Of a stretch of DNA of 64,000 nt, positions 1-64,000 are shown piece by piece. Within the stretch, counting starts at the first letter, position 1. Every line of letters begins with the position of its first letter. The DNA lies in the NCBI GenBank assembly GCA_009667805.1, contig CM019069.1, positions 95,329,204 through 95,393,203 of the forward strand. The letters are read 5' to 3'. The stretch comes from Leptobrachium leishanense (lineage: Eukaryota > Chordata > Amphibia > Anura > Megophryidae). The position numbers and the translations under genes are program-made. The notes beneath the pieces were generated by a model. The model worked only from the letters and a program-made list of their open reading frames with translations. It searched no databases and was not told the DNA's origin.

Positions 1-498
1 AAGTATAATCTAATTAGCAAAAATCAGCATGGTTTTATAAAACACAGATCATGTCAGACTAACCTAATTGCATTCTATGACAAAGTAAGTGTCAGTAAAG
101 ATCAGGGAGTCGCAGTGGATGTGATTTAATTGGATTTTGCCAAAGCTTTCGACAGTTCCACACAAGAGGTTACTATTTAAATTAATAAAAATTGGTCTAG
201 ATGAGAATTCTTGTTTTTGGATAGAACACTGGCTAAAAGAAAGGGTACAGAGAGTGGTCATGAATGGTAAATTTTCAAGATGGGCAGCAGTGGTAAGTGG
301 TGTCCCTCAGGGGTCTGTTATAGGTCCAATTCTATTCAATTTATTTATAAATGACCTTGAAATAGGCATTGAAAGGCATGGGTCAGTGTTTGCCGATGAC
401 ACAAAACTAGGAGAAGTAATAGAATGTGAGCAGAATATTACTTTGCTGCAGAGGGATTTAGATAGATGGAATTTAATGTAGATAAATGCAAGGTTTAT

Positions 499-773
499 CA
501 CTGGCAGATGACCTGCCTACCTTGACTGGGCCGCGGTGGGCAAGCTGTATAAACTCCCTGCATCTTACTTAGTCCCCTGGGGCAATGTGGGGCCCACTTC
601 TGTGATGTTAATGTTATTTTTTAGCACGGTTTCCAATGTCATCATTTACTGAAACTATATCACTGAATAATGTTTGTGTATTATGCCTGTAGTTATGGTT
701 ATTGTGGATGTCCCTTGCTTTCCATGTAATGCTGCATATATTGTCTGTCAATAAAGAGAAATATGTTAAAAAA
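499..773 (+). mobile_element. Retroposed 3' tail with A-tract, inside CR1
   Basis: The CR1 reading frame is broken at about 498 and resumes at about 774. The insert ends with an AATAAA signal (about 750) and a run of A residues. It is flanked by near-identical copies of a CR1 segment, aaatgcaaggtttat at 484-498 and aaatgcaaaattatg from 774, which fits a 13-15-bp target-site duplication left by LINE machinery. The body resembles a LINE or L1-type 3' UTR but contains no coding motif, so a processed-transcript tail is also possible. Confidence 0.6.
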
Positions 774-879
774 AAATGCAAAATTATGCACTTTGGAGTT
801 GAGAACACACAAGCCACTTATACCCTAAATGGTAAAGAGTTAGAGAAATCAAAGCAGGAGAAGGATTTGGGAATAATCA

Positions 880-1639
880 TGGTCATGGACCATGTCACTG
901 ACGAGGTAGGAAATCTCAATCCAGTGCTGCCTCGCCATGATATTCTATGGCAGCATCTTTCCTACGTTGTCCTATGATTTTCTTACTAGCACTGCACCAG
1001 CCACAGGTGCTTGTAATCCCTGGCCCTGAACATCCCTACTTAAGGGTGGAGCACCCATGATGCAGTGCTTCAGCACTGTTTTGCGCAGTCTGTTGCTTGC
1101 ATTCTGGGAACAAAAAGCCTATTCCCTCACTAGTATCCTGAATACCAGTTTCTGCCTCCAAGGACCCTCTGCCTCCAAAGATCCTCTACCTACAAAGACC
1201 ATATGCTTACTAAGATCATCAGCTACAGAGACTCCGCTACAGCTCTGGTTACAAAGGCCTTCATATTTGATTTTAACCGCTTTAAGCCTCAGTGCCCTTT
1301 TTAACCCTCAGCCTTTAACTGCCATTCTCTGTGTTCCCCATGTACCGGTCTCCTCCTATCTCTTTTGTACATCAGTACGGTGTTCAGCCCTTTTCCTTCT
1401 AGGTCTGTGTCTCTGTTGTCAGCCCTTTTTGTGTCTTGCCTGTCTGTCTCTGATTCCCTATTTTTTCCTTTATCTGCTTCGTACGTTATTACATTTATTT
1501 CTCATTGCCTATTTACGTTAACTCTTCTGCCCTCTTATATTCGTGCCTTATTAAATAAACCTCCTGTTTATTCAATATACCTGCCCTCAGTATATCACTA
1601 CAATTTGGGCTCATACTGACATCGAGCAAGCCCCTGACA
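880..1639 (+). mobile_element. Solo LTR (760 bp) inside CR1
   Basis: The segment starts TGGTCATGG and ends CCCCTGACA, so it has TG...CA ends. It is flanked by ATCA at 876-879 and 1640-1643. The second CR1 copy reads continuously through aataatcatagac at this point, so it is the empty site with a single ATCA. A polyadenylation signal (attaaataaa, about 1549-1558) lies in the 3' part. No coding sequence is present, as expected for a solo LTR left by recombination between the LTRs of a retrotransposon, probably Ty3/Gypsy-type. Confidence 0.75.
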
Positions 1640-1793
1640 ATCATAGACTGCAAAATAAGTAACAATGTCCTACGTATGTGAACAGCAGTCGCAAAGGCCA
1701 GCAAGGTATTGGCATGCATTAAAAGGGGAAATTACTCTCAGGATGAAAACATAATTTTGCCTCTTTATAAATCAATGGTAAGACATGTTTTAA

Positions 1794-3002
1794 CCCTTTC
1801 GCTGCTGAGGCTTTTCACACCTCTGTGCTGAGGTCATTTTTACCGCTTTCGCTCATCATGTTTAACTGCGTTTTGAAGCCATATTTTGATATATGACCCA
1901 GAAATATTATATATCGTTCTTTCTGGCAGAATCGGCAGATTCATAATATGTCATTATTATATGTATACGTCATGTCCTGTCTGTATATTATAACAAAAAA
2001 TGCAATAAAATTCGAATTTTCAATCATTTACAATGTGTAAAGTGTTTTTTTGTCACATTTTAACAGGCGATCATTTGTGATTATATTTTCTATGGGGTGC
2101 GCTTGTTAAAAAAATTAGAAATGGGGACTCGTTACATTTTTTTTGGGGAAAATTTTGCTATTTTTAACAAACGCATCGCATACAAAAATCGTTAGTGCGG
2201 CATCATTGTTCACATAATTGAAATGGGAACAATATTGCTGCATTAACAAAACCAAAAAAATATATATTTTTTTTATAATTTTTTTTATTTTTATTTTTAA
2301 TTTTCTTATTTTTTTAAAAAACTTTTTACATGTTCAAGTTTGGTATCGTTGGAAAGGCCATGCTCTGGCCGATCCAACCATATCAAACATTAACCCATAG
2401 CTGCCACGGATCGGGAGATAGGGGGTTCATTGGAACCCCCTATCTCCACCATTGCTGGCAGCTAGGGGTTAACTCCAGGACTGGCATCATCGTGCTATGC
2501 ACGATGACGCCAGTCCTCAGGGGGAGTTCCCGGAGGCTTGGCCGACATCCAAGATGTCGGCCAGCTCCGGGAAAGGCTCACTATCCGGCGCTTTTCAGCG
2601 CTGAATCGTGATCTGGCTCCCCAGGGGTTAATGACAGCCACCATTTGGAAGAGCAGGCTGTGCCCTTCCAAACGGTGCCTGGCTTAACCCAGTGCACCCC
2701 GGCGATCGGGAGGGAGAGAGGTCCGAAGGACCTCCCCCCCTCCCTTTCAGGCGCCTCCTCCGCACACGCGGGGGGGCACCTGAATTAGATGTCATCGCAC
2801 CGCCGCAATGACATCTAATGGCCCCACCGGGGTCCCCGAGTGCTGGGATGACATCGAAGATGTCAGCCCGCACCGGGGGGCACAGCGATCGGCCGGAATC
2901 CGGACGATCGCTGGCCGCAAAGGGAGGACGCGCTCAGCGTGTCCTCCTCATGGAACGACACTGCGGGTGGACGCGCTGAGCGCGTCCTCCGCAGTGAAAG
3001 GG
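1794..3002. mobile_element. TTAA-flanked hairpin-rich nonautonomous DNA element (1.2 kb, copy 1)
   Basis: TTAA lies at 1790-1793 and 3003-3006. The ends are CCCTTTCGCTGCTGAGG and, in reverse complement, CCCTTTCACTGCGGAGG. The element sits in CR1; the second CR1 copy has a single TTAA in cctgtcttaagaaagg at the right junction. TTAA duplication with CCC-starting ends fits piggyBac, with Kolobok as alternative. There is no transposase. The right two-thirds is a chain of near-perfect hairpins (2339-2390, 2408-2447, 2480-2516, 2530-2570, 2640-2675, 2705-2745 and others to 3000). A second copy is at 29481-30700. Confidence 0.85.
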
Positions 3003-3617
3003 TTAAGAAAGGATATTATGGCGCTAGAAAAAGTGCAGAGACGGGCCACTAAATTAATAAGGGGAATGGAAGATTTAAGTTATGAGGAAAGGCTAACAAG
3101 TTTAAACCTGTTTAGAGAAACGGCACCTTAGGGGGATCTGATAATTTTATATAAATATACACAGGGCCATTATAAACCATGGTCTGATAACCTATTCATT
3201 AAAAGGACTATACACAAGACACGAGGTCACCCATTTAGATTGGACGAAAGGAAATTCAGCCTAAAGCATAGGAAGGGTTATTTTACACTGAGAACAGTAG
3301 AGCTGTGGAAATCTCTGCCTGTTGAAGTGGTTGGGTCAGAGACAGTACATACTTTTAACCAACGTCGGGATGACTTTCTGCAAGAACATAATATTAAGGG
3401 TTATAATATATAATACGTGGGTAAAAGCTGCTTGATCCAAGAAGAAATATAATCGCCTTTATGGGATCAAGAAGGATTTTTTCCCCAGTGTGTTGCATAT
3501 TGGCAAGTGCTTTAGACTGGGTGTTTTGCTTTCTTTGGATCAACAACAGCAGTAGGTAATGTGTGAAAGGTTGAACCTGATGGATGCATGTCTTTTTTCT
3601 GCCTATGTAACTATAGA

Positions 3618-6312
3618 CAGAAGATTGATTAGACGATAAAACAAAAAGGATAAAATGAGACAATTTTGGCACATCATTATCAAAGCTGCCTTCTTTCTGG
3701 GAAATGTTGAGGGCCATATACAAACATCAGAAGTCACAGAGGAAACAGAGTTTGTGTAGTAAGCTGAAAAGAGATGGATGCAGTTGGATGAAAGCTAAGG
3801 TCATTCAGGATGCAGCAAGCAAAACCAAGTGAAAAGCGCAAGGATGGGTTGATCCAACAACAGATGCGTCTGTGTAATATGGTTAATAGATAAAGTTATT
3901 TACTGCTCAGGGTAAGTTATTAGGGTTTTGAGGCTTCTCCTATGCTGTTATATCTACAATTTGTAATGTGGCTCATAGCTACATGGTAATTTCGGGTCGC
4001 TCTTTATTAAATTTGTACACTTGCTACTCCAGTTTCCATACTCAATTAAATTTTGGTGAATTCCTTCAACCTTTTACACTTCTACTCACCATTCTGGAAC
4101 CACTACTTCTTTAAGTGACACTGCAGGGACCTTTTCTAGTACAACAGCAGTGCTGAGAATTAGTGAAACCCTGCACAGCCTTGCGATTGCCAGTGCTCAG
4201 GACAGTCCGTTTCTATTACATTTTACCACCCAATACAGATAACCTGTCCCTTCCGGACATTTTGTGAGTGATTCAGCATACCCATTAGTGTGTTTCCTTC
4301 TCTGTCGTATCAATACAGACCCTCGAAGGTCAGTTACCTGATTAATAACGGAGATTTCTACTCTTTAGGGAATTGGAAGGCCGTATCACTGCATTACTTC
4401 ACTACCGTATCCTACTATATTTTTATGATTTTTTCTTTTTCCATATTTAACCATGCTCGTATATATCTTTTTATCTCTTTTTAGATCAAAAGTTTCATCT
4501 GCACTAACTAGGTCTACATCCACTGTTTTGTTATTACTATAAGGGTTACCCCCTATGACTGTAAGCCTAGGAATTAAATATACCCTTTACCTCCTTATCA
4601 TTTAGGTTTGCTCTTCATTCATTTCTTTAGTAATTACATCGCAATTTCTGCCTAATTTAAATAAAACAAAAAAAATATTTGTGAATATATTCGTAAAGAA
4701 CATTATTGGCCTTTGTTGTTCTGCTAGTAATCTGGCTTGGTTATAGGTAGAAAAACCTATAATGTGGTTTTGACTTTCCCGAGAAATTTCTTCTACAGAC
4801 AAGGGATGACAAAAGTACATTTTACACTGCTGCAAAATCCAGGCCGAATTTTAAAACAATGTAGTATGACCTATGGGGAATATTTATTTTAATGACCATG
4901 ATACAAAAAAAAAAATCAGATCTGCAAAATGAACAGAAATTTGAGAAAAATTAGTAGAAGAAACCAAGTAAATAGGTTGAACCAAGATATTGATAATTGA
5001 CTAAACTAACTTTTATCTGAACCTCCTGGCTGTCACTTCTAAGATTATGCTTTTGAAGCATAAGGAACCTTACAGCACAGCAAAGAGGAAGAAGAAATTA
5101 CCCTTTCTTGTGCGAAACTCATATGGTCATGGATACGAGATTGGTTTGTTAGAAAATAGCTGACCAGAGCAGTTTGAACGGTCAAGGGTATCTCTAGCAC
5201 ACAGTGAACACTAAGCAGGAATGCAATGAATCAGAATTCTCTGACACACCAAAATCAAATCAGACATGAATTTGTACAGTAAACTGGTCCAAATGTAAAG
5301 TAATCATTAGTGGAAGGATTCTTACAACAGGTTTGGGACACAGGAACATTAACCCTCAAGGCTGATGCGTTGGAGATGCAACAAAGGATTGTCTCTCCCA
5401 TACAACGAGCGTTATCAAGCAGAAGGCGTGAAAGGGGTATAAAGTAGGCTGTATACATTAATAATATGTGAAATGGATATATTACATTTAAAAATGTATT
5501 TTCAATTAACAATGATGAAGCTGCATATCTAACCGCCCACTTATATATGATAATTATTTAGTCAACAAATAAAAAAGGACCCTTTGAAATTGGTCGAATG
5601 ACTCTTGCAAAAATCTTGCTGACATTAGTTACCAATAATGACAGCTATAGATATGACTTTGCGCACACCTGATTGTTGAAGAGCCAACGTGTCATTGAAT
5701 CAGCAGACAACATATGAATGAAATAGTGCAGAGAGGGGTCAGAATTACAAAAGCTTTTCTTAAGCAAACACATCTTGAGAGATCTAGTATAGATATGCAT
5801 GAAAATGTAGGATAAATGTATGTCTTTTTTAAAGTGTTGCCATCAGTTTTGCTAGTAATGCATCCCAAATAAACATACTATTGTTTAAACAGAATTTGTT
5901 TCCATGAATGCGGAATTCCAAGAGCTGACAGAACAGGCAATGCGGTAATGGCAGATTCTAAAATACTCAATATTAGTAACAAAAATACATACGTCAAACA
6001 ATGAGTAGTTGAGGGAAACAGTGTTGGGCATTTGATTAATGATGCATAACCTTGAAAATATAGTGTGTCTGAATGTATTCATGGTCAGCAACTGATAACT
6101 TACATTTCAAAATCTGACAAACTTGGGTCTTCAGATGTTTGACTTAAGTCTCCAGGGACCTATCATAACAAGAAAAGAATCAATTTCATTTATATTTCAT
6201 AAAAGGAATGGCAGTTTATTTGATGTATATGTTGCAACTTACAGCACTACAAATACTAAATGACATGTTCTCATTCTTGTAACCAATAGAAACACTATAC
6301 AATGCTTGTGTG
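3618..6312. other. No recognisable gene
   Basis: About 2.7 kb of AT-rich unique-looking sequence between the CR1 3' end and the AT microsatellite. I see no convincing ORF, RNA gene or repeat end. Short ORFs here are no longer than chance predicts. Confidence 0.6.
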
Positions 6313-6318
6313 TGTATA

Positions 6319-6352
<34 letters not shown>
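6313..6352. repeat. (TA)n microsatellite
   Basis: An almost pure TA run directly before the left end of the Penelope-like element. A second TA run lies at 9354-9380 just beyond its right end, so the element may have landed in a TA-rich site. Confidence 0.9.
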
Positions 6353-6357
<5 letters not shown>

Positions 6358-6670
6358 GGCAATAGAGGATGCACTCACGGTCTTCCAAACAAATATAAAG
6401 AATTTATTTTACAAAACTCACATGGACATCTTCCAAACAAATATAAAGAATTTATTTTACAAAACTCACATGGACATCAACGTTTCGGCTCGCAGAGCCT
6501 TTTTCAAGATAAACAACACCAAATAACACATTTTTATACTAACAAACCAATGAATGAATTAACTCACCAATGTGTCAGAAATCTCACTAATGAGTTGCCC
6601 CACCCCATCCTGAATCAACAAGATTACGGGCGGGGGCCAACAATACCTTGATAATGGGACTGAATACTAA

Positions 6671-7582
6671 CAGGGTTATCCAAAGAGATTCGAAAAGTCA
6701 CCGCACGTTCGGTGACTTTTCGTTCTCTTCAATTCGGTTCCTTTTGCCGATTGCATTTCGGTGACCCTGCGGTGTATTCAGCAAGCAGCACAGGGTCCCC
6801 GAATTGCAGGGAAAAGCTGCCGTAAACCCACCGAAAACTAACCGAATGCATGCTGAAAACAAGAAAAAACATCTGGATTAACCTTTGAAAAAGACGAACA
6901 GGAGCCGAACAGGAGCCGAACATGAGCCGAATCACGCAGAGCCGAAGCAGCTGTGACATAGAGGAGGCAGTGAATAAATTAGAAAAACCATTTGTCTGAA
7001 TCTGGGAAAATGAAACGCTGTTTGCAAAGAAACTACTGAGCGAAAATGTCTGAAATTTTCACAGGAGGTCCAGGGAATGATAATAAAGAGGGCTGTTACA
7101 AAATAAATAAGTAAACTGAAAAAAAAAAAAAAAAAAATCGGACTTTTAATAAAAATAAAAAAAAAATCAGAAAAATGCTTAAAGTATCCTAAAAAATCTA
7201 TAAATAAAGAGACTCTTTACTGCAGAATTTTATAATGAATGGTTTATTAGATATTGAATTAAAATGGGAATATTTTTAACATTGAAGCCTATGGGATTCT
7301 CCTGAATAAATTTGCCGAATTAAACCACCGAATGGCAGGGCATTAGGGGAACCTTTCACTGCTGGTTTGTGTTCTCTGAATAGCCGAAGCAGTGCTTTTT
7401 CATGGGGATTTCACTGCCCTCGAACAGGGACCGAACAGTCACCGTATGTGCAGGCAATTCGACAGGATTTGGCGAATTGCCTGCTCTCTGGATAGCCGAA
7501 TGGCCAGGAAAGGTAACCGAACACTGATTTTCAGCGTTCGGTTACCTTTCTCAAGCAATTCGAATCTCTTTGGATAACCCTG
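6671..7582. mobile_element. PIF/Harbinger-like MITE with TAA duplication (copy A, 912 bp)
   Basis: The ends are CAGGGTTATCCAAAGAGATT and the matching inverted right end, with a second inverted stretch around the GGTTACC and GGTGAC blocks. Flanks are TAA (6668-6670 and 7583-7585). The right Penelope arm reads actaagaaaaaa in reverse complement, so the empty site with a single TAA is in the window. A 3-bp TWA duplication is typical of PIF/Harbinger. No transposase is present. Copy B is at 23757-24622 and a partial copy starts at 20249. Confidence 0.8.
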
Positions 7583-7835
7583 TAAGAAAAAAATATATAA
7601 CAATACAGAGATACAAAAATACAAAAAAGTTAAAAGCAAAAGATGAATGACTGAATATTATAACTAATATTGCAATGAAACAAAAATCTTCTTACACCAA
7701 CTGACCCAAAAAATATGAACCTCTAAATGTAAAGTCAGTGATTTAACAGGGAGATAAAAAAGATGTAAAGGAAATATATTCGTTCAAACCTCTAGGTGAA
7801 ACTGTATCTAGTTTCATTGTCCAGAACGCTTCTCT

Positions 7836-8813
7836 TTGCAACAATACCGTTTAGGTTACACATTACATCGAAAAGAAACAGCCAGGAACACTATTTTAAG
7901 AGCAGATAGTTTCCATCCACCGCACTTAAAACAGTCTTTGCCAGTGTCCCAATTCCTACGTACATTAAGAAACAATAGTGATGAGGAACGCTGTACTTTG
8001 CAATTAGCCGATACCTATAATAGGTTTAAACAGAGAGGTTATTCTGACAACGTTCTTCAGCAAGCCTTTGTGAAGGCTTGTGAAAAAATTTCATCCAAGA
8101 AAATAGAAAATCCTTTGGCCAATAGTAAGATGTACCTTCCTATGACATATCATTCCTATAGTCATAAAATCACACAAAATATACATCGACAATGGGAAAT
8201 GTTTAAATACGATAGTACTTTGCCCTCTAAATTTCATAACACTCCTGTAATAAGTTATAGGAGGTCCAGAAGTCTTCGTGACTGGTTGGTCAAGACAGAC
8301 CCAATTAAATCATATTCATCTAGTTCCATCTCTCTTCGGCATGGTTGCTTCAGATGCACAAGTTGTGTAACGTGTAGCCATATGCAGCCTGGCTCAACTT
8401 TTTCACATCCTAGGTCAGGAAAAATCTTTTCCATTCGTCATCATATTACTTGCACCACAGAGTTTGTGGTGTATTTAATTACATGTCCTTGCGGACTCTC
8501 TTATGTTGGAAAAACCGACCGACCCCTTAGAGATAGGATCCGAGGCCACAGGTCTAATATTACCACTGCCTTTAGAGATGGGTTTACAGATAAGCCTGTG
8601 GCAAAACATTTTTTGGCTTTACAGCATAGGTTACCTACACTCAAATTTAAGGCTATAGACCATATACCACCTTTAAAACGTGGAGGTAATCGGTCTCAAT
8701 TATTGTTGCAAAGAGAAGCGTTCTGGACAATGAAACTAGATACAGTTTCACCTAGAGGTTTGAACGAATATATTTCCTTTACATCTTTTTTTATCTCCCC
8801 GTTAAATCACTGA
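7836..8813 (+). pseudogene. Penelope-like protein, C-terminal part with GIY-YIG nuclease (5'-truncated)
   Basis: A 325-codon open frame with no ATG at its start; it opens at the junction with the inverted arm, so the reverse-transcriptase core is missing. Residues 20-45 hold a LRADSFHPPHLKQSLP stretch like the region after the RT domain in animal Penelope-like proteins. A four-cysteine cluster (C171, C174, C177, C180) is followed by the GIY-YIG core, VVYLI at 211-215 and LSYVGKT at 221-227, then LRDRIRGH (231-238) with the conserved Arg, and QREAFW with Glu294. The nuclease is known to nick target DNA for priming. The frame is open to the stop, but the truncation makes it nonfunctional alone. 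Confidence 0.8.
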
Positions 8814-9128
8814 CTTTACATTTAGAGGTTCATATTTTTTGGGTCAGTTGGTGTAAGAAGATTTTTGTTTCATTGCAATATTAGTTATAATATTCAGTCA
8901 TTCATCTTTTGCTTTTAACTTTTTTGTATTTTTGTATCTCTGTATTGTTATATATTTTTTTCTTAGTATTCAGTCCCATTATCAAGGTATTGTTGGCCCC
9001 CGCCCGTAATCTTGTTGATTCAGGATGGGGTGGGGCAACTCATTAGTGAGATTTCTGACACATTGGTGAGTTAATTCATTCATTGGTTTGTTAGTATAAA
9101 AATGTGTTATTTGGTGTTGTTTGTTTAT

Positions 9129-9165
9129 CTTGAAAAAGGCTCTGCGAGCCGAAACGTTGATGTCC
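9129..9165 (+). ncRNA. Hammerhead-ribozyme-like motif in Penelope element
   Basis: The text TTGAAAAA is followed by a perfect hairpin GGCTC-TGC-GAGCC and then GAAAC. This is the order of the hammerhead core (CUGANGA, stem II, GAAA), with a degenerate first box. Penelope-like elements are known to carry minimal hammerheads near their ends. The same motif is present on the minus strand in the left arm at about 6474-6510. Whether it cleaves is unknown, because the first core box departs from consensus. Confidence 0.45.
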
Positions 9166-9285
9166 ATGTGAGTTTTGTAAAATAAATTCTTTATATTTGT
9201 TTGGAAGATGTCCATTTGAGTTTTGTAAAATAAATTCTTTATATTTGTTTGGAAGACCGTGAGTGCATCCTCTATTGCCTAATTC

Positions 9286-9349
9286 TATATACTTCAACTG
9301 GATTGCACCGGGCAATGAACGGTAATATGGAGAGTGCTGTATGCAGTGG

Positions 9350-9388
<39 letters not shown>

Positions 9389-10190
9389 TCTATTTTAGAC
9401 AAAAAGGCTATTGTTTTCATGTCAACTGAATTATACATACGCTATTAGTTCTTTCCAGTTTCTACCCAAAACTGTCATATGTATGAGTGAAGTGGACTAG
9501 TTAATAATGTACAAATACACATCTGTTATTATAGGTTTTGTTTTGATAATTCAAGTTTATTGAGCATTCTTCATGAATACATACATGTTCAGAGGAGAAC
9601 ATTAATAGACATGCCGTATCATAGTACAATTCGAGAAAGAATTATTGATTACTGAACATAGGGAGGGGGTGGAGGCAAGTGGGGACAGGGAGAGGAGAAA
9701 CAAAAATAGAGGAAGGTGGTGGTGGGGGAGGGAAACATAAGTAATACCATTTCACGTCTGATTGGAGATGATAAGCTTAACTGCGATATAGACCATAAAC
9801 AGGCATAAGCAGGATATTCAACATCTCAAAATCACAACATACACAGTGAGTTTTACCGAAAAAGCATCATTCCATCTGTGATTTGTATAATAAATAAGCA
9901 CATGCTTAATTCAGAGTTATGATATTGAGGCAAAATCTCAAATAGCCAATAATACCATCTTTGGTTGTGTTGATCCATATGGCCCGTGACCGAAACTATA
10001 ATTTGTTTGTAATATCTTAAGTTAGTGTTATCCAAGGATCTGGTGAACACAGTGAACAACAACAGATTTAATGAAAATAATTCCATCATTGTTCCACCAT
10101 TGGTCAGATGACAGGTTTATCTAACAGGTCAGAACTCAGAAGCACTTGTTGCAATTGTTTCTTTAATGGGATGTAGTCTCAAAGTTAAAA
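9286..10190. other. No recognisable gene; TA microsatellite at 9354-9380
   Basis: AT-rich sequence with a TA run followed by ACACAC and a purine-rich patch near 9660-9735 (gggagggggtggagg). No ORF or repeat end could be supported. Confidence 0.55.
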
Positions 10191-10202
10191 TATAAGTAAT
10201 AG

Positions 10203-11550
10203 GGGGGCATGGCCGGCTGCGAGCAGGAGCAGACGTGTCCTGGTGGAGCTCCGCACGTCTTCCTCACTTAAGGACCACCAGACGACCTCACCGACACAGT
10301 TTTTCCCCTTAGGGGTCCTAGTGTGGCTGGCCACCAGTACTGACCTGTCCGGAGCCCTTCAGTCCCCCCTCCGGACCAGAGACTTTGTTGGCGGCTGCTA
10401 ACTTGGGGCTGGAGCACGACACGGCAGCCATTTTGTGGCCTACTTCTCCACCCCAGATGACTACTGGCCTTGCTGGTCTTGCTGCCTCATCCCAGAGGAT
10501 AAGGACCTGATGGAGGGTCCACATCTCCCGGTCGAACCAGATTACCATTTTGCAGGAGAGGAGGATGGACTGGCGAGGAGGTGGGGGGATCCCCTCCCCA
10601 TTGGATCCCCCAGATGCTGGTACGGGAGGACGATGAAGCCCTGCTCACCAGACGTGTATGGCTCCGGGTGATGGCAGCATTGTGGAGCTGCTGAGTAGCA
10701 TTGACCCAGAGGGTGCATTGGGTTCGGGAAGCCGGAGTTCACCTCGTTCTCGGAACCTGCAGAATGTTGATCAGCTGCGGTGGCCGTCGACGAGAGCTGC
10801 TGGGGAGTCGGAGGCTTCAGAGGAGGCCTTTCTTCCTCAGGATGCTGCGGAGGGTCTGAAGAACAGAGATGATGTGGTGCACAGCGATGGAGGTGATGGG
10901 AATGCTGGGAGACCGGTGGACCTCCTGCCTCCGGGTGTTTCGTCTGCTCCCTATGGAGGGGCTATCCCAGCATCGGCTGCAGCCAGAGAGTCAGTGCAGC
11001 CTGCTGCCGAATGCCCCCTCGTGCTGCCGGAGATACCAAAGTAGCCACACCTGGATGGGCTACCCCAGCAGCTGGCAGGTTGCGGGCCCGCAATGCAGAG
11101 ACAGCGCCTGGCCAGACAGACCACCCTGCCTAGTCGCTGGTCACTGGCTGAAACGGACTGTCCCACTGTGTCTATGGCCTCCGGCATGCTCTTTCCCCTT
11201 TTGTCAGAGTGACCATGCCGTGCTTTTTCTGTGACTTTTAATTTTCTTTTTATGATGGATTCGAGGACACTTTCTGTTGTTTTTTTTGTGACCATTTTGA
11301 AGACGTTTCCTGCCATTTTTGCTTGGCTCTGCTGAATCTTTTGATGGTATTCCCCGGATGGGGCCTCTTATTCACCTACTAGTCACATGTTTTGCAGGCC
11401 TTTTGATATGTGTGTTTTCGCTGCCATGTTTTATTTTTTTTATTCTATGCCATTCCATAGCTGAAGTGCTGTGGTCCTGCGAGGCCACCCGCTTTTCTGT
11501 TTGTTCTATATTACTATGCAAACCTCAAAAATAATTTAAAAAAATATATA
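10203..11550 (+). mobile_element. L1-like retroposed insertion, coding core absent
   Basis: The insert is flanked by perfect 12-bp copies of tataagtaatag (10191-10202 and 11551-11562). It starts with a G run and GGCATGGCCGGCTG, which resembles 5' ends of L1-type LINEs, and it ends with an A/T-rich tail after caaaaataatttaaaaaaa. The length (1.35 kb) and lack of reverse-transcriptase or endonuclease motifs mean it holds 5' and 3' UTR-type sequence joined without ORF2, or is a nonautonomous derivative. Short open frames inside have no recognised domain. Confidence 0.65.
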
Positions 11551-11562
11551 TATAAGTAATAG

Positions 11563-11994
11563 TGTGCAGTTATCACAAATTGTACATAATATAAAAGGAG
11601 TAGCCAAACCTTCAAACCCAGTGGCGACTCTAGGAACAATATATAAGGGGGGGGCACATAAGATATCAGTTAAAAGGGGGGCGCTAATAATTTTCGCCAA
11701 TAAATCATACCACTGAAAAAATCTAAATAAGTATATATAAATAAGATTTCGAAATCTCAGAGTAATGTGGTGCAATGACACCTTTATGTTGTAATAACCT
11801 GATACATAAATTCAATATTTTATTTGCCGAATTTCAGTGTTTTTTGCCGACGTCCAATAACTGATTCAGCGACTCCAATTGTCACAAACTACAGTGACCA
11901 TTCACTAAATAGGGAATTCACCTTATTTTCAGGGAAATTTATTTACCGAAATGTGACAAAAAGCAAAGGATCTAAAAATGAATTGACCTTTTAG
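11563..11994. other. No gene; hAT-like end fragment at 11619-11695
   Basis: Within this AT-rich stretch, CAGTGGCGACTCTAGG at 11619 followed by a G-rich run resembles the left end of the CAGTGG hAT families seen at 13289 and 32169. The rest of that element is missing. Confidence 0.4.
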
Positions 11995-12125
11995 AGTCTA
12001 ACTTCCATAATAACCCCTAAAATGCCATAAACCACAGGAAAAATAATAAATATTGTGGCATGTAACCTATCCATTAATCCCTAAAATGCCATTAATCAAG
12101 GGAAAGCATTAAATGAATAGACTGT
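11995..12125. repeat. ~70-bp tandem array, left part
   Basis: About two units containing cccctaaaatgccat and ending in atgaatagact. The same array continues at 16686-16920, so it has been split by a 4.56-kb insertion. Confidence 0.75.
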
Positions 12126-13025
12126 GTCAGGTTCCTGACCCGTGCCTTCGCAGCCCAATACAAGTATTGTGCATCTTATCTGTGCCTGCACTTGAGGGCA
12201 GCTTCATTCCTGTGCTGCTCATTTCCAGTGCTGAGATCCAGCACATATTCAGTTAATACACCTACACCATAGGTCACATGATTTACCTGAATAAAGTGCC
12301 ACACCTCCCGCTCCTCCTTGATCTGCCAAACCACTACCAGTGAGAGAGTACCTATGCTGTGGCTCTCCTGCTGTCAGGCTCAGGCCAGGATGGCTCCATG
12401 GCAGGGCCTTAGGATTAGGTTTATATCCCAAGTGCTGGGGGTGAGCAGGTAAGCAGACATAGGAAACTTGGAATGCAGGTAATAAATGTATATTGAATAC
12501 ACAGCACACAACAGTCTTTGTATATATGAAATCCAATATACACAGGCAATGAATGATATCAGCAGAGGATGGTGGGCTATACAGTCAGACGCTGGAGACT
12601 CCACTTGGGTAGCAATACCTTGATTGAAGGTCTTAAACAGCAGACACAGGATGTATGTCTGCCAGCCAAGAAAGTCTCTAGGCCCCAGAGGATAGTGGGC
12701 CACGTTGTCAGGAAGCTGCAGACTCCACGGGATTAGCACCAAGGCCAATGGCAGCAGGTACACAGGTATGGTAAATAACAGGAACCCAGGCAGATCTCCA
12801 GTCCACAGGATAGTGGGCTACGCAGTATTTAGTCCATCAACCGGATCCACAGTGATACAACGGAACAAGGGATAATACTGACAGACAGGATGAGGGGGCT
12901 CGCAGGACCTCACATACACAGAGAAAACAGCAAAAAGAGAGCATTGAAGGAAGGGTGTGTCCAGGTTATATGCACACCCACTCAGGAGCTGGCACAGGTG
13001 TTAACCCCTGAGTGGACGCAGACAT

Positions 13026-13110
13026 TTATTTATTTATTTGCAAAGCATTTTACCAGGAAGGATAGATTGAGATTTCTCTTGTTTTCAAGTATGTCCTGGG
13101 TGACATGAGC
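13026..13110 (-). mobile_element. SINE 3' tail (truncated)
   Basis: In reverse complement this reads as the 3' part of the SINE seen complete at 15505-15708 (gacatacttgaaaa, ccttcctggtaaaat), followed by an (AAAT)n tail. The tRNA-related head is missing. Confidence 0.65.
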
Positions 13111-13288
13111 AACAGCAATGTCATGGCTATAAGCAGGCTTCTCGGGCTGAGGCATGACACCTGCGTTTTCCTGAAGCCCAAATCTTGCCGTCATTACCAG
13201 CCTTTCCTTTATCTCCATACCCTCCAGTATCCAGTGTGACTAAGATCCCATTGTCCTGGTTTGTTTCCTGCTTCCTTATTGTCAAGCC

Positions 13289-15460
13289 CAGTGGTGTCAC
13301 TAGGGTCGGTGTCACCCGGTGCGGTAATTTATGGTGTCACCCCCCCCCCCCCGAGTTTTTCAGATTTTTTTTTTAACTACTCTTACTCCTAAATCAGTAC
13401 TCCCATATAACACTGAATGCTCATACACACAGCGCACATTACTGTGAGGTTTATTGCTGTGGAGCTCTCTCATATGCTCACACAACTTTTTGCCAACTGC
13501 CAGCAAGTACGTTGCCTGTTCGAAGGCAGTGAAAGCACACATGGATATATATTGCCCCCAGCAGCTCACCCATGGATATATATTGCCCCAGCTCACATAT
13601 GGATATATTGCGCCTCAGCTCACATATGGATATATTGCGCCTCAGCTCACACATGGATATATTGCCCCAGACCAGCTCACATATGGATATATTGCGCCTC
13701 AGCTCACATATGGATATATTGCGCCTCAGCTCACACATGGATATATTGCCCCAGACCAGCTCACACATGGATATATATTGCCCCAGACCAGCTCACACAT
13801 GGATATTGCCCCAGCTCTCATGGATATTGCCCCCAGCACACATGGATATGCCCCAGCTCCTCTCATGGATATTGCCCCAGCTCCTCTCATGTATATACTG
13901 CCCCAGCTGCTCTCATTGATAATGCTCCAGCTGCTCTCATGGATTTTGTCCCAGCTCATGGATATACTGCCCCAGCAGCTCATGGATATACTGCCCCAGC
14001 AGCTCATGGATATACTGCCCCAGCAGCTCATGGATATACTGCCCCAGCAGCTCATGGATATGCCCCAGCAGCTCATGGATATGCCCCAGCTCATTGATAT
14101 GCCCCAGCTCCTCATGGATATGCCCCAGCTCCTCATGGATATGCCCCAGCACCTCATGGATATGCCCCAGCACCTCATGGATATGCCCCAGCACCTCATG
14201 GATATGCCCCAGCACCTCATGGATTTGCCCCAGCACCTCATGGATTTGCCCCAGCTCCTCATGGATATGCCCCAGGCCCCCATGGATTTGCCCCAGCAGC
14301 TCATGGATTTGCCCCAGCAGCTCATGGATTTGCCCCAGCTCCTCATGGATTTGCCCCAGCAGCTCATGGATTTGCCCCAGCTCCTCATGGATTTGCCCCA
14401 GCTCCTCATGGATATGCCCCAGCACCTCATGGATTTGCCCCAGCAGCTTATGGATTTGCCCCAGCAGCTTATGGATTTGCCCCAGCTCCTCATGGATTTG
14501 CCCCAGCTCCTCATGGATTTGCCCCAGCAGCTTATGGATTTGCCCCAGCAGCTCATGGATTTGCCCCAGCAGCTTATGGATTTGCCCCAGCTCCTCATGG
14601 ATATGCCCCAGCAGCTCATGGATTTGCCCCAGCAGGTTATGGATTTGCCCCAGCTCCTCATGGATATGCCCCAGCAGGTTATGGATTTGCCCCAGGCCCC
14701 CATGGATTTGCCCCAGCAGCTTATGGATTTGCCCCAGCAGTTTATGGATTTGCCCCAGCTCCTCATGGATTTGCCCCAGCTCCTCATGGATTTGCCCCAG
14801 CAGTTTATGGATTTGCCCCAGCTCCTCATGGATTTGCCCCAGCTCCTCATGGATTTGCCCCAGCAGCTCATGGATTTGCCCCAGCAGCTTATGGATTTGC
14901 CCCAGCAGCTCATGGATATGTCCCAGCACGTCATGGATTTGCCCCAGCTCCTCATGGATTTGCCCCAGCTCCTCATGGATTTGCCCCAGCAGCTCATGGA
15001 TATGCCCCAGCTCCTCATGGATATGCCCCAGCTCCTCATGGATTTGCCCCAGCAGCTCATGGATATGCCCCAGCAGGTTATGGATTTGCCCCAGGCCCCC
15101 ATGGATTTGCCCCAGCAGCTCATGGATTTGCCCCAGCTCACCTCCTGGTCCTGGTCCCAGCACATGGATAACGGCCCAGGCAGCACCTCTCCGCCGCGTT
15201 TTTCGCTCCTTCTGAGCGTCCGGCGGCGCGCAGCTTGGGCGCTCGTCTGGGGGAGCCACGTGACCAGCCGCGATTGGCTGGTGACGTATTTCCTCCAGGC
15301 GAGCGCCGAAGCTGCATGCTTCGGACGCTCGCACGGAGCGAATACGCGGCGGTGGCGGGCGGTGGGTGAGACACCCGCCCTTAGGGTGACGGTGTCACCC
15401 TAAAGGCGGGTGTCACCTGGTGCGGGCCGCACCCACGGCCCCCACGTTACGACGCCACTG
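13289..15460. mobile_element. Nonautonomous hAT element expanded by a minisatellite
   Basis: Ends are CAGTGGTGTCAC and the inverted ...GACGCCACTG, flanked by the perfect 8-bp duplication GTCAAGCC (13281-13288 and 15461-15468), diagnostic of hAT. The left 230 bp matches the hAT composites at 32169 and 46251 up to ggcagtgaaag. After that point the interior is replaced by a tandem array up to about 15150. The right end (gtgtcacc...gtgcgggccgcacc) resembles the right end at 48530-48577. No transposase is encoded; the long open frames are a by-product of the array. Confidence 0.9.
13540..15150. repeat. Minisatellite, units 27 to 21 bp, inside hAT
   Basis: The left part has ~27-33-bp units (cacatatggatatattg), the middle 24-bp units (cagctcatggatatactgcc), and from about 14060 on some 50 units of 21 bp of the type cagctcctcatggatttgccc. 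Variants alternate cagctc, cagcag and ggcccc. Because 21, 24 and 27 are multiples of three and the unit lacks stops in several frames, both strands show artefactual ORFs of up to 649 codons. Confidence 0.95.
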
Positions 15461-15504
15461 GTCAAGCCCTATTGTGTCCTGCCTCTTCTGGTCCTGCCAA
15501 ACCA

Positions 15505-15708
15505 ATTTTTTTTTGAGAAAGGATTTTACCAGGAAGGATACATTGAGATTTCTCTCATTTTCAAGTATGTCCTGGGTGGCGAGTATGTACTGTTAGGTGT
15601 CTTGCCCAAGGACACTTACTGGAGAGGTTGCTCGTTGGGATCGAACCCACGACTCCACAGGCTCTCTCCATGCAAAGCAGTGATGTTACCTCTACTCCAC
15701 CCAGCCGG
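15505..15708 (-). mobile_element. tRNA-derived SINE
   Basis: On the minus strand a pol III A box (GTGGAGTAGAGG, 15689-15700) and B box (GGGTTCGATCC, 15638-15648) are followed by ccttgggcaagacacc, a block common in vertebrate tRNA-derived SINEs, and by the tail gacatacttgaaaatgagag. The same element is at 42087-42289; its tail appears alone at 13026-13110 and within the hAT composites. It is not a functional tRNA gene, because no cloverleaf or anticodon arm can be drawn. Confidence 0.75.
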
Positions 15709-15737
15709 TACAATTGTTCTGCTTCCTGCAGCAACTC

Positions 15738-16355
15738 ACCTCACTTATACCCTAAATGGTACGGAGTTAGGGAAATCCAAGCAGGAGAAGGATTTGGGAA
15801 TAATCATAGACTTCAAACTAAGTAACAATGTGCAATGTCAAACAGCAGCCGCCAAGGCCAGCAAAGAATTGGCATGCATTAAAAGGGGAGTTCACTCTCG
15901 GGATGAAAACATAATTTTGCCTCTGTATAAATCAATGGTCAGACCGCACCTTGAATATGCCGTGCAATTTTGGGCACCTGTCTTAAGAAAGGATATTATA
16001 GAGCTAGAAAAAGTGCAGAGGCGGGCAACTAAATTAATAAGGGGAATGGAAGGGTTACGTTATGAGGAAAGACTAACAAGCTTAAACCTGTTTAGTCTAG
16101 AGAAACGGCGCCTTAGAGGGGATCTGATAACCTTATATAAATATATACGGGGCCATTATCAACCATTGTCTGATAACCTATTCATTAACAGGTCTATACA
16201 TAGGACAAGGGGTCATTAATTTAGACTGGAAGAAGAAAAATTCAGCCTAAAGCATAGGAAGGGTTATTTTACGGTGAGAACAATAAAGCTGTGGAATTCT
16301 ATGCCTGTTGAGGTGGTTGGGCCAGAGACTGTACAGACTTTTAAAATGTGACTGG
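15738..16355 (+). pseudogene. CR1 ORF2 C-terminal remnant
   Basis: The frame is open from about 15738 to the TAA at 16217-16219 and encodes the region after the RT core: KDLGIIIDFKLSNNV, KASKELACIKRG, PLYKSMVRPHLEYAVQFWAP, EKVQRRATKLIRGMEG and SLEKRRLRGDLITLYKYI. After the stop the frame continues with FRLEEEKFSLKHRKGYFTVR and LWNSMPVEVVG, the usual CR1 ORF2 C-terminus. There is therefore one premature stop near the end and a missing N-terminus. Confidence 0.85.
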
Positions 16356-16596
16356 ATGGCTTCCTGCAGACACAGAATATTAAGGGTTAGATTTAATATG
16401 TGGGTAAAAGCTTCTTGATCCAAGGAGAAATCTGACTGCCATTCTGGGGTCAAGAAGGAATTTTTTCCCAGTATGTTGCATATTGGCAAGCATTTCAGAC
16501 TGGGTTTTATGCCTTCTTTTGCATCAACAGCAGTAGGTGATGTGTGAGAGGCTGAACCCGATGGACGCATGTCTTTTTTCAGCCTATGTAACTATG
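15738..16596 (+). mobile_element. CR1-like LINE, 3' end copy
   Basis: A 5'-truncated CR1 starting at the TYTLNGTELGKSKQEKDLGII region and running without large insertion to the 3' UTR and the terminal text cctatgtaactatgtaac. It is the uninterrupted reference for the copy at 1-3617. Confidence 0.85.
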
Positions 16597-16685
16597 TAAC
16601 CTCTCACCCACGCCTGTACTGGTGCATCACCGCATCCCGGGCTCAGTATCTTGCTACCTTGGTACCACCCCGGTACAAAACTGGA

Positions 16686-16920
16686 CAGTGAGGCATGTAG
16701 CCTACCCATTAACCCCTAAAATGCCATTAAGGGAAATCATGAAATGAATACACTGTGGTGCATGCAGCCTATCCAATAACTCCTAAAATGCCAGTTATCA
16801 AGAGAAAACATGAAATATATACACTGCGAGGCATGGCGCCTTCTCATTAAGTCCTAAAATGCCATTAATCAAGGAGAAAATAAAATGTATACTGAGAGGG
16901 ATGAAACCTGCCCATTAACC
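16686..16920. repeat. ~70-bp tandem array, right part
   Basis: About three and a half units of the type gaggcatgtagcctaccc ... ctaaaatgccat ... gaatacactg. It continues the array at 11995-12125. Confidence 0.8.
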
Positions 16921-17019
16921 CTTAACCTCCCTGGTGGTAAACCAGAGTTTGGCTCGGGGTTTGATTATCAGTACAAAAAGCAGTAAACCCCGTGCCACAC
17001 TCGGGATTATACTGTAGTA

Positions 17020-18089
17020 CAGAGGTGTAGCAAGATCATGTGGCGCCCGGGGGCAAGTCTTTCATTAGTGCCCCCCCAACCAAAAATAATCACTAAAGCA
17101 TACAAAACATAACTATTTTTTTCAATAACAATTGGACAGGTGCAACACATAAAACAGGTTAACAGGAGAGCATCATTAACCTCTTACTGACAGGCAGGTT
17201 TTGCCAAGACTTGCCGATGTGCCACTTGCCTCATTGGCTGCGTATGGTGTGTATGAGCGTATCACAGAGCTCCACAACTATAAAACTCACATTAATGTGC
17301 TGTGTGTGTATGAGCGTATCACAGAGCTCCAGTGCAATAAAACTCACAATCATACACACCACACATGGATATATTGCCCCCAGCTCACATATGGATATAT
17401 TGCTCCCAGCTCACATGGATATATTGCCCCCAGCTCACACATGGATATAGTGCCCCAGCAACTCACACATGGATATAGATTGCCCCAGCAGCTCACACAG
17501 GGATATATATTTCCCCAGCAGCTCACACATGGATATATATTGTCCCCAGCAGCTCACACATGGATATATATTGCTCCCAGCAGCCCACACGTGGATATAT
17601 ATTGCTCCCAGCAGCTCACACATGGATATATTGCCCCCAGCTCACACATGGATATATTGCCCCTAACTCACATATGGATATATTGCCCCCAGCTCACATG
17701 GATATAGTGCCCCAGCTCAGACATGGATATATATTTCCCCCAGCAGCTCACACATGATATATTGCCCCCAGCAGCTCACACATGGATATGTATTTCCCCC
17801 CGCAGCGCACACATGGATTGCCCCCAGCTCACCTCTCCTCTGCCAGGCCCCTCCGCCTCCAAGAAAATATTGCCAGCCGCCACGTGCTTTTTGTCCTATG
17901 AGCGGCCGCCGGTATGAAGCTGTGCCGCTCGCGTGGGTTCCACCAGCCAGCCGGTATCTCACGGAGTTCATGTGGACTCCACGATCTCGCTGCTGGCTGG
18001 TGGAACCCACGCGAGCGGCAGGGCTTCTGCGCCCCCTGGCTGAAAGGCACCCAGGGGCAGGTGCCCCCTGCCCCCTCGCTATGCCACTG
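17020..18089. mobile_element. Nonautonomous hAT with minisatellite (1070 bp)
   Basis: Ends CAGAGGTGTAGCAAG and, inverted, CAGTGGCATAGCGAG, flanked by the perfect 8-bp duplication CTGTAGTA (17012-17019 and 18090-18097). The interior contains a shorter relative of the minisatellite in 13289-15460 (17355-17820, units around cagctcacacatggatata), preceded by two copies of a segment with gagcgtatcacagagctcc. GC-rich palindromic sequence lies at 17905-18015 (gctcgcgtgggttccacc and its inverse). Confidence 0.9.
17355..17820. repeat. Minisatellite of 24-32-bp units
   Basis: About 16 units with the core ctcacacatggatatattgc separated by cccccagcag. The core is the same as at 13540-13800, so both hAT elements carry the same seed array at very different copy number. 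Confidence 0.9.
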
Positions 18090-18285
18090 CTGTAGTATAA
18101 CTTAACTTGTCCCTGCGATCCCCCAATGTTCTCCTGCTCTGTCCTCCAGCCCATGCCAGAGATAAATGATATAATATAAAGATAATGAAATAATCAGAGC
18201 GCCAGGGAGGTAAATATATAACTAAGCCAAGACAAAAATGAAAGTAATACACAATGTAATATGTAGTCTGACCATTAACCCTGTC

Positions 18286-18560
18286 ACTGCTGAGCCATTT
18301 CCACCCTGTGAATTTTTTTTAATGTTTTTATGATCTTGTATTTACACTGAATATGGTCATGTTGGATATCATTGGAAAGGCCAGACTCTGCCCTTTCCAA
18401 TGACACCTAGATCGGCGATACAGTGGTCCGAAGATGTGGGGGAAGCTGGATGCTGATCCCTGATGGGGAAGGGAACATGGGGGGCAAGTAATAACCTAGG
18501 GGGGCAATTGCCCCCTGGACCCCCCTAGAGACCCCTATGCTCAAACCACCCGTGACTTGA
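18286..18560. mobile_element. Remnant of a TTAA hairpin element
   Basis: TTAA at 18285 is followed by CCCTGTCACTGCTGAG, matching the left end of the 1.2-kb TTAA family. The hairpin at about 18367-18402 (ggaaaggccagactctgccctttcc) is also shared. The right part does not match, so the element is truncated or fused. Confidence 0.5.
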
Positions 18561-19137
18561 TAATCCACATGGAACAGAGTAGTAATATGGGAAAGATAAC
18601 CAATTTTCACTGCCATACTATGGTTCCATTTTATGAATTAAGCCAGTTTTCATGATCTTGCTATCCCTTACAATTGTATTGTTATTCTACATTTTGGACG
18701 AAATACCTGCTGCAAATAAAAAAAATATTTTAAACAAAAACAAAAAATGTGTGTTTGAGCAACACAAAAATAAATCCTAACCAAACATTATTCTAATCAC
18801 GGGAAAAGTTCCAAGTGTTCCCTATAAACTGAAACTCATACAATTCATAACAGACAGAATACTAAAAACATAAAATGTGTTACTACTTAAATCTCAGAAA
18901 GAAAACAAATGGAGAAATCTTCATAGTTAAACACCATAGGCGTGCAAGGGTGTGTGTCTAGTGTGCCCAGGCACACCCTAATGTTGGGTGAAGAGGTTCC
19001 CTTTCATCTCCTACATTGACATTTTAGATATCACTTATCTGATTCATGATGAACAGCATAAAAACTGACTATCTCTGATTACAGGCTTGATACTTTTAAT
19101 GAAAAATCTGCATTTTGCACAAAAGCTTCTAAACATA
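18561..19137. other. No recognisable gene
   Basis: AT-rich sequence. Text near 18940 (aggcgtgcaagggtgtg) resembles ends of degenerate DNA elements, but no partner end is visible. Confidence 0.5.
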
Positions 19138-20248
19138 CAGTTAAGTTCATATATATTTGGACACAGGCACAATTTTTTTTTTTCAGGTATTTACTAAAAC
19201 ATATTCAAGCTATAGTAGTTATATAATGGATATGGGCTGGAAGTGCACACTCTTACAGTTCTTAAGAGTAGCCATCTTCCCTTTTTCAAGGGACCAAACC
19301 AAAAGTAATTAGATAATTGAATGAAAAGCTGTTTCATGGCCAGGTGTAAGCTACTGCTTTGTTATTTCTTCATCAATTAAGCAGGTTAGAGGTCTTGAGT
19401 TCATTCTAAGTGTGGTATTTCCATGCAAGTAAAACAGGCCATTGTAAGGCTTCAAAAACAAAACAAATCCTACAGAGACAGCAGCATTAGAATTGGCTAA
19501 ATCAACAGTTATGTACAATCTGAGGAAAGATGAATGCACGGGTGAGCTCAGCAACATAAAAAGGCCTAGACGTCCACGGAAGACAACAATGGTGGATGAT
19601 CACAGGATCCTCTCTATGGTAAAGAAGAACCCATTCACAAAATTCAGACAAGTGTAGGACACTCTCCAGGAAGTGGGCGTATCATTGTCAAAGTCTACAA
19701 TCAAGAGAAAACTTCACAAAAAGTCAAACCAGTTCTGGAAAAGCATTCTTTGGGCGGATGAAATGAAGATTAATCTGTACCATAAGAAAAAAATGTGGAG
19801 AAGGCTTGGAACAGTTCATGATTTAAAGCACACGTCATCTGTAAAACATGGTGGAGGCAGTGTGATGGCATGGGCATGCATGGCTACCAGCGGCACTGGG
19901 TCATGGGTGTTTTTTGATGTTGCAGAAGACAGAAGCAGCTGGATGTATTTAGCAGTGTTAAGAGATATACTGTCAGCCCAGATTCAGCCAAATGCACCAA
20001 AGTTGATTATACATCATCTGTACTGTGAAGCGCCGTCCAATGATCCAAAACACAATGCAAAAAGAGTTTTTGAAAGAAAAGAAGTGGACTATTCTGAAGT
20101 GGCCGAGTCAATCACCTGATCTCAACCCAATTGAACATGCATTTCACTTGCTGAAGGCAAAACCAAAGGCAGAAAGACCCACAAACAAAGAACAACTGAA
20201 GACCGCTGCAGTTAGAGCCTGGCAAAGGATCAGAAAGGAGGAAACCAA
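19138..20248 (+). pseudogene. Tc1/mariner transposase pseudogene, right end lost
   Basis: A Tc1-type end (CAGTTAAGTTCATATATATT, preceded by TA at 19136-19137) opens the element. Downstream, broken frames show KRPRRPRKTTMVDD, the catalytic WADEMK (about 19755) in place of WTDET, KHGGGSVMAWACMA (19845-19890) and [17 protein letters not shown] (20112-20160), the region with the catalytic Glu. The second catalytic Asp region is disrupted (EAPSNDPKHN-like text, 20030-20060, frameshifted). A Harbinger-like MITE starts at 20249 and the right TIR is absent. Confidence 0.75.
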
Positions 20249-20800
20249 CAGGGTTATTCAAAGAGATCCAAATTGTGGCAGAAAGGTAACCGAGCACTGA
20301 AATTCAGTGTATGGTTACCTTTCCTGGCCATTCGGCTATTCAGAGAGCAGGCAGATCGCCAAATCTGTGTGAATTGCCTGCACATACGGTGCCTGTTCGA
20401 GGGCAGTAAAATCCCCATTGAGAAGCAATGCTTCGTCTATTCAGAGAACACCAAACAGCAGGGAAAAGTTGCCGAAATGCCCTACTATTCGGTGGTCTTA
20501 TTCAACAGATTTATTCAGACGAATCCCATAGGCTTCAATGTTAAAAATATTCCCATTTTAATTCAATATCTAATAAACCGTTTAATATTATATTCTGCAG
20601 TAAAAAGTCTCTTCATTTATAGATTTTTTTAGGATCAGTTAGGCATTTTTTCCGATTTTTATTGCAAAACATTTTACCCGGTTTTTTTTAAATCGTCTTT
20701 TCTTTTTACTGTAACTGCCCTTTTTATTATCATTCATTGGATTTTATATGTAAATTCCAGGCATTTTCGTTCAGTAGTTTTTTTGCAAACAGTGTTTCAA
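20249..20800. mobile_element. Harbinger-like MITE, partial copy, inverted relative to copies A and B
   Basis: It begins CAGGGTTATTCAAAGAGATC in the Tc1 pseudogene and follows the MITE interior (gcctgttcgagggcagt, ttcaatgttaaaaatatt, aaaaagtctcttcatt) to about 20790. The opposite terminus is missing; unassigned sequence with ttttattgctgtggagctc follows to 21020. Confidence 0.65.
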
Positions 20801-21024
20801 ATTTCAAACTTTCAAGCGTACGCTTTGGATTTTTTTTTCACCTCATTCGTCTACATGTCGGGTTTTCCGGCGGCTGCTCTGCACTGTGATCCTCTCTTTC
20901 GCCCTCTCCCCTTTCTGTGAGTTTTCATTTTTTCTTTCATTTCTGTGAGTTTTATTGCTGTGGAGCTCTGTGATACGCTCATACACATAGTACATTACTA
21001 AGAGTTGTATTGCTCTGGAGCTCT

Positions 21025-21262
21025 GGCCATTGGCATTTCCAATGACACCAACCATGACACTCTAGCTACCACCGATAGGGTCCTTTGGAACCCCATATCT
21101 CCCTATCTCCACCACAGGGATTTCCATAGCAAATCCCTGGGCAACTAAGGGTTAGTTCCATAACTGACATGCATGACGAAGTCAGTGGGCGGGGGGAGAC
21201 CCTGGAGGCTTGGCTGACATCCAAAATGTTAGCCACCTCCGGTAGAAGTCCGCTATCCGGTG
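21025..21262. mobile_element. Fragment of TTAA hairpin element
   Basis: The text ccaccacagggatttcca, ggcttggctgacatccaaaatgttagcc and tatccggtgc matches the interior hairpins of the 1.2-kb TTAA family. Neither end is intact, and a Tc1 pseudogene abuts at about 21263. Confidence 0.5.
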
Positions 21263-22167
21263 CTGGATTGTGGACTGGCACCTAAGGGATGAAAGGATGC
21301 TGAGGCGCATAGTGCAAAGAGGTCACCAACTGTCTGCAGAGTCAATTGCTACAGACCTCCAAACTTCATATGGCCTTCAGTTTAGCACAAGAACAGTGCG
21401 CAGAGAGCTTCATGGAATGGGTTTCCATGGCCGAGCAGCTGCATCCAAGCCATACATCACCAAGTGCAATGCAAAACGTTGGATGCAGTGGTGTAAAGCA
21501 TGCCGCCACTGGACTCTAAAGCAGTGGAGACAAGTTATCTGGAGTGACGAATCGTGCTTCTCCATCTGGCAATCTGATGGACGAGTCTGGGTTTGGCAGT
21601 TGCCAGGAGAACGGTACTTGTCTGACTGCATTGTGCAAAGTGTAAAGTTTGGTGGAGGGGGGATTATGGTGTGGGAATGTTTTTCAGGAGCTGGGCTTGG
21701 CCCCTTAGTTCCAGTGAAAGGAACTCTGAATGCTTCAGCATACCAAGACATTTAGAGCTGGCCCCTTCCTCTTCCAACATGACTGTGCACCTGTGCACGA
21801 AGCAAGGTCCATAAATACATGGATGACAGAGTCTGTTGTGGAGGAACTTGACTGGCCTGCAGAGTCCTGACCTCAACCTGATAGAACACCTTTGGGATGA
21901 ATTAGAGCGGAGACTGAGAGCCAGGCCTTCTCGTCCAACATCAGTGTGTGACCTCACAAATGTGCTTCTGGAAGAATGGTCAAAAATTCCCATAAACACA
22001 CTCCTAAACCTTGTGGACAGCCTTCCCAAAAGAGTTAAAGCTGTTATAGCTGCAAAGGGTTGACCGACGTCATATTGAACCCGACGTCATATGGATTAGG
22101 AATGGGATGTCACTTAAATTCATATGCGAGTCAAGGCAGGTGAGCGAATACTTTTGGCAATATATTG
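21263..22167 (+). pseudogene. Tc1/mariner transposase pseudogene, 5'-truncated
   Basis: The frame opens inside the N-terminal helix-turn-helix ([19 protein letters not shown]) and shows [13 protein letters not shown], the first catalytic Asp in [10 protein letters not shown] (about 21538-21567) and [15 protein letters not shown] (21652-21696). After a deletion and stop near 21754, frameshifted sequence encodes FQHDCAPVHEARSINTW with the second Asp, then SPDLNLIEHLWDELERRL (21860-21913) with the third acidic residue. The right TIR CTTTTGGCAATATATTG ends at 22167 before TA. The left TIR is lost. Confidence 0.8.
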
Positions 22168-22169
22168 TA

Positions 22170-23756
22170 CCTAAACTCTCGAAATGAATCGGGTCTAAAT
22201 GATTGCAGGAAAGTTTTATTTGATAAAATTATCAGTTGCCTTTTATTTGATTTTATTGGGAATGTTTTGTTTCATAAACACCAAACAAGAATGGGTAGAT
22301 AACAATATATATTATATATATATATATATATTAAAATGGGTGAATTTATGCACTTCAGCCATTTCCCTTTTGAGCCAAAGCTGAGTATATATATAAATAA
22401 ATAAATACAAAATTCTATAATGAAATCCGTCAGACTTAGTAGGATTCTTTTTTTGCTGCGTGAGGCACATAGGCTTTGTGGGGAAATGTAAAAATGGATT
22501 ATCGGTGTTTCCTCGTGTGATATTAAAATGTTTTGTTTGTTTTAGTGCAGCTGTAATGGATGTATGAAAGTGAATGAATTTGTATAAGAGCTTGGACAGG
22601 TTTAGAGAAACAACATATTTTCTTTTTTCTTTTATTTTTGCTAAGCCATGTCACTATCATCTTCATCATCACAAGAGAACCTGACAGTCACGAAGTTCAC
22701 AGTGACTGTGTCTGGAATGAATCATGGATATTTTGTGTCAAGGTCAAAGGTCACAGGTAATATGCAACCAGCACATAGCTACAGCTTGTTCAGAAGGAGT
22801 CCCTATTATATTTGAGGAACTAAAGAATTTTGTGTCAAAGCCTGGATGTTGCCAAAGTCTGAATGTTGACCTCTCACTCTGGATAAAGACCACGGTCTTA
22901 GACTAGGAAACTTTTGTTTTTCTTCAATCCCCTAGATAAATGTGAGAAAGGGTTGGATTTGGGAAAATGATAATGTATTTCTTGAGAGTGTGTGTGAATG
23001 CAGGTGTGCAAGCGTTTTGTGGAGTGAAGCTGAACATAAGAAAACACACAGATATAGATCTGACTCATTCTGATTGATAGATTAACTTTTAAATTCAAGT
23101 TATTATATTTTTCTTGTTCAGTGAAGTTCATTTGGGAAATGGGAGTTAATAGTTATTTAATGTCTAGATTAGGCATTTGGACCAGGTTCCTAGTGTGGTT
23201 CACTGGAAGAGTGAATCTAGATTTTATTATAGATAAGTGTATTTTATGCTCATAAAGGGCCTCCTTGGTGAATCCCTTTAGTACACCATAAAGGTATTGA
23301 GGTATTTCATGAGTATCATTCCTACCCCGCAATTCCACCCCACCTTCCTTGATTCCTTTCCTCCGTTACCCTCCTATGAGTAGTTACTAAACTCTCCATC
23401 TCCCCCTTTCAGCATCTAGAATGACATATGGGTACAACACGATGACACTGTGGCCCTAGATGTAATGGTTTCAATCGCCTAGTTTTGTTTTATCCTTTAA
23501 GGAGTGATCACAGGGGATAAGTGATCAAAGGATGGATTGTTAGATAATTTTTAATTTCCTGTATGAATATAAATATAGACTGTGATTCAAATACATATCT
23601 TAGTCATTATGCCCCCTCAGCTTAGTGCTTAGTTTAAAATCCTTCGTAGCCACATATCCTGTTGAAACTTAATTAGAACCAGCTACATCCTGTACCAAGA
23701 GTCCCCCTTGCTTTCTCCACTTGTTGCGGGGCACAGAAAGTAAAAGAAAAACCTAA
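22170..23756. other. No recognisable gene
   Basis: About 1.6 kb of AT-rich sequence with a TA microsatellite at 22303-22331. No supported ORF, RNA or element end. It could be old decayed repeats or unique intergenic DNA. Confidence 0.55.
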
Positions 23757-24622
23757 CAGGGTTATCCAAAGAGATTCGAAAAGTCACCGCACGTTCGGTG
23801 ACTTTTCGTTCTCTTCAATTCGGTTCCTTTTGCCGATTGCATTTCGGTGACCCTGCGGTGTATTCAGCAAACACCACAGGGTCCCCGAATTGCAGGGAAA
23901 AGCTGCCGCAAACCTGACGAAAACTAACCGAATGCACGCTGAAAACAAGCAAAAACATCTGGATTAACCTTCGAAAAAGCCGAACAGGAGCTGAAAAGGA
24001 GCCGAATCACACAGAGCCGAAGCAGCTGTGACGTAGAGGAGGCAGTGAATAAATTAGAAAAACCATTTGTATGAATCTGGAAAATGAAACGCTGTTTGCA
24101 AAGAAACTACTGAGCGAAAATGTCTGAAATTTTCACAGGAGGTCCAGGGAATGATAATAAAAAGGGCTGTTACAAAAAAATAAGTAAACTGAAAAAAAAT
24201 AAAAAAAAAAATCAGAAAAATGCTTAAAGTATCCTAAAAAATCTATAAATAAAGAGACTTTTTGCTGCAGAATTTTATAATGAACGGTTTATTAGATATT
24301 GAATTAAAACGGGAATATTTTTAACATTGAAGCCTATGGGATTCTCCTGAATAAATTTGCCGAATGAAACCACCGAATGGCAGGGCATTAGGGGAACCTT
24401 TCACTGCTGGTTTGTGTTCTCTGAATAGACGAAGCAGTGCATTTTCATGGGGATTTCACTGCCCTCGAACAGGAACCGAACAGGCACCGTATGTTCAGGC
24501 AATTCGCCAGGATTTGGCGAATTGCCTGCTCTCTGGATAGCCGAATGGCCAGGAAAGGTAACCGAACGCTGATTTTGTCGGTTACCTTTCTCAAGCAATT
24601 CGGATCTCTTTGGATAACCCTG
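23757..24622. mobile_element. PIF/Harbinger-like MITE (copy B, 866 bp)
   Basis: Ends are identical in design to the copy at 6671-7582 (CAGGGTTATCCAAAGAGATT). The two copies are co-linear and closely similar, with differences such as a shorter A-rich stretch near 24190. The flanks are TAA on the left and TTA on the right, so the 3-bp duplication is imperfect or the site has mutated. No coding capacity. Confidence 0.8.
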
Positions 24623-24625
24623 TTA

Positions 24626-25138
24626 GTGTTATCTATGTAAACCATATGTGGGTAAATGTAATTATCTCTGACTTGGCAAATGTATCCGTGCCATTTTAAC
24701 TCTGACGTGATCTGTTTCATGATTTGCTGTTGTACCACACCCTTGTTCTATATTAGAGCCTGATAAACATAAATATTGTGAGAACAATTCTACTTTACAT
24801 CCTGTGTGGTTGTCCTTTTTTTCTCTCCCATTGGCCAAAGTAAGCGCTACAATGGCTAAGTCTTTATATATGAAACGGACCGACAGCAGCAAAAGAGCTT
24901 TAACTTGCTTGCTTGTTTGATAAATATGAATAGGAATATTGATTTGATTTAATTATATATTTTTAATACTGGCCGCAGGTAGGCCCGCTGCAACAGCCAT
25001 CTAGCAGGTGTATTAGTACACCCTGGCCGGCGTTTAAGCCCCCCCACTGGGCACCACCTGCCCAACGTGAAAGGGTTAAAGCTATACATAAGTTAATGCA
25101 AATGGCAAATAAAATATGGCTCACAGAGCTAAGTCCCG
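24626..25138. other. No gene; possible TTAA element end near 25076
   Basis: AT-rich sequence. The text aacgtgaaagggttaaag at about 25065-25081 looks like a right end of the TTAA family (compare gtgaaagggttaag at 2994-3007), but its left partner is not identified. Confidence 0.4.
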
Positions 25139-25146
25139 CAGCACAC

Positions 25147-25154
25147 TATATAAG
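25147..25154 (+). promoter_or_regulatory. TATA-box-like site upstream of hAT transposase remnant
   Basis: The text actatataaggc lies about 590 bp before the transposase ATG and just before the tandem 5' repeats. It is a plausible old promoter of the hAT element, inferred from position only. Confidence 0.3.
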
Positions 25155-25204
25155 GCTTCACACAGCCCCCAGCACATGTTTTTTGAGAGGAGATTGTTCT
25201 GTTA

Positions 25205-25575
25205 GTGTGTCTTCTCAGTGCCAGCAGCTATTGGGGGTCTCGTTTCTACAAAATATCTGGGAATTGTTCTAATCTTTGTGTTCTCATTGCCAGCAGCAAT
25301 TTTGGGGGGTCAGTCATTTCTACAAAATATCTGGGAATTGTGGTAATCTGTGTGTTCTCACTGCCACCAACTATTTTGGGGGTCAGTCATTTATACAAAA
25401 TATCTGGGAATTGTTGTAATCTTTGTGTTCTCACTGCCACCAACTATTTTGGGGGTCAGTCATTTATACAAAATATCTGGGAATTGTTCTAATCTGTGTG
25501 TTCTCACTGCCACCCATCAGGGGGTCTCACTGATTTATAGGAGGTTTCTGGGAATTGTAATCTGCATCTTGTCAC
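25205..25575 (+). repeat. 73-74-bp tandem repeats in hAT 5' region
   Basis: The text atctgggaattg recurs at 25255, 25329, 25402 and 25475, giving a period of 73-74 bp; a degenerate fifth copy follows at about 25545. Each unit carries gtgttctcactgccac and gggggtcagtcattt. The array ends 160 bp before the transposase start. Confidence 0.9.
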
Positions 25576-25734
25576 TGTTGCCAGCTATCAGGGGCTCTCA
25601 CTGAGTTATATCAGAGTTCCGGAAATCTTTAATCTTTATACCAGAGTTGAATCAGAGTTCTGCAGCATATCTCCAATTTATATAACAGAGTTGAATCAGA
25701 GTTCTGTATATCTTTAATCTATATATCACTCACC

Positions 25735-28700
25735 ATGTCAGAAAGACCAAAAAGGACAGGCAGACGCTCCCAGACACAGATAAAAGGGCAAGCAGCCTCT
25801 GTGTCAGGAGGCTGTGCCTCTGGTCGTCGTGGACGTGGTGCATCCTCTGCAGGGGCACGCTTGTCCTTTCTAACTGGTGCTGGCCGTCTTAAGCAGCAGC
25901 AACATACAGAGGATTTGGTGGATTGGCGAACCAGGCCATCCTCATCCTCCGAGTCCTCTGCCAGCCAGGCTTGTAGTAGTTTACAGTCCACCTCAGCTGC
26001 CAAAGCATCTAATGCAGCCTCCATGTCAACAGCTACTCCTGCCGTAGCCTCACTATCACACACGGAGGAGTCAACTGAATTGTTTGACTACAATGACAGT
26101 GACATGCTGGTTGAGGATGCGTAGCAACTACAGTGCTCTAATTCAATCTCTGAGGTTGAGGAAGGGAGTATAATCAACATAGAGGAAGGGGGTGCCAGTG
26201 ACACACAAATAACTGGCACTCATGTTGCCCCAGCAGCTGCAGCATACTGCCAAGTTGGCTCCAGTGACGAGGGGATAGGGGGTGATGACAATGATGATGA
26301 GGTCACTGACTCCACCTGGGTGCCTGATCGAACAGAGGAGTCAAGGGAGGAGAAGGCACAACAAACACGAGGCACAACGTCCTCTATGACCAACCGTAGC
26401 ACTAGCCAGTCCAAGGCATCAGATGTCAGAGCTGCTCAGGTGCAGAGCGCTGTTGTCTCAAAGCACACATCCAGGAACTCTGCAGTCTGGGAGTTCTTTA
26501 AGAAATGTGTAGCAGACCGCACCATTGCTATTTGTAATATGTTTTAGATGAGGCTCAAGCATGGGAAAGACACCGGACGCTTGGGTACCACATGCTTGAG
26601 GTGACATATGACCACCTGCCATGCATCCCGTTGGCGCAAAACTTTGCATAGGTCCTCCTCACCTGTCTCTAACCCCACTATATGTCCTGCAATGTCATTG
26701 ACTCCAACCTCCACTGACAGGGATGATGCTACAGTAATGGATGTACCAGGTCCTTCCTCACAATGTGACAGCATCCCATCAGCTGAAGATTTACGCAGTC
26801 AGATTACTTTGCCCCAGCTGCTGCAGCGTAAGAAAAAATATAGTCCCAACCATGACCAAGCACAGCGTCTAAATGCCAGCTTAGCAAAATTACTCGCATT
26901 ACAGCTGCTGCCTTTCCAGCTGGTGGACTCTGCTTCCTTCCGTGAATTTGCTTAATGTGCTGTACCACAGTGGCAGGTTCCAAAACGCCATTACTTTTCA
27001 CAGAAGGCCATTCCAGCACTATACCAGCAAGTGCAAGACAATGTTATGGAGTTATTGGGAAAGGCAGTCAGCAGCAAGGTGCATGTGACTTTAGACACGT
27101 GGTCCAGCAAGTATGGACAGGGCCGTTACATTTCCTTCACGGCACACTGGGTAACTCTGATTGCAGCTGGGAGCGATCCAAGATGGGGCTCTGTGCTGGA
27201 GCTTGTTCATCCACCACGCCTCCAGAAAGCTGCTTGTATGAGGTCTGTCTGCTCCACCACCACCTCTCCCTCTTCCTCCTCCTCCTCTGTCTCTGGCGAA
27301 GTGGCAGTTAAACTGACGCGTGACAGGGGCTACGCAATGGCTCAAGCAAAAAGATGCCATACTGTGCTTGAGCTGCTTTGTTTAGGAGACAGGAGCCACA
27401 CCGGGCCAGAAATTCTGTCAGCTCTGCAGGGGCAGGTGCAGAGATGGTTAACACCACGCCAGCTTCAGCTGGGAATGGTCGCCTGTGATAATGGCAGCAA
27501 CCTTCTCTCCGCCCTACACCTGGGTAAGTTGACGTATGTACCATGCCTAGCACACTTCCTAAATCTGGTGGTACAGCGTTTCCTAACCAGGTACCCAGGG
27601 CTGGCAGAGCTTCTCAGCCAGGCCAGAAAAGTCTGCAGCCACTTCAGACGGTCATTCCCAGCAAGTGTTCGCATGGCAGAAATTCAAAGAGAATTCCACC
27701 TTCCCACAAACAGTCTGATCTGTGACATGCCCACCAGGTGGAGCTCGACATTAGCAATGCTGCAGTGTCTGCACAAGCAGCAGAGGGCCATCAACAAGTA
27801 CCTGTGTGAGTATGGCACAAGGACAGGTTCAGGTCAACTTGCTTTTTTCCCCCCTGTAGTGTCTGATGATCAAGGATGCATGCACTGTACTGTCACCATT
27901 TGAGGAGGCAACGGAGATGGTGAGCAGGGACAGTGCATGCATCAGTGACACAATTCCTTTAGTGTTCCTGCTGGAGCACACTCTGCAGGGAATTATAGAT
28001 GTGGCTCTAGAGGAAGAGCAGCGGGAGGAAGAGGAGGCCTTCCCTAGCTCTCAAGGCCCCAGTCTTTCCACAGACAGCATTCCAGCAGGTCCTCCTCAGA
28101 TCAGACAGGCGGAGGAGGAGGAGGAATATTTAAGTAGTGGGGGCACTGAAGGTGGGGATTCCTCAAGGGAGGGTTTTGTGTGCCCAGAAACACAAGGACT
28201 AGTACGTGGCTGGGAGGAGGAAGTGAACGATGGGGTCATCCTCATTGGCCAGGAAGACTCAGAAGCTAATGCCACCTCCAACCTACGCTGCATGGGCTCC
28301 CTCATCCTGCAAAGCCTGGTAAAGGACCCCAGGATTCGTGCTATCAAGGAGAGGGATCATTACTGGTTGGCAACCCTTCTTGATCCACGATACAAGGGTA
28401 AAGATGCAGAGCTCATCCTGCCCGCACAGAGGGAGCACAGGATGAAAAAACTTGAGGACGCTCTAAAGCGACACTTGTGTAACACCTTTCCTGGCACTGG
28501 TAGGTTACCAAGTGATGACACAGGTGCTTCTGAGGCTGCGGATGATCAGAGGAATAGTGGTAAAGGCCGGGGCCACTTGACTGATGCCTTTTTAAATTTT
28601 TATAGTCCATGACGCCCAGGGACGTCAAATGTAGGCACCCATTGCCAGCGTCTTCACCATATGGTGCAGGACTACCTAGGGGCAAGGGCAGACCTGGATA

Positions 28701-28960
28701 CCTTTCCAGCAGATGATCCACTGGCTTACTGGGTGTTGAGATTGGATCACTGGCCAGAACTTAGTCAACATGCTATGCAGCTACTAGGTTGCCCTTCATC
28801 TAGCGTGCTTTCTGAAAGGACGTTCAGTGCCGCTGGAGGTTTTGTCACAGGCAAAAGCGTGCGTCTGTCCATCGACTCTGTAGACCGGCCGACATTTATA
28901 AAAATGAATCAGTCCTGGATCAGCAGCTATCAATCCCCTGATGCTGATATAACGGAATAG
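25735..28960 (+). pseudogene. hAT transposase (BED finger, ZBED-like) pseudogene
   Basis: About 1,075 codons can be followed from ATG 25735. One frame runs to about 27860 with in-frame stops at 26122, 26545, about 26599 and 26953. A frameshift near 27860 leads into a second frame with a stop at 28610. Domains in order: Ser-rich and Arg-rich N-terminus; a damaged BED zinc finger (VWEFFKKC then LKHGKDTGRLGT, 26485-26625); RNase H-like core with LDTWSSKYGQGRYISF (about 27090) and VACDNGSNLL (about 27480), which hold two catalytic Asp; CLAHFLNLVVQ (27544); MPTRWSSTLAML (27727); ATLLDPRYKGK (28370); and the C-terminal hAT dimerisation motif LSERTFSAAGGFVTGK (28808-28855). The protein once catalysed cut-and-paste transposition with 8-bp duplications. 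It is dead now. The element's terminal repeats were not identified. Confidence 0.9.
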
Positions 28961-28984
28961 ATCGGGGATGTCTTCTGCATTCAC

Positions 28985-29335
28985 AAAACCTCCACCACTG
29001 AACTCTTCCACAATACCACAAAGGGGTTACGGTGTGAAGGCACTTGCTGCCACCAAAGGCATAATATTTGGCTGCACTGACGCCTGTACCAGATTTAGAT
29101 CATTTTAATTTTTTGAACCTCAGGGTCCAACCCTGCGCTCTTCCACAATACCACAGAGGGGTTACGGTGTGACAGCATTGCTGCCACCAAAGGCACAATA
29201 TTTGGGTGCACTGACGCCTGTACCAGATATCATTTTAATATTGGACCGCAGGGTCCAACCCTGCGCTCTTCTACAATACCACAGAGGGGTTACGGTGTGA
29301 TGGCACTGTTGCCGACACTAAAGGCCCAATTTTAA
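28985..29335 (+). repeat. ~130-bp tandem repeats in hAT 3' region
   Basis: The text ctcttccacaataccaca recurs at about 29003, 29138 and 29265 with ggggttacggtgtga and actgacgcctgtaccagat in each unit. Three copies directly follow the transposase stop, so this element has tandem repeats on both sides of its coding region. Confidence 0.85.
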
Positions 29336-29480
29336 AGCACCTATTGTTACTTTCATCCAAAGCCTGCATAAGTTTCACCATAATTTAGCCGAAAAAAAAA
29401 TCACTAAACTTGTTCTGTGTGTCCTAAAATGTCTTTTCATACAGGCTGCCGCCCCAAGCAGTTGTTTATGAATAAATTAA

Positions 29481-30700
29481 CCCTTTCGCTGCTGAGGCTT
29501 TTCCCGCCTCTGTGCGGAGGTCATTTTTACCGGTTTTGCTCATCATGTTTAAACGTGTTTTTAAGGCTTATTTTAGTATATGACCCAGACATATTATATA
29601 TCGTTCTTTCCGTCAGACTCGGCAGATTCAGTATATGTCATTATTATATGTATACGTCATGACCTGTCTGTATATTATAACAAAAAATGCAATAAAATAT
29701 GAATTTTCAACAATTTACAAAGTGTAAAGTGGTTTTTTTTCACATTTTAACATGCGAGCAATTGCGGTTATATTTTGTATGGGGTGTGCTTGTTAAAAAA
29801 ATTAGAGATGGGGTCTCGTTACATTTTTTTTTGGGGAAAATTACACTATTTTTAACAAACGCACCGCATACAAAAATCGTTAGTGCAGCATCATTGTTCA
29901 CATTATAATTGAAATGGGAACAATATTGCTGCATTAACAAACCAAAAAAAAGAAAAAAAACTTGTTTATTCTTTTTTAAATATTTTTTTATTTTTATTTT
30001 TAATTTTTATTTTTACAAACTTTTTCATACTCATGTTTGGTATTGTTGGAACGGCCATGCTCTGGCCGATCCAACAATACCAAACATTAACCCCTAACTC
30101 CCACGGATCGGGAGATAGGGGGTTCCAATGAACCCTCTATCTCCACCATTGGTGGCAGTTAGGGGTTAATTCCAGGACTGGCGTCATCGTGCTATGCACG
30201 ATGACGCCAGTCCTCAGGGGGCATTCCCGGAAGCTTGGCCGACATCCAAGAGATGTCGGCCAGCTCCGGGAAAGGATCACGAACCGGCGCTTTTCAGCGC
30301 CGATTCGTGATCCGGCCCCCATGGGGTTAATGCCAGGTACCATTTGGAAGGGCAGGCTGTGCTCTTCCAAACGGTGCCTGGGTTAACCCCTGCAACGCCG
30401 GTGATCGGGAGGGAGAGAGGTTTGAAGGACCTCCCCACCTCCCTTTCAGGCGCCTCCTCCGCACATGCGGGGGGCGCCTGAATTAGGTGTCATCGCGCCC
30501 CCGCGATGACACCTAATTACTCCGGCGGCGGTTCCGGATGCTGGGCTGACATCGAGGATGTCAGCCCGCCCCGGGGGGCCAGCGATCGGCCGGAACCCGG
30601 CCGAACGCTGACCCCAAAGAGAGGACGCGCTCAGCGCGTCCACCGCATGGAACGTGACATGCGGTTGGACGCACTGAGCGCGTCCTTAGCAGCGAAGGGG
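29481..30700. mobile_element. TTAA-flanked hairpin-rich nonautonomous DNA element (1.2 kb, copy 2)
   Basis: TTAA at 29477-29480 and 30701-30704; ends CCCTTTCGCTGCTGAGG and inverted CCCCTTCGCTGCTAAGG. Co-linear with 1794-3002, including the hairpins (30035-30085, 30107-30145, 30176-30213, 30225-30268, 30345-30382, 30410-30450, 30620-30690). It lies just downstream of the hAT remnant. Confidence 0.9.
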
Positions 30701-30704
30701 TTAA

Positions 30705-32168
30705 AGGAAAACCATCTACCGTCATTTGAAATGTCATTTTTTTGTTTTTAAATGTTTCTATACATCCTACAAATCCACCACTTCACGGGCAGGTTATGGG
30801 GACCTCCTAGGCACGATATTTGAAGGTAATTTTCTTTTTAACCCTTATTTCATGGAAAACTCACTGTCCCTTTAAAAACGTTTTTCTTTTTAACTTTTTG
30901 TCCTCGTTTCCTGTCCCCCAGGGCACTACCCGGACCCCCATACACCTTTTATGGCAAATATCTTGCATATATGCCCTCTTGCAGGGCACCCTAAAAACTG
31001 AACTTTTGAGTCCCATTGACTAGCTATGTCTGCTATTCAAATGTATCATCTCTGTGTTCACATGTCCTATACAATGTTGTGAGCACTGCATTCATGGGAA
31101 GCATAAAGTAGCTAATAGGTGAAAAAAGCATAATAATATAATAAAATGTCTGTAATTGAAGATTAGTTTAATTCGTATATGGTTGACGGACCTTGTGATG
31201 GCTGAAATATATATCCGATAAAACCCTGACAGGAGTCTAGGATACTGGCATCAATTGAAAATACAGCAATTTTCAGAAAAATATAGCAATTTCCTGTCCT
31301 CTGCATACCCTGGAGATTTCAAGCAAACAAAGATTCAGAAGTCTCAGTTTTTCTATAATATTCTACTTTGAATGTTTCCATTGCATGTTCAGAATTCTGA
31401 AATGGAAGAAGGTAACAACAGACTATAGGGTCCACTATATATTTACATTAGGAGAATTTCATTATAATTATTTTATTTTTAAGACGCTTCTCTTTCATCA
31501 TATCTTTTCAAGGTTATTGAAGATAGCCTCTACTATCTGGATGGAAAGTATACAGTAAAAAAAAGAGAGACTTTCCATTAAGAATGAGTGATGGCTTGAT
31601 TTTTATTGGGAAGAGCAAGAAGGGACATAAGGGTTATTTATTCATAAAACAGCAGTGCATCCATATGGCAGAGAAACTACATCACAATATATACAGTATT
31701 TTGCATCAGAACACTGGTTACAAGGTTTGCATTGTATTCCACAAGTAAAAAAATATGTTGGCATGTAGGAAAACAAATCTTATATCCAATTATATTCTCA
31801 AACAATAATGTTTCTTCAGTGCCAATATTATATTTTCCTGCATCCAACAAATATCTTACAGATTTTAATGAATTACACTTTCAGGATATCTTTTGTAAAA
31901 AAATTCTAGCCATGGAAATAAATTTCAATCACACATAAAACACCCTCTTATTGCATGTGGCTGTGAGGAGTATTTACACGGTGATTACCACCTTCCTAAA
32001 CTCTCTTCAGTGTGTCTTTCTGTAATATTTCATAGCTACTTGAGAGAACAAGGGCTGTTCTCATCCTATCTGACCATTTGTCTCTATTATCAGATATGGA
32101 GATTCTATGCATAGAACCTGACCTACTGTTAAATTGATATCACTGTATTATAGAGCAATAAGCATATA
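30705..32168. other. No recognisable gene
   Basis: About 1.5 kb of AT-rich sequence without a supported ORF, RNA gene or element end. Confidence 0.6.
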
Positions 32169-32831
32169 CAGTGGCGTCACTAGGGTTGGTGTCACCCGGT
32201 GCGGTAACTTATGGGCCCCCTCCCTGATTTTTACGGGGGTTTTTTCAAACTACCCTCACTCATAAATCAGCACTCCCATATAACACTGAATGCTCATAAT
32301 ACACGGCGCACATTACTGTGAGGTTTATTGCTGTGGAGCTCTCTCATATGCTCACACAAAAATTTTGGTGAACTGCCAGCAAGTACGGTGCCTGTTCAAA
32401 GCCAGTGAAATTCCCCATAGAGAAGTAATGGTTCATCTGCTCAGAGACACCAAACAGCAGAGAAATATCCTGATGTCCGGTGTTTTCATTCGGCTGGTTT
32501 ATTCAGGCGAACACCATAGGTTTCAATGTTAAAAATAGTCCAGTTTTTATCCAATATCTAATAAACCATTTATTCCTTTAATCTGTAGTAAAAAGTCTCT
32601 TTATTTATTGATATTTTAATTTGCATCTTTTAGGCATTTTTGAAAAAAAAATCCAATTTTTTTTCTTTCTAATAGCGTTTTTCTTTTTTCCATAACCAAC
32701 TTTTTTATTATCATTCATAGGACCTTATATGTTAATTTCAGACATTTTCGTTCAGTATTTTTTTTTTAAAAACAGCGGGCAACAGGTTTGCGGTGGCATT
32801 CGGTGGCTGATTCCCTGCACTTCAGGGACCC
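32169..32831 (+). mobile_element. hAT composite, left half
   Basis: Begins CAGTGGCGTCACTAGGG, like 13289. From about 32320 its interior (gtgcctgttcaaagccagtg, ttcaatgttaaaaatagtcc, taataaaccatttattcc, gacattttcgttcagta) is similar to the interior of the Harbinger-like MITEs. It reads without interruption and provides the empty TTAA site (32573-32581) for the MITE at 46523-47158. It ends at gaccctgcg, where an inverted copy of the right half begins. Confidence 0.75.
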
Positions 32832-33130
32832 TGCGCAGTGGCGTCACAAGGGGGGCGGGGGGTACGGCCCGCACCGGGTGACACAACCCCCTAGGGAGAC
32901 ACCCTAAAATAAATATAAAAAATTTTTTAACACAAAAATATTTAGATTTCTCTCATTTTCAAGTATGTCCTGGGTAGACAAGGCCTAGGCTGGCACTTTC
33001 CAGGGGGCGGCAAAAAAAACACCACTAAAGGGAATATTCATAAAGCACCAAAATGACGCTGATATTTTAGTGTTCTGATGTTCCCCGCACTTTGGGGAAT
33101 CAAATATCCCTGGTGAATTCACCGCAGGGT
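32832..33130 (-). mobile_element. hAT composite, right half, inverted
   Basis: Reads CAGTGGCGTCACAAGGG ... gtgacacaacccc ... ctctcattttcaagtatgtcc ... ggaatcaaat ... gaattcaccgcaggg. This is the reverse complement of the right half in the copy ending at 48577 (47400-47590 plus 48470-48577, without its nested hAT). The segment contains a SINE-tail sequence. Confidence 0.75.
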
Positions 33131-33202
33131 CAGTGGCGTCACTAGGGTTGGTGTCACTAAGGTGCGGTAACATATGGTGTCAACCCCCCGAGTTTTACAG
33201 CC
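33131..33202 (+). mobile_element. hAT composite, third left end, truncated
   Basis: CAGTGGCGTCACTAGGG starts a further copy in plus orientation. After about 70 bp it passes into Gypsy-type gag sequence. hAT sequence of the same family resumes at 43251, so this may be the start of the copy that ends at 48577. Confidence 0.55.
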
Positions 33203-33590
33203 TGCAGTAAACTTGCTGTGTTTGATTCTGTGCTCCATATAGTGCTTGACCTTTTTAATGAGCTTAAGAGGTTAATTGTATCCCTGAGTGTGGATAACTA
33301 TGCGGTTCCTCCCAGCAGAACCTCTGGGGGACCTCCCATGTTGGAGAAAGAAAGGCGCAGATTATATAACCTCTGCTATTACTGTGCTGCAGCAAACCAT
33401 AACATATTTTCATGTCCAGTAAAACCTAGACCCAGCATGTGCTGTCATCAAAAGGGTGAGACCCTGGTATCCACCTCTTGCAGCAAAAGCACTGACTCCA
33501 ACGCTCCCAAAGGAGCCATGATATTTAAGTCTTATACTGAGCTTCCTGTTTCTATGCTACACAGAGAGGTTGCTAGTTCCATGTCTGAGG
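33203..33590 (+). pseudogene. Gypsy-type gag zinc-knuckle fragment
   Basis: The frame encodes FDSVLHIVLDLFNELKRLI, then MLEKERRRLYNLCYYCAAANH with a CCHC knuckle in C-X2-C-X4-H-X4-C spacing (about 33370-33412). It is the same sequence as 52560-52925. In Ty3/Gypsy Gag this knuckle binds RNA. The fragment breaks off at 33590 where a hAT-like element begins. Confidence 0.7.
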
Positions 33591-33713
33591 GCGAATGCTA
33601 GGGTTGCCACCTTTTCTCGAAGCCAAACCCGAACACTCCGGGCACTGCGTGGCAAAATATTCACTCCCAGGTATACGCTCTGTCACACTGACATACACAG
33701 GCACTCACACACC

Positions 33714-34284
33714 TGTTATGGACAAGAATATGTATCTGCTTTAATAATAAAGGAAAGCTTAGAAAAATGCCCATTTCAAATATAACAGTACGGCTTTAAG
33801 AAAAGAACATTAATTAAACTGTTTTTAGAAGAATCAGATTTATATTATTGCTTAAAACACGCTATCTTAGCGGATTTCAGCACATGTAGTTCCTTTTTCT
33901 GTGTCTCAAGAACAGAATATTTTGGAACATCTTGGAAACGTCCTGAAAACGTCCTGCAACAACGCCCTTGGCGACTAAGGGGACAAAACGATAAGCTGAG
34001 GTTTACTTTTATTTATTTATCCGACATAAGTCTGCAATTTCACAATTTTACTGACGATTAAAATATTGGGCAACAGCCTGTTTTTGTTAGGCACGTAGTA
34101 GCATAAAGCTTGTATCTTTCAATAAAAAGCAGAGAAGTCACAGGGCTTTGGCCGAGGAAGACTAGACAACTATCCAGCGAGTCTGTGTCGTTTCTTTCAG
34201 TGCGCACTTGAATCAATTGGCTTCTCCACCATTTGGCAGCAGCAGGCATTCGAACAAGAGACTGTTTAAGTCTGATACATAACA
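33714..34284 (+). repeat. 5' LTR of the provirus (571 bp)
   Basis: Starts TGTTATGG and ends CATAACA, a perfect inverted pair with TG...CA. It contains a polyadenylation signal (caataaaaag, about 34119). It is co-linear with 40511-41069, with scattered substitutions and a 12-bp duplication (gaaacgtcctg repeated near 33930-33957) present here only. Confidence 0.9.
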
Positions 34285-34286
34285 AT

Positions 34287-34304
34287 TGGCACCGCAACGT
34301 GGGG
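34287..34304 (+). promoter_or_regulatory. Primer-binding-site-like sequence
   Basis: TGGCACCGCAACGTGGGG begins two bases after the LTR, the expected place. It resembles the lysine tRNA type (TGGCGCCCAACGTGGGG) with differences near the 5' side. The exact tRNA is uncertain. Confidence 0.55.
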
Positions 34305-34378
34305 TATCTGGGTTACGCCTCTGCCACAGTGCCAACACCAAGGATTTCCTGGCAGGACCACACCAGAACCGGAGCCTG

Positions 34379-35040
34379 ATCAACTTTGTATAAAAAACAA
34401 AAAACAAAAACATAGGGTAATACCCCAAGCCAAAATAAGCATGCAGTGCAAACGTAGACGCATCACAGGTTCTTGAAATCTCCAGACCAATAACGATAGC
34501 CTTAAAGAGAAAGTGACACAATAGTGTAGACAGCCAAAGAAATTTTTAAAAACAGCGTTTTATTGTGCTTACAAAGTTTCAGACAAATGGAGCATATAAC
34601 ATCACTAACTCCCCGCTGAACCAGATCGTCTGCAGGTACCGCTCGACGCATTTCGTCATGTAGACTTCATCAGGAGCATGGACGAGCAGTCTACATGATG
34701 AAACGCGTCGAGCGGTACCTGCAGACGATCTGGTTCAGTGGGGAGTTGGTGATGTTCTATGCTCCATTTGTCTGAAACTTTGTAAGCGCAATAAAACACT
34801 GTTTTTAAAAATTTCTTTGGCTGTCTACACTATTGTGTCACTTTCTCTTTAAGGCTATCGTTATTGGTCTGGAGATTTCAAGAACCTGTGATGCGTCTGT
34901 CCAGTATTGGCAGCTTGTGAGTGGCTAAGTTTGCATTGCGTGCTTATTTTGGCTTGGGGGTATTACCCTATGTGTTTTTGTTTTTTATATCTTGTCCAGA
35001 TACCCTATATTTGTATACTGATCAACTTCGTAACCTCACA
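34379..35040. mobile_element. Palindromic Penelope-like tail pair inside the provirus
   Basis: Sequence 34379-34660 is repeated in inverse orientation at about 34700-35040 (catagggtaataccccaagc and its complement; ggtacctgcagacgatctgg and its complement). On the minus strand at about 34632-34672 the text CTGATGAAGTCTACATGACG followed by AAA fits a hammerhead core with a 3-bp stem II (GTC/GAC). No coding body lies between the arms. This is the second fold-back Penelope-type insertion in the window. Confidence 0.6.
34632..34672 (-). ncRNA. Hammerhead-ribozyme-like core
   Basis: Minus strand: CTGATGA, stem II GTC-TACAT-GAC, then GAAA and TGCGTC. The first box and the GAAA box match the hammerhead consensus exactly. 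The plus-strand partner in the right arm (catgatgaaacgcgtcgagc) has lost part of the core. Confidence 0.5.
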
Positions 35041-35301
35041 GTAAGATACCTTTTTGATATCCTACTGGTGATGTGTTCTGGTCTGCGGTCCCTGCCCCGG
35101 GAAATCCAAGCGTGGCGCTTGGGGTGGCACCAAAAATGGGTTTTATTTAACTTTGCCCAGATGCCCGTTTACTGACCCACGAGTCGCATGCCTGTTGTCT
35201 GATTGTCTGTATGTCTGTTCACGGTTCTTTGTATTGATGGCATATTTTCTGATAGGAATTGTGGTTTGGTTGGTGATCAGAGAGATTATCGGGGTCTAGC
35301 A

Positions 35302-35608
35302 GGAACAGGTGATGCAGGCTAGACATCCCTGGTAGACAGACACGATATATCTCTGATAGAGGTGTAGTTTGATTGACAGTCACAAGGGGTAGTGTGAGCG
35401 GCAGTAACAGGTGATGCAGGCTAGACACACCTGGTAGGAGCCCACATTATATATATGTATCTAGTAGTAGCAGCTAATGCAGGCTAGACATACCTGGTGG
35501 TAAGATATATATAGACTATATTTGGAATTGGAATATAGGGGAGGACAAGACGCTTTACTGTCGGGGTCTAGCAGTAACAGGTGATGCAGGCTAGACACAC
35601 CTGGTAGC
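35302..35608 (+). repeat. Four dispersed copies of a ~32-bp motif in the proviral leader
   Basis: AACAGGTGATGCAGGCTAGA followed by CACACCTGGTAG occurs at about 35302, 35405, 35471 (shorter) and 35575, spaced by unrelated sequence. Each copy has inverted CAGGTG/CACCTG ends that can form a stem. Confidence 0.75.
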
Positions 35609-36245
35609 AAGACACGATAGGTATAGGTCTATCCTCACTTCTGACTATTGATAAACTATGTGAATTGCTTAAATTGATCAGGAAAAGAGCTATCAATCAG
35701 GAATGGGTAATGAACAGAGTAACCATGCAGGATGGATGACTCCACGCAAGTTAGTTGAAGACAGAGCAGGTAAAAGGAATGTTATGTTATGAAATTGAAA
35801 CTTCTCGGTAGAGTCGTGGCTTAGATAGTCCCAGACTACAAACAGAGGAATGGAGAAGTTTATTGAAGAATAGGAAAGGAATGTTGATCGATAGTGGCTT
35901 TGGAATGTAGCACAAGCATGGTATAGAGTTGCAAAAGAGATTGAGAAAGAAGGGTGGGTAGAAAACAGAGGAAAATAGGAAGGGAAAAGCCAATTACTAT
36001 TACCTCACCCCAAGATCCAAGCCCCCTTCTTATGACCAAAAACAGCCAAAAGGTCTCTACCCTGTTCTACGCATCGATGGGGCATACTACACCCCTGGTC
36101 CTGTCGTATCATCAACAGCTGCAAGCCATGTACCGACCATATCCGTAATTATGTCTAATTTTGCAGAGAATCAAGCCAAGGCTTGCCGTACACTATGGTC
36201 ATTGAAAAATCAAGTGACTAAAATAGTCAGCTGTCTAGGGAAACA

Positions 36246-36539
36246 ATGTCAAACGCCAATTATTATGTGGCGTCAAGATACGTGGCACATCATAAGGGTT
36301 ATATTTGTCCTGTTTGTCTCAGAATATTTGAATACTTGTCCTATCTTCTGAGGCACAGCACTGTCCATTCACAACAAAAGCCTTATTTGTGCGAGAGAAA
36401 GTTTGCAAAGTTTCCAAAGGAAAAGTCCCGCACCCTGTTTTCTCCACTATCCCTGGAAGACCGCGTGGCCCTTAGTGCCATTCCCCTGCTCCTGTCCATC
36501 AACGCTCGCCCTGCGATCCCAGCCCCATTCCAGAACTAG
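36246..36539 (+). pseudogene. Open frame with a classical C2H2 zinc finger inside the provirus
   Basis: A 97-codon frame. Residues 21-41 match the full Kruppel consensus: C21-X2-C24-X3-F28-X5-L34-X2-H37-X3-H41, followed by HSQQKPYLC, a variant of the HTGEKPY linker, and the start of a second finger that has lost a cysteine. No other retroviral domain is seen in the frame. It may be a captured host zinc-finger piece or an unknown Gag feature. No start context or splice signal was verified. Confidence 0.5.
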
Positions 36540-38072
36540 AACAGGAGGTCCCCGATTACCTGTGATCCCTTTGAAGTTCCCCACGCACGTTCCAGGATGG
36601 AGCGTCCATTACCGTTGAGCTGACAATCTACCAGGCGCCAAGCAGGAATTCCTGCTCTGTGGATCTCCACTCATGGCAGGGGGCTGTCCGTCCAGGAACG
36701 ACTGGGACGCACTGGGTCACGGTAATCTCGTTTCTGGCGCAAGCCAGATAGGTTTGGTTAAACTGAGATGTCAGCATGGGGTTAATTGAAATGCTGTACA
36801 GTGTGTGATGTCTCCTACAGTATGAATACGTAGTAAGTATATATTGTGTAGGTTTGTGTTGGAGGGTGGGTATAAATAGCTGCTTTATGTACGTGTTTTT
36901 TTTACTGGCTCAGCCAGGTGTCAAGTAATGGGATCCTGACAGAGCAACCTGCTGCTGTATGTGATGTGTGTATGTACACTTCTACATTTACAGTGTGTGC
37001 CCCTAGTGTGTGATTGTCAAGATTTCCTGGTGTGACTGTATATTGTGTCTAAAAGTGTATACATTGTAATTGTGTGTGTGTGTGTGTGTATGTGTGTATG
37101 TGTGCGTGTGGTGTGTCCAGGGACATTTGCAAACCCCTGGTTCCCATATAGGGATTCGAACTTTTTCACTGGATGTCTAAATTTAGCATGCATTGCAAGC
37201 TTTGACTGAGAATAGTAGGATTTTCAGTCCTAACGGTTTTCACTGTCTTCACATTCCATACGGTCTCTGTAAAGGGGGACGGGGGGGTGCATTCTTTTAG
37301 CCTGAACCTGATAACAGAGCGTTCTGTAACAAAACTTAACCCTCTGTGCGTATTACTCGAAGTCAGTTTATTTTAGTGTATATTAAATGTAAAGTATAGA
37401 CATCTGTATGCAGAATTGTTATTCTTGAAGAACGAATGTATGTCTATAATGTGAACGCCCTGCCTTTAAATTTATATCAGCTTTGCCCTGCATGACAGAG
37501 TAAAGTTTTTTTTTTCTGCTAAAGGACTGTCACAATTTTGAATATTTCGATTTTTGTGCAGCACCACGGAGCCCGTTGGCTCTTTGTAGATGCTGATAAA
37601 TTGTTTTCTTTTATTCTGATGGTTACTAATTTTACTTACAGTACCACAAAAAAAGTACAAGTTTGTTAGCCTTGGACTTCTAACCATAGAGATTACTGCC
37701 GGGGGCAGAAGGAGGGGCAGCGGGAGCTCGAGTAAGGGGGGTGCGACAGCGAATTAAAAATGTACAACTCTATGCAATTTTAGATCGAGCGAGTTTATTT
37801 ACCACCTGCAATAGCATTATAGATGCAGTTTAGTTTGGTTTATGATGCATAGTATGAAAAGGGTATCTGTAACTGCAGATTGTTATTTTTAAGAAAATGT
37901 GTATTTTGTATAGGATTTTCTAGGTAGTGAACCAACCCACAGACAGAGTGTGACCTAGCTATGTACATGAGAAGGTTACTAATGTCTGAAAAGTTTTGTA
38001 CTTGAACGGGATACTGGTTACAACAGTCTGGTGATGCCTGGTGATTAAGTATGAATTAAGATAATTAAAAGA
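36540..38072. other. Proviral interior without recognised coding sequence
   Basis: No gag or protease motif could be identified. A GT-rich microsatellite lies at 37071-37108. Part of this stretch may be a further insertion. Confidence 0.5.
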
Positions 38073-38309
38073 ATGGCTACACCGAGATGGGACAGACCGT
38101 TCCAAATATTACTCTCTACCCCAACTACAGTCAACTTCGCTGAACGTGTGCCCTGGAAACATCTGACCCATTGCAGACGAGCTGTAGGCCTGACTCCCGA
38201 CCCACCAGTCTCGACCAAGCTCAAGCCCGGGCTACAAAGGGGGGTTGCACTAATAGAGTCACCCATCTCAAACCTCGGTGAAAAATGGAGAAGGCTGGCG
38301 AGACTCTAG
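38073..38309 (+). pseudogene. Retroviral integrase C-terminal fragment
   Basis: The frame begins PRWDRPFQILLSTPTTV and contains WKHLTHCRRA, the pattern of the C-terminal DNA-binding domain of gamma/epsilon-type integrases. The zinc and catalytic domains do not precede it, and reverse-transcriptase sequence lies downstream, opposite to the normal order. Confidence 0.65.
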
Positions 38310-39180
38310 GGGAACAGATGAGGCGCAGCTCTTCTCCAAGGGGGGATACTGGCAGTAGTAGCAATTGAAGAACCATTACTGTAGAGAAACAGATTGCTGA
38401 GATTGAAAAAGAGGACAAAGATATCCAGAAAATCATCCAGACCCCCCGGAGGTCCTTACCTATCTGACCAGTACTCCACCTGACATGCCAAATCTGGAAT
38501 TCTACCTGAACAAACGGCGGTTTGAACCAAAAGGTGAATTCATCGAAGCAATCCTCAAGGAGTCACAAGATGGATACGAAATACTGGAATACAACCATTC
38601 CTATATCCGGTGGCCAGTCCCCCTTCAAGAGCAAGGACAGAATGAATGGGGGGGACAAGAAGCTGACAAAGTCTGAGCTTGCAATCATGAAGCAGAACAA
38701 AGGAATCCCGCAATAGAACTGTCTGAGAAAACCTGAATTCTAACTGTCACAACAACCTACGGATTACCCGGATTCTGAAGTGTCTGAGGGAACTAGGAGC
38801 CGAGAGATACCAGGCTCCTTGATGAAATTCTTCCTGATAGAAACACTTGTTTGAAAGACGTCTGCCAAACGTAAAGGTCAGCGTCCTGAGCTACTTCATG
38901 TTTACCGTGAAGAACAGATGGGAATGGCGAGACCTGATGTTTTTCACATGTAAAACAAAAAGTTGAACAAAAGTGAGTTCATCTGGGGACCCGGGGAGAA
39001 ACTCCAGTGTTACAAGAAGATTCTCTCTCTGATAATCCCCTTGCTGCTGCCGCCGCCACTTGCCCACTGGACTCCAGCATAATCTGAAAAAGAGCAGAAA
39101 AGTGGTTTTCTGAAGAACCAGGAAGATTCTGAGAAGATGGATGGTTCCAGCTAGCTAGCAGACAAATAGTCCTGCCACAT
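38310..39180. other. Proviral interior, unassigned
   Basis: Short open frames such as 38485-38676 have no recognised motif. Position after the integrase end would suit env, but no envelope feature can be seen. Confidence 0.45.
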
Positions 39181-39443
39181 TGGCACCCGAGATTGTCTGG
39201 GCCCCACACGCCAGCACCCATGGAGGAAAGACTGCCATGGAACAGTGTGTCACTTGTGCTAAGAATAAACCCAGATCAGGCCCATCACAACAGCTAGGAG
39301 TACAACCCATCGGATTATCATCAATGGCCCAGCCTTCGTACAGACCTGTCTGCATCGACTCGCCCGCCATTTGGACATCACCTAGAGACTGCATACTGCT
39401 CACAGATCCTCAAAGTTCCAGAAAGATGGAACACATGCAGTGA
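39180..39443 (+). pseudogene. Integrase N-terminal-like fragment
   Basis: The frame contains CVTCAKNKPRSGP, which resembles the C-X2-C part of the HHCC zinc domain and following residues in gammaretroviral integrase. The histidine pair is not evident. It lies upstream of reverse-transcriptase sequence, which is out of order. Confidence 0.45.
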
Positions 39444-39594
39444 CTCGGCTCTCTAGGGGTATGGACAGAAGATAATCCGCCTGGACTCGCTTTGAACATC
39501 CCTCCAGTATATGTTGATCTCAGGTCAGCAGTATACCATCCCTCAGAAAGCAAAAAACAGAACATTGAAACCCACGTGCAGCGTCATTTAAAGT

Positions 39595-40385
39595 ATGACA
39601 TGCAGAAATCCTCCTTCTCGTACAGAAAGAGAGAACCAGAGGCTTTTGGATAACGCCACAGTGATTTTGTTTACAGTTGTTCGCACTAACACTGGGAAAC
39701 ACACAGTATTGCAACGTAATAGACTTGAAGGACTCATTCTTCTGCATGCGACTGACCCCCGACCCTTCCCCTATGCACGTCAACCCTTATTTGCCATCCA
39801 GTGGGAAGACTATTACCGGATCAAAGCACCAAATGACCTGGATCCGTCTGCGAAAACTCTCCCACGATATCCAGCAGTGCCCTGAGCCAGGATCTCCTGG
39901 TCTTTCACTCTCAGCCAAAGTTATACTACTACAGTATGTTGATGATTTGCTGCTCGCCTCCCCACCTGAGAGAGACTGTCTGGCCGATGCTCTGGAGTTT
40001 CTACATTTCCTGTGAGAAGCCTTCTACATAGAGTCCAAAAGAAAAGCACACATCTACAGGCCCAGTGTAACGTATCCAGGCTTTCACCTAACAGGAGACA
40101 AACAACCGCTGGAGTACTAGTCCAGTACCTGTGGCATACCTGTCAGACCTACCAGACACAGTCGCCTGCGGCCTGCCACCCTGTATCAATCTGCTGGTTG
40201 CTGACGCTGACGTGCTTACCCTAGGCCAAGGAAGTACGTGCGAGTACGCATTCATGACTGTCCACATGGATGGAGCCCTCTCCCTGGACTGCGGCCTACT
40301 AACCTCTACGTGCAAGCGGGTAAAGTTCGCCCGAGACATACTTCTGCTAAAAACGCATTTCTACTCTCACTGCCTCGTACTGTAA
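39595..40385 (+). pseudogene. Reverse transcriptase and connection/RNase H remnant
   Basis: Frames show NVIDLKDSFFCMRL (first catalytic Asp region), frame-shifted FAIQWED and QMTWIRL, then LLQYVDDLLLAS with the YVDD active site (about 39931-39960), and after further shifts VAYLSDLPDTVACGLPPC of the connection region (about 40131). Several frameshifts and deletions are present and the gene cannot encode a working enzyme. The family match is to gamma/epsilon-type pol. Confidence 0.8.
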
Positions 40386-40501
40386 CAAGGGGGGTTATGA
40401 GCTATCCATAACTCTTCTAAAGTACAGCACAAAAGGGTTCCGATGAACATTAAGACAGATGAGTTGGCCTTATTGTATTAGGGAAAGAAATGTGCATTTT
40501 T

Positions 40502-40510
40502 AGGGGGGAC
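40502..40510 (+). promoter_or_regulatory. Polypurine tract
   Basis: AGGGGGGAC lies directly before the 3' LTR, where plus-strand priming occurs. Confidence 0.7.
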
Positions 40511-41069
40511 TATTATGGACAAGAATATTTATCTGCTTTAATAATAAGGAAAGCTTAGAAAAATGTCCATTTCAAATATAACAGTACGGCTTTAAGAAAA
40601 GAACATTAATTAAACTGTTTTTATAAGAATCAAATTTATATTATTGCTTAAAACACGCTATCTTAGCGGATTTCAGCACATGTAGTTCCTTTTTCTGTGT
40701 CTCAAGAACAGAATATTTTGGAACATCTTGGAAACGTCCTGCAACAACGCCCTTGGCGACTAAGGGGACAAAACGATAAGCTGATGTTTACTTTTCTTTA
40801 TTTGACATAAGTCTGCAATTTCACAATTTTACTGACGATTAAAATATTGGGCAACAGCCTGTTTTTGTTACGCATGAAGTAGCATAAAGCTTGTATCTTT
40901 CAATAAAGAGCAGAGAAGTCACCCGGCTTTGGCCGAGGAAGACCACATAGACAACTATCCAGCGAGTCTGTGTCGTTTCTTTCAGTGCACACTTAAATCA
41001 TTTGGCTTCTCCACCATTTGGCAGCAGCAGGCATACGAACAAGAGACTGTTTAAGTCTCATCCATAACA
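40511..41069 (+). repeat. 3' LTR of the provirus (559 bp)
   Basis: Starts TATTATGG (the TG has mutated to TA) and ends CATAACA. Co-linear with 33714-34284. The flank after it (cctata) together with the flank before the 5' LTR (cacc) gives no unambiguous target duplication; CACCT can be read on both sides only if one or two end bases are assigned differently. Confidence 0.9.
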
Positions 41070-41154
41070 CCTATACATATACACGTCCATATACATGGCC
41101 AATTTCAAGCACATTCAGCTCACAAACCAACCCTTTTCATCCAAAATTTCCTCA

Positions 41155-41610
41155 CACACAGAGCAGAGAGTGTGAGCGGAGAAGAGAGCGAGCAGAGAGA
41201 GGAGAGAGCAAGCAGATAGAGAGTGAGCAGAGAGAGAGGAGAGAGTGAGCAGAGAGGAGAAAGCGAGTGAGCAGAGAGAGAAGAGAGTGGAGAGAGTGAG
41301 CAGAGAGAGGAGAGAGCGAGTGAGCAGAGAAAAAAAGAGAAAGGAGACAGAGGGAGAGGAAACAAAGAGAAAGGAGAGAGGGAGAGAAGACAGAAAGAGA
41401 GGGAGAGGAGACAGAAAGACAGAAAGCGAGGGAGAGGAGACAGAGAAAGAGAGGGAGAGGAGACAGAGAGAAAGAGAGAGGGAGAGGAGACAGAGACAGA
41501 AAGAGAGAGAGAGGAGACCGAGAGAAAGAGAGCGGGAGAGGAGACAAAAAGAGAGACAGAAAGAGAGAGGGAGAGGAGACAGAGACAGAAAGAGGGAGAC
41601 TGAGTGCTAA
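41155..41610 (+). repeat. GA-rich low-complexity tract
   Basis: An almost pure purine tract of gaga and agaggaga units. A related tract lies at 42457-42770. Both give long artefactual open frames on either strand (Ser/Leu-rich on minus, Glu/Arg-rich on plus). Confidence 0.95.
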
Positions 41611-41735
41611 GTGGAGCTGGTACGGTCTTCGAATCGTGCCGGTACTGCCTGTCCTCCTGCTCATCGTCCAGACTAATCTCCACCACCGAATCAAAGACCA
41701 GCAACAGAAATTCATGTGTGAGCGCAGCGCAGCAT

Positions 41736-42060
41736 CAGCCATAATACCAGTCTGCCATGCATACTACCTATGTGCCAGCCATAATACCAGTCTGCCATGC
41801 ATATTGCCTATGTGCCAGCCATAATACCAGTCTGCCATGTGTAATACCAATGTGCCAGCCATAATACCAGTCTGCCATGCGTGCTACCTATGTGCCAGCC
41901 ATAATACCAGTCTGCCATGTGTACTACCGATGTGCCAGCCATAATACCAGTCTGCCATGTGTACTACCTATGTGCCAGCCATAATACCAGTCTGCCATGT
42001 GTAATACCTATGTGCCAGCCATAATACCAGTGTGCCATACCAGTGAGCCAGACAGAAAAC
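41736..42060 (+). repeat. Eight copies of an exact 40-bp tandem repeat
   Basis: The text ataataccag starts at 41741, 41781, 41821, 41861, 41901, 41941, 41981 and 42021. The unit includes tctgccatgc and acctatgtgccagcc. A degenerate part of the array continues at 42292-42360 beyond a SINE insertion. Confidence 0.95.
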
Positions 42061-42086
42061 CAGTGTGCCATACCAGTCTGCCAGCC

Positions 42087-42289
42087 AAATTTTTTTGAGG
42101 AAGAATTTTACCAGGAAGGATACATTGAGATTTCTCTCGTTTTCAAGTATGTCCTGGTGGCGAGTATGTACCGTTAGGTGTCTTGCCCAAGGACACTTAC
42201 TGGAAAGGTTGTTCGCTGGGATTGAACCTTTGACTCCACAGGCTCTCTCCATGCAGAGCAGTGATGTTACCTCTACTCCACCCAGCCGG
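42087..42289 (-). mobile_element. tRNA-derived SINE inside the 40-bp array
   Basis: Same element and orientation as 15505-15708, with A-box-like gtggagtagagg and a decayed B box (ggttcaatcc). The 40-bp array flanks it on both sides, so the SINE came after the array had formed. Confidence 0.75.
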
Positions 42290-42456
42290 CAAGTGTGCCA
42301 TGCATAATACCAGTGTGCCATGCATAATATCAGTGTGCCATAATACCAGCCTGACATGCCATTCATACCACATGCCATGATGTATACAAAAGAAAATGGC
42401 CACCCAAACCCAACACTAGAGTGTTCGAGTTTGGCTTGATGAAAAGGTGGCAACCC

Positions 42457-42770
42457 TAAGAGAGGGAGAGGAGAAAGAGACAGAAAGAGAGAGGGAGAGG
42501 AGACAGAGAGAAAGAGAGAGGGAGACAGAGAAAGAAAGAGGGAGACAGAGAAAGAAAGAGGGAGACAGAGAGAAAGGGAGAGGGAGACAGAGAGAAAGGG
42601 AGAGGGAGACAGAGAGAAAGGGAGATGCGACAGAAAGAGAGAGAGGGAGAGGAGACAGAGAAAAGAGAGAGAGGAGAGAGAAAGAAAGGAGAGAGAGAGT
42701 AGAGCATGAAGGGGGAGATGGCAGAGGGGGAATGGGGTGGAAGAGGAGAGAGGAAGGGGGGGAAATGAAT
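42457..42770 (+). repeat. Second GA-rich tract
   Basis: Purine-rich units such as agagagaaagggagaggg. It begins directly after the inverted end-like block at 42418-42459. Confidence 0.9.
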
Positions 42771-43250
42771 ACATAATAAAAAGGACACATTGATAAGTGG
42801 CTTTGAGCTCTGAATTTTACCATTTAAAAAGTCCTCCATTTATGTGTAAACCAGCTATTTGCTCCCTTTACAATCTCTATGCCTGTATAGCAAGAGAGGA
42901 GCTGCTGCTGGGATGGAGGGGGAGGGGCCACCACAGAGGGGAGAGAGACACTTGAACGCTGCACAGCCAGGTAGAAGAGGCCCACACACATCTACACTCA
43001 CCGGGTCCAGCAGAGCAGCAACAGCTGGGGCGGAGGTTCCATCTCTCACTCCCACACAGGCAGCGTGCGCGTGATTAATCTCTCCTGCTGTGAAGCTGCT
43101 AATAGCCACTCCGTCCAGAGGATTGCGGCAAACACGTAGGAGGCAGACATGCGTCCCAGCCATGTGTCTGGGTGGCAGGGAATCTGAAACCCGTACACAT
43201 GACTCGAAACCCAGACAGTACGGGTCAAACCCGTACGGGTGGGAACCCTA
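42771..43250. other. No recognisable gene; right end of the TAGGGTT block
   Basis: Mixed sequence ending with ccgtacgggtgggaaccct, including an inner palindrome (gtacgggtcaaacccgtac). No coding feature seen. Confidence 0.5.
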
Positions 43251-43458
43251 GGGAATGCTCATAATACATGGGGCACATTTGTGAAGTTCTGGGCCCCTGG
43301 CGCCCCCTTTGGACTCTTTTCATGCGTATCATTATGAACTATTCCAGTTCCTGGACTTCTGTTATGAACCATTCTGATTCCTGCACCCTTTGCTAATTGG
43401 GATCTCTTGCCCTGGAGCCTCACCTGGACTCTCTTTAGTTCTGATCACCAGTGTTTAA

Positions 43459-44081
43459 CCTCCCTAGCGGTCTAACTTTTTCAAAATTTTGTGTCTAAAA
43501 GCGTCTCAATTTTTCTTTAAAGGTAACGTGTTTTTGTACATAGCTAGCCTGTAATAATTAGGAATCACGCACTGAAATCCATGCAAGCAAGAGTCCTTAC
43601 TGGTAAAATCCTTTATTAATAAATAAATAAATAAATAAAATAAATAGTAAATACACAGAGTCCGATAAAGTTTGAAACACGACATAATAATTTATTATCC
43701 CAAAAATAATTATCCAAAATAATGCAAATAAATTAAATTCAACAAAATAAAACAAAAAACACTGAAATCTGTCTGAAAACAAGGGTGAGACTATGTATGG
43801 TCTGTTTCTTATCCTGTAGTGCCACCTAGTGGCCGTTCATGACATTGTACATTGGAATACAGTGTATCATATTTTTTGTTTCAGTTTGCTGCCTGGTCCC
43901 GCCCCCTGTATCATGTGACTCGCAGGGAGTGTTACCAGGAAGCAAGTCGCCGCGATCACACTGCGGGGGACAGCGAGGGAGCGCAAGAGGAGGTGAGTAT
44001 GCAGCCCGAGTGTGGCTCGGGTTACCGTTCGTGGTAGCGAAATTTAACCCCGAGTCACACTCGGGAATACCGCCAGGGAGG
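43459..44081. mobile_element. TTAA MITE (623 bp, ends CCTCCCTAGCGG)
   Basis: TTAA at 43455-43458 and 44082-44085; left end CCTCCCTAGCGGTCTAAC, right end inverted aataccgccagggagg. It matches 46523-47158 throughout, including an (AAAT)n tract and an inverted ...gagtgtggctcggg...cgagtcacactcggg pair near the right end. Confidence 0.9.
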
Positions 44082-44462
44082 TTAAAAAGAAGCAACACCC
44101 TAGGAAGGGGGCTGCCTCATTCACTCTCACTGATTCACTTCTCTTCAGTCCTGGTTGTATGCAGTTTCTGATTTCTGGATCTCCTCTCTGTGTTCATGGT
44201 ATTCTGTAGGACTTATGCTTTCAGTTTTTTTCATAGTAATACCCCCCTGCTTAGTTCTGTTCACTCACTGCCTATTCATAGTTATATAGTTTCCTGGTCA
44301 TTTATATATTGTGTTTATATGGTCTAGTTTATATTTGTACTTTAGTTCAGGTCTGTCTGCATCCTTGCTTTTTGTATGTACCCTGCATTAGTATTGTATC
44401 TCTGTATTCTGGTTTATTCTTGTAATTTGCTTATAGTTCTCAGGTCTTCTTTCCTGTATATA

Positions 44463-46079
<1,617 letters not shown>

Positions 46080-46522
46080 TATATTGTGTTTTTGTTCTGG
46101 ATCCCTGCTGTTGGTTTAGAGTCTGTCTTGTTTATTTAAAGAAAGTTTATAATAAATATATCTTGGTGTTTTCTAAAATCTGTATCGTGTTTCACTACAC
46201 AATAGGCTCACACGCTTCTGCATTCATGCCAGGCCTGGCCCACCGTGACAACATTACAGTGAGGTTTATTGCTGTGGAGCGCTCTCATATGCTCAAACAC
46301 AAATTTTGGCAAACTGCCAGCAAGTACGGTGTCTGTTCGAAGGCAGTGAAAGTCCCCATAGAGAAGTAATGATTCATCTGTTCAGAGACACCGAACAGCA
46401 GAGTAATGTCCTGATGTCCGGTGTTTTCATTCGGCTGGTTTATTCAGGCGAACACCATAGGTTTCAATGTTAAAAATAGTCCAGTTTTTATCCAATATCT
46501 AATAAACCATTTATTCCTTTAA

Positions 46523-47158
46523 CCTCCCTGGCGGTCTAATTTTTTCAAAATTTCGTGTCTAAAAACGTCTAAATTTTTTTTTAAAGGAAACGTGTTTTTG
46601 TACATAGTTGGCCTGTAATAATTAGGAATCACGCACTGAAATCCATGCAATCAGGAGTCCTTACTGGTAAAATCCTTTATAAATAAATAAATAAATAAAT
46701 AAATAAAAAATAAATAGTAAATACACTGAGTCCGATAAAGTTTGAAACACGACATAATAATTTATTATCCCAAAAATAATTATCCAAAATAATGCAAATA
46801 AATGATATTCAATAAAATACAACAAAAAACACTGAAATCTGTCTGCAAGCAAGGGTGAGACGATGTATGGTCTATTTCTTATCCTGTACTGCCACCTAGT
46901 GGCCGTTCATAAACATTACACTGTATAATCCAAAATGCTGTAAACTGTAAAAAAGATTTCTTTTATGCTAGCCCCGCCCCCTGCATCGTGTGACTCACAG
47001 GGAGCCTTCCAGGAAGCAGCTCGCCGTGATCACACTGCGGGGACAGCGAGGGAGCCAGGAGGAGGTGAGTAAACATCCAGCCCGAGTGTGGCTCGGGGTT
47101 ACCGTTCACGGTAGCGAAATTTAACCCCGAGTCACACTCGGGAATACCGCCAGGGAGG
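46523..47158. mobile_element. TTAA MITE (636 bp, ends CCTCCCTGGCGG)
   Basis: TTAA at 46519-46522 and 47159-47162. The hAT composite at 32569-32583 reads ttcctttaatctg without it, so a single TTAA is the empty site. Closely similar to 43459-44081. Confidence 0.95.
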
Positions 47159-47885
47159 TTAATCTGTAGTAAAAAGTCTATTATTTTTTTTTGTATCTTC
47201 TAGGCATTTTTTAAAAAAAAAAAAACAATTTCTTTTCTTTCTAATAGCATTTTTCTTTTTTCTGTAACAGACTTTTTTATTATCATTCATAGGACCTTAT
47301 ATGTAAATTCCAGATATTTTTGTTCAGTAGTTTTTTTTTTTTTAAACAGCGGGCGACGGGTTTGCGGCGGCATTAGGTGGCTGATTCCCTGCACTTCAGG
47401 GACCCTGCGGTGAATTCACCGGGGAAATTTGATTCCCCAAAGTGCGGGAACAACAGAACACTAAAATGTCTGCGTCATTTTGGTGCTCTATGAATATCCC
47501 CTTTTTTTGCTGCCCCCTGGAAAGCGCCAGCCTAGGCCTTGCCTACCCAGGACATACTTGAAAATGAGAGAAATCTAAATGTATCCTTCCTAGGGATGCA
47601 CCGATACCACATTTTTAGGACCGAGTACAAGTACCGATACTTTTTTAAAGTACTCACCGATACCGAGTACTGATACTTTTATTTAAGGTCATGTGACGCT
47701 TTCCAATAAATAATTTAGGATTTTGCCGAAAGCCTGTCCAGTTTATGTTTATATTGAAATGTATGGCCAGAAACCACATTTACCCCTTGCACACACCTCC
47801 ACTCAGATACATGTACATGCATACATACATTACACAGACTATATATATAAACACACACACACGTGTGTATGTATATACATACACA

Positions 47886-47921
47886 CATATATATATATAT
47901 TACAGACCTCAGACCAGACAT

Positions 47922-47969
<48 letters not shown>

Positions 47970-48045
47970 ATGTATATACATACACACATATTACAGACCA
48001 CAGACCAGGCACACTCATATATATATACATATATATATATATATA
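47886..48045. repeat. TA/CA microsatellite cluster
   Basis: Runs of (TA)n separated by acacacat and two copies of cagaccagacat-like text, with imperfect inverted symmetry. Tyr/Ile-rich open frames across it are artefacts. Confidence 0.9.
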
Positions 48046-48190
48046 CACAGTATTGTGCAAAAGTATTAGGCAGGTGTGAAAAAATGCTGTAAACAAAGAA
48101 TGCTTTCACAAATGGAAGTGTTACACAATTTTGTTCATAAATGAACAAAATGCTGTGAATGAACAAAAGAGAAATATAAATCAAATCAAT
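48044..48190. mobile_element. Tc1/mariner end fragment
   Basis: CAGTATTGTGCAAAAGTATT followed by aggcaggtgtgaaaaaatgctgt is the end of a vertebrate Tc1/mariner family. No other end or transposase is present. Confidence 0.6.
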
Positions 48191-48585
48191 ATTTGGCTCC
48201 CACGAGATCTCGGCTGGAGGCAGGCAACGTCACAGAGGCGCCCGGCGGCCGCGTGATGGCGTTACAGCCCTGTGACCGGACCCTCCGCTGGGTAAGTAAT
48301 GTGGCCCGCCGGAGGGTAACGCTGGCCAAATGCTTTTCATGCATGCGGCCAGCTTCCCCAGCCCCACGGATACCGGCAAGTCGGCCCAGCGCTGGCTTCC
48401 GGTATCGGGGGAGGTACCAAGTACTCGTGCAAACGGCAGTATTGGTATCGGTGCATCCCTAATTCTTCCTGGTAAAATATGTTTGTGTAAAAAAAATAAT
48501 ATATATTTATATATAAATATATATTTTAGGGTGTCACCTGGTGCAGGCCACACCGCCCCCCCCCCGTGACGCCACTGTGTCTAGG

Positions 48586-49138
48586 AAATACAGCACTTTA
48601 ACCAAGTGCTCAGCCAGACATGCTGTGAATTTACAATCTAAGGGACGGGGGTAAGTGAAACAGATGGGAGCAGAGGGAAGGTGAAGCTGGTTGCTAGAAG
48701 AAATGTTGTGACGATTGCATGGGAAGGACCAGAAGGTTGAGCTGAGTAAAGGTAATTAGAGAGAGAAGTGGAAACAGCTGTAAGGGAGACCATAAATTAT
48801 GGACCAGGCCTGGGTGGGAGGGACAACAGAGTGAAGAAAATTGTGGTCTGTTGGCTTGTTTGTTGTTGGAGTATGCTTCCAAAATATTATTTTTTTCACA
48901 TTATATCATCCAAACCTAGTATTGCTCATTTTATACGTGACAGATTGGAAATGCCATTGCTTTGGAACAAAAAATTATTGAAAAAAAATTATTTTAAGAA
49001 TGTTTCATTATTTTACCAGGCATTTAACATGGTCATGTCCTATAACGCCTAACATGACTTTATGGATGATGTAAAGAATGGAAATACAGGAGTCCAATAT
49101 GCCCCTGCTGTCATCGGAACAGTGCAGCGGCTTGTGTT
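48586..49138. other. No recognisable gene
   Basis: Mixed sequence without supported ORF or repeat end. Confidence 0.5.
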
Positions 49139-49141
49139 TTA

Positions 49142-49559
49142 GGCTAGGGTCAGACGAAAAGATTTTTCCCCGCGAACGTCAAAAAGTACGTCCGAACGCA
49201 TTGATGTATTTTTTCACGGAATGCGCAAAAACGGTCAGACGACGCGCATTTTCGTGCGTGATTTTTTACGGATCGTCAATAAAACACTTTTTTCCGTCTG
49301 GACACTATGTAGGCCGGACATTAGCAGCGTCTGACATCTCCTAATCACGCACACACGCCGCTATGCCGCCGCAGCGCACTCTGTACGTCAGTACTAGCGG
49401 TTCTGCGTACTCGAAAAAATGCGTTCAAATTCCACTTGCGTTGCACGGCCGGACATTTGTGCGGCCGTACTTCGTATATTGGCCGTCATTTGCTGCTAGT
49501 GCGGCCGTAATTAAGTGCGCCAGAACGCACGTTAAAAGTGCGCTGGTCTGACCCCAGCC
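49142..49559. mobile_element. CpG-rich Harbinger-like MITE (418 bp)
   Basis: Ends GGCTAGGGTCAGACGA and inverted GGCTGGGGTCAGACCA. Left flank TTA (49139-49141), right flank TAA (49560-49562). The interior is rich in CpG (acgtccgaacgcattg, cgtgcgtgatttttt), unlike its surroundings. A related copy is at 58941-59366. Confidence 0.75.
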
Positions 49560-50260
49560 TAAAATGGACCAATCTGTAATAGCACTTTGCGCATCACTTC
49601 CGCATTTGGTCCTGGCATGGGAAATGAGAAGGTGAGTTAGGGCAGTGGCATTGTTTGCATTATAAGTTAATGGCACATAATTCCACCACCGTAGAAATGA
49701 GGAAAAAAGTAACTTTTGCATTTAATATTTCTTTTGTTTTCTATATTTACACATTACATGGTCATTTTGGTATCATTGGAAAGGCCAGACTCTGACCTTT
49801 CCAATGACCTCTCAAATGACTTTGTGTGGTTTAAAAATCAGAGGCACAGGGTTCCAAAGTACCCCCTGCGCCAACTCACAACAGCAGTCCCTGGAGCAAT
49901 GCATAACAACGCATTATGCCATCACCTCCACACTTGCTGGCATCATGGAAAGCAGGCATGCACTGGCCATAGGGACTACTGGGAGATTCCCGGTGGGCCG
50001 ATGGCTCAGTGGGCCGGTGTGAATGCTGGTTCACGGGTGAGGTGAGAACTTCTCACCATCTGTAAAACTGAACAGTCTGCTACAGTTTCATATTGGGGAC
50101 ACTGTGCCTGCGCATAAACCTCACCTTAAGATATGGTGCGCACTCAACCACAGTGCTGCTGCGTTTCTTTACCCAATCGCTCTGCGGCAACTCTGGTATC
50201 TGTAGAGCGATTGGTTGAGCGATCCGGTTGGTTTACATACTATTTTTGTGTGTTTCATAA
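49560..50260. other. DNA-element remnants, no gene
   Basis: Includes a hairpin of the TTAA-family type (49769-49808, ggtatcattggaaaggccag and inverse), a gatgggaaatgagaaggtgagtt segment repeated at about 51548, and GGGCCGGT-type sequence near 50005-50022 repeated at about 51495. These look like broken elements. Confidence 0.45.
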
Positions 50261-50264
50261 TTAA

Positions 50265-51487
50265 CCCCTTAGTGACCGGGCGGTTTTACACAAATCCGTC
50301 TTTTAGTGACCGCTGCTGTTTTTATGTTTCTGCGCCGTTAGTGTTTAGGTCAAATTTTCCTCTTACTCGTTTATTCGACCCACACATATTATACACCCTT
50401 TTTCCCGCCATTAAATGGACTTTCTAGAAATACCATTATTTCCATCATATCGAATAATTTACTATAAAAAAAATATGAAATATGAGGGAAAAAATGGTAA
50501 AAAACAACTTTTTCGTAATTTAATCCCCAAAATCTACAAACCCAAAAAGACCCCGGCTAAATAGGTTCAAAATTTTGTCCCGAGAATAGAAATACCCAAT
50601 TTTTACATGCGTTTGCTTTTTAACCCCTTCACTGCTGAGACAGTTCACCTATGTGCGCTGCGCTCATTCTGACCATTTTCTGCTAATTATTTTTAGATGA
50701 CAGCCTAGGTCCTATTTAATTAAACTCCCCCCAGACAAAAAAACTTTTGAAAAAAAAAACATTTTTTTATTTTATTAAATTTTTTTATTATTTTTTTTTT
50801 ATTTAATTTTTTTTTACATTTTGTTTTTAAAACCAAACCTGGTCATGTTTGGTATCATTTGAAAGGCCATAATCAGGCCTTTCAAATGATGGCAAATATG
50901 ACCATCTAGCTGCCATGGATCGGGAGATAAAGGGATCCTTAGGATCCCCTTATCTCTACATGGCAGCTAGAGGGTTAACTGGCCCACTGACATCCCCACA
51001 CATATGGTGAGGTTGTCAGTGGGTGGGGGGGACCTGGAGGCTTGGCTGACATCCAAGATGTCAGCCCCCCTCCAGGTTTGAATCGCGTTTTGGCGCCAAT
51101 TGGCGCCGCAACGTGATCCGGCGGCGAAACAGTTAATGCCATACCACGGGAAAGGGGCTCTCCCCTCTCCAGAGGTGCAAACGGCATCTCCTAGCTTCAA
51201 TGGTTGGGGAGATAGAGGGCTCCGAAGGAGCCCCCCTCCCCTCCATTGAAACACATGGGGGCACCTTCTGATGACGTCACCACGCAGCGTGGCGACGTCA
51301 TCAGCCTCGCCTGCCCATGTAAATCACATGGGCAGGCTTCATCCCTGCCAGATCGCCGTGGGATCCGACGAGGGAGGGGAGTATCGGCGGAGGGGGATTT
51401 GGCGCCGCTGACGTACCCTGTACGTCCGCGGGTCTAAGGGAGACCCGAGGACAGGACGTACAGGGTACGTCAGGGGTCATTAAGGGG
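50265..51487. mobile_element. TTAA element, CCCCTTAGTGACC family (1.22 kb)
   Basis: TTAA at 50261-50264 and 51488-51491; ends CCCCTTAGTGACC and inverted CCCCTTAATGACCCC. A second left end of another TTAA type (TTAACCCCTTCACTGCTGAG) is fused inside at 50620. The right half is again a chain of hairpins (about 50843-50892, 50919-50966, 50985-51020, 51037-51077, 51264-51302, 51413-51470). No transposase. Confidence 0.85.
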
Positions 51488-51491
51488 TTAA

Positions 51492-51740
51492 AGTGGGCCG
51501 GTCTGGATGATGTCCAGGGCTGATTTTTTGTCCCAGTCCAGCCCTGATGGAAAATGAGAAGGTGAGTTATTGCAGCATCATTGTTCACACTATAATTGAA
51601 AAGTGAACAATAATGCTGCATTATAAAAAATAAAAAAAAGGAAATTTTTTATTTGATTTTATTTTTACACCAAACCTGGTCATGCTCTGGCTTTTCGAAC
51701 AACACCAAGCATGGCCAGGTATTTTTTACGGTTCAGGTTA
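51492..51740. other. TTAA-family remnant
   Basis: Contains cagcatcattgttcacac and inverse, and ccaaacctggtcatgctctgg with a hairpin (51670-51718). No gene. Confidence 0.45.
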
Positions 51741-52528
51741 TGTCACGTTTCCAATGGTTTCGGTCACGCCCCTGGTGGTGAGAGGGATTCAGGGCAGCTC
51801 TGCACGTTCTGTGTTTGGCTATACTGCTCCTGGATTCTACTGTGCTGTTCAGGTCTGGGGTCACATGTCCAATTAACCAGACCTGCTCCCTATTTAAATG
51901 CCAGCAGCACAGAGGCTCAGTGACCTGGTATGAGTTCTTAAGGTGACTTCTGCTCCTGTGTGTTCTTGTCCTGGTTCCTGCGTTGCTGCTAAGCATTCTT
52001 GCATTTATTTATATTCTGGTGTTGACCTCAGCTTTCCACTGACTATCCATTTCTGCCTGCTCCCTGTATATTGTATAACTGATCTGTTGCCAACCTCTGC
52101 GAGTCTGACATTCCTCCTGGTTCTGTATCCCCGGCTCTGATCCTGACTATTCTTGTATGTTCCTTGTTTTTTGTATTTTGTTCTCCATAGTTTGTCTTAG
52201 TATAGAGGCCAGTATAAGGACTTCTTCTCTTTAGTTTAAGATTCCTGTCTGTCTTGTTTTCCCCTGCCCTTTCTGTTCCCCTGGCTCTGTCATTCTTTGT
52301 GAGGTATTCATTAGTCAGAGGCCAGATCAAGGACCTTACCCGCTTAGGGATTTCTTTAGTTTTCTTCTATGCCCTCCTGTCCCTTGTGTTTCAGTCTGGT
52401 TCATTTCTTGTCTGGAATCTGTATTGTTTATCTGTGTTGTATTAAGCAAGCAACTAACCTGCCTCAAGGGCTACATCCCTCCTTGTATCAAGTCCCCACG
52501 ATGGCCCAAGTTGGCGGTCAGCATGACA
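51741..52528 (+). mobile_element. LTR-like 5' region of a Gypsy-type element
   Basis: Starts TGTCACGTTTCC and reads through a TATA-like ctatttaaatgcc (51889-51901) typical of LTR promoters, with T-rich sequence after it. A TG...CA right boundary can be set at gcatgaca (52528) or at gggctaca (about 52472); no second LTR is in the window to decide. Gag-like sequence starts just after. Confidence 0.55.
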
Positions 52529-52565
52529 TTATACCAGGTCCTTTACTGCCGCAGGTAAGCTTGCC

Positions 52566-52929
52566 GTGTTTGATTCTGTGCTCCATATGGTGGTGCTTAA
52601 CCTGTTTAAGGAGCTTAAGAGGTTAATTATAGCAGAACCTCCCAGCAGAACCTCTCGGGGACCTCCCATGTCGGAGAAAGAAAGGCGCAGATTATATAAT
52701 TTCTGCTATTACTGCACTGCAGCAAACCATAAAATAATTTTCATGTCCAGTAAAACCCAGACCCAGCATGTCCGGTCATCAGAAGGGTGAGACCCTGGTA
52801 TCCACCTCTTGCAGCAAAAGCACTGACTCCAATGCTCCCAAAGGAGCCATGGTTCTTAAGTCTTATACTGAGCTTCCTGTTTCTATGCTACACAGAGGTT
52901 TGCTAGTTCCATGTCTGAGGGCAAAGTTA
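52566..52929 (+). pseudogene. Gag-like fragment with damaged zinc knuckle
   Basis: Frames encode FDSVLHMVVLNLFKELKRLI and EKERRRLYNFCYYCTAANH, as at 33203-33590. The last cysteine of the CCHC knuckle is lost by a small change near 52738. A frame change then leads to SCSKSTDSNAPKGAM and SYTELPVSMLHR before the next frame opens at 52911. A possible Gag start ATG lies at 52501 (MAQVGGQHDIIPGPLLPQ). Confidence 0.6.
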
Positions 52930-54620
52930 GTGAATCCATGTGTCTCAGTAAGGCCGAAGTGGTTCAGTCTCATGGCAAACTCCCTGCTTCCATGTTACAC
53001 AGTGAATCACTGTTTCGCAGACCCTGCAATGGGTTAAGTAATACCACACGTGTCCAGGATGGAGGTGTTGCCACGAGTGTCCAGGGTGGTGGATATGCCA
53101 CAGGAATCCAGGGTGGCGATGATGCAACAGGTGCTCAGTGTAACTGTGAAACTGTTTGTACTAAGATTAGTAGTGTGCCCATTGTGCCCATGACCAACAG
53201 TGGAGCTACTGAAGTTCAACCACGAGGTGTGACTGTTCAGGCTGTCCTGTCTATGCCAAGCAGCGAGGCTATACGGTTTATACCAAGCAGCAAGGCTGTA
53301 CTGTTTCTGCCAAACGGCAAAGATAGTTATGCCGTAGGTTCAAAGTCTGGCGATAAGCCAGCAATGTCTTGTTCTGGCATTATGCCAGGGGTTCCTGTAT
53401 CTGGCTATAAGCCAGGGTGCTCCGTGTCTGGCTATATGCCAATTCCTGGCGATGCGCCACCCATGTCAATTCCTGGCAATGTGCCATTCATGCCCCAATT
53501 CAGCAGTGAGACTGTGATATTTAGTTCTGGAGATATGCCAGCCCTGTCTAGTCCTGGCGACATGCCAGCCATATCTGGTCCTGACAATATGCCAGCCATG
53601 TCTGGTTCTGGCGATATGCCAGCCATGTCTGGTTCTGGCGAGATGCCAGCCATGTCTGGTTCTGGCGATGAGCCAGTGCAGTCCCATTCTGGTGATGAGC
53701 CAGCGCAGTCCCATTCTGGTGATGAGCCAGCGCAGTCCCATTCTGGTGATGAGCCAGCGCCGTCCCATTCTGGTGATGAGCCAGCGCCGTCCCATTCTGG
53801 TGATGAGAAAGCCCTGTGTCATTCTGGTGATGTGCCATCCCTGTCCCATTCTGGTGATGTGCCAGCCCTGTCATATTCTGGTAATGTGCCAACCCTGTTT
53901 GATCCTGGCAAGATGCCAGTCCTGCCACGTTCTGGTGAGGTGCCAGTCCTGTCCGGCACTGGCGAGTTGCCACTCATGCTCACACTTGGTAATGTGCCAG
54001 CCGTGCCCATGTCGAGCTGCAAGGCAGCTGTGCCCATGTCAAATTGTATAACCACTGTGCCCATGTCCCACAGTACGTCTAAATTTGCTAAACTCAGCTC
54101 TGAGTCTGAGTACGCCAAATCCAGCTATGGGTCCGAGAATTCTAAATCTCATGGTAAGGCACATGTAGCCAAGTCTGACAGGGGTCACACCACTACCATG
54201 CCCTGTGGTACAGTCAACTGTTCCAGGTCTCGGTCTAAGAGGAGACGTAAAAGGGTAACCAGCTCTAATTGCTCTGGGTCCGAGGATGCCAAACCGCACT
54301 CTGGGTCTGAGGGTGCCAAACCGCACTCTGGGTCCGAGGATGCCAAACCCCGCTGTGGGTCTGAGGATGCCAAACCCCGCTCTGGGTCCGAGGATGCCCA
54401 GCAATATCGTGGAGTGAACACCATGTCCAGTCTGTTTGGGACTAGAATCCCTAAATCTAGTCCTGTTCCCGAGGGATATGTCTGGACGCCTAGGGGAACC
54501 TTGATCCGTGAAAAACACCAGTCCGTGTTCAGAAATTATCCCAATACCTGGATGTGTTTCAAGGAAGATTTTTCTGACGACTCAGATGAACGATTTTACT
54601 CTCCTGAAGGGGATCTTTAA
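52911..54620 (+). CDS. Uncharacterised 569-residue repeat-rich protein downstream of gag-like sequence
   Basis: Open from ATG 52911 to the TAA at 54618-54620 with no stop. Residues 15-32 (KAEVVQSHGKLPASMLHS) echo the KGAMVLKSYTELPVSMLH segment encoded just upstream. Residues about 203-365 are 18 successive 9-residue units, from SGSGDMPAM through SHSGDEPAQ to SHSGDVPAL. A basic RSRSKRRRKR stretch lies near 438-448, then five 9-residue units of the SGSEDAKPH type (about 455-498). The C-terminus is nonrepetitive (GYVWTPRGTL, TWMCFKEDF) and acidic. No known enzymatic domain, signal peptide or membrane segment is seen. It may be a Gag extension of a nonautonomous LTR element, or a domesticated or captured gene. 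Open frame in a repeat can arise by chance, but the units outside the repeats are open too. Confidence 0.5.
   Translation: MSEGKVSESMCLSKAEVVQSHGKLPASMLHSESLFRRPCNGLSNTTRVQDGGVATSVQGGGYATGIQGGDDATGAQCNCETVCTKISSVPIVPMTNSGATEVQPRGVTVQAVLSMPSSEAIRFIPSSKAVLFLPNGKDSYAVGSKSGDKPAMSCSGIMPGVPVSGYKPGCSVSGYMPIPGDAPPMSIPGNVPFMPQFSSETVIFSSGDMPALSSPGDMPAISGPDNMPAMSGSGDMPAMSGSGEMPAMSGSGDEPVQSHSGDEPAQSHSGDEPAQSHSGDEPAPSHSGDEPAPSHSGDEKALCHSGDVPSLSHSGDVPALSYSGNVPTLFDPGKMPVLPRSGEVPVLSGTGELPLMLTLGNVPAVPMSSCKAAVPMSNCITTVPMSHSTSKFAKLSSESEYAKSSYGSENSKSHGKAHVAKSDRGHTTTMPCGTVNCSRSRSKRRRKRVTSSNCSGSEDAKPHSGSEGAKPHSGSEDAKPRCGSEDAKPRSGSEDAQQYRGVNTMSSLFGTRIPKSSPVPEGYVWTPRGTLIREKHQSVFRNYPNTWMCFKEDFSDDSDERFYSPEGDL
53517..54002 (+). 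repeat. 27-bp minisatellite, 18 units, in frame
   Basis: Unit tctggtgatgagccagcgca plus gtcccat and variants. Central units are nearly identical and outer units diverged, as expected if the array grew from the centre. Confidence 0.9.
54273..54405 (+). repeat. Second 27-bp tandem repeat in the same ORF
   Basis: Five units of tctgggtccgaggatgccaa plus accgcac, unrelated in sequence to the first array but with the same 9-codon period. Confidence 0.9.
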
Positions 54621-55230
54621 TGACTAGTGGTTGTGTCCTGTTTCCTTCCAGGAAGTCAGACCAGCCGAGTATTCCCCCCGGACCTGTGGAGGTCTCCCTC
54701 TGAGGCTGCAGGGAAACTATGACGTGTGGGGGACGTCCTCCGCATGCCGCAGGGAATCCCCATGACATCTCCCACACATCATCTGCAGCCAAGGGATAAA
54801 ACTGGGATATATAATAATAACATTTTTTTTCTATTTTGTATATATTGTCTGGTTCATATATTAGGCGATCAGGTAAAGAGCATTTTGTAATAAAGTTTTT
54901 GTACTTTTCAGTAGACCGTGAAAGAAGAGGGAGCCGGTGTAGAGAATGGCATACAGTGGTTGGGTGGTGGCTGTATGCCTTATTCATAATATCTCTTGCT
55001 AGTCGTGTCTCTAAATGTAACATGTGTTACAATTTAAAATGGATACTTCGGTCGATAAAAACACAAAAATACAATGCCCATATTACTGGACAGCCCTGAC
55101 TCCTACCATGACAAAACACACATGTGCAGTTATGTCACACTCCTATCAATCAATGGTAAACAAACTACATGAGTGGGGTATCCTACCTTGGCTCTTAAAA
55201 AACCAGTCCCATTGAGTCCCAGTTTTAATA
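54621..55230. other. No recognisable gene
   Basis: Follows the repeat ORF; contains an inverted pair (gacgtgtgggggacgtcc, 54721-54738, and nearby complements). No 3' LTR could be identified. Confidence 0.5.
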
Positions 55231-55232
55231 TA

Positions 55233-56680
55233 CAGTAATACCTTGGATTGCGAGCATAATTCGTTCCGGAAGCTTGCTTTTAATCCAAAGCACTCTTATC
55301 AAAGCGCATTTCTGTTTCGTCCTCGGCCCCTGCTGCACTCCCTGGGGGGTCTGGGCATGGTTCGGTGCCATGGACTGGTCGAGTGCCAGCACCTTGTGAT
55401 GGCCGAACGGCGTCTGAGGGGGCGGGGTCTGGCGTGGTCACGTGGAGCCGCCCGGTTTAAAGCAGGGCGCGAGGAGTTGCCTCGTCGCCCTGACGTGGAG
55501 TTTACTTCCCGCATCGCCTGTTTGCTAATTGAGACTATCTGATTTGATGCCGACCCGTTTCTGTCTAAGGACCTTGATTACGTATTTCGACCCGGCTTGC
55601 TACTTGAGGATTCTCTGTTTTTTCCCCTTTTGTGTTTGTTTGTTCGATGTTACGATTCGTATATGCATGTATGAGACCTGCACGTCTCCTTGAACAATCT
55701 TACTCAAGCTTCTGGCCTCTGATAGCTACCTGTACTGACCTAAGACCTAATCACAAGGCACCATACTGTGGTATGACTATCATGCTGTGAGCTCTGCATA
55801 TACTACGTACGATCTAAAATCTGTACGATCAGAAAGACTTACGAAAATAAGGTTTCTCTCTGAGGTTACTGCCCTGCAGTCTGCACAACTCATATGCCGT
55901 GATAAACCTTTATATACGAACGAACTCAAGAATCCTGCTACTGTTATGATTTTGTATACTGTGTTTAGTTCCAAGATCTGTCATGATTATGTCACAACAC
56001 TAAGTTGTCCTTTGGTCACGAAACCAATCGTACTTAAGTGTGATTCTAGACTGTGGGTTTACTCCCTGGCTTGGGAGCTTAGCTTTGTTTTCACTGTCTC
56101 TGGTTATCTGCTCTATATAATCCAAACAACGCTACTTCAGTGCGAGCGCTATACAGTTCGTTACAATTTCCCCATAAGAAATAATGGAAACTCTGACGAT
56201 TGGTTCCACAACCATTTATTCATATGAAAATGATTACAGTAATACAATATGCTGTACAGTATAAAGTAAAAATAAAACATATTAAACTGCACTTTACCCT
56301 TGAGAAGAATCGTGGCAGGTGGGAGGGAGAGAGTGGGGAGAGAGAGGAGGAGCGTTATTGTACAGGTCGTTAATCACTAACGGGATCACTATCTGTTGGG
56401 AGGGTTTCAGCAGGTCCGGTGTAATGTGCGATACTATTACGCATGTTACACCATGTGATCCTCCCCGTCAAGCTGCCAGAATGCTGCGACGGACGCAGGG
56501 TGGAAAGGTGACCATGGCCTCAGTCGTGACGTGACACTCGGCAGACAAAGCGTACGTACTTTGACATTGCTTGTATATCAAGTCATCGCTTGTATATCAA
56601 GTCAAAATTTATAAAAAAAATTGTTGCTCATCTTGTAAAACACTCTCAAACCAAGATACTCTCAATCCAAGGTTTTACTG
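55233..56680. mobile_element. Mariner/Tigger-like element with nested solo LTR
   Basis: TA at 55231-55232 and 56681-56682; ends CAGTAATACCTTGGATTG and inverted CAGTAAAACCTTGGATTG. Without the nested LTR it is about 590 bp and has no transposase. The interior has the tandem cttgtatatcaagtca repeat (56570-56606). Confidence 0.85.
55313..56165 (+). mobile_element. Solo LTR (853 bp) inside the mariner-like element
   Basis: Starts TGTTTCGTCC, ends GTTCGTTACA, flanked by ATTTC at 55308-55312 and 56166-56170. Joining the flanks gives gcatttccccataag, a sensible continuous element sequence. The left half is GC-rich and the right half AT-rich. No coding sequence recognised. Confidence 0.85.
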
Positions 56681-56682
56681 TA

Positions 56683-57278
56683 AACTAATTTTAGCATATA
56701 GGCAAATAGGAAAAAAAAAGGATATCGAGAAACCTGCTCAACCAGCCCCAAAGACTACTAGTCTAGCAATACATACATTGTACAGAGAATTCTATCCATA
56801 GTTAAGATTGATTGCAACATGTATTATCTTAGTTGTCACTTTTCAGGAAAATGTGCATTACCGGCCATGGCTGTTTTGACTAATTTGGGCTCATTAAGTA
56901 AGAAATATCCTTGATTGAGATTTCCCCAGGAGAAATTAAAAGAAAACCAAATACAACAGGGAATTTTAAACATTTTAACCTTGACATCTGACAAGCATTT
57001 GTTAGGGTTAGTAATTAACAGGGCAGTGTTCCATAACAGCTTTCAATGAGACACATAATAAACTTAATTGTCAACGTATAAAATACAAGTTTTGTGGATG
57101 TAAGTATTAGAAAATGCTGAGGTATACCTCAGCAGAAAGAGTTCTGATGCCTTGGAAATCCAATTCTAAGAATACAGCTCTGTTATAAGGAACAAACATG
57201 CACATAACTTTCTTCTAGAGATGCCCAATAGGAACAAAATACAAAGAAAAAGTGCACATTAAACAAATGCTAAAAAAC
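56683..57278. other. No recognisable gene
   Basis: AT-rich sequence without supported features. Confidence 0.55.
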
Positions 57279-57281
57279 TTA

Positions 57282-58707
57282 GGGCTAGATTACATACAGA
57301 ACGCTTACTGTAGTTTTCAGATATGTAGGGCCCTAATAAATTCTTCGCGCAAATGCGCATTTGCGCGAGTGCAAAACCATTTGCGCAGAACGTCGTATTT
57401 CAACGTTCGCGCAAACGATGCGCGTTATCTTCTAACGCGGATGGACCTGCGCGAGGGTGATGAACTGTGCACGTCCTATACTTAACATTGTGAGCGCAAA
57501 TTCGTTCGTGCGCTGGTATGCGGATGGTATTTCAATCGATGCGCATCTTTTTACGAACGACGTTTGCGCGCATAATTTTAACGTCTTTGAAAAGCTGGTG
57601 GTAACTGCAAATCGGAACGTTCTGGCCGAAACGAAAAACACCAGCACCAAAAAAAAAAAAAAAAATACAGCACAGTATAGTTACACATTCTACACATACC
57701 TAAACAAAAAAATTGTGAATTCCTGTATATTTTTTTTTATTCCTGCAGCATGTATACTCAGATTTACTTTGACAGGCGCAAAAACTTAAGTGAATCAATT
57801 AAGGTAAATTGATGTCAATTAAGGTTCTTAATTCTGATTGGCTGAATCCCGCGAAAAAAACAGTCCACACACTGATTTACGTGAGCTACGTTACTGCGTG
57901 CGTATTGCACTTCGTTTTGCGCATCGTTTTTACTAATGTTATTTTTTGCCGGATGAGAAAATGCGTTTGGATTGGAATGCCGCGTTAATTTTGGCGCGAT
58001 AACGCTGGACGATGCGCGCAAAAAAATTTGCGCTTCAGGAGTGCAATTGCACAGAGAATGTAATAGAGCCCGTAAGCGTTAACGTCAAGTTAATTGACTT
58101 TAACAAATGCCCCCCAGATTAACGCTAAACCTTCTAACAAAATTTTAGCACATCTGTGCTTAGGCAAGCTTACTGTACTTTGCACATCCTATGCTTAACA
58201 TGGGGGCGCAATCAGTAATTATCGTTAGGATAAGGTATTATAAAATATACTGTCACCTACAAGCTTTTGTCGAATCATTTAGCACCAGCCAAAATCCCCC
58301 CGAATATGCCCGATACTCACATCTCATCAAGAACAGTGGCCCGATCTGCTGCTTCTTGCCGCCGGAAGCAGAATGAGACTGGGGATAAATAGTCCCCAGA
58401 CTTCCTCCGGCATCACTCTGTGGCACTGTACGATCTTGCGAAAGCGAGATCATGCAGGATTTGTGGGCCGGCAGCGCAACCCTCCATGGAGTCCTATGGA
58501 GTCCTATGGACTCCAGGAGGTGATACGCACGACGGCACAGAAGTGCTGTCGCGAGTATCACTGAGGGTAGCTCATAGTTCAGGGGCAAAGTACTGAAGTA
58601 GCACCTGCCCCGGAATCTAACGCTAAAATTGGAACACTGCCAAACCTACAGGCACAGGTTTTCCCCGTTAGCGTCCCAATTTTAGCATCAAGATTGCAAT
58701 CTAGCCC
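57282..58707. mobile_element. Harbinger-like MITE GGGCTAGATTAC (1426 bp with nested copy)
   Basis: Ends GGGCTAGATTACA and inverted GGGCTAGATTGCA, flanked by TTA (57279-57281 and 58708-58710). The GGGCTAGATT end with TWA duplication is typical of Harbinger-type MITEs of frogs. A second element is nested at 57328-58071. No transposase. Confidence 0.85.
57328..58071. mobile_element. Nested MITE GGGCCCTAATAAA (744 bp)
   Basis: Ends GGGCCCTAATAAATTC and inverted GGGCTCTATTACATTC, flanked by GTA on both sides (57325-57327 and 58072-58074). It is CpG-rich near both ends (cgcgcaaatgcgcatttgcg). It sits close to one end of the outer MITE. Confidence 0.8.
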
Positions 58708-58940
58708 TTAGTTTATCTGTCAGATATAGTGAAAACGATGCGATTTAACCAGGAGGTTGATGAATTGTGCTGTTAGTGAAGAAGTAAGCGAGCAATAATT
58801 GTATGCCGCTAGGAAATCGATGCCAAAAAATGCTGACTAACAATCAGAAGCAGGCAGTGTGCTAGAATTCATTTGGAATTGACAAAGAAAAAGTTCAGCT
58901 TGTAGAGTGAAAAACTGCTGCATATTTAAATGCTATATTA

Positions 58941-59366
58941 GGCTAAGGTCAGACGAAAGCAGTTTTAACGTGCGTTTAGCCACACGAAATCACGGCCGTG
59001 CTAGCAGCAAATGACGTCCAATGCCGGGGAACATACGACGAACGGCCGCACGAAAGTTCGTCCGGGCAACGCAAGTGGCAAACGAACGCATTTTTTCGAG
59101 AACGTCAAACCGCTACTACTGACATACAGAGTGCGCTGCGGCCGCATAGCGGCGTGTTTGCGTGATTGGGAGACGTCAGACGCTGCACACGTCCGGCCAA
59201 CATAACGTCCAGACGCAAAAAGGGTTTATTGATGATCCGTACGAAATCACGGACGAAAATGCGCATCGTATGACCGCTAGCGCGTATTCCGTGAAAAAAT
59301 ACGTCCATTCGTTCGAACGCACTTTTTCACGGACAACGTGAAAAATGCGTTCGTCTGACCCTAGCC
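58941..59366. mobile_element. CpG-rich Harbinger-like MITE (426 bp)
   Basis: Ends GGCTAAGGTCAGACGA and inverted GGCTAGGGTCAGACGA with TTA on both sides (58938-58940 and 59367-59369). It is an inverted relative of 49142-49559; shared text includes cgcgcattttcgtgcg-like and gtacttcgtcc-like segments in opposite orientation. Confidence 0.85.
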
Positions 59367-59369
59367 TTA

Positions 59370-60783
59370 CAGCTCAGCTCCAAGGAAAAAATATCACAAT
59401 ACTAAAGGGACAAACTTGAATGCAAAATACTACACAAACTGCTTGAATTTCCTATCAGAAATGAAATTCTTCGAAGAATACTGAAATGTCTTACATTAGT
59501 GTCAGCCAAACAGGCAACACCTCCACACCATGTAGAAATATAATTCACATTTTGCTTTGCCAGCTTGAAAGCTCTGAACAGTAGTTTGCCAGAACGTGAT
59601 GGCGTACTGAAGAAATAGGCATGCACAGCCCATGTTATTAGGGTGCTCACCAATGGAACATTTATACATTTCTGGGCTGTGGCTAATAACATTCAGATTT
59701 CATGACCTTTGTCATGATGAAGACAACAATTAAGGGACCTAAAACATGGACACTTTTACTTTTTCAATTATATAGGGACAAAGTAGAATGAATTTGTATA
59801 TACTTATCATTTCTCTACAAAACTAATACTTGTGTAAAAACCTGCAAAACACTTGTAAAATGCATTTATTCATATTTTTTTTTAACAAACAACCCCCCCC
59901 CATATAGAAAGGTGACCATTTTTGATGGGTACCTTTTGTATATATAAATATTCAATATTATAAATGAAAATTTATAAACTAATTAAAAAAACTGTAAAGA
60001 TTTAATTTTACATGTTTTTTTTGTTTTACAGAGAAAAAGCACCACACCTGTGATGGGCACTTTTCTCTGTGAAACCAAAATAAAAATTAAAAAATAAATA
60101 GTAATCCATTACCGTAACTCCTGGATCCACCTCGAGGATCGACACACCAGCCACACAACTTTCCCCGGGATTCCCACTGCCTGTGCTGTAGTTTTGTGGA
60201 AAGGAGTTTATAACTACTGTGACATGGTGATTAGGGGCAGGGTAATAGACCATAGGTTAATAAGCAGGCAGATGGAAACAGCCCTTTTTCCCCTATAGGG
60301 TTAAGTGTCAGCTGATGCCTGATTAGGTCTGCCCTGCCCCTATAGGAGCTGTGGTTCCGAGACAGTCAGTCTTTGTGTTGGGTGCAGTAGAGAACGAGAA
60401 AAGACCTGAAGTATATTCAATTTAGTTCTGCATGTTTGGTAAGTGGCTTAGCCGTCCAATACTTTAGGCTTTACTTTTTATTTTTGTTGAAACGACTACT
60501 ATGCATGTGCTCTGGCTGCCCAAATTAAGGAAAATACTGAAGCACTGACTTGTGTGTCCAGTGGCTATACCACACTAGGTAGCACATATCTTTGCTGCAA
60601 GGCAATGAGGATTTGAAGAGATAGCAACAATGTGGCAAGTGTCCTCAGCAGTGGTGGCTGATGAAATTTCAAGTTGGAGGGACACCAGACTGGAAACATG
60701 AATGCTTTTAATCATTAATAGGAATGATATGACACTACTACCACCAAAATATGTGGATGATCCCATACATAGGGAATACACCA
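59370..60783. other. No recognisable gene; hairpin at 60029-60075
   Basis: AT-rich. A stem of cagagaaaaagcacc with gggcacttttctctg around cacctgtgat lies at 60029-60075. No ORF or element end supported. Confidence 0.5.
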
Positions 60784-60785
60784 TA

Positions 60786-62424
60786 CAGTCAGGTCCAGAA
60801 ATATTAGGACATCAACACAGTTCTAACATATTTGGCTCTATACACCACCGCAATGGAGTTGGAATGAAACAAACACAATGTGCTTTAACTGCAGACTGTC
60901 AGCTTTAATTTGAGGGTATGTACATCCAACTCAGGTGAACGGTGTAGGATTTACAGCAGTTTGCAGATGTGCCTCTCACTTGTTAAGGGACCAAAGGTAA
61001 TGGCTTCTCAGCTGTTCCATGGCCAGGTGTGTGATATTCCCTCATTACCCCAATTATAATGTGCAGATAAAAGGCCCAGAGTTCATTTTAAGTGTGCTAT
61101 TTGCATTTTTCAATCTGTTGCTGTCAACTCTCAAGATGAGATCCAAAGAGCTGTCACTATCAGTGAAGCAAGCCATCATTAGGCTGAAGAAACAAAACAA
61201 GCCCATCAGAGAGATAGCAAGAACATTAGGCGTGGCCAAAACAACTGTTTGGAACATTCTCAAAAAGAAGGAATGCACCGGTGAGCTCATCAACACCAAA
61301 AGACCCGGGAGATCGCGGAAAACAACTGTGGTGGATGACCGAAGAATTCTTTCCCTGGTGAAGAAAACACCCATCACAACAGTTGGCCAGATCAAGAACA
61401 ATCTCCAGGAGGTAGGTGTATGTGTGACAAAGTCAACAATCAAGAGAAGACTTCACCAGAGTGAATACAGAGGGTTCACCACAAGATGTAAACCATTGGT
61501 GAGCCTCAAAAACAGGAAGGCCAGATTAGAGTTTGCCGAACAACACCTAACAAAGCCTTCACAGTTCTGGAACAAGATCCTATGGACAGATGAGACCAAG
61601 ATCAACTTGTACAAGAGTGATGGGAAGAGAAGAGTGTGGAGAAGGAAAGGAACTGCTCATGATCCTAAGCATAACACCTCATCAGTGAAGCATGGTGATG
61701 GTAGTGTCATGGCGTGGGCATGTATGGCTGCCAATAGAACTGGTTCTCTTGTATTTATTGATGATGTGACTGTTGACAAAAGCAGCAGGATGAATTCTGA
61801 AGGACAATATTATCTGCTCACATTCAGCCAAATGCTGCAGAACTCATTGGACGGGACGGCGCTTCACAGTGCAGATGGACAATGACCCAAAGCATACTGC
61901 AAAAGCAAGCAAAGAGTTTTTGAAGGGACAGAAGTGGAATGTTATGCAATGGCCAAGTCAATCACCTGACCTGAATCCCATTGAGCATGCATTTCACTTG
62001 CTGAAGACAAAACTGAAGGGAAAATGCCCCAAGAACAAGCAGGAACTGAAGACAGTTGCAGTAGAGGCCTGGCAGAGCATCACCAGGGATGAAACCCAGC
62101 GTCTGGTGATGTCTATGCGTTCCAGACTTCAGGCTGTGATTGACTGCAAAGGATTTGCAACCAAGTATTAAGAAGGGAAAGTTTGATTTAGAATTATTAT
62201 TCTGTCCCATTACCTTTGGTCCCTTAACAAGTGGGAGGCACATCTGCAAACTGCTGTAAGTCCTACACCGTTCACCAGAGTTGGATGTACATACCCTCAA
62301 ATTAAAGCTGACAGTCTGCAGTTAAAGCACATTGTGTTTGTTTTATTCCAACTCCATTGTGGTGGTGTATAGAGCCAAAGATGTTAGAATTGTGTCGATG
62401 TCCCAATATTTCTGGACCTGACTG
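60786..62424 (+). mobile_element. Tc1/mariner element with long (~210-bp) TIRs
   Basis: TA at 60784-60785 and 62425-62426. Ends CAGTCAGGTCCAGAAATATT and its inverse; the inverted similarity continues through taaagctgacagtctgcag and ggtgaacggtgtagg to cttgttaagggaccaaagg, so the TIRs cover about 60786-61000 and 62213-62424. A frameshifted transposase lies between. Confidence 0.95.
61136..62171 (+). pseudogene. Tc1 transposase with two frameshifts
   Basis: From ATG 61136 the protein shows a helix-turn-helix region (KQAIIRLKKQNKPIREIART), KRPGRSRKTTVVDD, first catalytic Asp in WTDETKINLY (about 61579-61608) and KHGDGSVMAWACMA. Near 61800 a small deletion and near 61855 a small insertion throw the frame; it then resumes as QMDNDPKHTAKASKEF (second Asp, about 61870) and [15 protein letters not shown] (third acidic residue), ending in SRLQAVIDCKGFATKY at 62171. 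It is otherwise near complete. One Gly of the glycine box is Asp (HGDGS). Confidence 0.9.
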
Positions 62425-62835
62425 TAAATACATATTACTATTAATCGGGCATTAATACTGTTAGCATTGTATCAGCTTACGGGGGGTGACACAGCCCGCT
62501 TTCAAATAATGACTTCCATGGCCACTCTCAGATAAATCAGCGGGATCCAGTAGTTCCTCAGAAATAAAGCAATGGAGACAACCTCATGGTGCTGCAGCAC
62601 CGGTAGATCTATACCAGGTTTGGAATCAAGGCCTTTGTATCTGCACCCTCCCTCCCAACCACTGAGAGTCCCTATGGCAACCCCAAGCTAGAAGGTTAGG
62701 GGTTAATATGGAAATCAGTAGGTCACGATTCTTTTTTAAGAATTTGAGATAAGGACAGTCAAGGATTCACTGAGTAAATTATTATCTGCATGTAAGTTAA
62801 TGGTATAGGACTCGGTCTCTATTTGTATCCCTTGT
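62425..62835. other. No recognisable gene
   Basis: Mixed sequence without supported features. Confidence 0.5.
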
Positions 62836-62886
62836 ACAGGTGCATCTTAATAAATTAGAATGTCATGGAAAAGTTAATTTATTACA
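62836..62886. mobile_element. Tc1/mariner end fragment
   Basis: TACAGGTGCATCTTAATAAA followed by ttagaatgtcatgg is a known vertebrate Tc1/mariner end. It is cut off by the TTAA element that starts at 62887, which appears to have inserted in it. Confidence 0.6.
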
Positions 62887-62890
62887 TTAA

Positions 62891-63744
62891 CCCCTTAGTG
62901 ACCGGGCGGTTTTACACAAATCCGTCCTTTAGTGACCGCTGCTGTTTTTACGTTTCTGCGCTGTTAGTGTTTAGGTCAAATTTTCCTCTTACTCGTTTAT
63001 TCAACCCACACATATTATACACCCCTTTTCCCGCTATTAAATGGACTTTCTAGAAATACCATTATTTACATTTTATTTTTTATTTTAAAACCAAACCTGG
63101 TCATGTTTGGTATCATTGGAAAGGCCATGAACAGGCCTTTCAAATGATGTCAAATATGACCATCTAGCTGCCATGGATCGGGAGATAGGGGGATCCTTAG
63201 GATCCACTTATCTCTACATGGCAGCTAGATGTTAACTGGCCCACTGACATCCTCACACATATGGTGAGGTTGTCAGTGGGTGGGGGGGACCTGGAGGCTT
63301 GGCTGATCCAAACTGTCAGCCCCCCTCCAGGTTCGAATCGCGTTTTGGTGCCAATTAGCACCGAAACGCGATTTCGGCGGCAAAACCGTTAATGTTATAC
63401 ACCGCTGAAAAGGAGAGACTCTCCCCTTTTCAGCGGTGTAAAAACCATCACCCTAGCTTCAATGGTTCGGGAGATAGAGGGCTCCGAAGGAGCCCCCCCT
63501 CCGCTCCATTGATTTGCATGGGGACACCTGCTGATGACGTCACCACGCAGCGTGGCGACGTCATCAGCCTCGCCTGCCCATGTAAATCACATAGGCAGGC
63601 TTCCTCCCTGCCAGATCGCCGAGGGATCCAGCGAGGGAGGTGAGTATCGGGCGGGAGGGGGATTAGGCGCCACTGACGTACCCTGCACGTCCACGGGTCT
63701 AAGGGAGACCCGTGGACAGGACGTACAGGGTATGTCAGCGGTCC
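62891..63744. mobile_element. TTAA element, CCCCTTAGTGACC family, short copy
   Basis: TTAA at 62887-62890. Co-linear with 50265-51487 but without the fused block at 50620-50830. The right end reads agcggtcc then TTAA (63745-63748), where a second TTAA family begins; in the other copy this place reads ggtcattaaggggttaa. Confidence 0.8.
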
Positions 63745-63748
63745 TTAA

Positions 63749-64000
63749 CCTCCCTGGCGGTATTCTCGAGTGTGACTCAGGGTTAAATTTCGCTACCACG
63801 AACGGTAACCCCGAGCCACACTCGGGCTGGATACATACTCACCTCCTCCTGGCTCCCTCGCTGTCCCGGCAGTGTGATCACATGGTGCAGAGGGGCAGGG
63901 CCAGCATAAAATAAATCTTTTTTACATTTGGATTATACAGTGTAATGTTTATGAACGGCCACTAGGTGACAGTACAGGATAAGAAATAGGCCATACATCG
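63749..64000 (-). mobile_element. TTAA MITE (CCTCCCTGGCGG), cut by window end
   Basis: Reads CCTCCCTGGCGGTATTCTCG then cgagtgtgactcagg, the reverse complement of the right part of 46523-47158, to the window end. Inserted in the inner TTAA of the preceding element's terminal repeat. Confidence 0.85.

Follow-up and report, generated by a model that had tools for sequence, protein, structure and literature searches.

LARDs and TRIMs are LTR-bounded elements whose enzymes must be supplied in trans and, to our knowledge, they carry no conserved open reading frame (ORF); the usual view is that RNA signals are all that a nonautonomous LTR element needs. The TR-GAG elements of plants are nonautonomous LTR elements that encode Gag only. 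In the Tf1/sushi group, self-priming by the 5′ end of the RNA has been reported (PMC10085805 and PMC6317226), and a table in a further paper gives the LTR end motif of sushi elements as TGTYANR...CNTNACA (PMC3601003). The L. leishanense genome paper (PMC6895153) uses LARD as a class.

The window, by which we mean the whole stretch of 64,000 nucleotides of Leptobrachium leishanense DNA analysed here, contains an ORF that is very probably, judging from its sequence and those of its relatives, the rear part of the sole protein of a pol-less, Ty3/gypsy-like LTR family, the window copy being an old one that has lost its 3′ LTR. The family shares with LARDs and TRIMs the bounding LTRs and the need for enzymes in trans, and differs from them in having an ORF under selection between subfamilies. 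With TR-GAG elements it has in common the LTRs and a single ORF without pol, here putatively gag-derived as judged by a zinc knuckle alone, but it has no capsid region and has long arrays of 9-10-residue units, a vertebrate host and a predicted self-primer. The LTR end motif, and a predicted RNA 5′ end complementary to a site behind the LTR, are common to this family and the Tf1/sushi group, from which it differs in lacking protease, reverse transcriptase (RT), RNase H, integrase, chromodomain and capsid. Within open-licence papers, we found no title or abstract opening describing the family. A large, recent vertebrate family keeping a fast-changing, capsid-less protein under selection between lineages would reveal what a retroelement has to encode itself in order to live off another one as a parasite.

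The window copy and its reading frame

The features assigned to the family in the window are listed below.

33194..33595, + strand: second fragment of the same family, an N-terminal part with CX2CX4HX4C, 86% identical to 52542-52925
51741..52528, + strand: 5′ LTR (TGTCACG...TGACA), 92% identical to the LTR at C2:210402011-210402781, with ends like those of young copies
51891..51898, + strand: TATA-like box TATTTAAA, some 30 nt upstream of where the RNA is predicted to start, with similar spacing in copies L009, L021 and L022
51922..51931, + strand: predicted self-primer GACCTGGTAT at what would be the 5′ end of the RNA, with its complement at 52531-52540
52501..52528, + strand: start of the element ORF within the LTR (MAQVGG...), homologous to the MAQAG start in L009-L013
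52529..52910, + strand: broken N-terminal part, with the helix region and a degenerate CCHC-like knuckle (about 52704-52750)
52531..52540, + strand: putative self-primer binding site ATACCAGGTC beside the LTR, pairing with 51922-51931 and covarying in L011, L021 and L022
52911..54620, + strand: reported ORF, by family comparison probably the rear of the one protein that the element encodes
53526..54011, + strand: array 1 (SGDxPAxSx), made up of 18 units of 27 nt
54222..54260 (approximate bounds), + strand: basic SRSRSKRRRKR stretch, matched in other copies
54276..54410, + strand: array 2, five units of 27 nt (GSEDAKPxS)
54465..54617, + strand: acidic VPEGY module at the C terminus, conserved across the family
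54621..54646, + strand: last element bases, without the polypurine tract and 3′ LTR present in L025

The preliminary description had reported an open frame of 569 codons at 52911..54620 with 18 and five tandem units of nine residues, and this frame is real: it measures 582 codons from stop to stop (52872..54620) and 569 from the first ATG at 52911. When the 4-kb region was resampled 1000 times with a first-order Markov model, the longest open runs had a mean of 137 and a maximum of 289 codons, shorter than the frame in every case. Both arrays are present (53526-54011 and from 54276) with a period of 27 nt, and the openness inside them is partly trivial, since a 27-nt unit free of stops stays so when repeated; a second forward frame is likewise stop-free within both arrays. 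Outside the arrays the ORF is not free of repeats either, except at 54399-54619: in 52911-53340, 53341-53523 and 54007-54269, too, the strongest lag was 27 (z 5.3, 4.9 and 4.2, respectively), and the 27-nt period runs throughout the frame 52872..54620 except for its last 220 nt. Nor need the units of the two arrays be unrelated, as had been stated, because SGDEPAQSH and SGSEDAKPH are alike, by inspection, at five of nine residues. Differences among the units of array 1 fall on the three codon positions as 502/393/381, with no third-position excess. Pfam gave a single match to the window ORF, with an E of 0.18, which did not reach the cut-off.

Upstream of 52911, tblastn matches to the family fall in more than one frame and the coding sequence is shifted relative to the ORF behind it, and the knuckle of the window copy is degenerate, its last Cys being absent on inspection. 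In the sister fragment at 33194-33595, CX2CX4HX4C and the start of the repeat protein (...SSMSEG) share one frame, so that knuckle and repeat protein once formed one reading frame. As the upstream part matches the family and the sister fragment is in frame, the ATG at 52911 is probably an inner Met of a longer ORF.

The nearest relative of the window copy, L025, is 81% identical to it over 51769-54646, and among 39 other LTRs listed the best match to the window LTR is 92%, with the other 38 at 80-88%, which indicates that its subfamily is old. The alignment to L025 ends at 54646, where L025 continues into the polypurine tract and 3′ LTR; the window copy has no 3′ LTR. The place of the lost 3′ end is occupied by 54647-55030.

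Copies of the family and the protein they encode

It had been suggested that further copies be sought in the host genome and compared for downstream LTRs, and both exist. A six-frame genome search with the ORF gave at least 126 matches, from the best 75 scored of 20,254 candidates; downstream LTRs are present, for example in L025, and complete copies have LTR pairs. We read twenty copies, chosen partly for long frames. The near-identical copies L009-L013 have 710-bp LTRs that are 98.9-100% alike, compared with 99.5% for the 863-bp LTRs of L022 and 96.2% for the 710-bp LTRs of L021, and all seven span 3.6-4.1 kb except L012 (5.2 kb), which carries an extra stretch. Perfect 5-bp target duplications accompany seven of the nine LTR pairs examined; that of L020 was seen by inspection, reading past the printed LTR end, L025 has none, and the LTR pairs of L016, L017, L018, L024 and L026 lie outside the nine. 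No pol-like ORF of 200 codons was found between the LTRs on the coding strand of L009-L013, L021 and L022, and the assignment to a nonautonomous LTR element is thus borne out. The protease, RT, RNase H and integrase of an autonomous Ty3/gypsy element are absent from the three ORFs searched with Pfam (L011, L012 and L022), in which no enzyme domain was detected, the L022 search giving one weak, extensin-like match in its proline-rich arrays.

In L009-L013, the ORF begins with MAQAG inside the 5′ LTR, and inspection of all five showed the polypurine tract AGGGAGGGGG directly before the 3′ LTR. Their ORFs measure, stop to stop, 841 (L009), 846 (L013), 881 (L012) and 883 codons (L011, whose protein has 844 residues from its Met), while that of L010 stops at 697. 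The junction between LTR and primer site has 167 exact copies in the genome, against none for the reversed control. In all 20 of these that were sampled, the first 421 bases belong to this LTR family (96.9-98.8%); on inspection, 13 of the 20 can be read onward from the junction in a single open frame and the remaining seven cannot. The 40 LTRs scored, of 2533 candidates, are 99-100% identical to that of L011, pointing to a recent burst.

The family protein consists, in order, of a helix, a CCHC knuckle, arrays of 9-10-residue units, an SR/RRRR stretch and an acidic VPEGY module, which is doubled in the young family; the helix region, CX2CX4HX4C, the SR/RRRR stretch and the VPEGY module are conserved across subfamilies. 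CX2CX4HX4C occurs in 13 of 13 aligned N-terminal parts. The preliminary description had suggested that the protein could be Gag-derived, and the one sign of this is the CCHC spacing: the Pfam zf-CCHC model does not match the family knuckle, there is neither a capsid before the knuckle nor a Pfam Gag match, and the 74 residues between Met and knuckle in P0004 are too few for a capsid. An AlphaFold2 model built from seven sequences was poor, with a mean pLDDT of 32; at this low confidence it contains helix 23-49 and part of a helix at 65-78, its better parts being the first of these helices and, at the VPEGY modules, two strand-strand-helix stretches.

Predicted self-priming and the search for a partner

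In four subfamilies (the window copy, L011, L021 and L022), the bases that follow the LTR can form 10-11 pairs with a site inside it, 155-193 nt from its start and about 30 nt downstream of a TATA-like box. The letters differ among the four and the pairing covaries. Shuffled primer sites were equally good in few of 2000 trials (12 for L011, one for L021, four for L022 and three for the window copy), and the primer duplex was present in all four cofolds, whose total energies were no better than those of shuffles. No tRNA-type primer site was seen by eye. The LTR ends of L009-L013 and L022, TGTCACG...CGTTACA or CGTGACA, fit the sushi motif. All four subfamilies have a self-primer of the Tf1/sushi type, at a predicted RNA start.

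Because the element has no enzyme genes, its enzymes must be borrowed. No autonomous partner was found among the junction copies sampled (20 of 167, 421 bases each) and the neighbours of L014 and L018. The gypsy element of L014 was rejected as a partner, as its LTR end matches its own LTR over just five bases and shuffles were as good in 971 and 998 of 1000 trials. Inside a gypsy LTR of L014 (reverse strand, 3767-6940; L031) lies a family copy without 5′ LTR and ORF start, flanked on both sides by CCTTG, which perhaps reflects integration of an incomplete copy or loss afterwards. The second internal region of L018 was likewise dropped, the LTR preceding it being the 3′ LTR of the adjoining family member; visual inspection of that strand showed no pol-like ORF in the region. 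Adjoining the family 3′ LTR in L018, at 6402-7967 (902-2464 of L029), is an ORF with a short N-terminal part, a CCHC knuckle (LCWYCASPNHWVSECP) and a different tail, perhaps representing a sister family that also lacks a capsid.

Selection and possible roles of the protein

At 10-35% divergence the pooled ratio of nonsynonymous to synonymous change (w) was 0.45 over 21 pairs of the N-terminal part and 0.42 over 24 pairs of the C-terminal part, compared with 1.01-1.14 in the two shifted frames, the pairs sharing history and not being independent. At 35-60% divergence the values were 0.21, near saturation, and 0.44, against 0.91-1.20 in shifted frames, and a few close pairs with few changes gave ratios above 1 (L018, L019 and L020, C-terminal part). 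Within the burst, 24 copies compared with L011 over their first 421 bases showed no stop-making substitution and an N/S of 2.93, against a neutral expectation of 2.37, which indicates neutral change after insertion. A ratio near one had been named beforehand as something that would refute the preliminary reading; the ratio is about 0.45 between subfamilies and near neutral within the burst. By its substitutions, then, the protein shows purifying selection between subfamilies and none visible within the young burst or the window copy. Array periods are multiples of three in 89 of 93 cases inside elements, against 18 of 59 outside; together with the lack of a third-position excess, this suggests that frame and step are kept while the letters change. 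The arrays thus offer a natural series that alters its letters yet holds a 9-10-residue step.

We tentatively propose that an LTR lineage has given up its capsid and all its enzymes, with a single disordered repeat protein in their place, and nevertheless continues to spread in bursts, that this protein, kept by selection between lineages, may act on its own RNA by packaging or in a condensate, and that a foreign Tf1/sushi element would give the particles and enzymes, the two sides of the self-primer pairing changing together in each subfamily. The element RNA would start at the self-primer and its 5′ end would fold back onto the site behind the LTR; partner enzymes of the Tf1/sushi type would then reverse transcribe and integrate it in trans. 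The likeliest role of the protein itself, again tentatively, would be that of a nucleocapsid-like, RNA-binding, self-associating protein that carries the element's own RNA into the particles of the partner: the helix, knuckle and SR/RRRR parts would hold the RNA, and the arrays would be a flexible spacer, growing freely and kept in frame.

The protein might instead play no role in mobility, RNA signals alone spreading the element as in a LARD, with the ORF a passenger whose frame lasts through growth of the 27-nt arrays. The unreduced N/S of the burst and the lack of a third-position excess in array 1 fit such a passenger, as do near-identical copies with broken frames (seven of 20 junction copies; nine of 80 copies scored with a database protein described below), but a w of 0.42-0.45 between subfamilies in the real frame only, and the retention of CX2CX4HX4C in 13 of 13 aligned N-terminal parts and of the SR/RRRR and VPEGY parts while arrays were replaced, make it unlikely. 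We are more doubtful that the protein forms a particle or condensate of its own, the arrays self-associating in place of a capsid. Successful amplification without a capsid region, and a model with helix 23-49 and long low-complexity arrays, are in keeping with this; structural evidence for it is absent, and the confidence of the model is too low to judge. Domestication of the window copy by the frog, with host selection keeping its ORF open, would account for an open frame in an old copy whose preceding stretch is shifted, but is extremely improbable: outside 53341-54006, the window-specific changes in the ORF (17 nonsynonymous, eight synonymous, no new stop) are near neutral by a yardstick of 2.37 that derives from another part of the ORF, and frames of at least 569 codons occur in 11 of the 20 copies read, which had been selected in part for their long frames (L015 would count as well on another tally). 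Within 53341-54006, where the alignment is unsure, the counts are 47 and 11. The window copy is thus, as far as its substitutions tell, without a sign of domestication and unlike a domesticated gag gene.

In other organisms, some elements carry captured genes, and an unusual repeat protein where pol would be expected would fit the captured gene that the preliminary description offered as an alternative. Capture of a host gene by the element is nevertheless very improbable, as no homologue outside the family was found in three protein-database searches (one of which scored the 7997 candidates sharing most words), Pfam and PDB sequences. Phage records gave no relative, and five pattern-matching stretches in IMG/VR are none of them relatives. 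Two protein matches, P0002 and P0003, were dropped, a composition rich in S, D, E and P being what they have in common with the family (checked for P0002). The sole UniRef relative presents the reverse case. This protein, P0001 (‘2-oxoisovalerate dehydrogenase subunit alpha’, ‘BCKDHA’, Leptobrachium leishanense), is element protein over residues 1-309, which match C4:245527550-245528476 at 100%, and differs from it in its Pfam domain PF00676 and enzyme name. On this comparison, P0001 is a gene model joined to a copy of the element, either because that copy has been exonised or because the model is wrong. This matters for annotation, since a database entry bearing the name of a metabolic enzyme already includes one copy. 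When P0001 served as query, 71 of the 80 copies scored (the best of 5502 candidates) were stop-free over its element part, and the other nine had a stop inside about 310 residues.

Elsewhere in the window, 13798-15137 holds the 21-nt unit CATGGATTTGCCCCAGCAGCT repeated about 63 times, and on each strand several frames are open there; the one frame checked had no Pfam match. Pfam also identified transposase ORFs or pieces, which we take to be of the Tc1/mariner type, at 44815-45858, 61001-61882 and 21246-21752, the first of them open over 348 codons.
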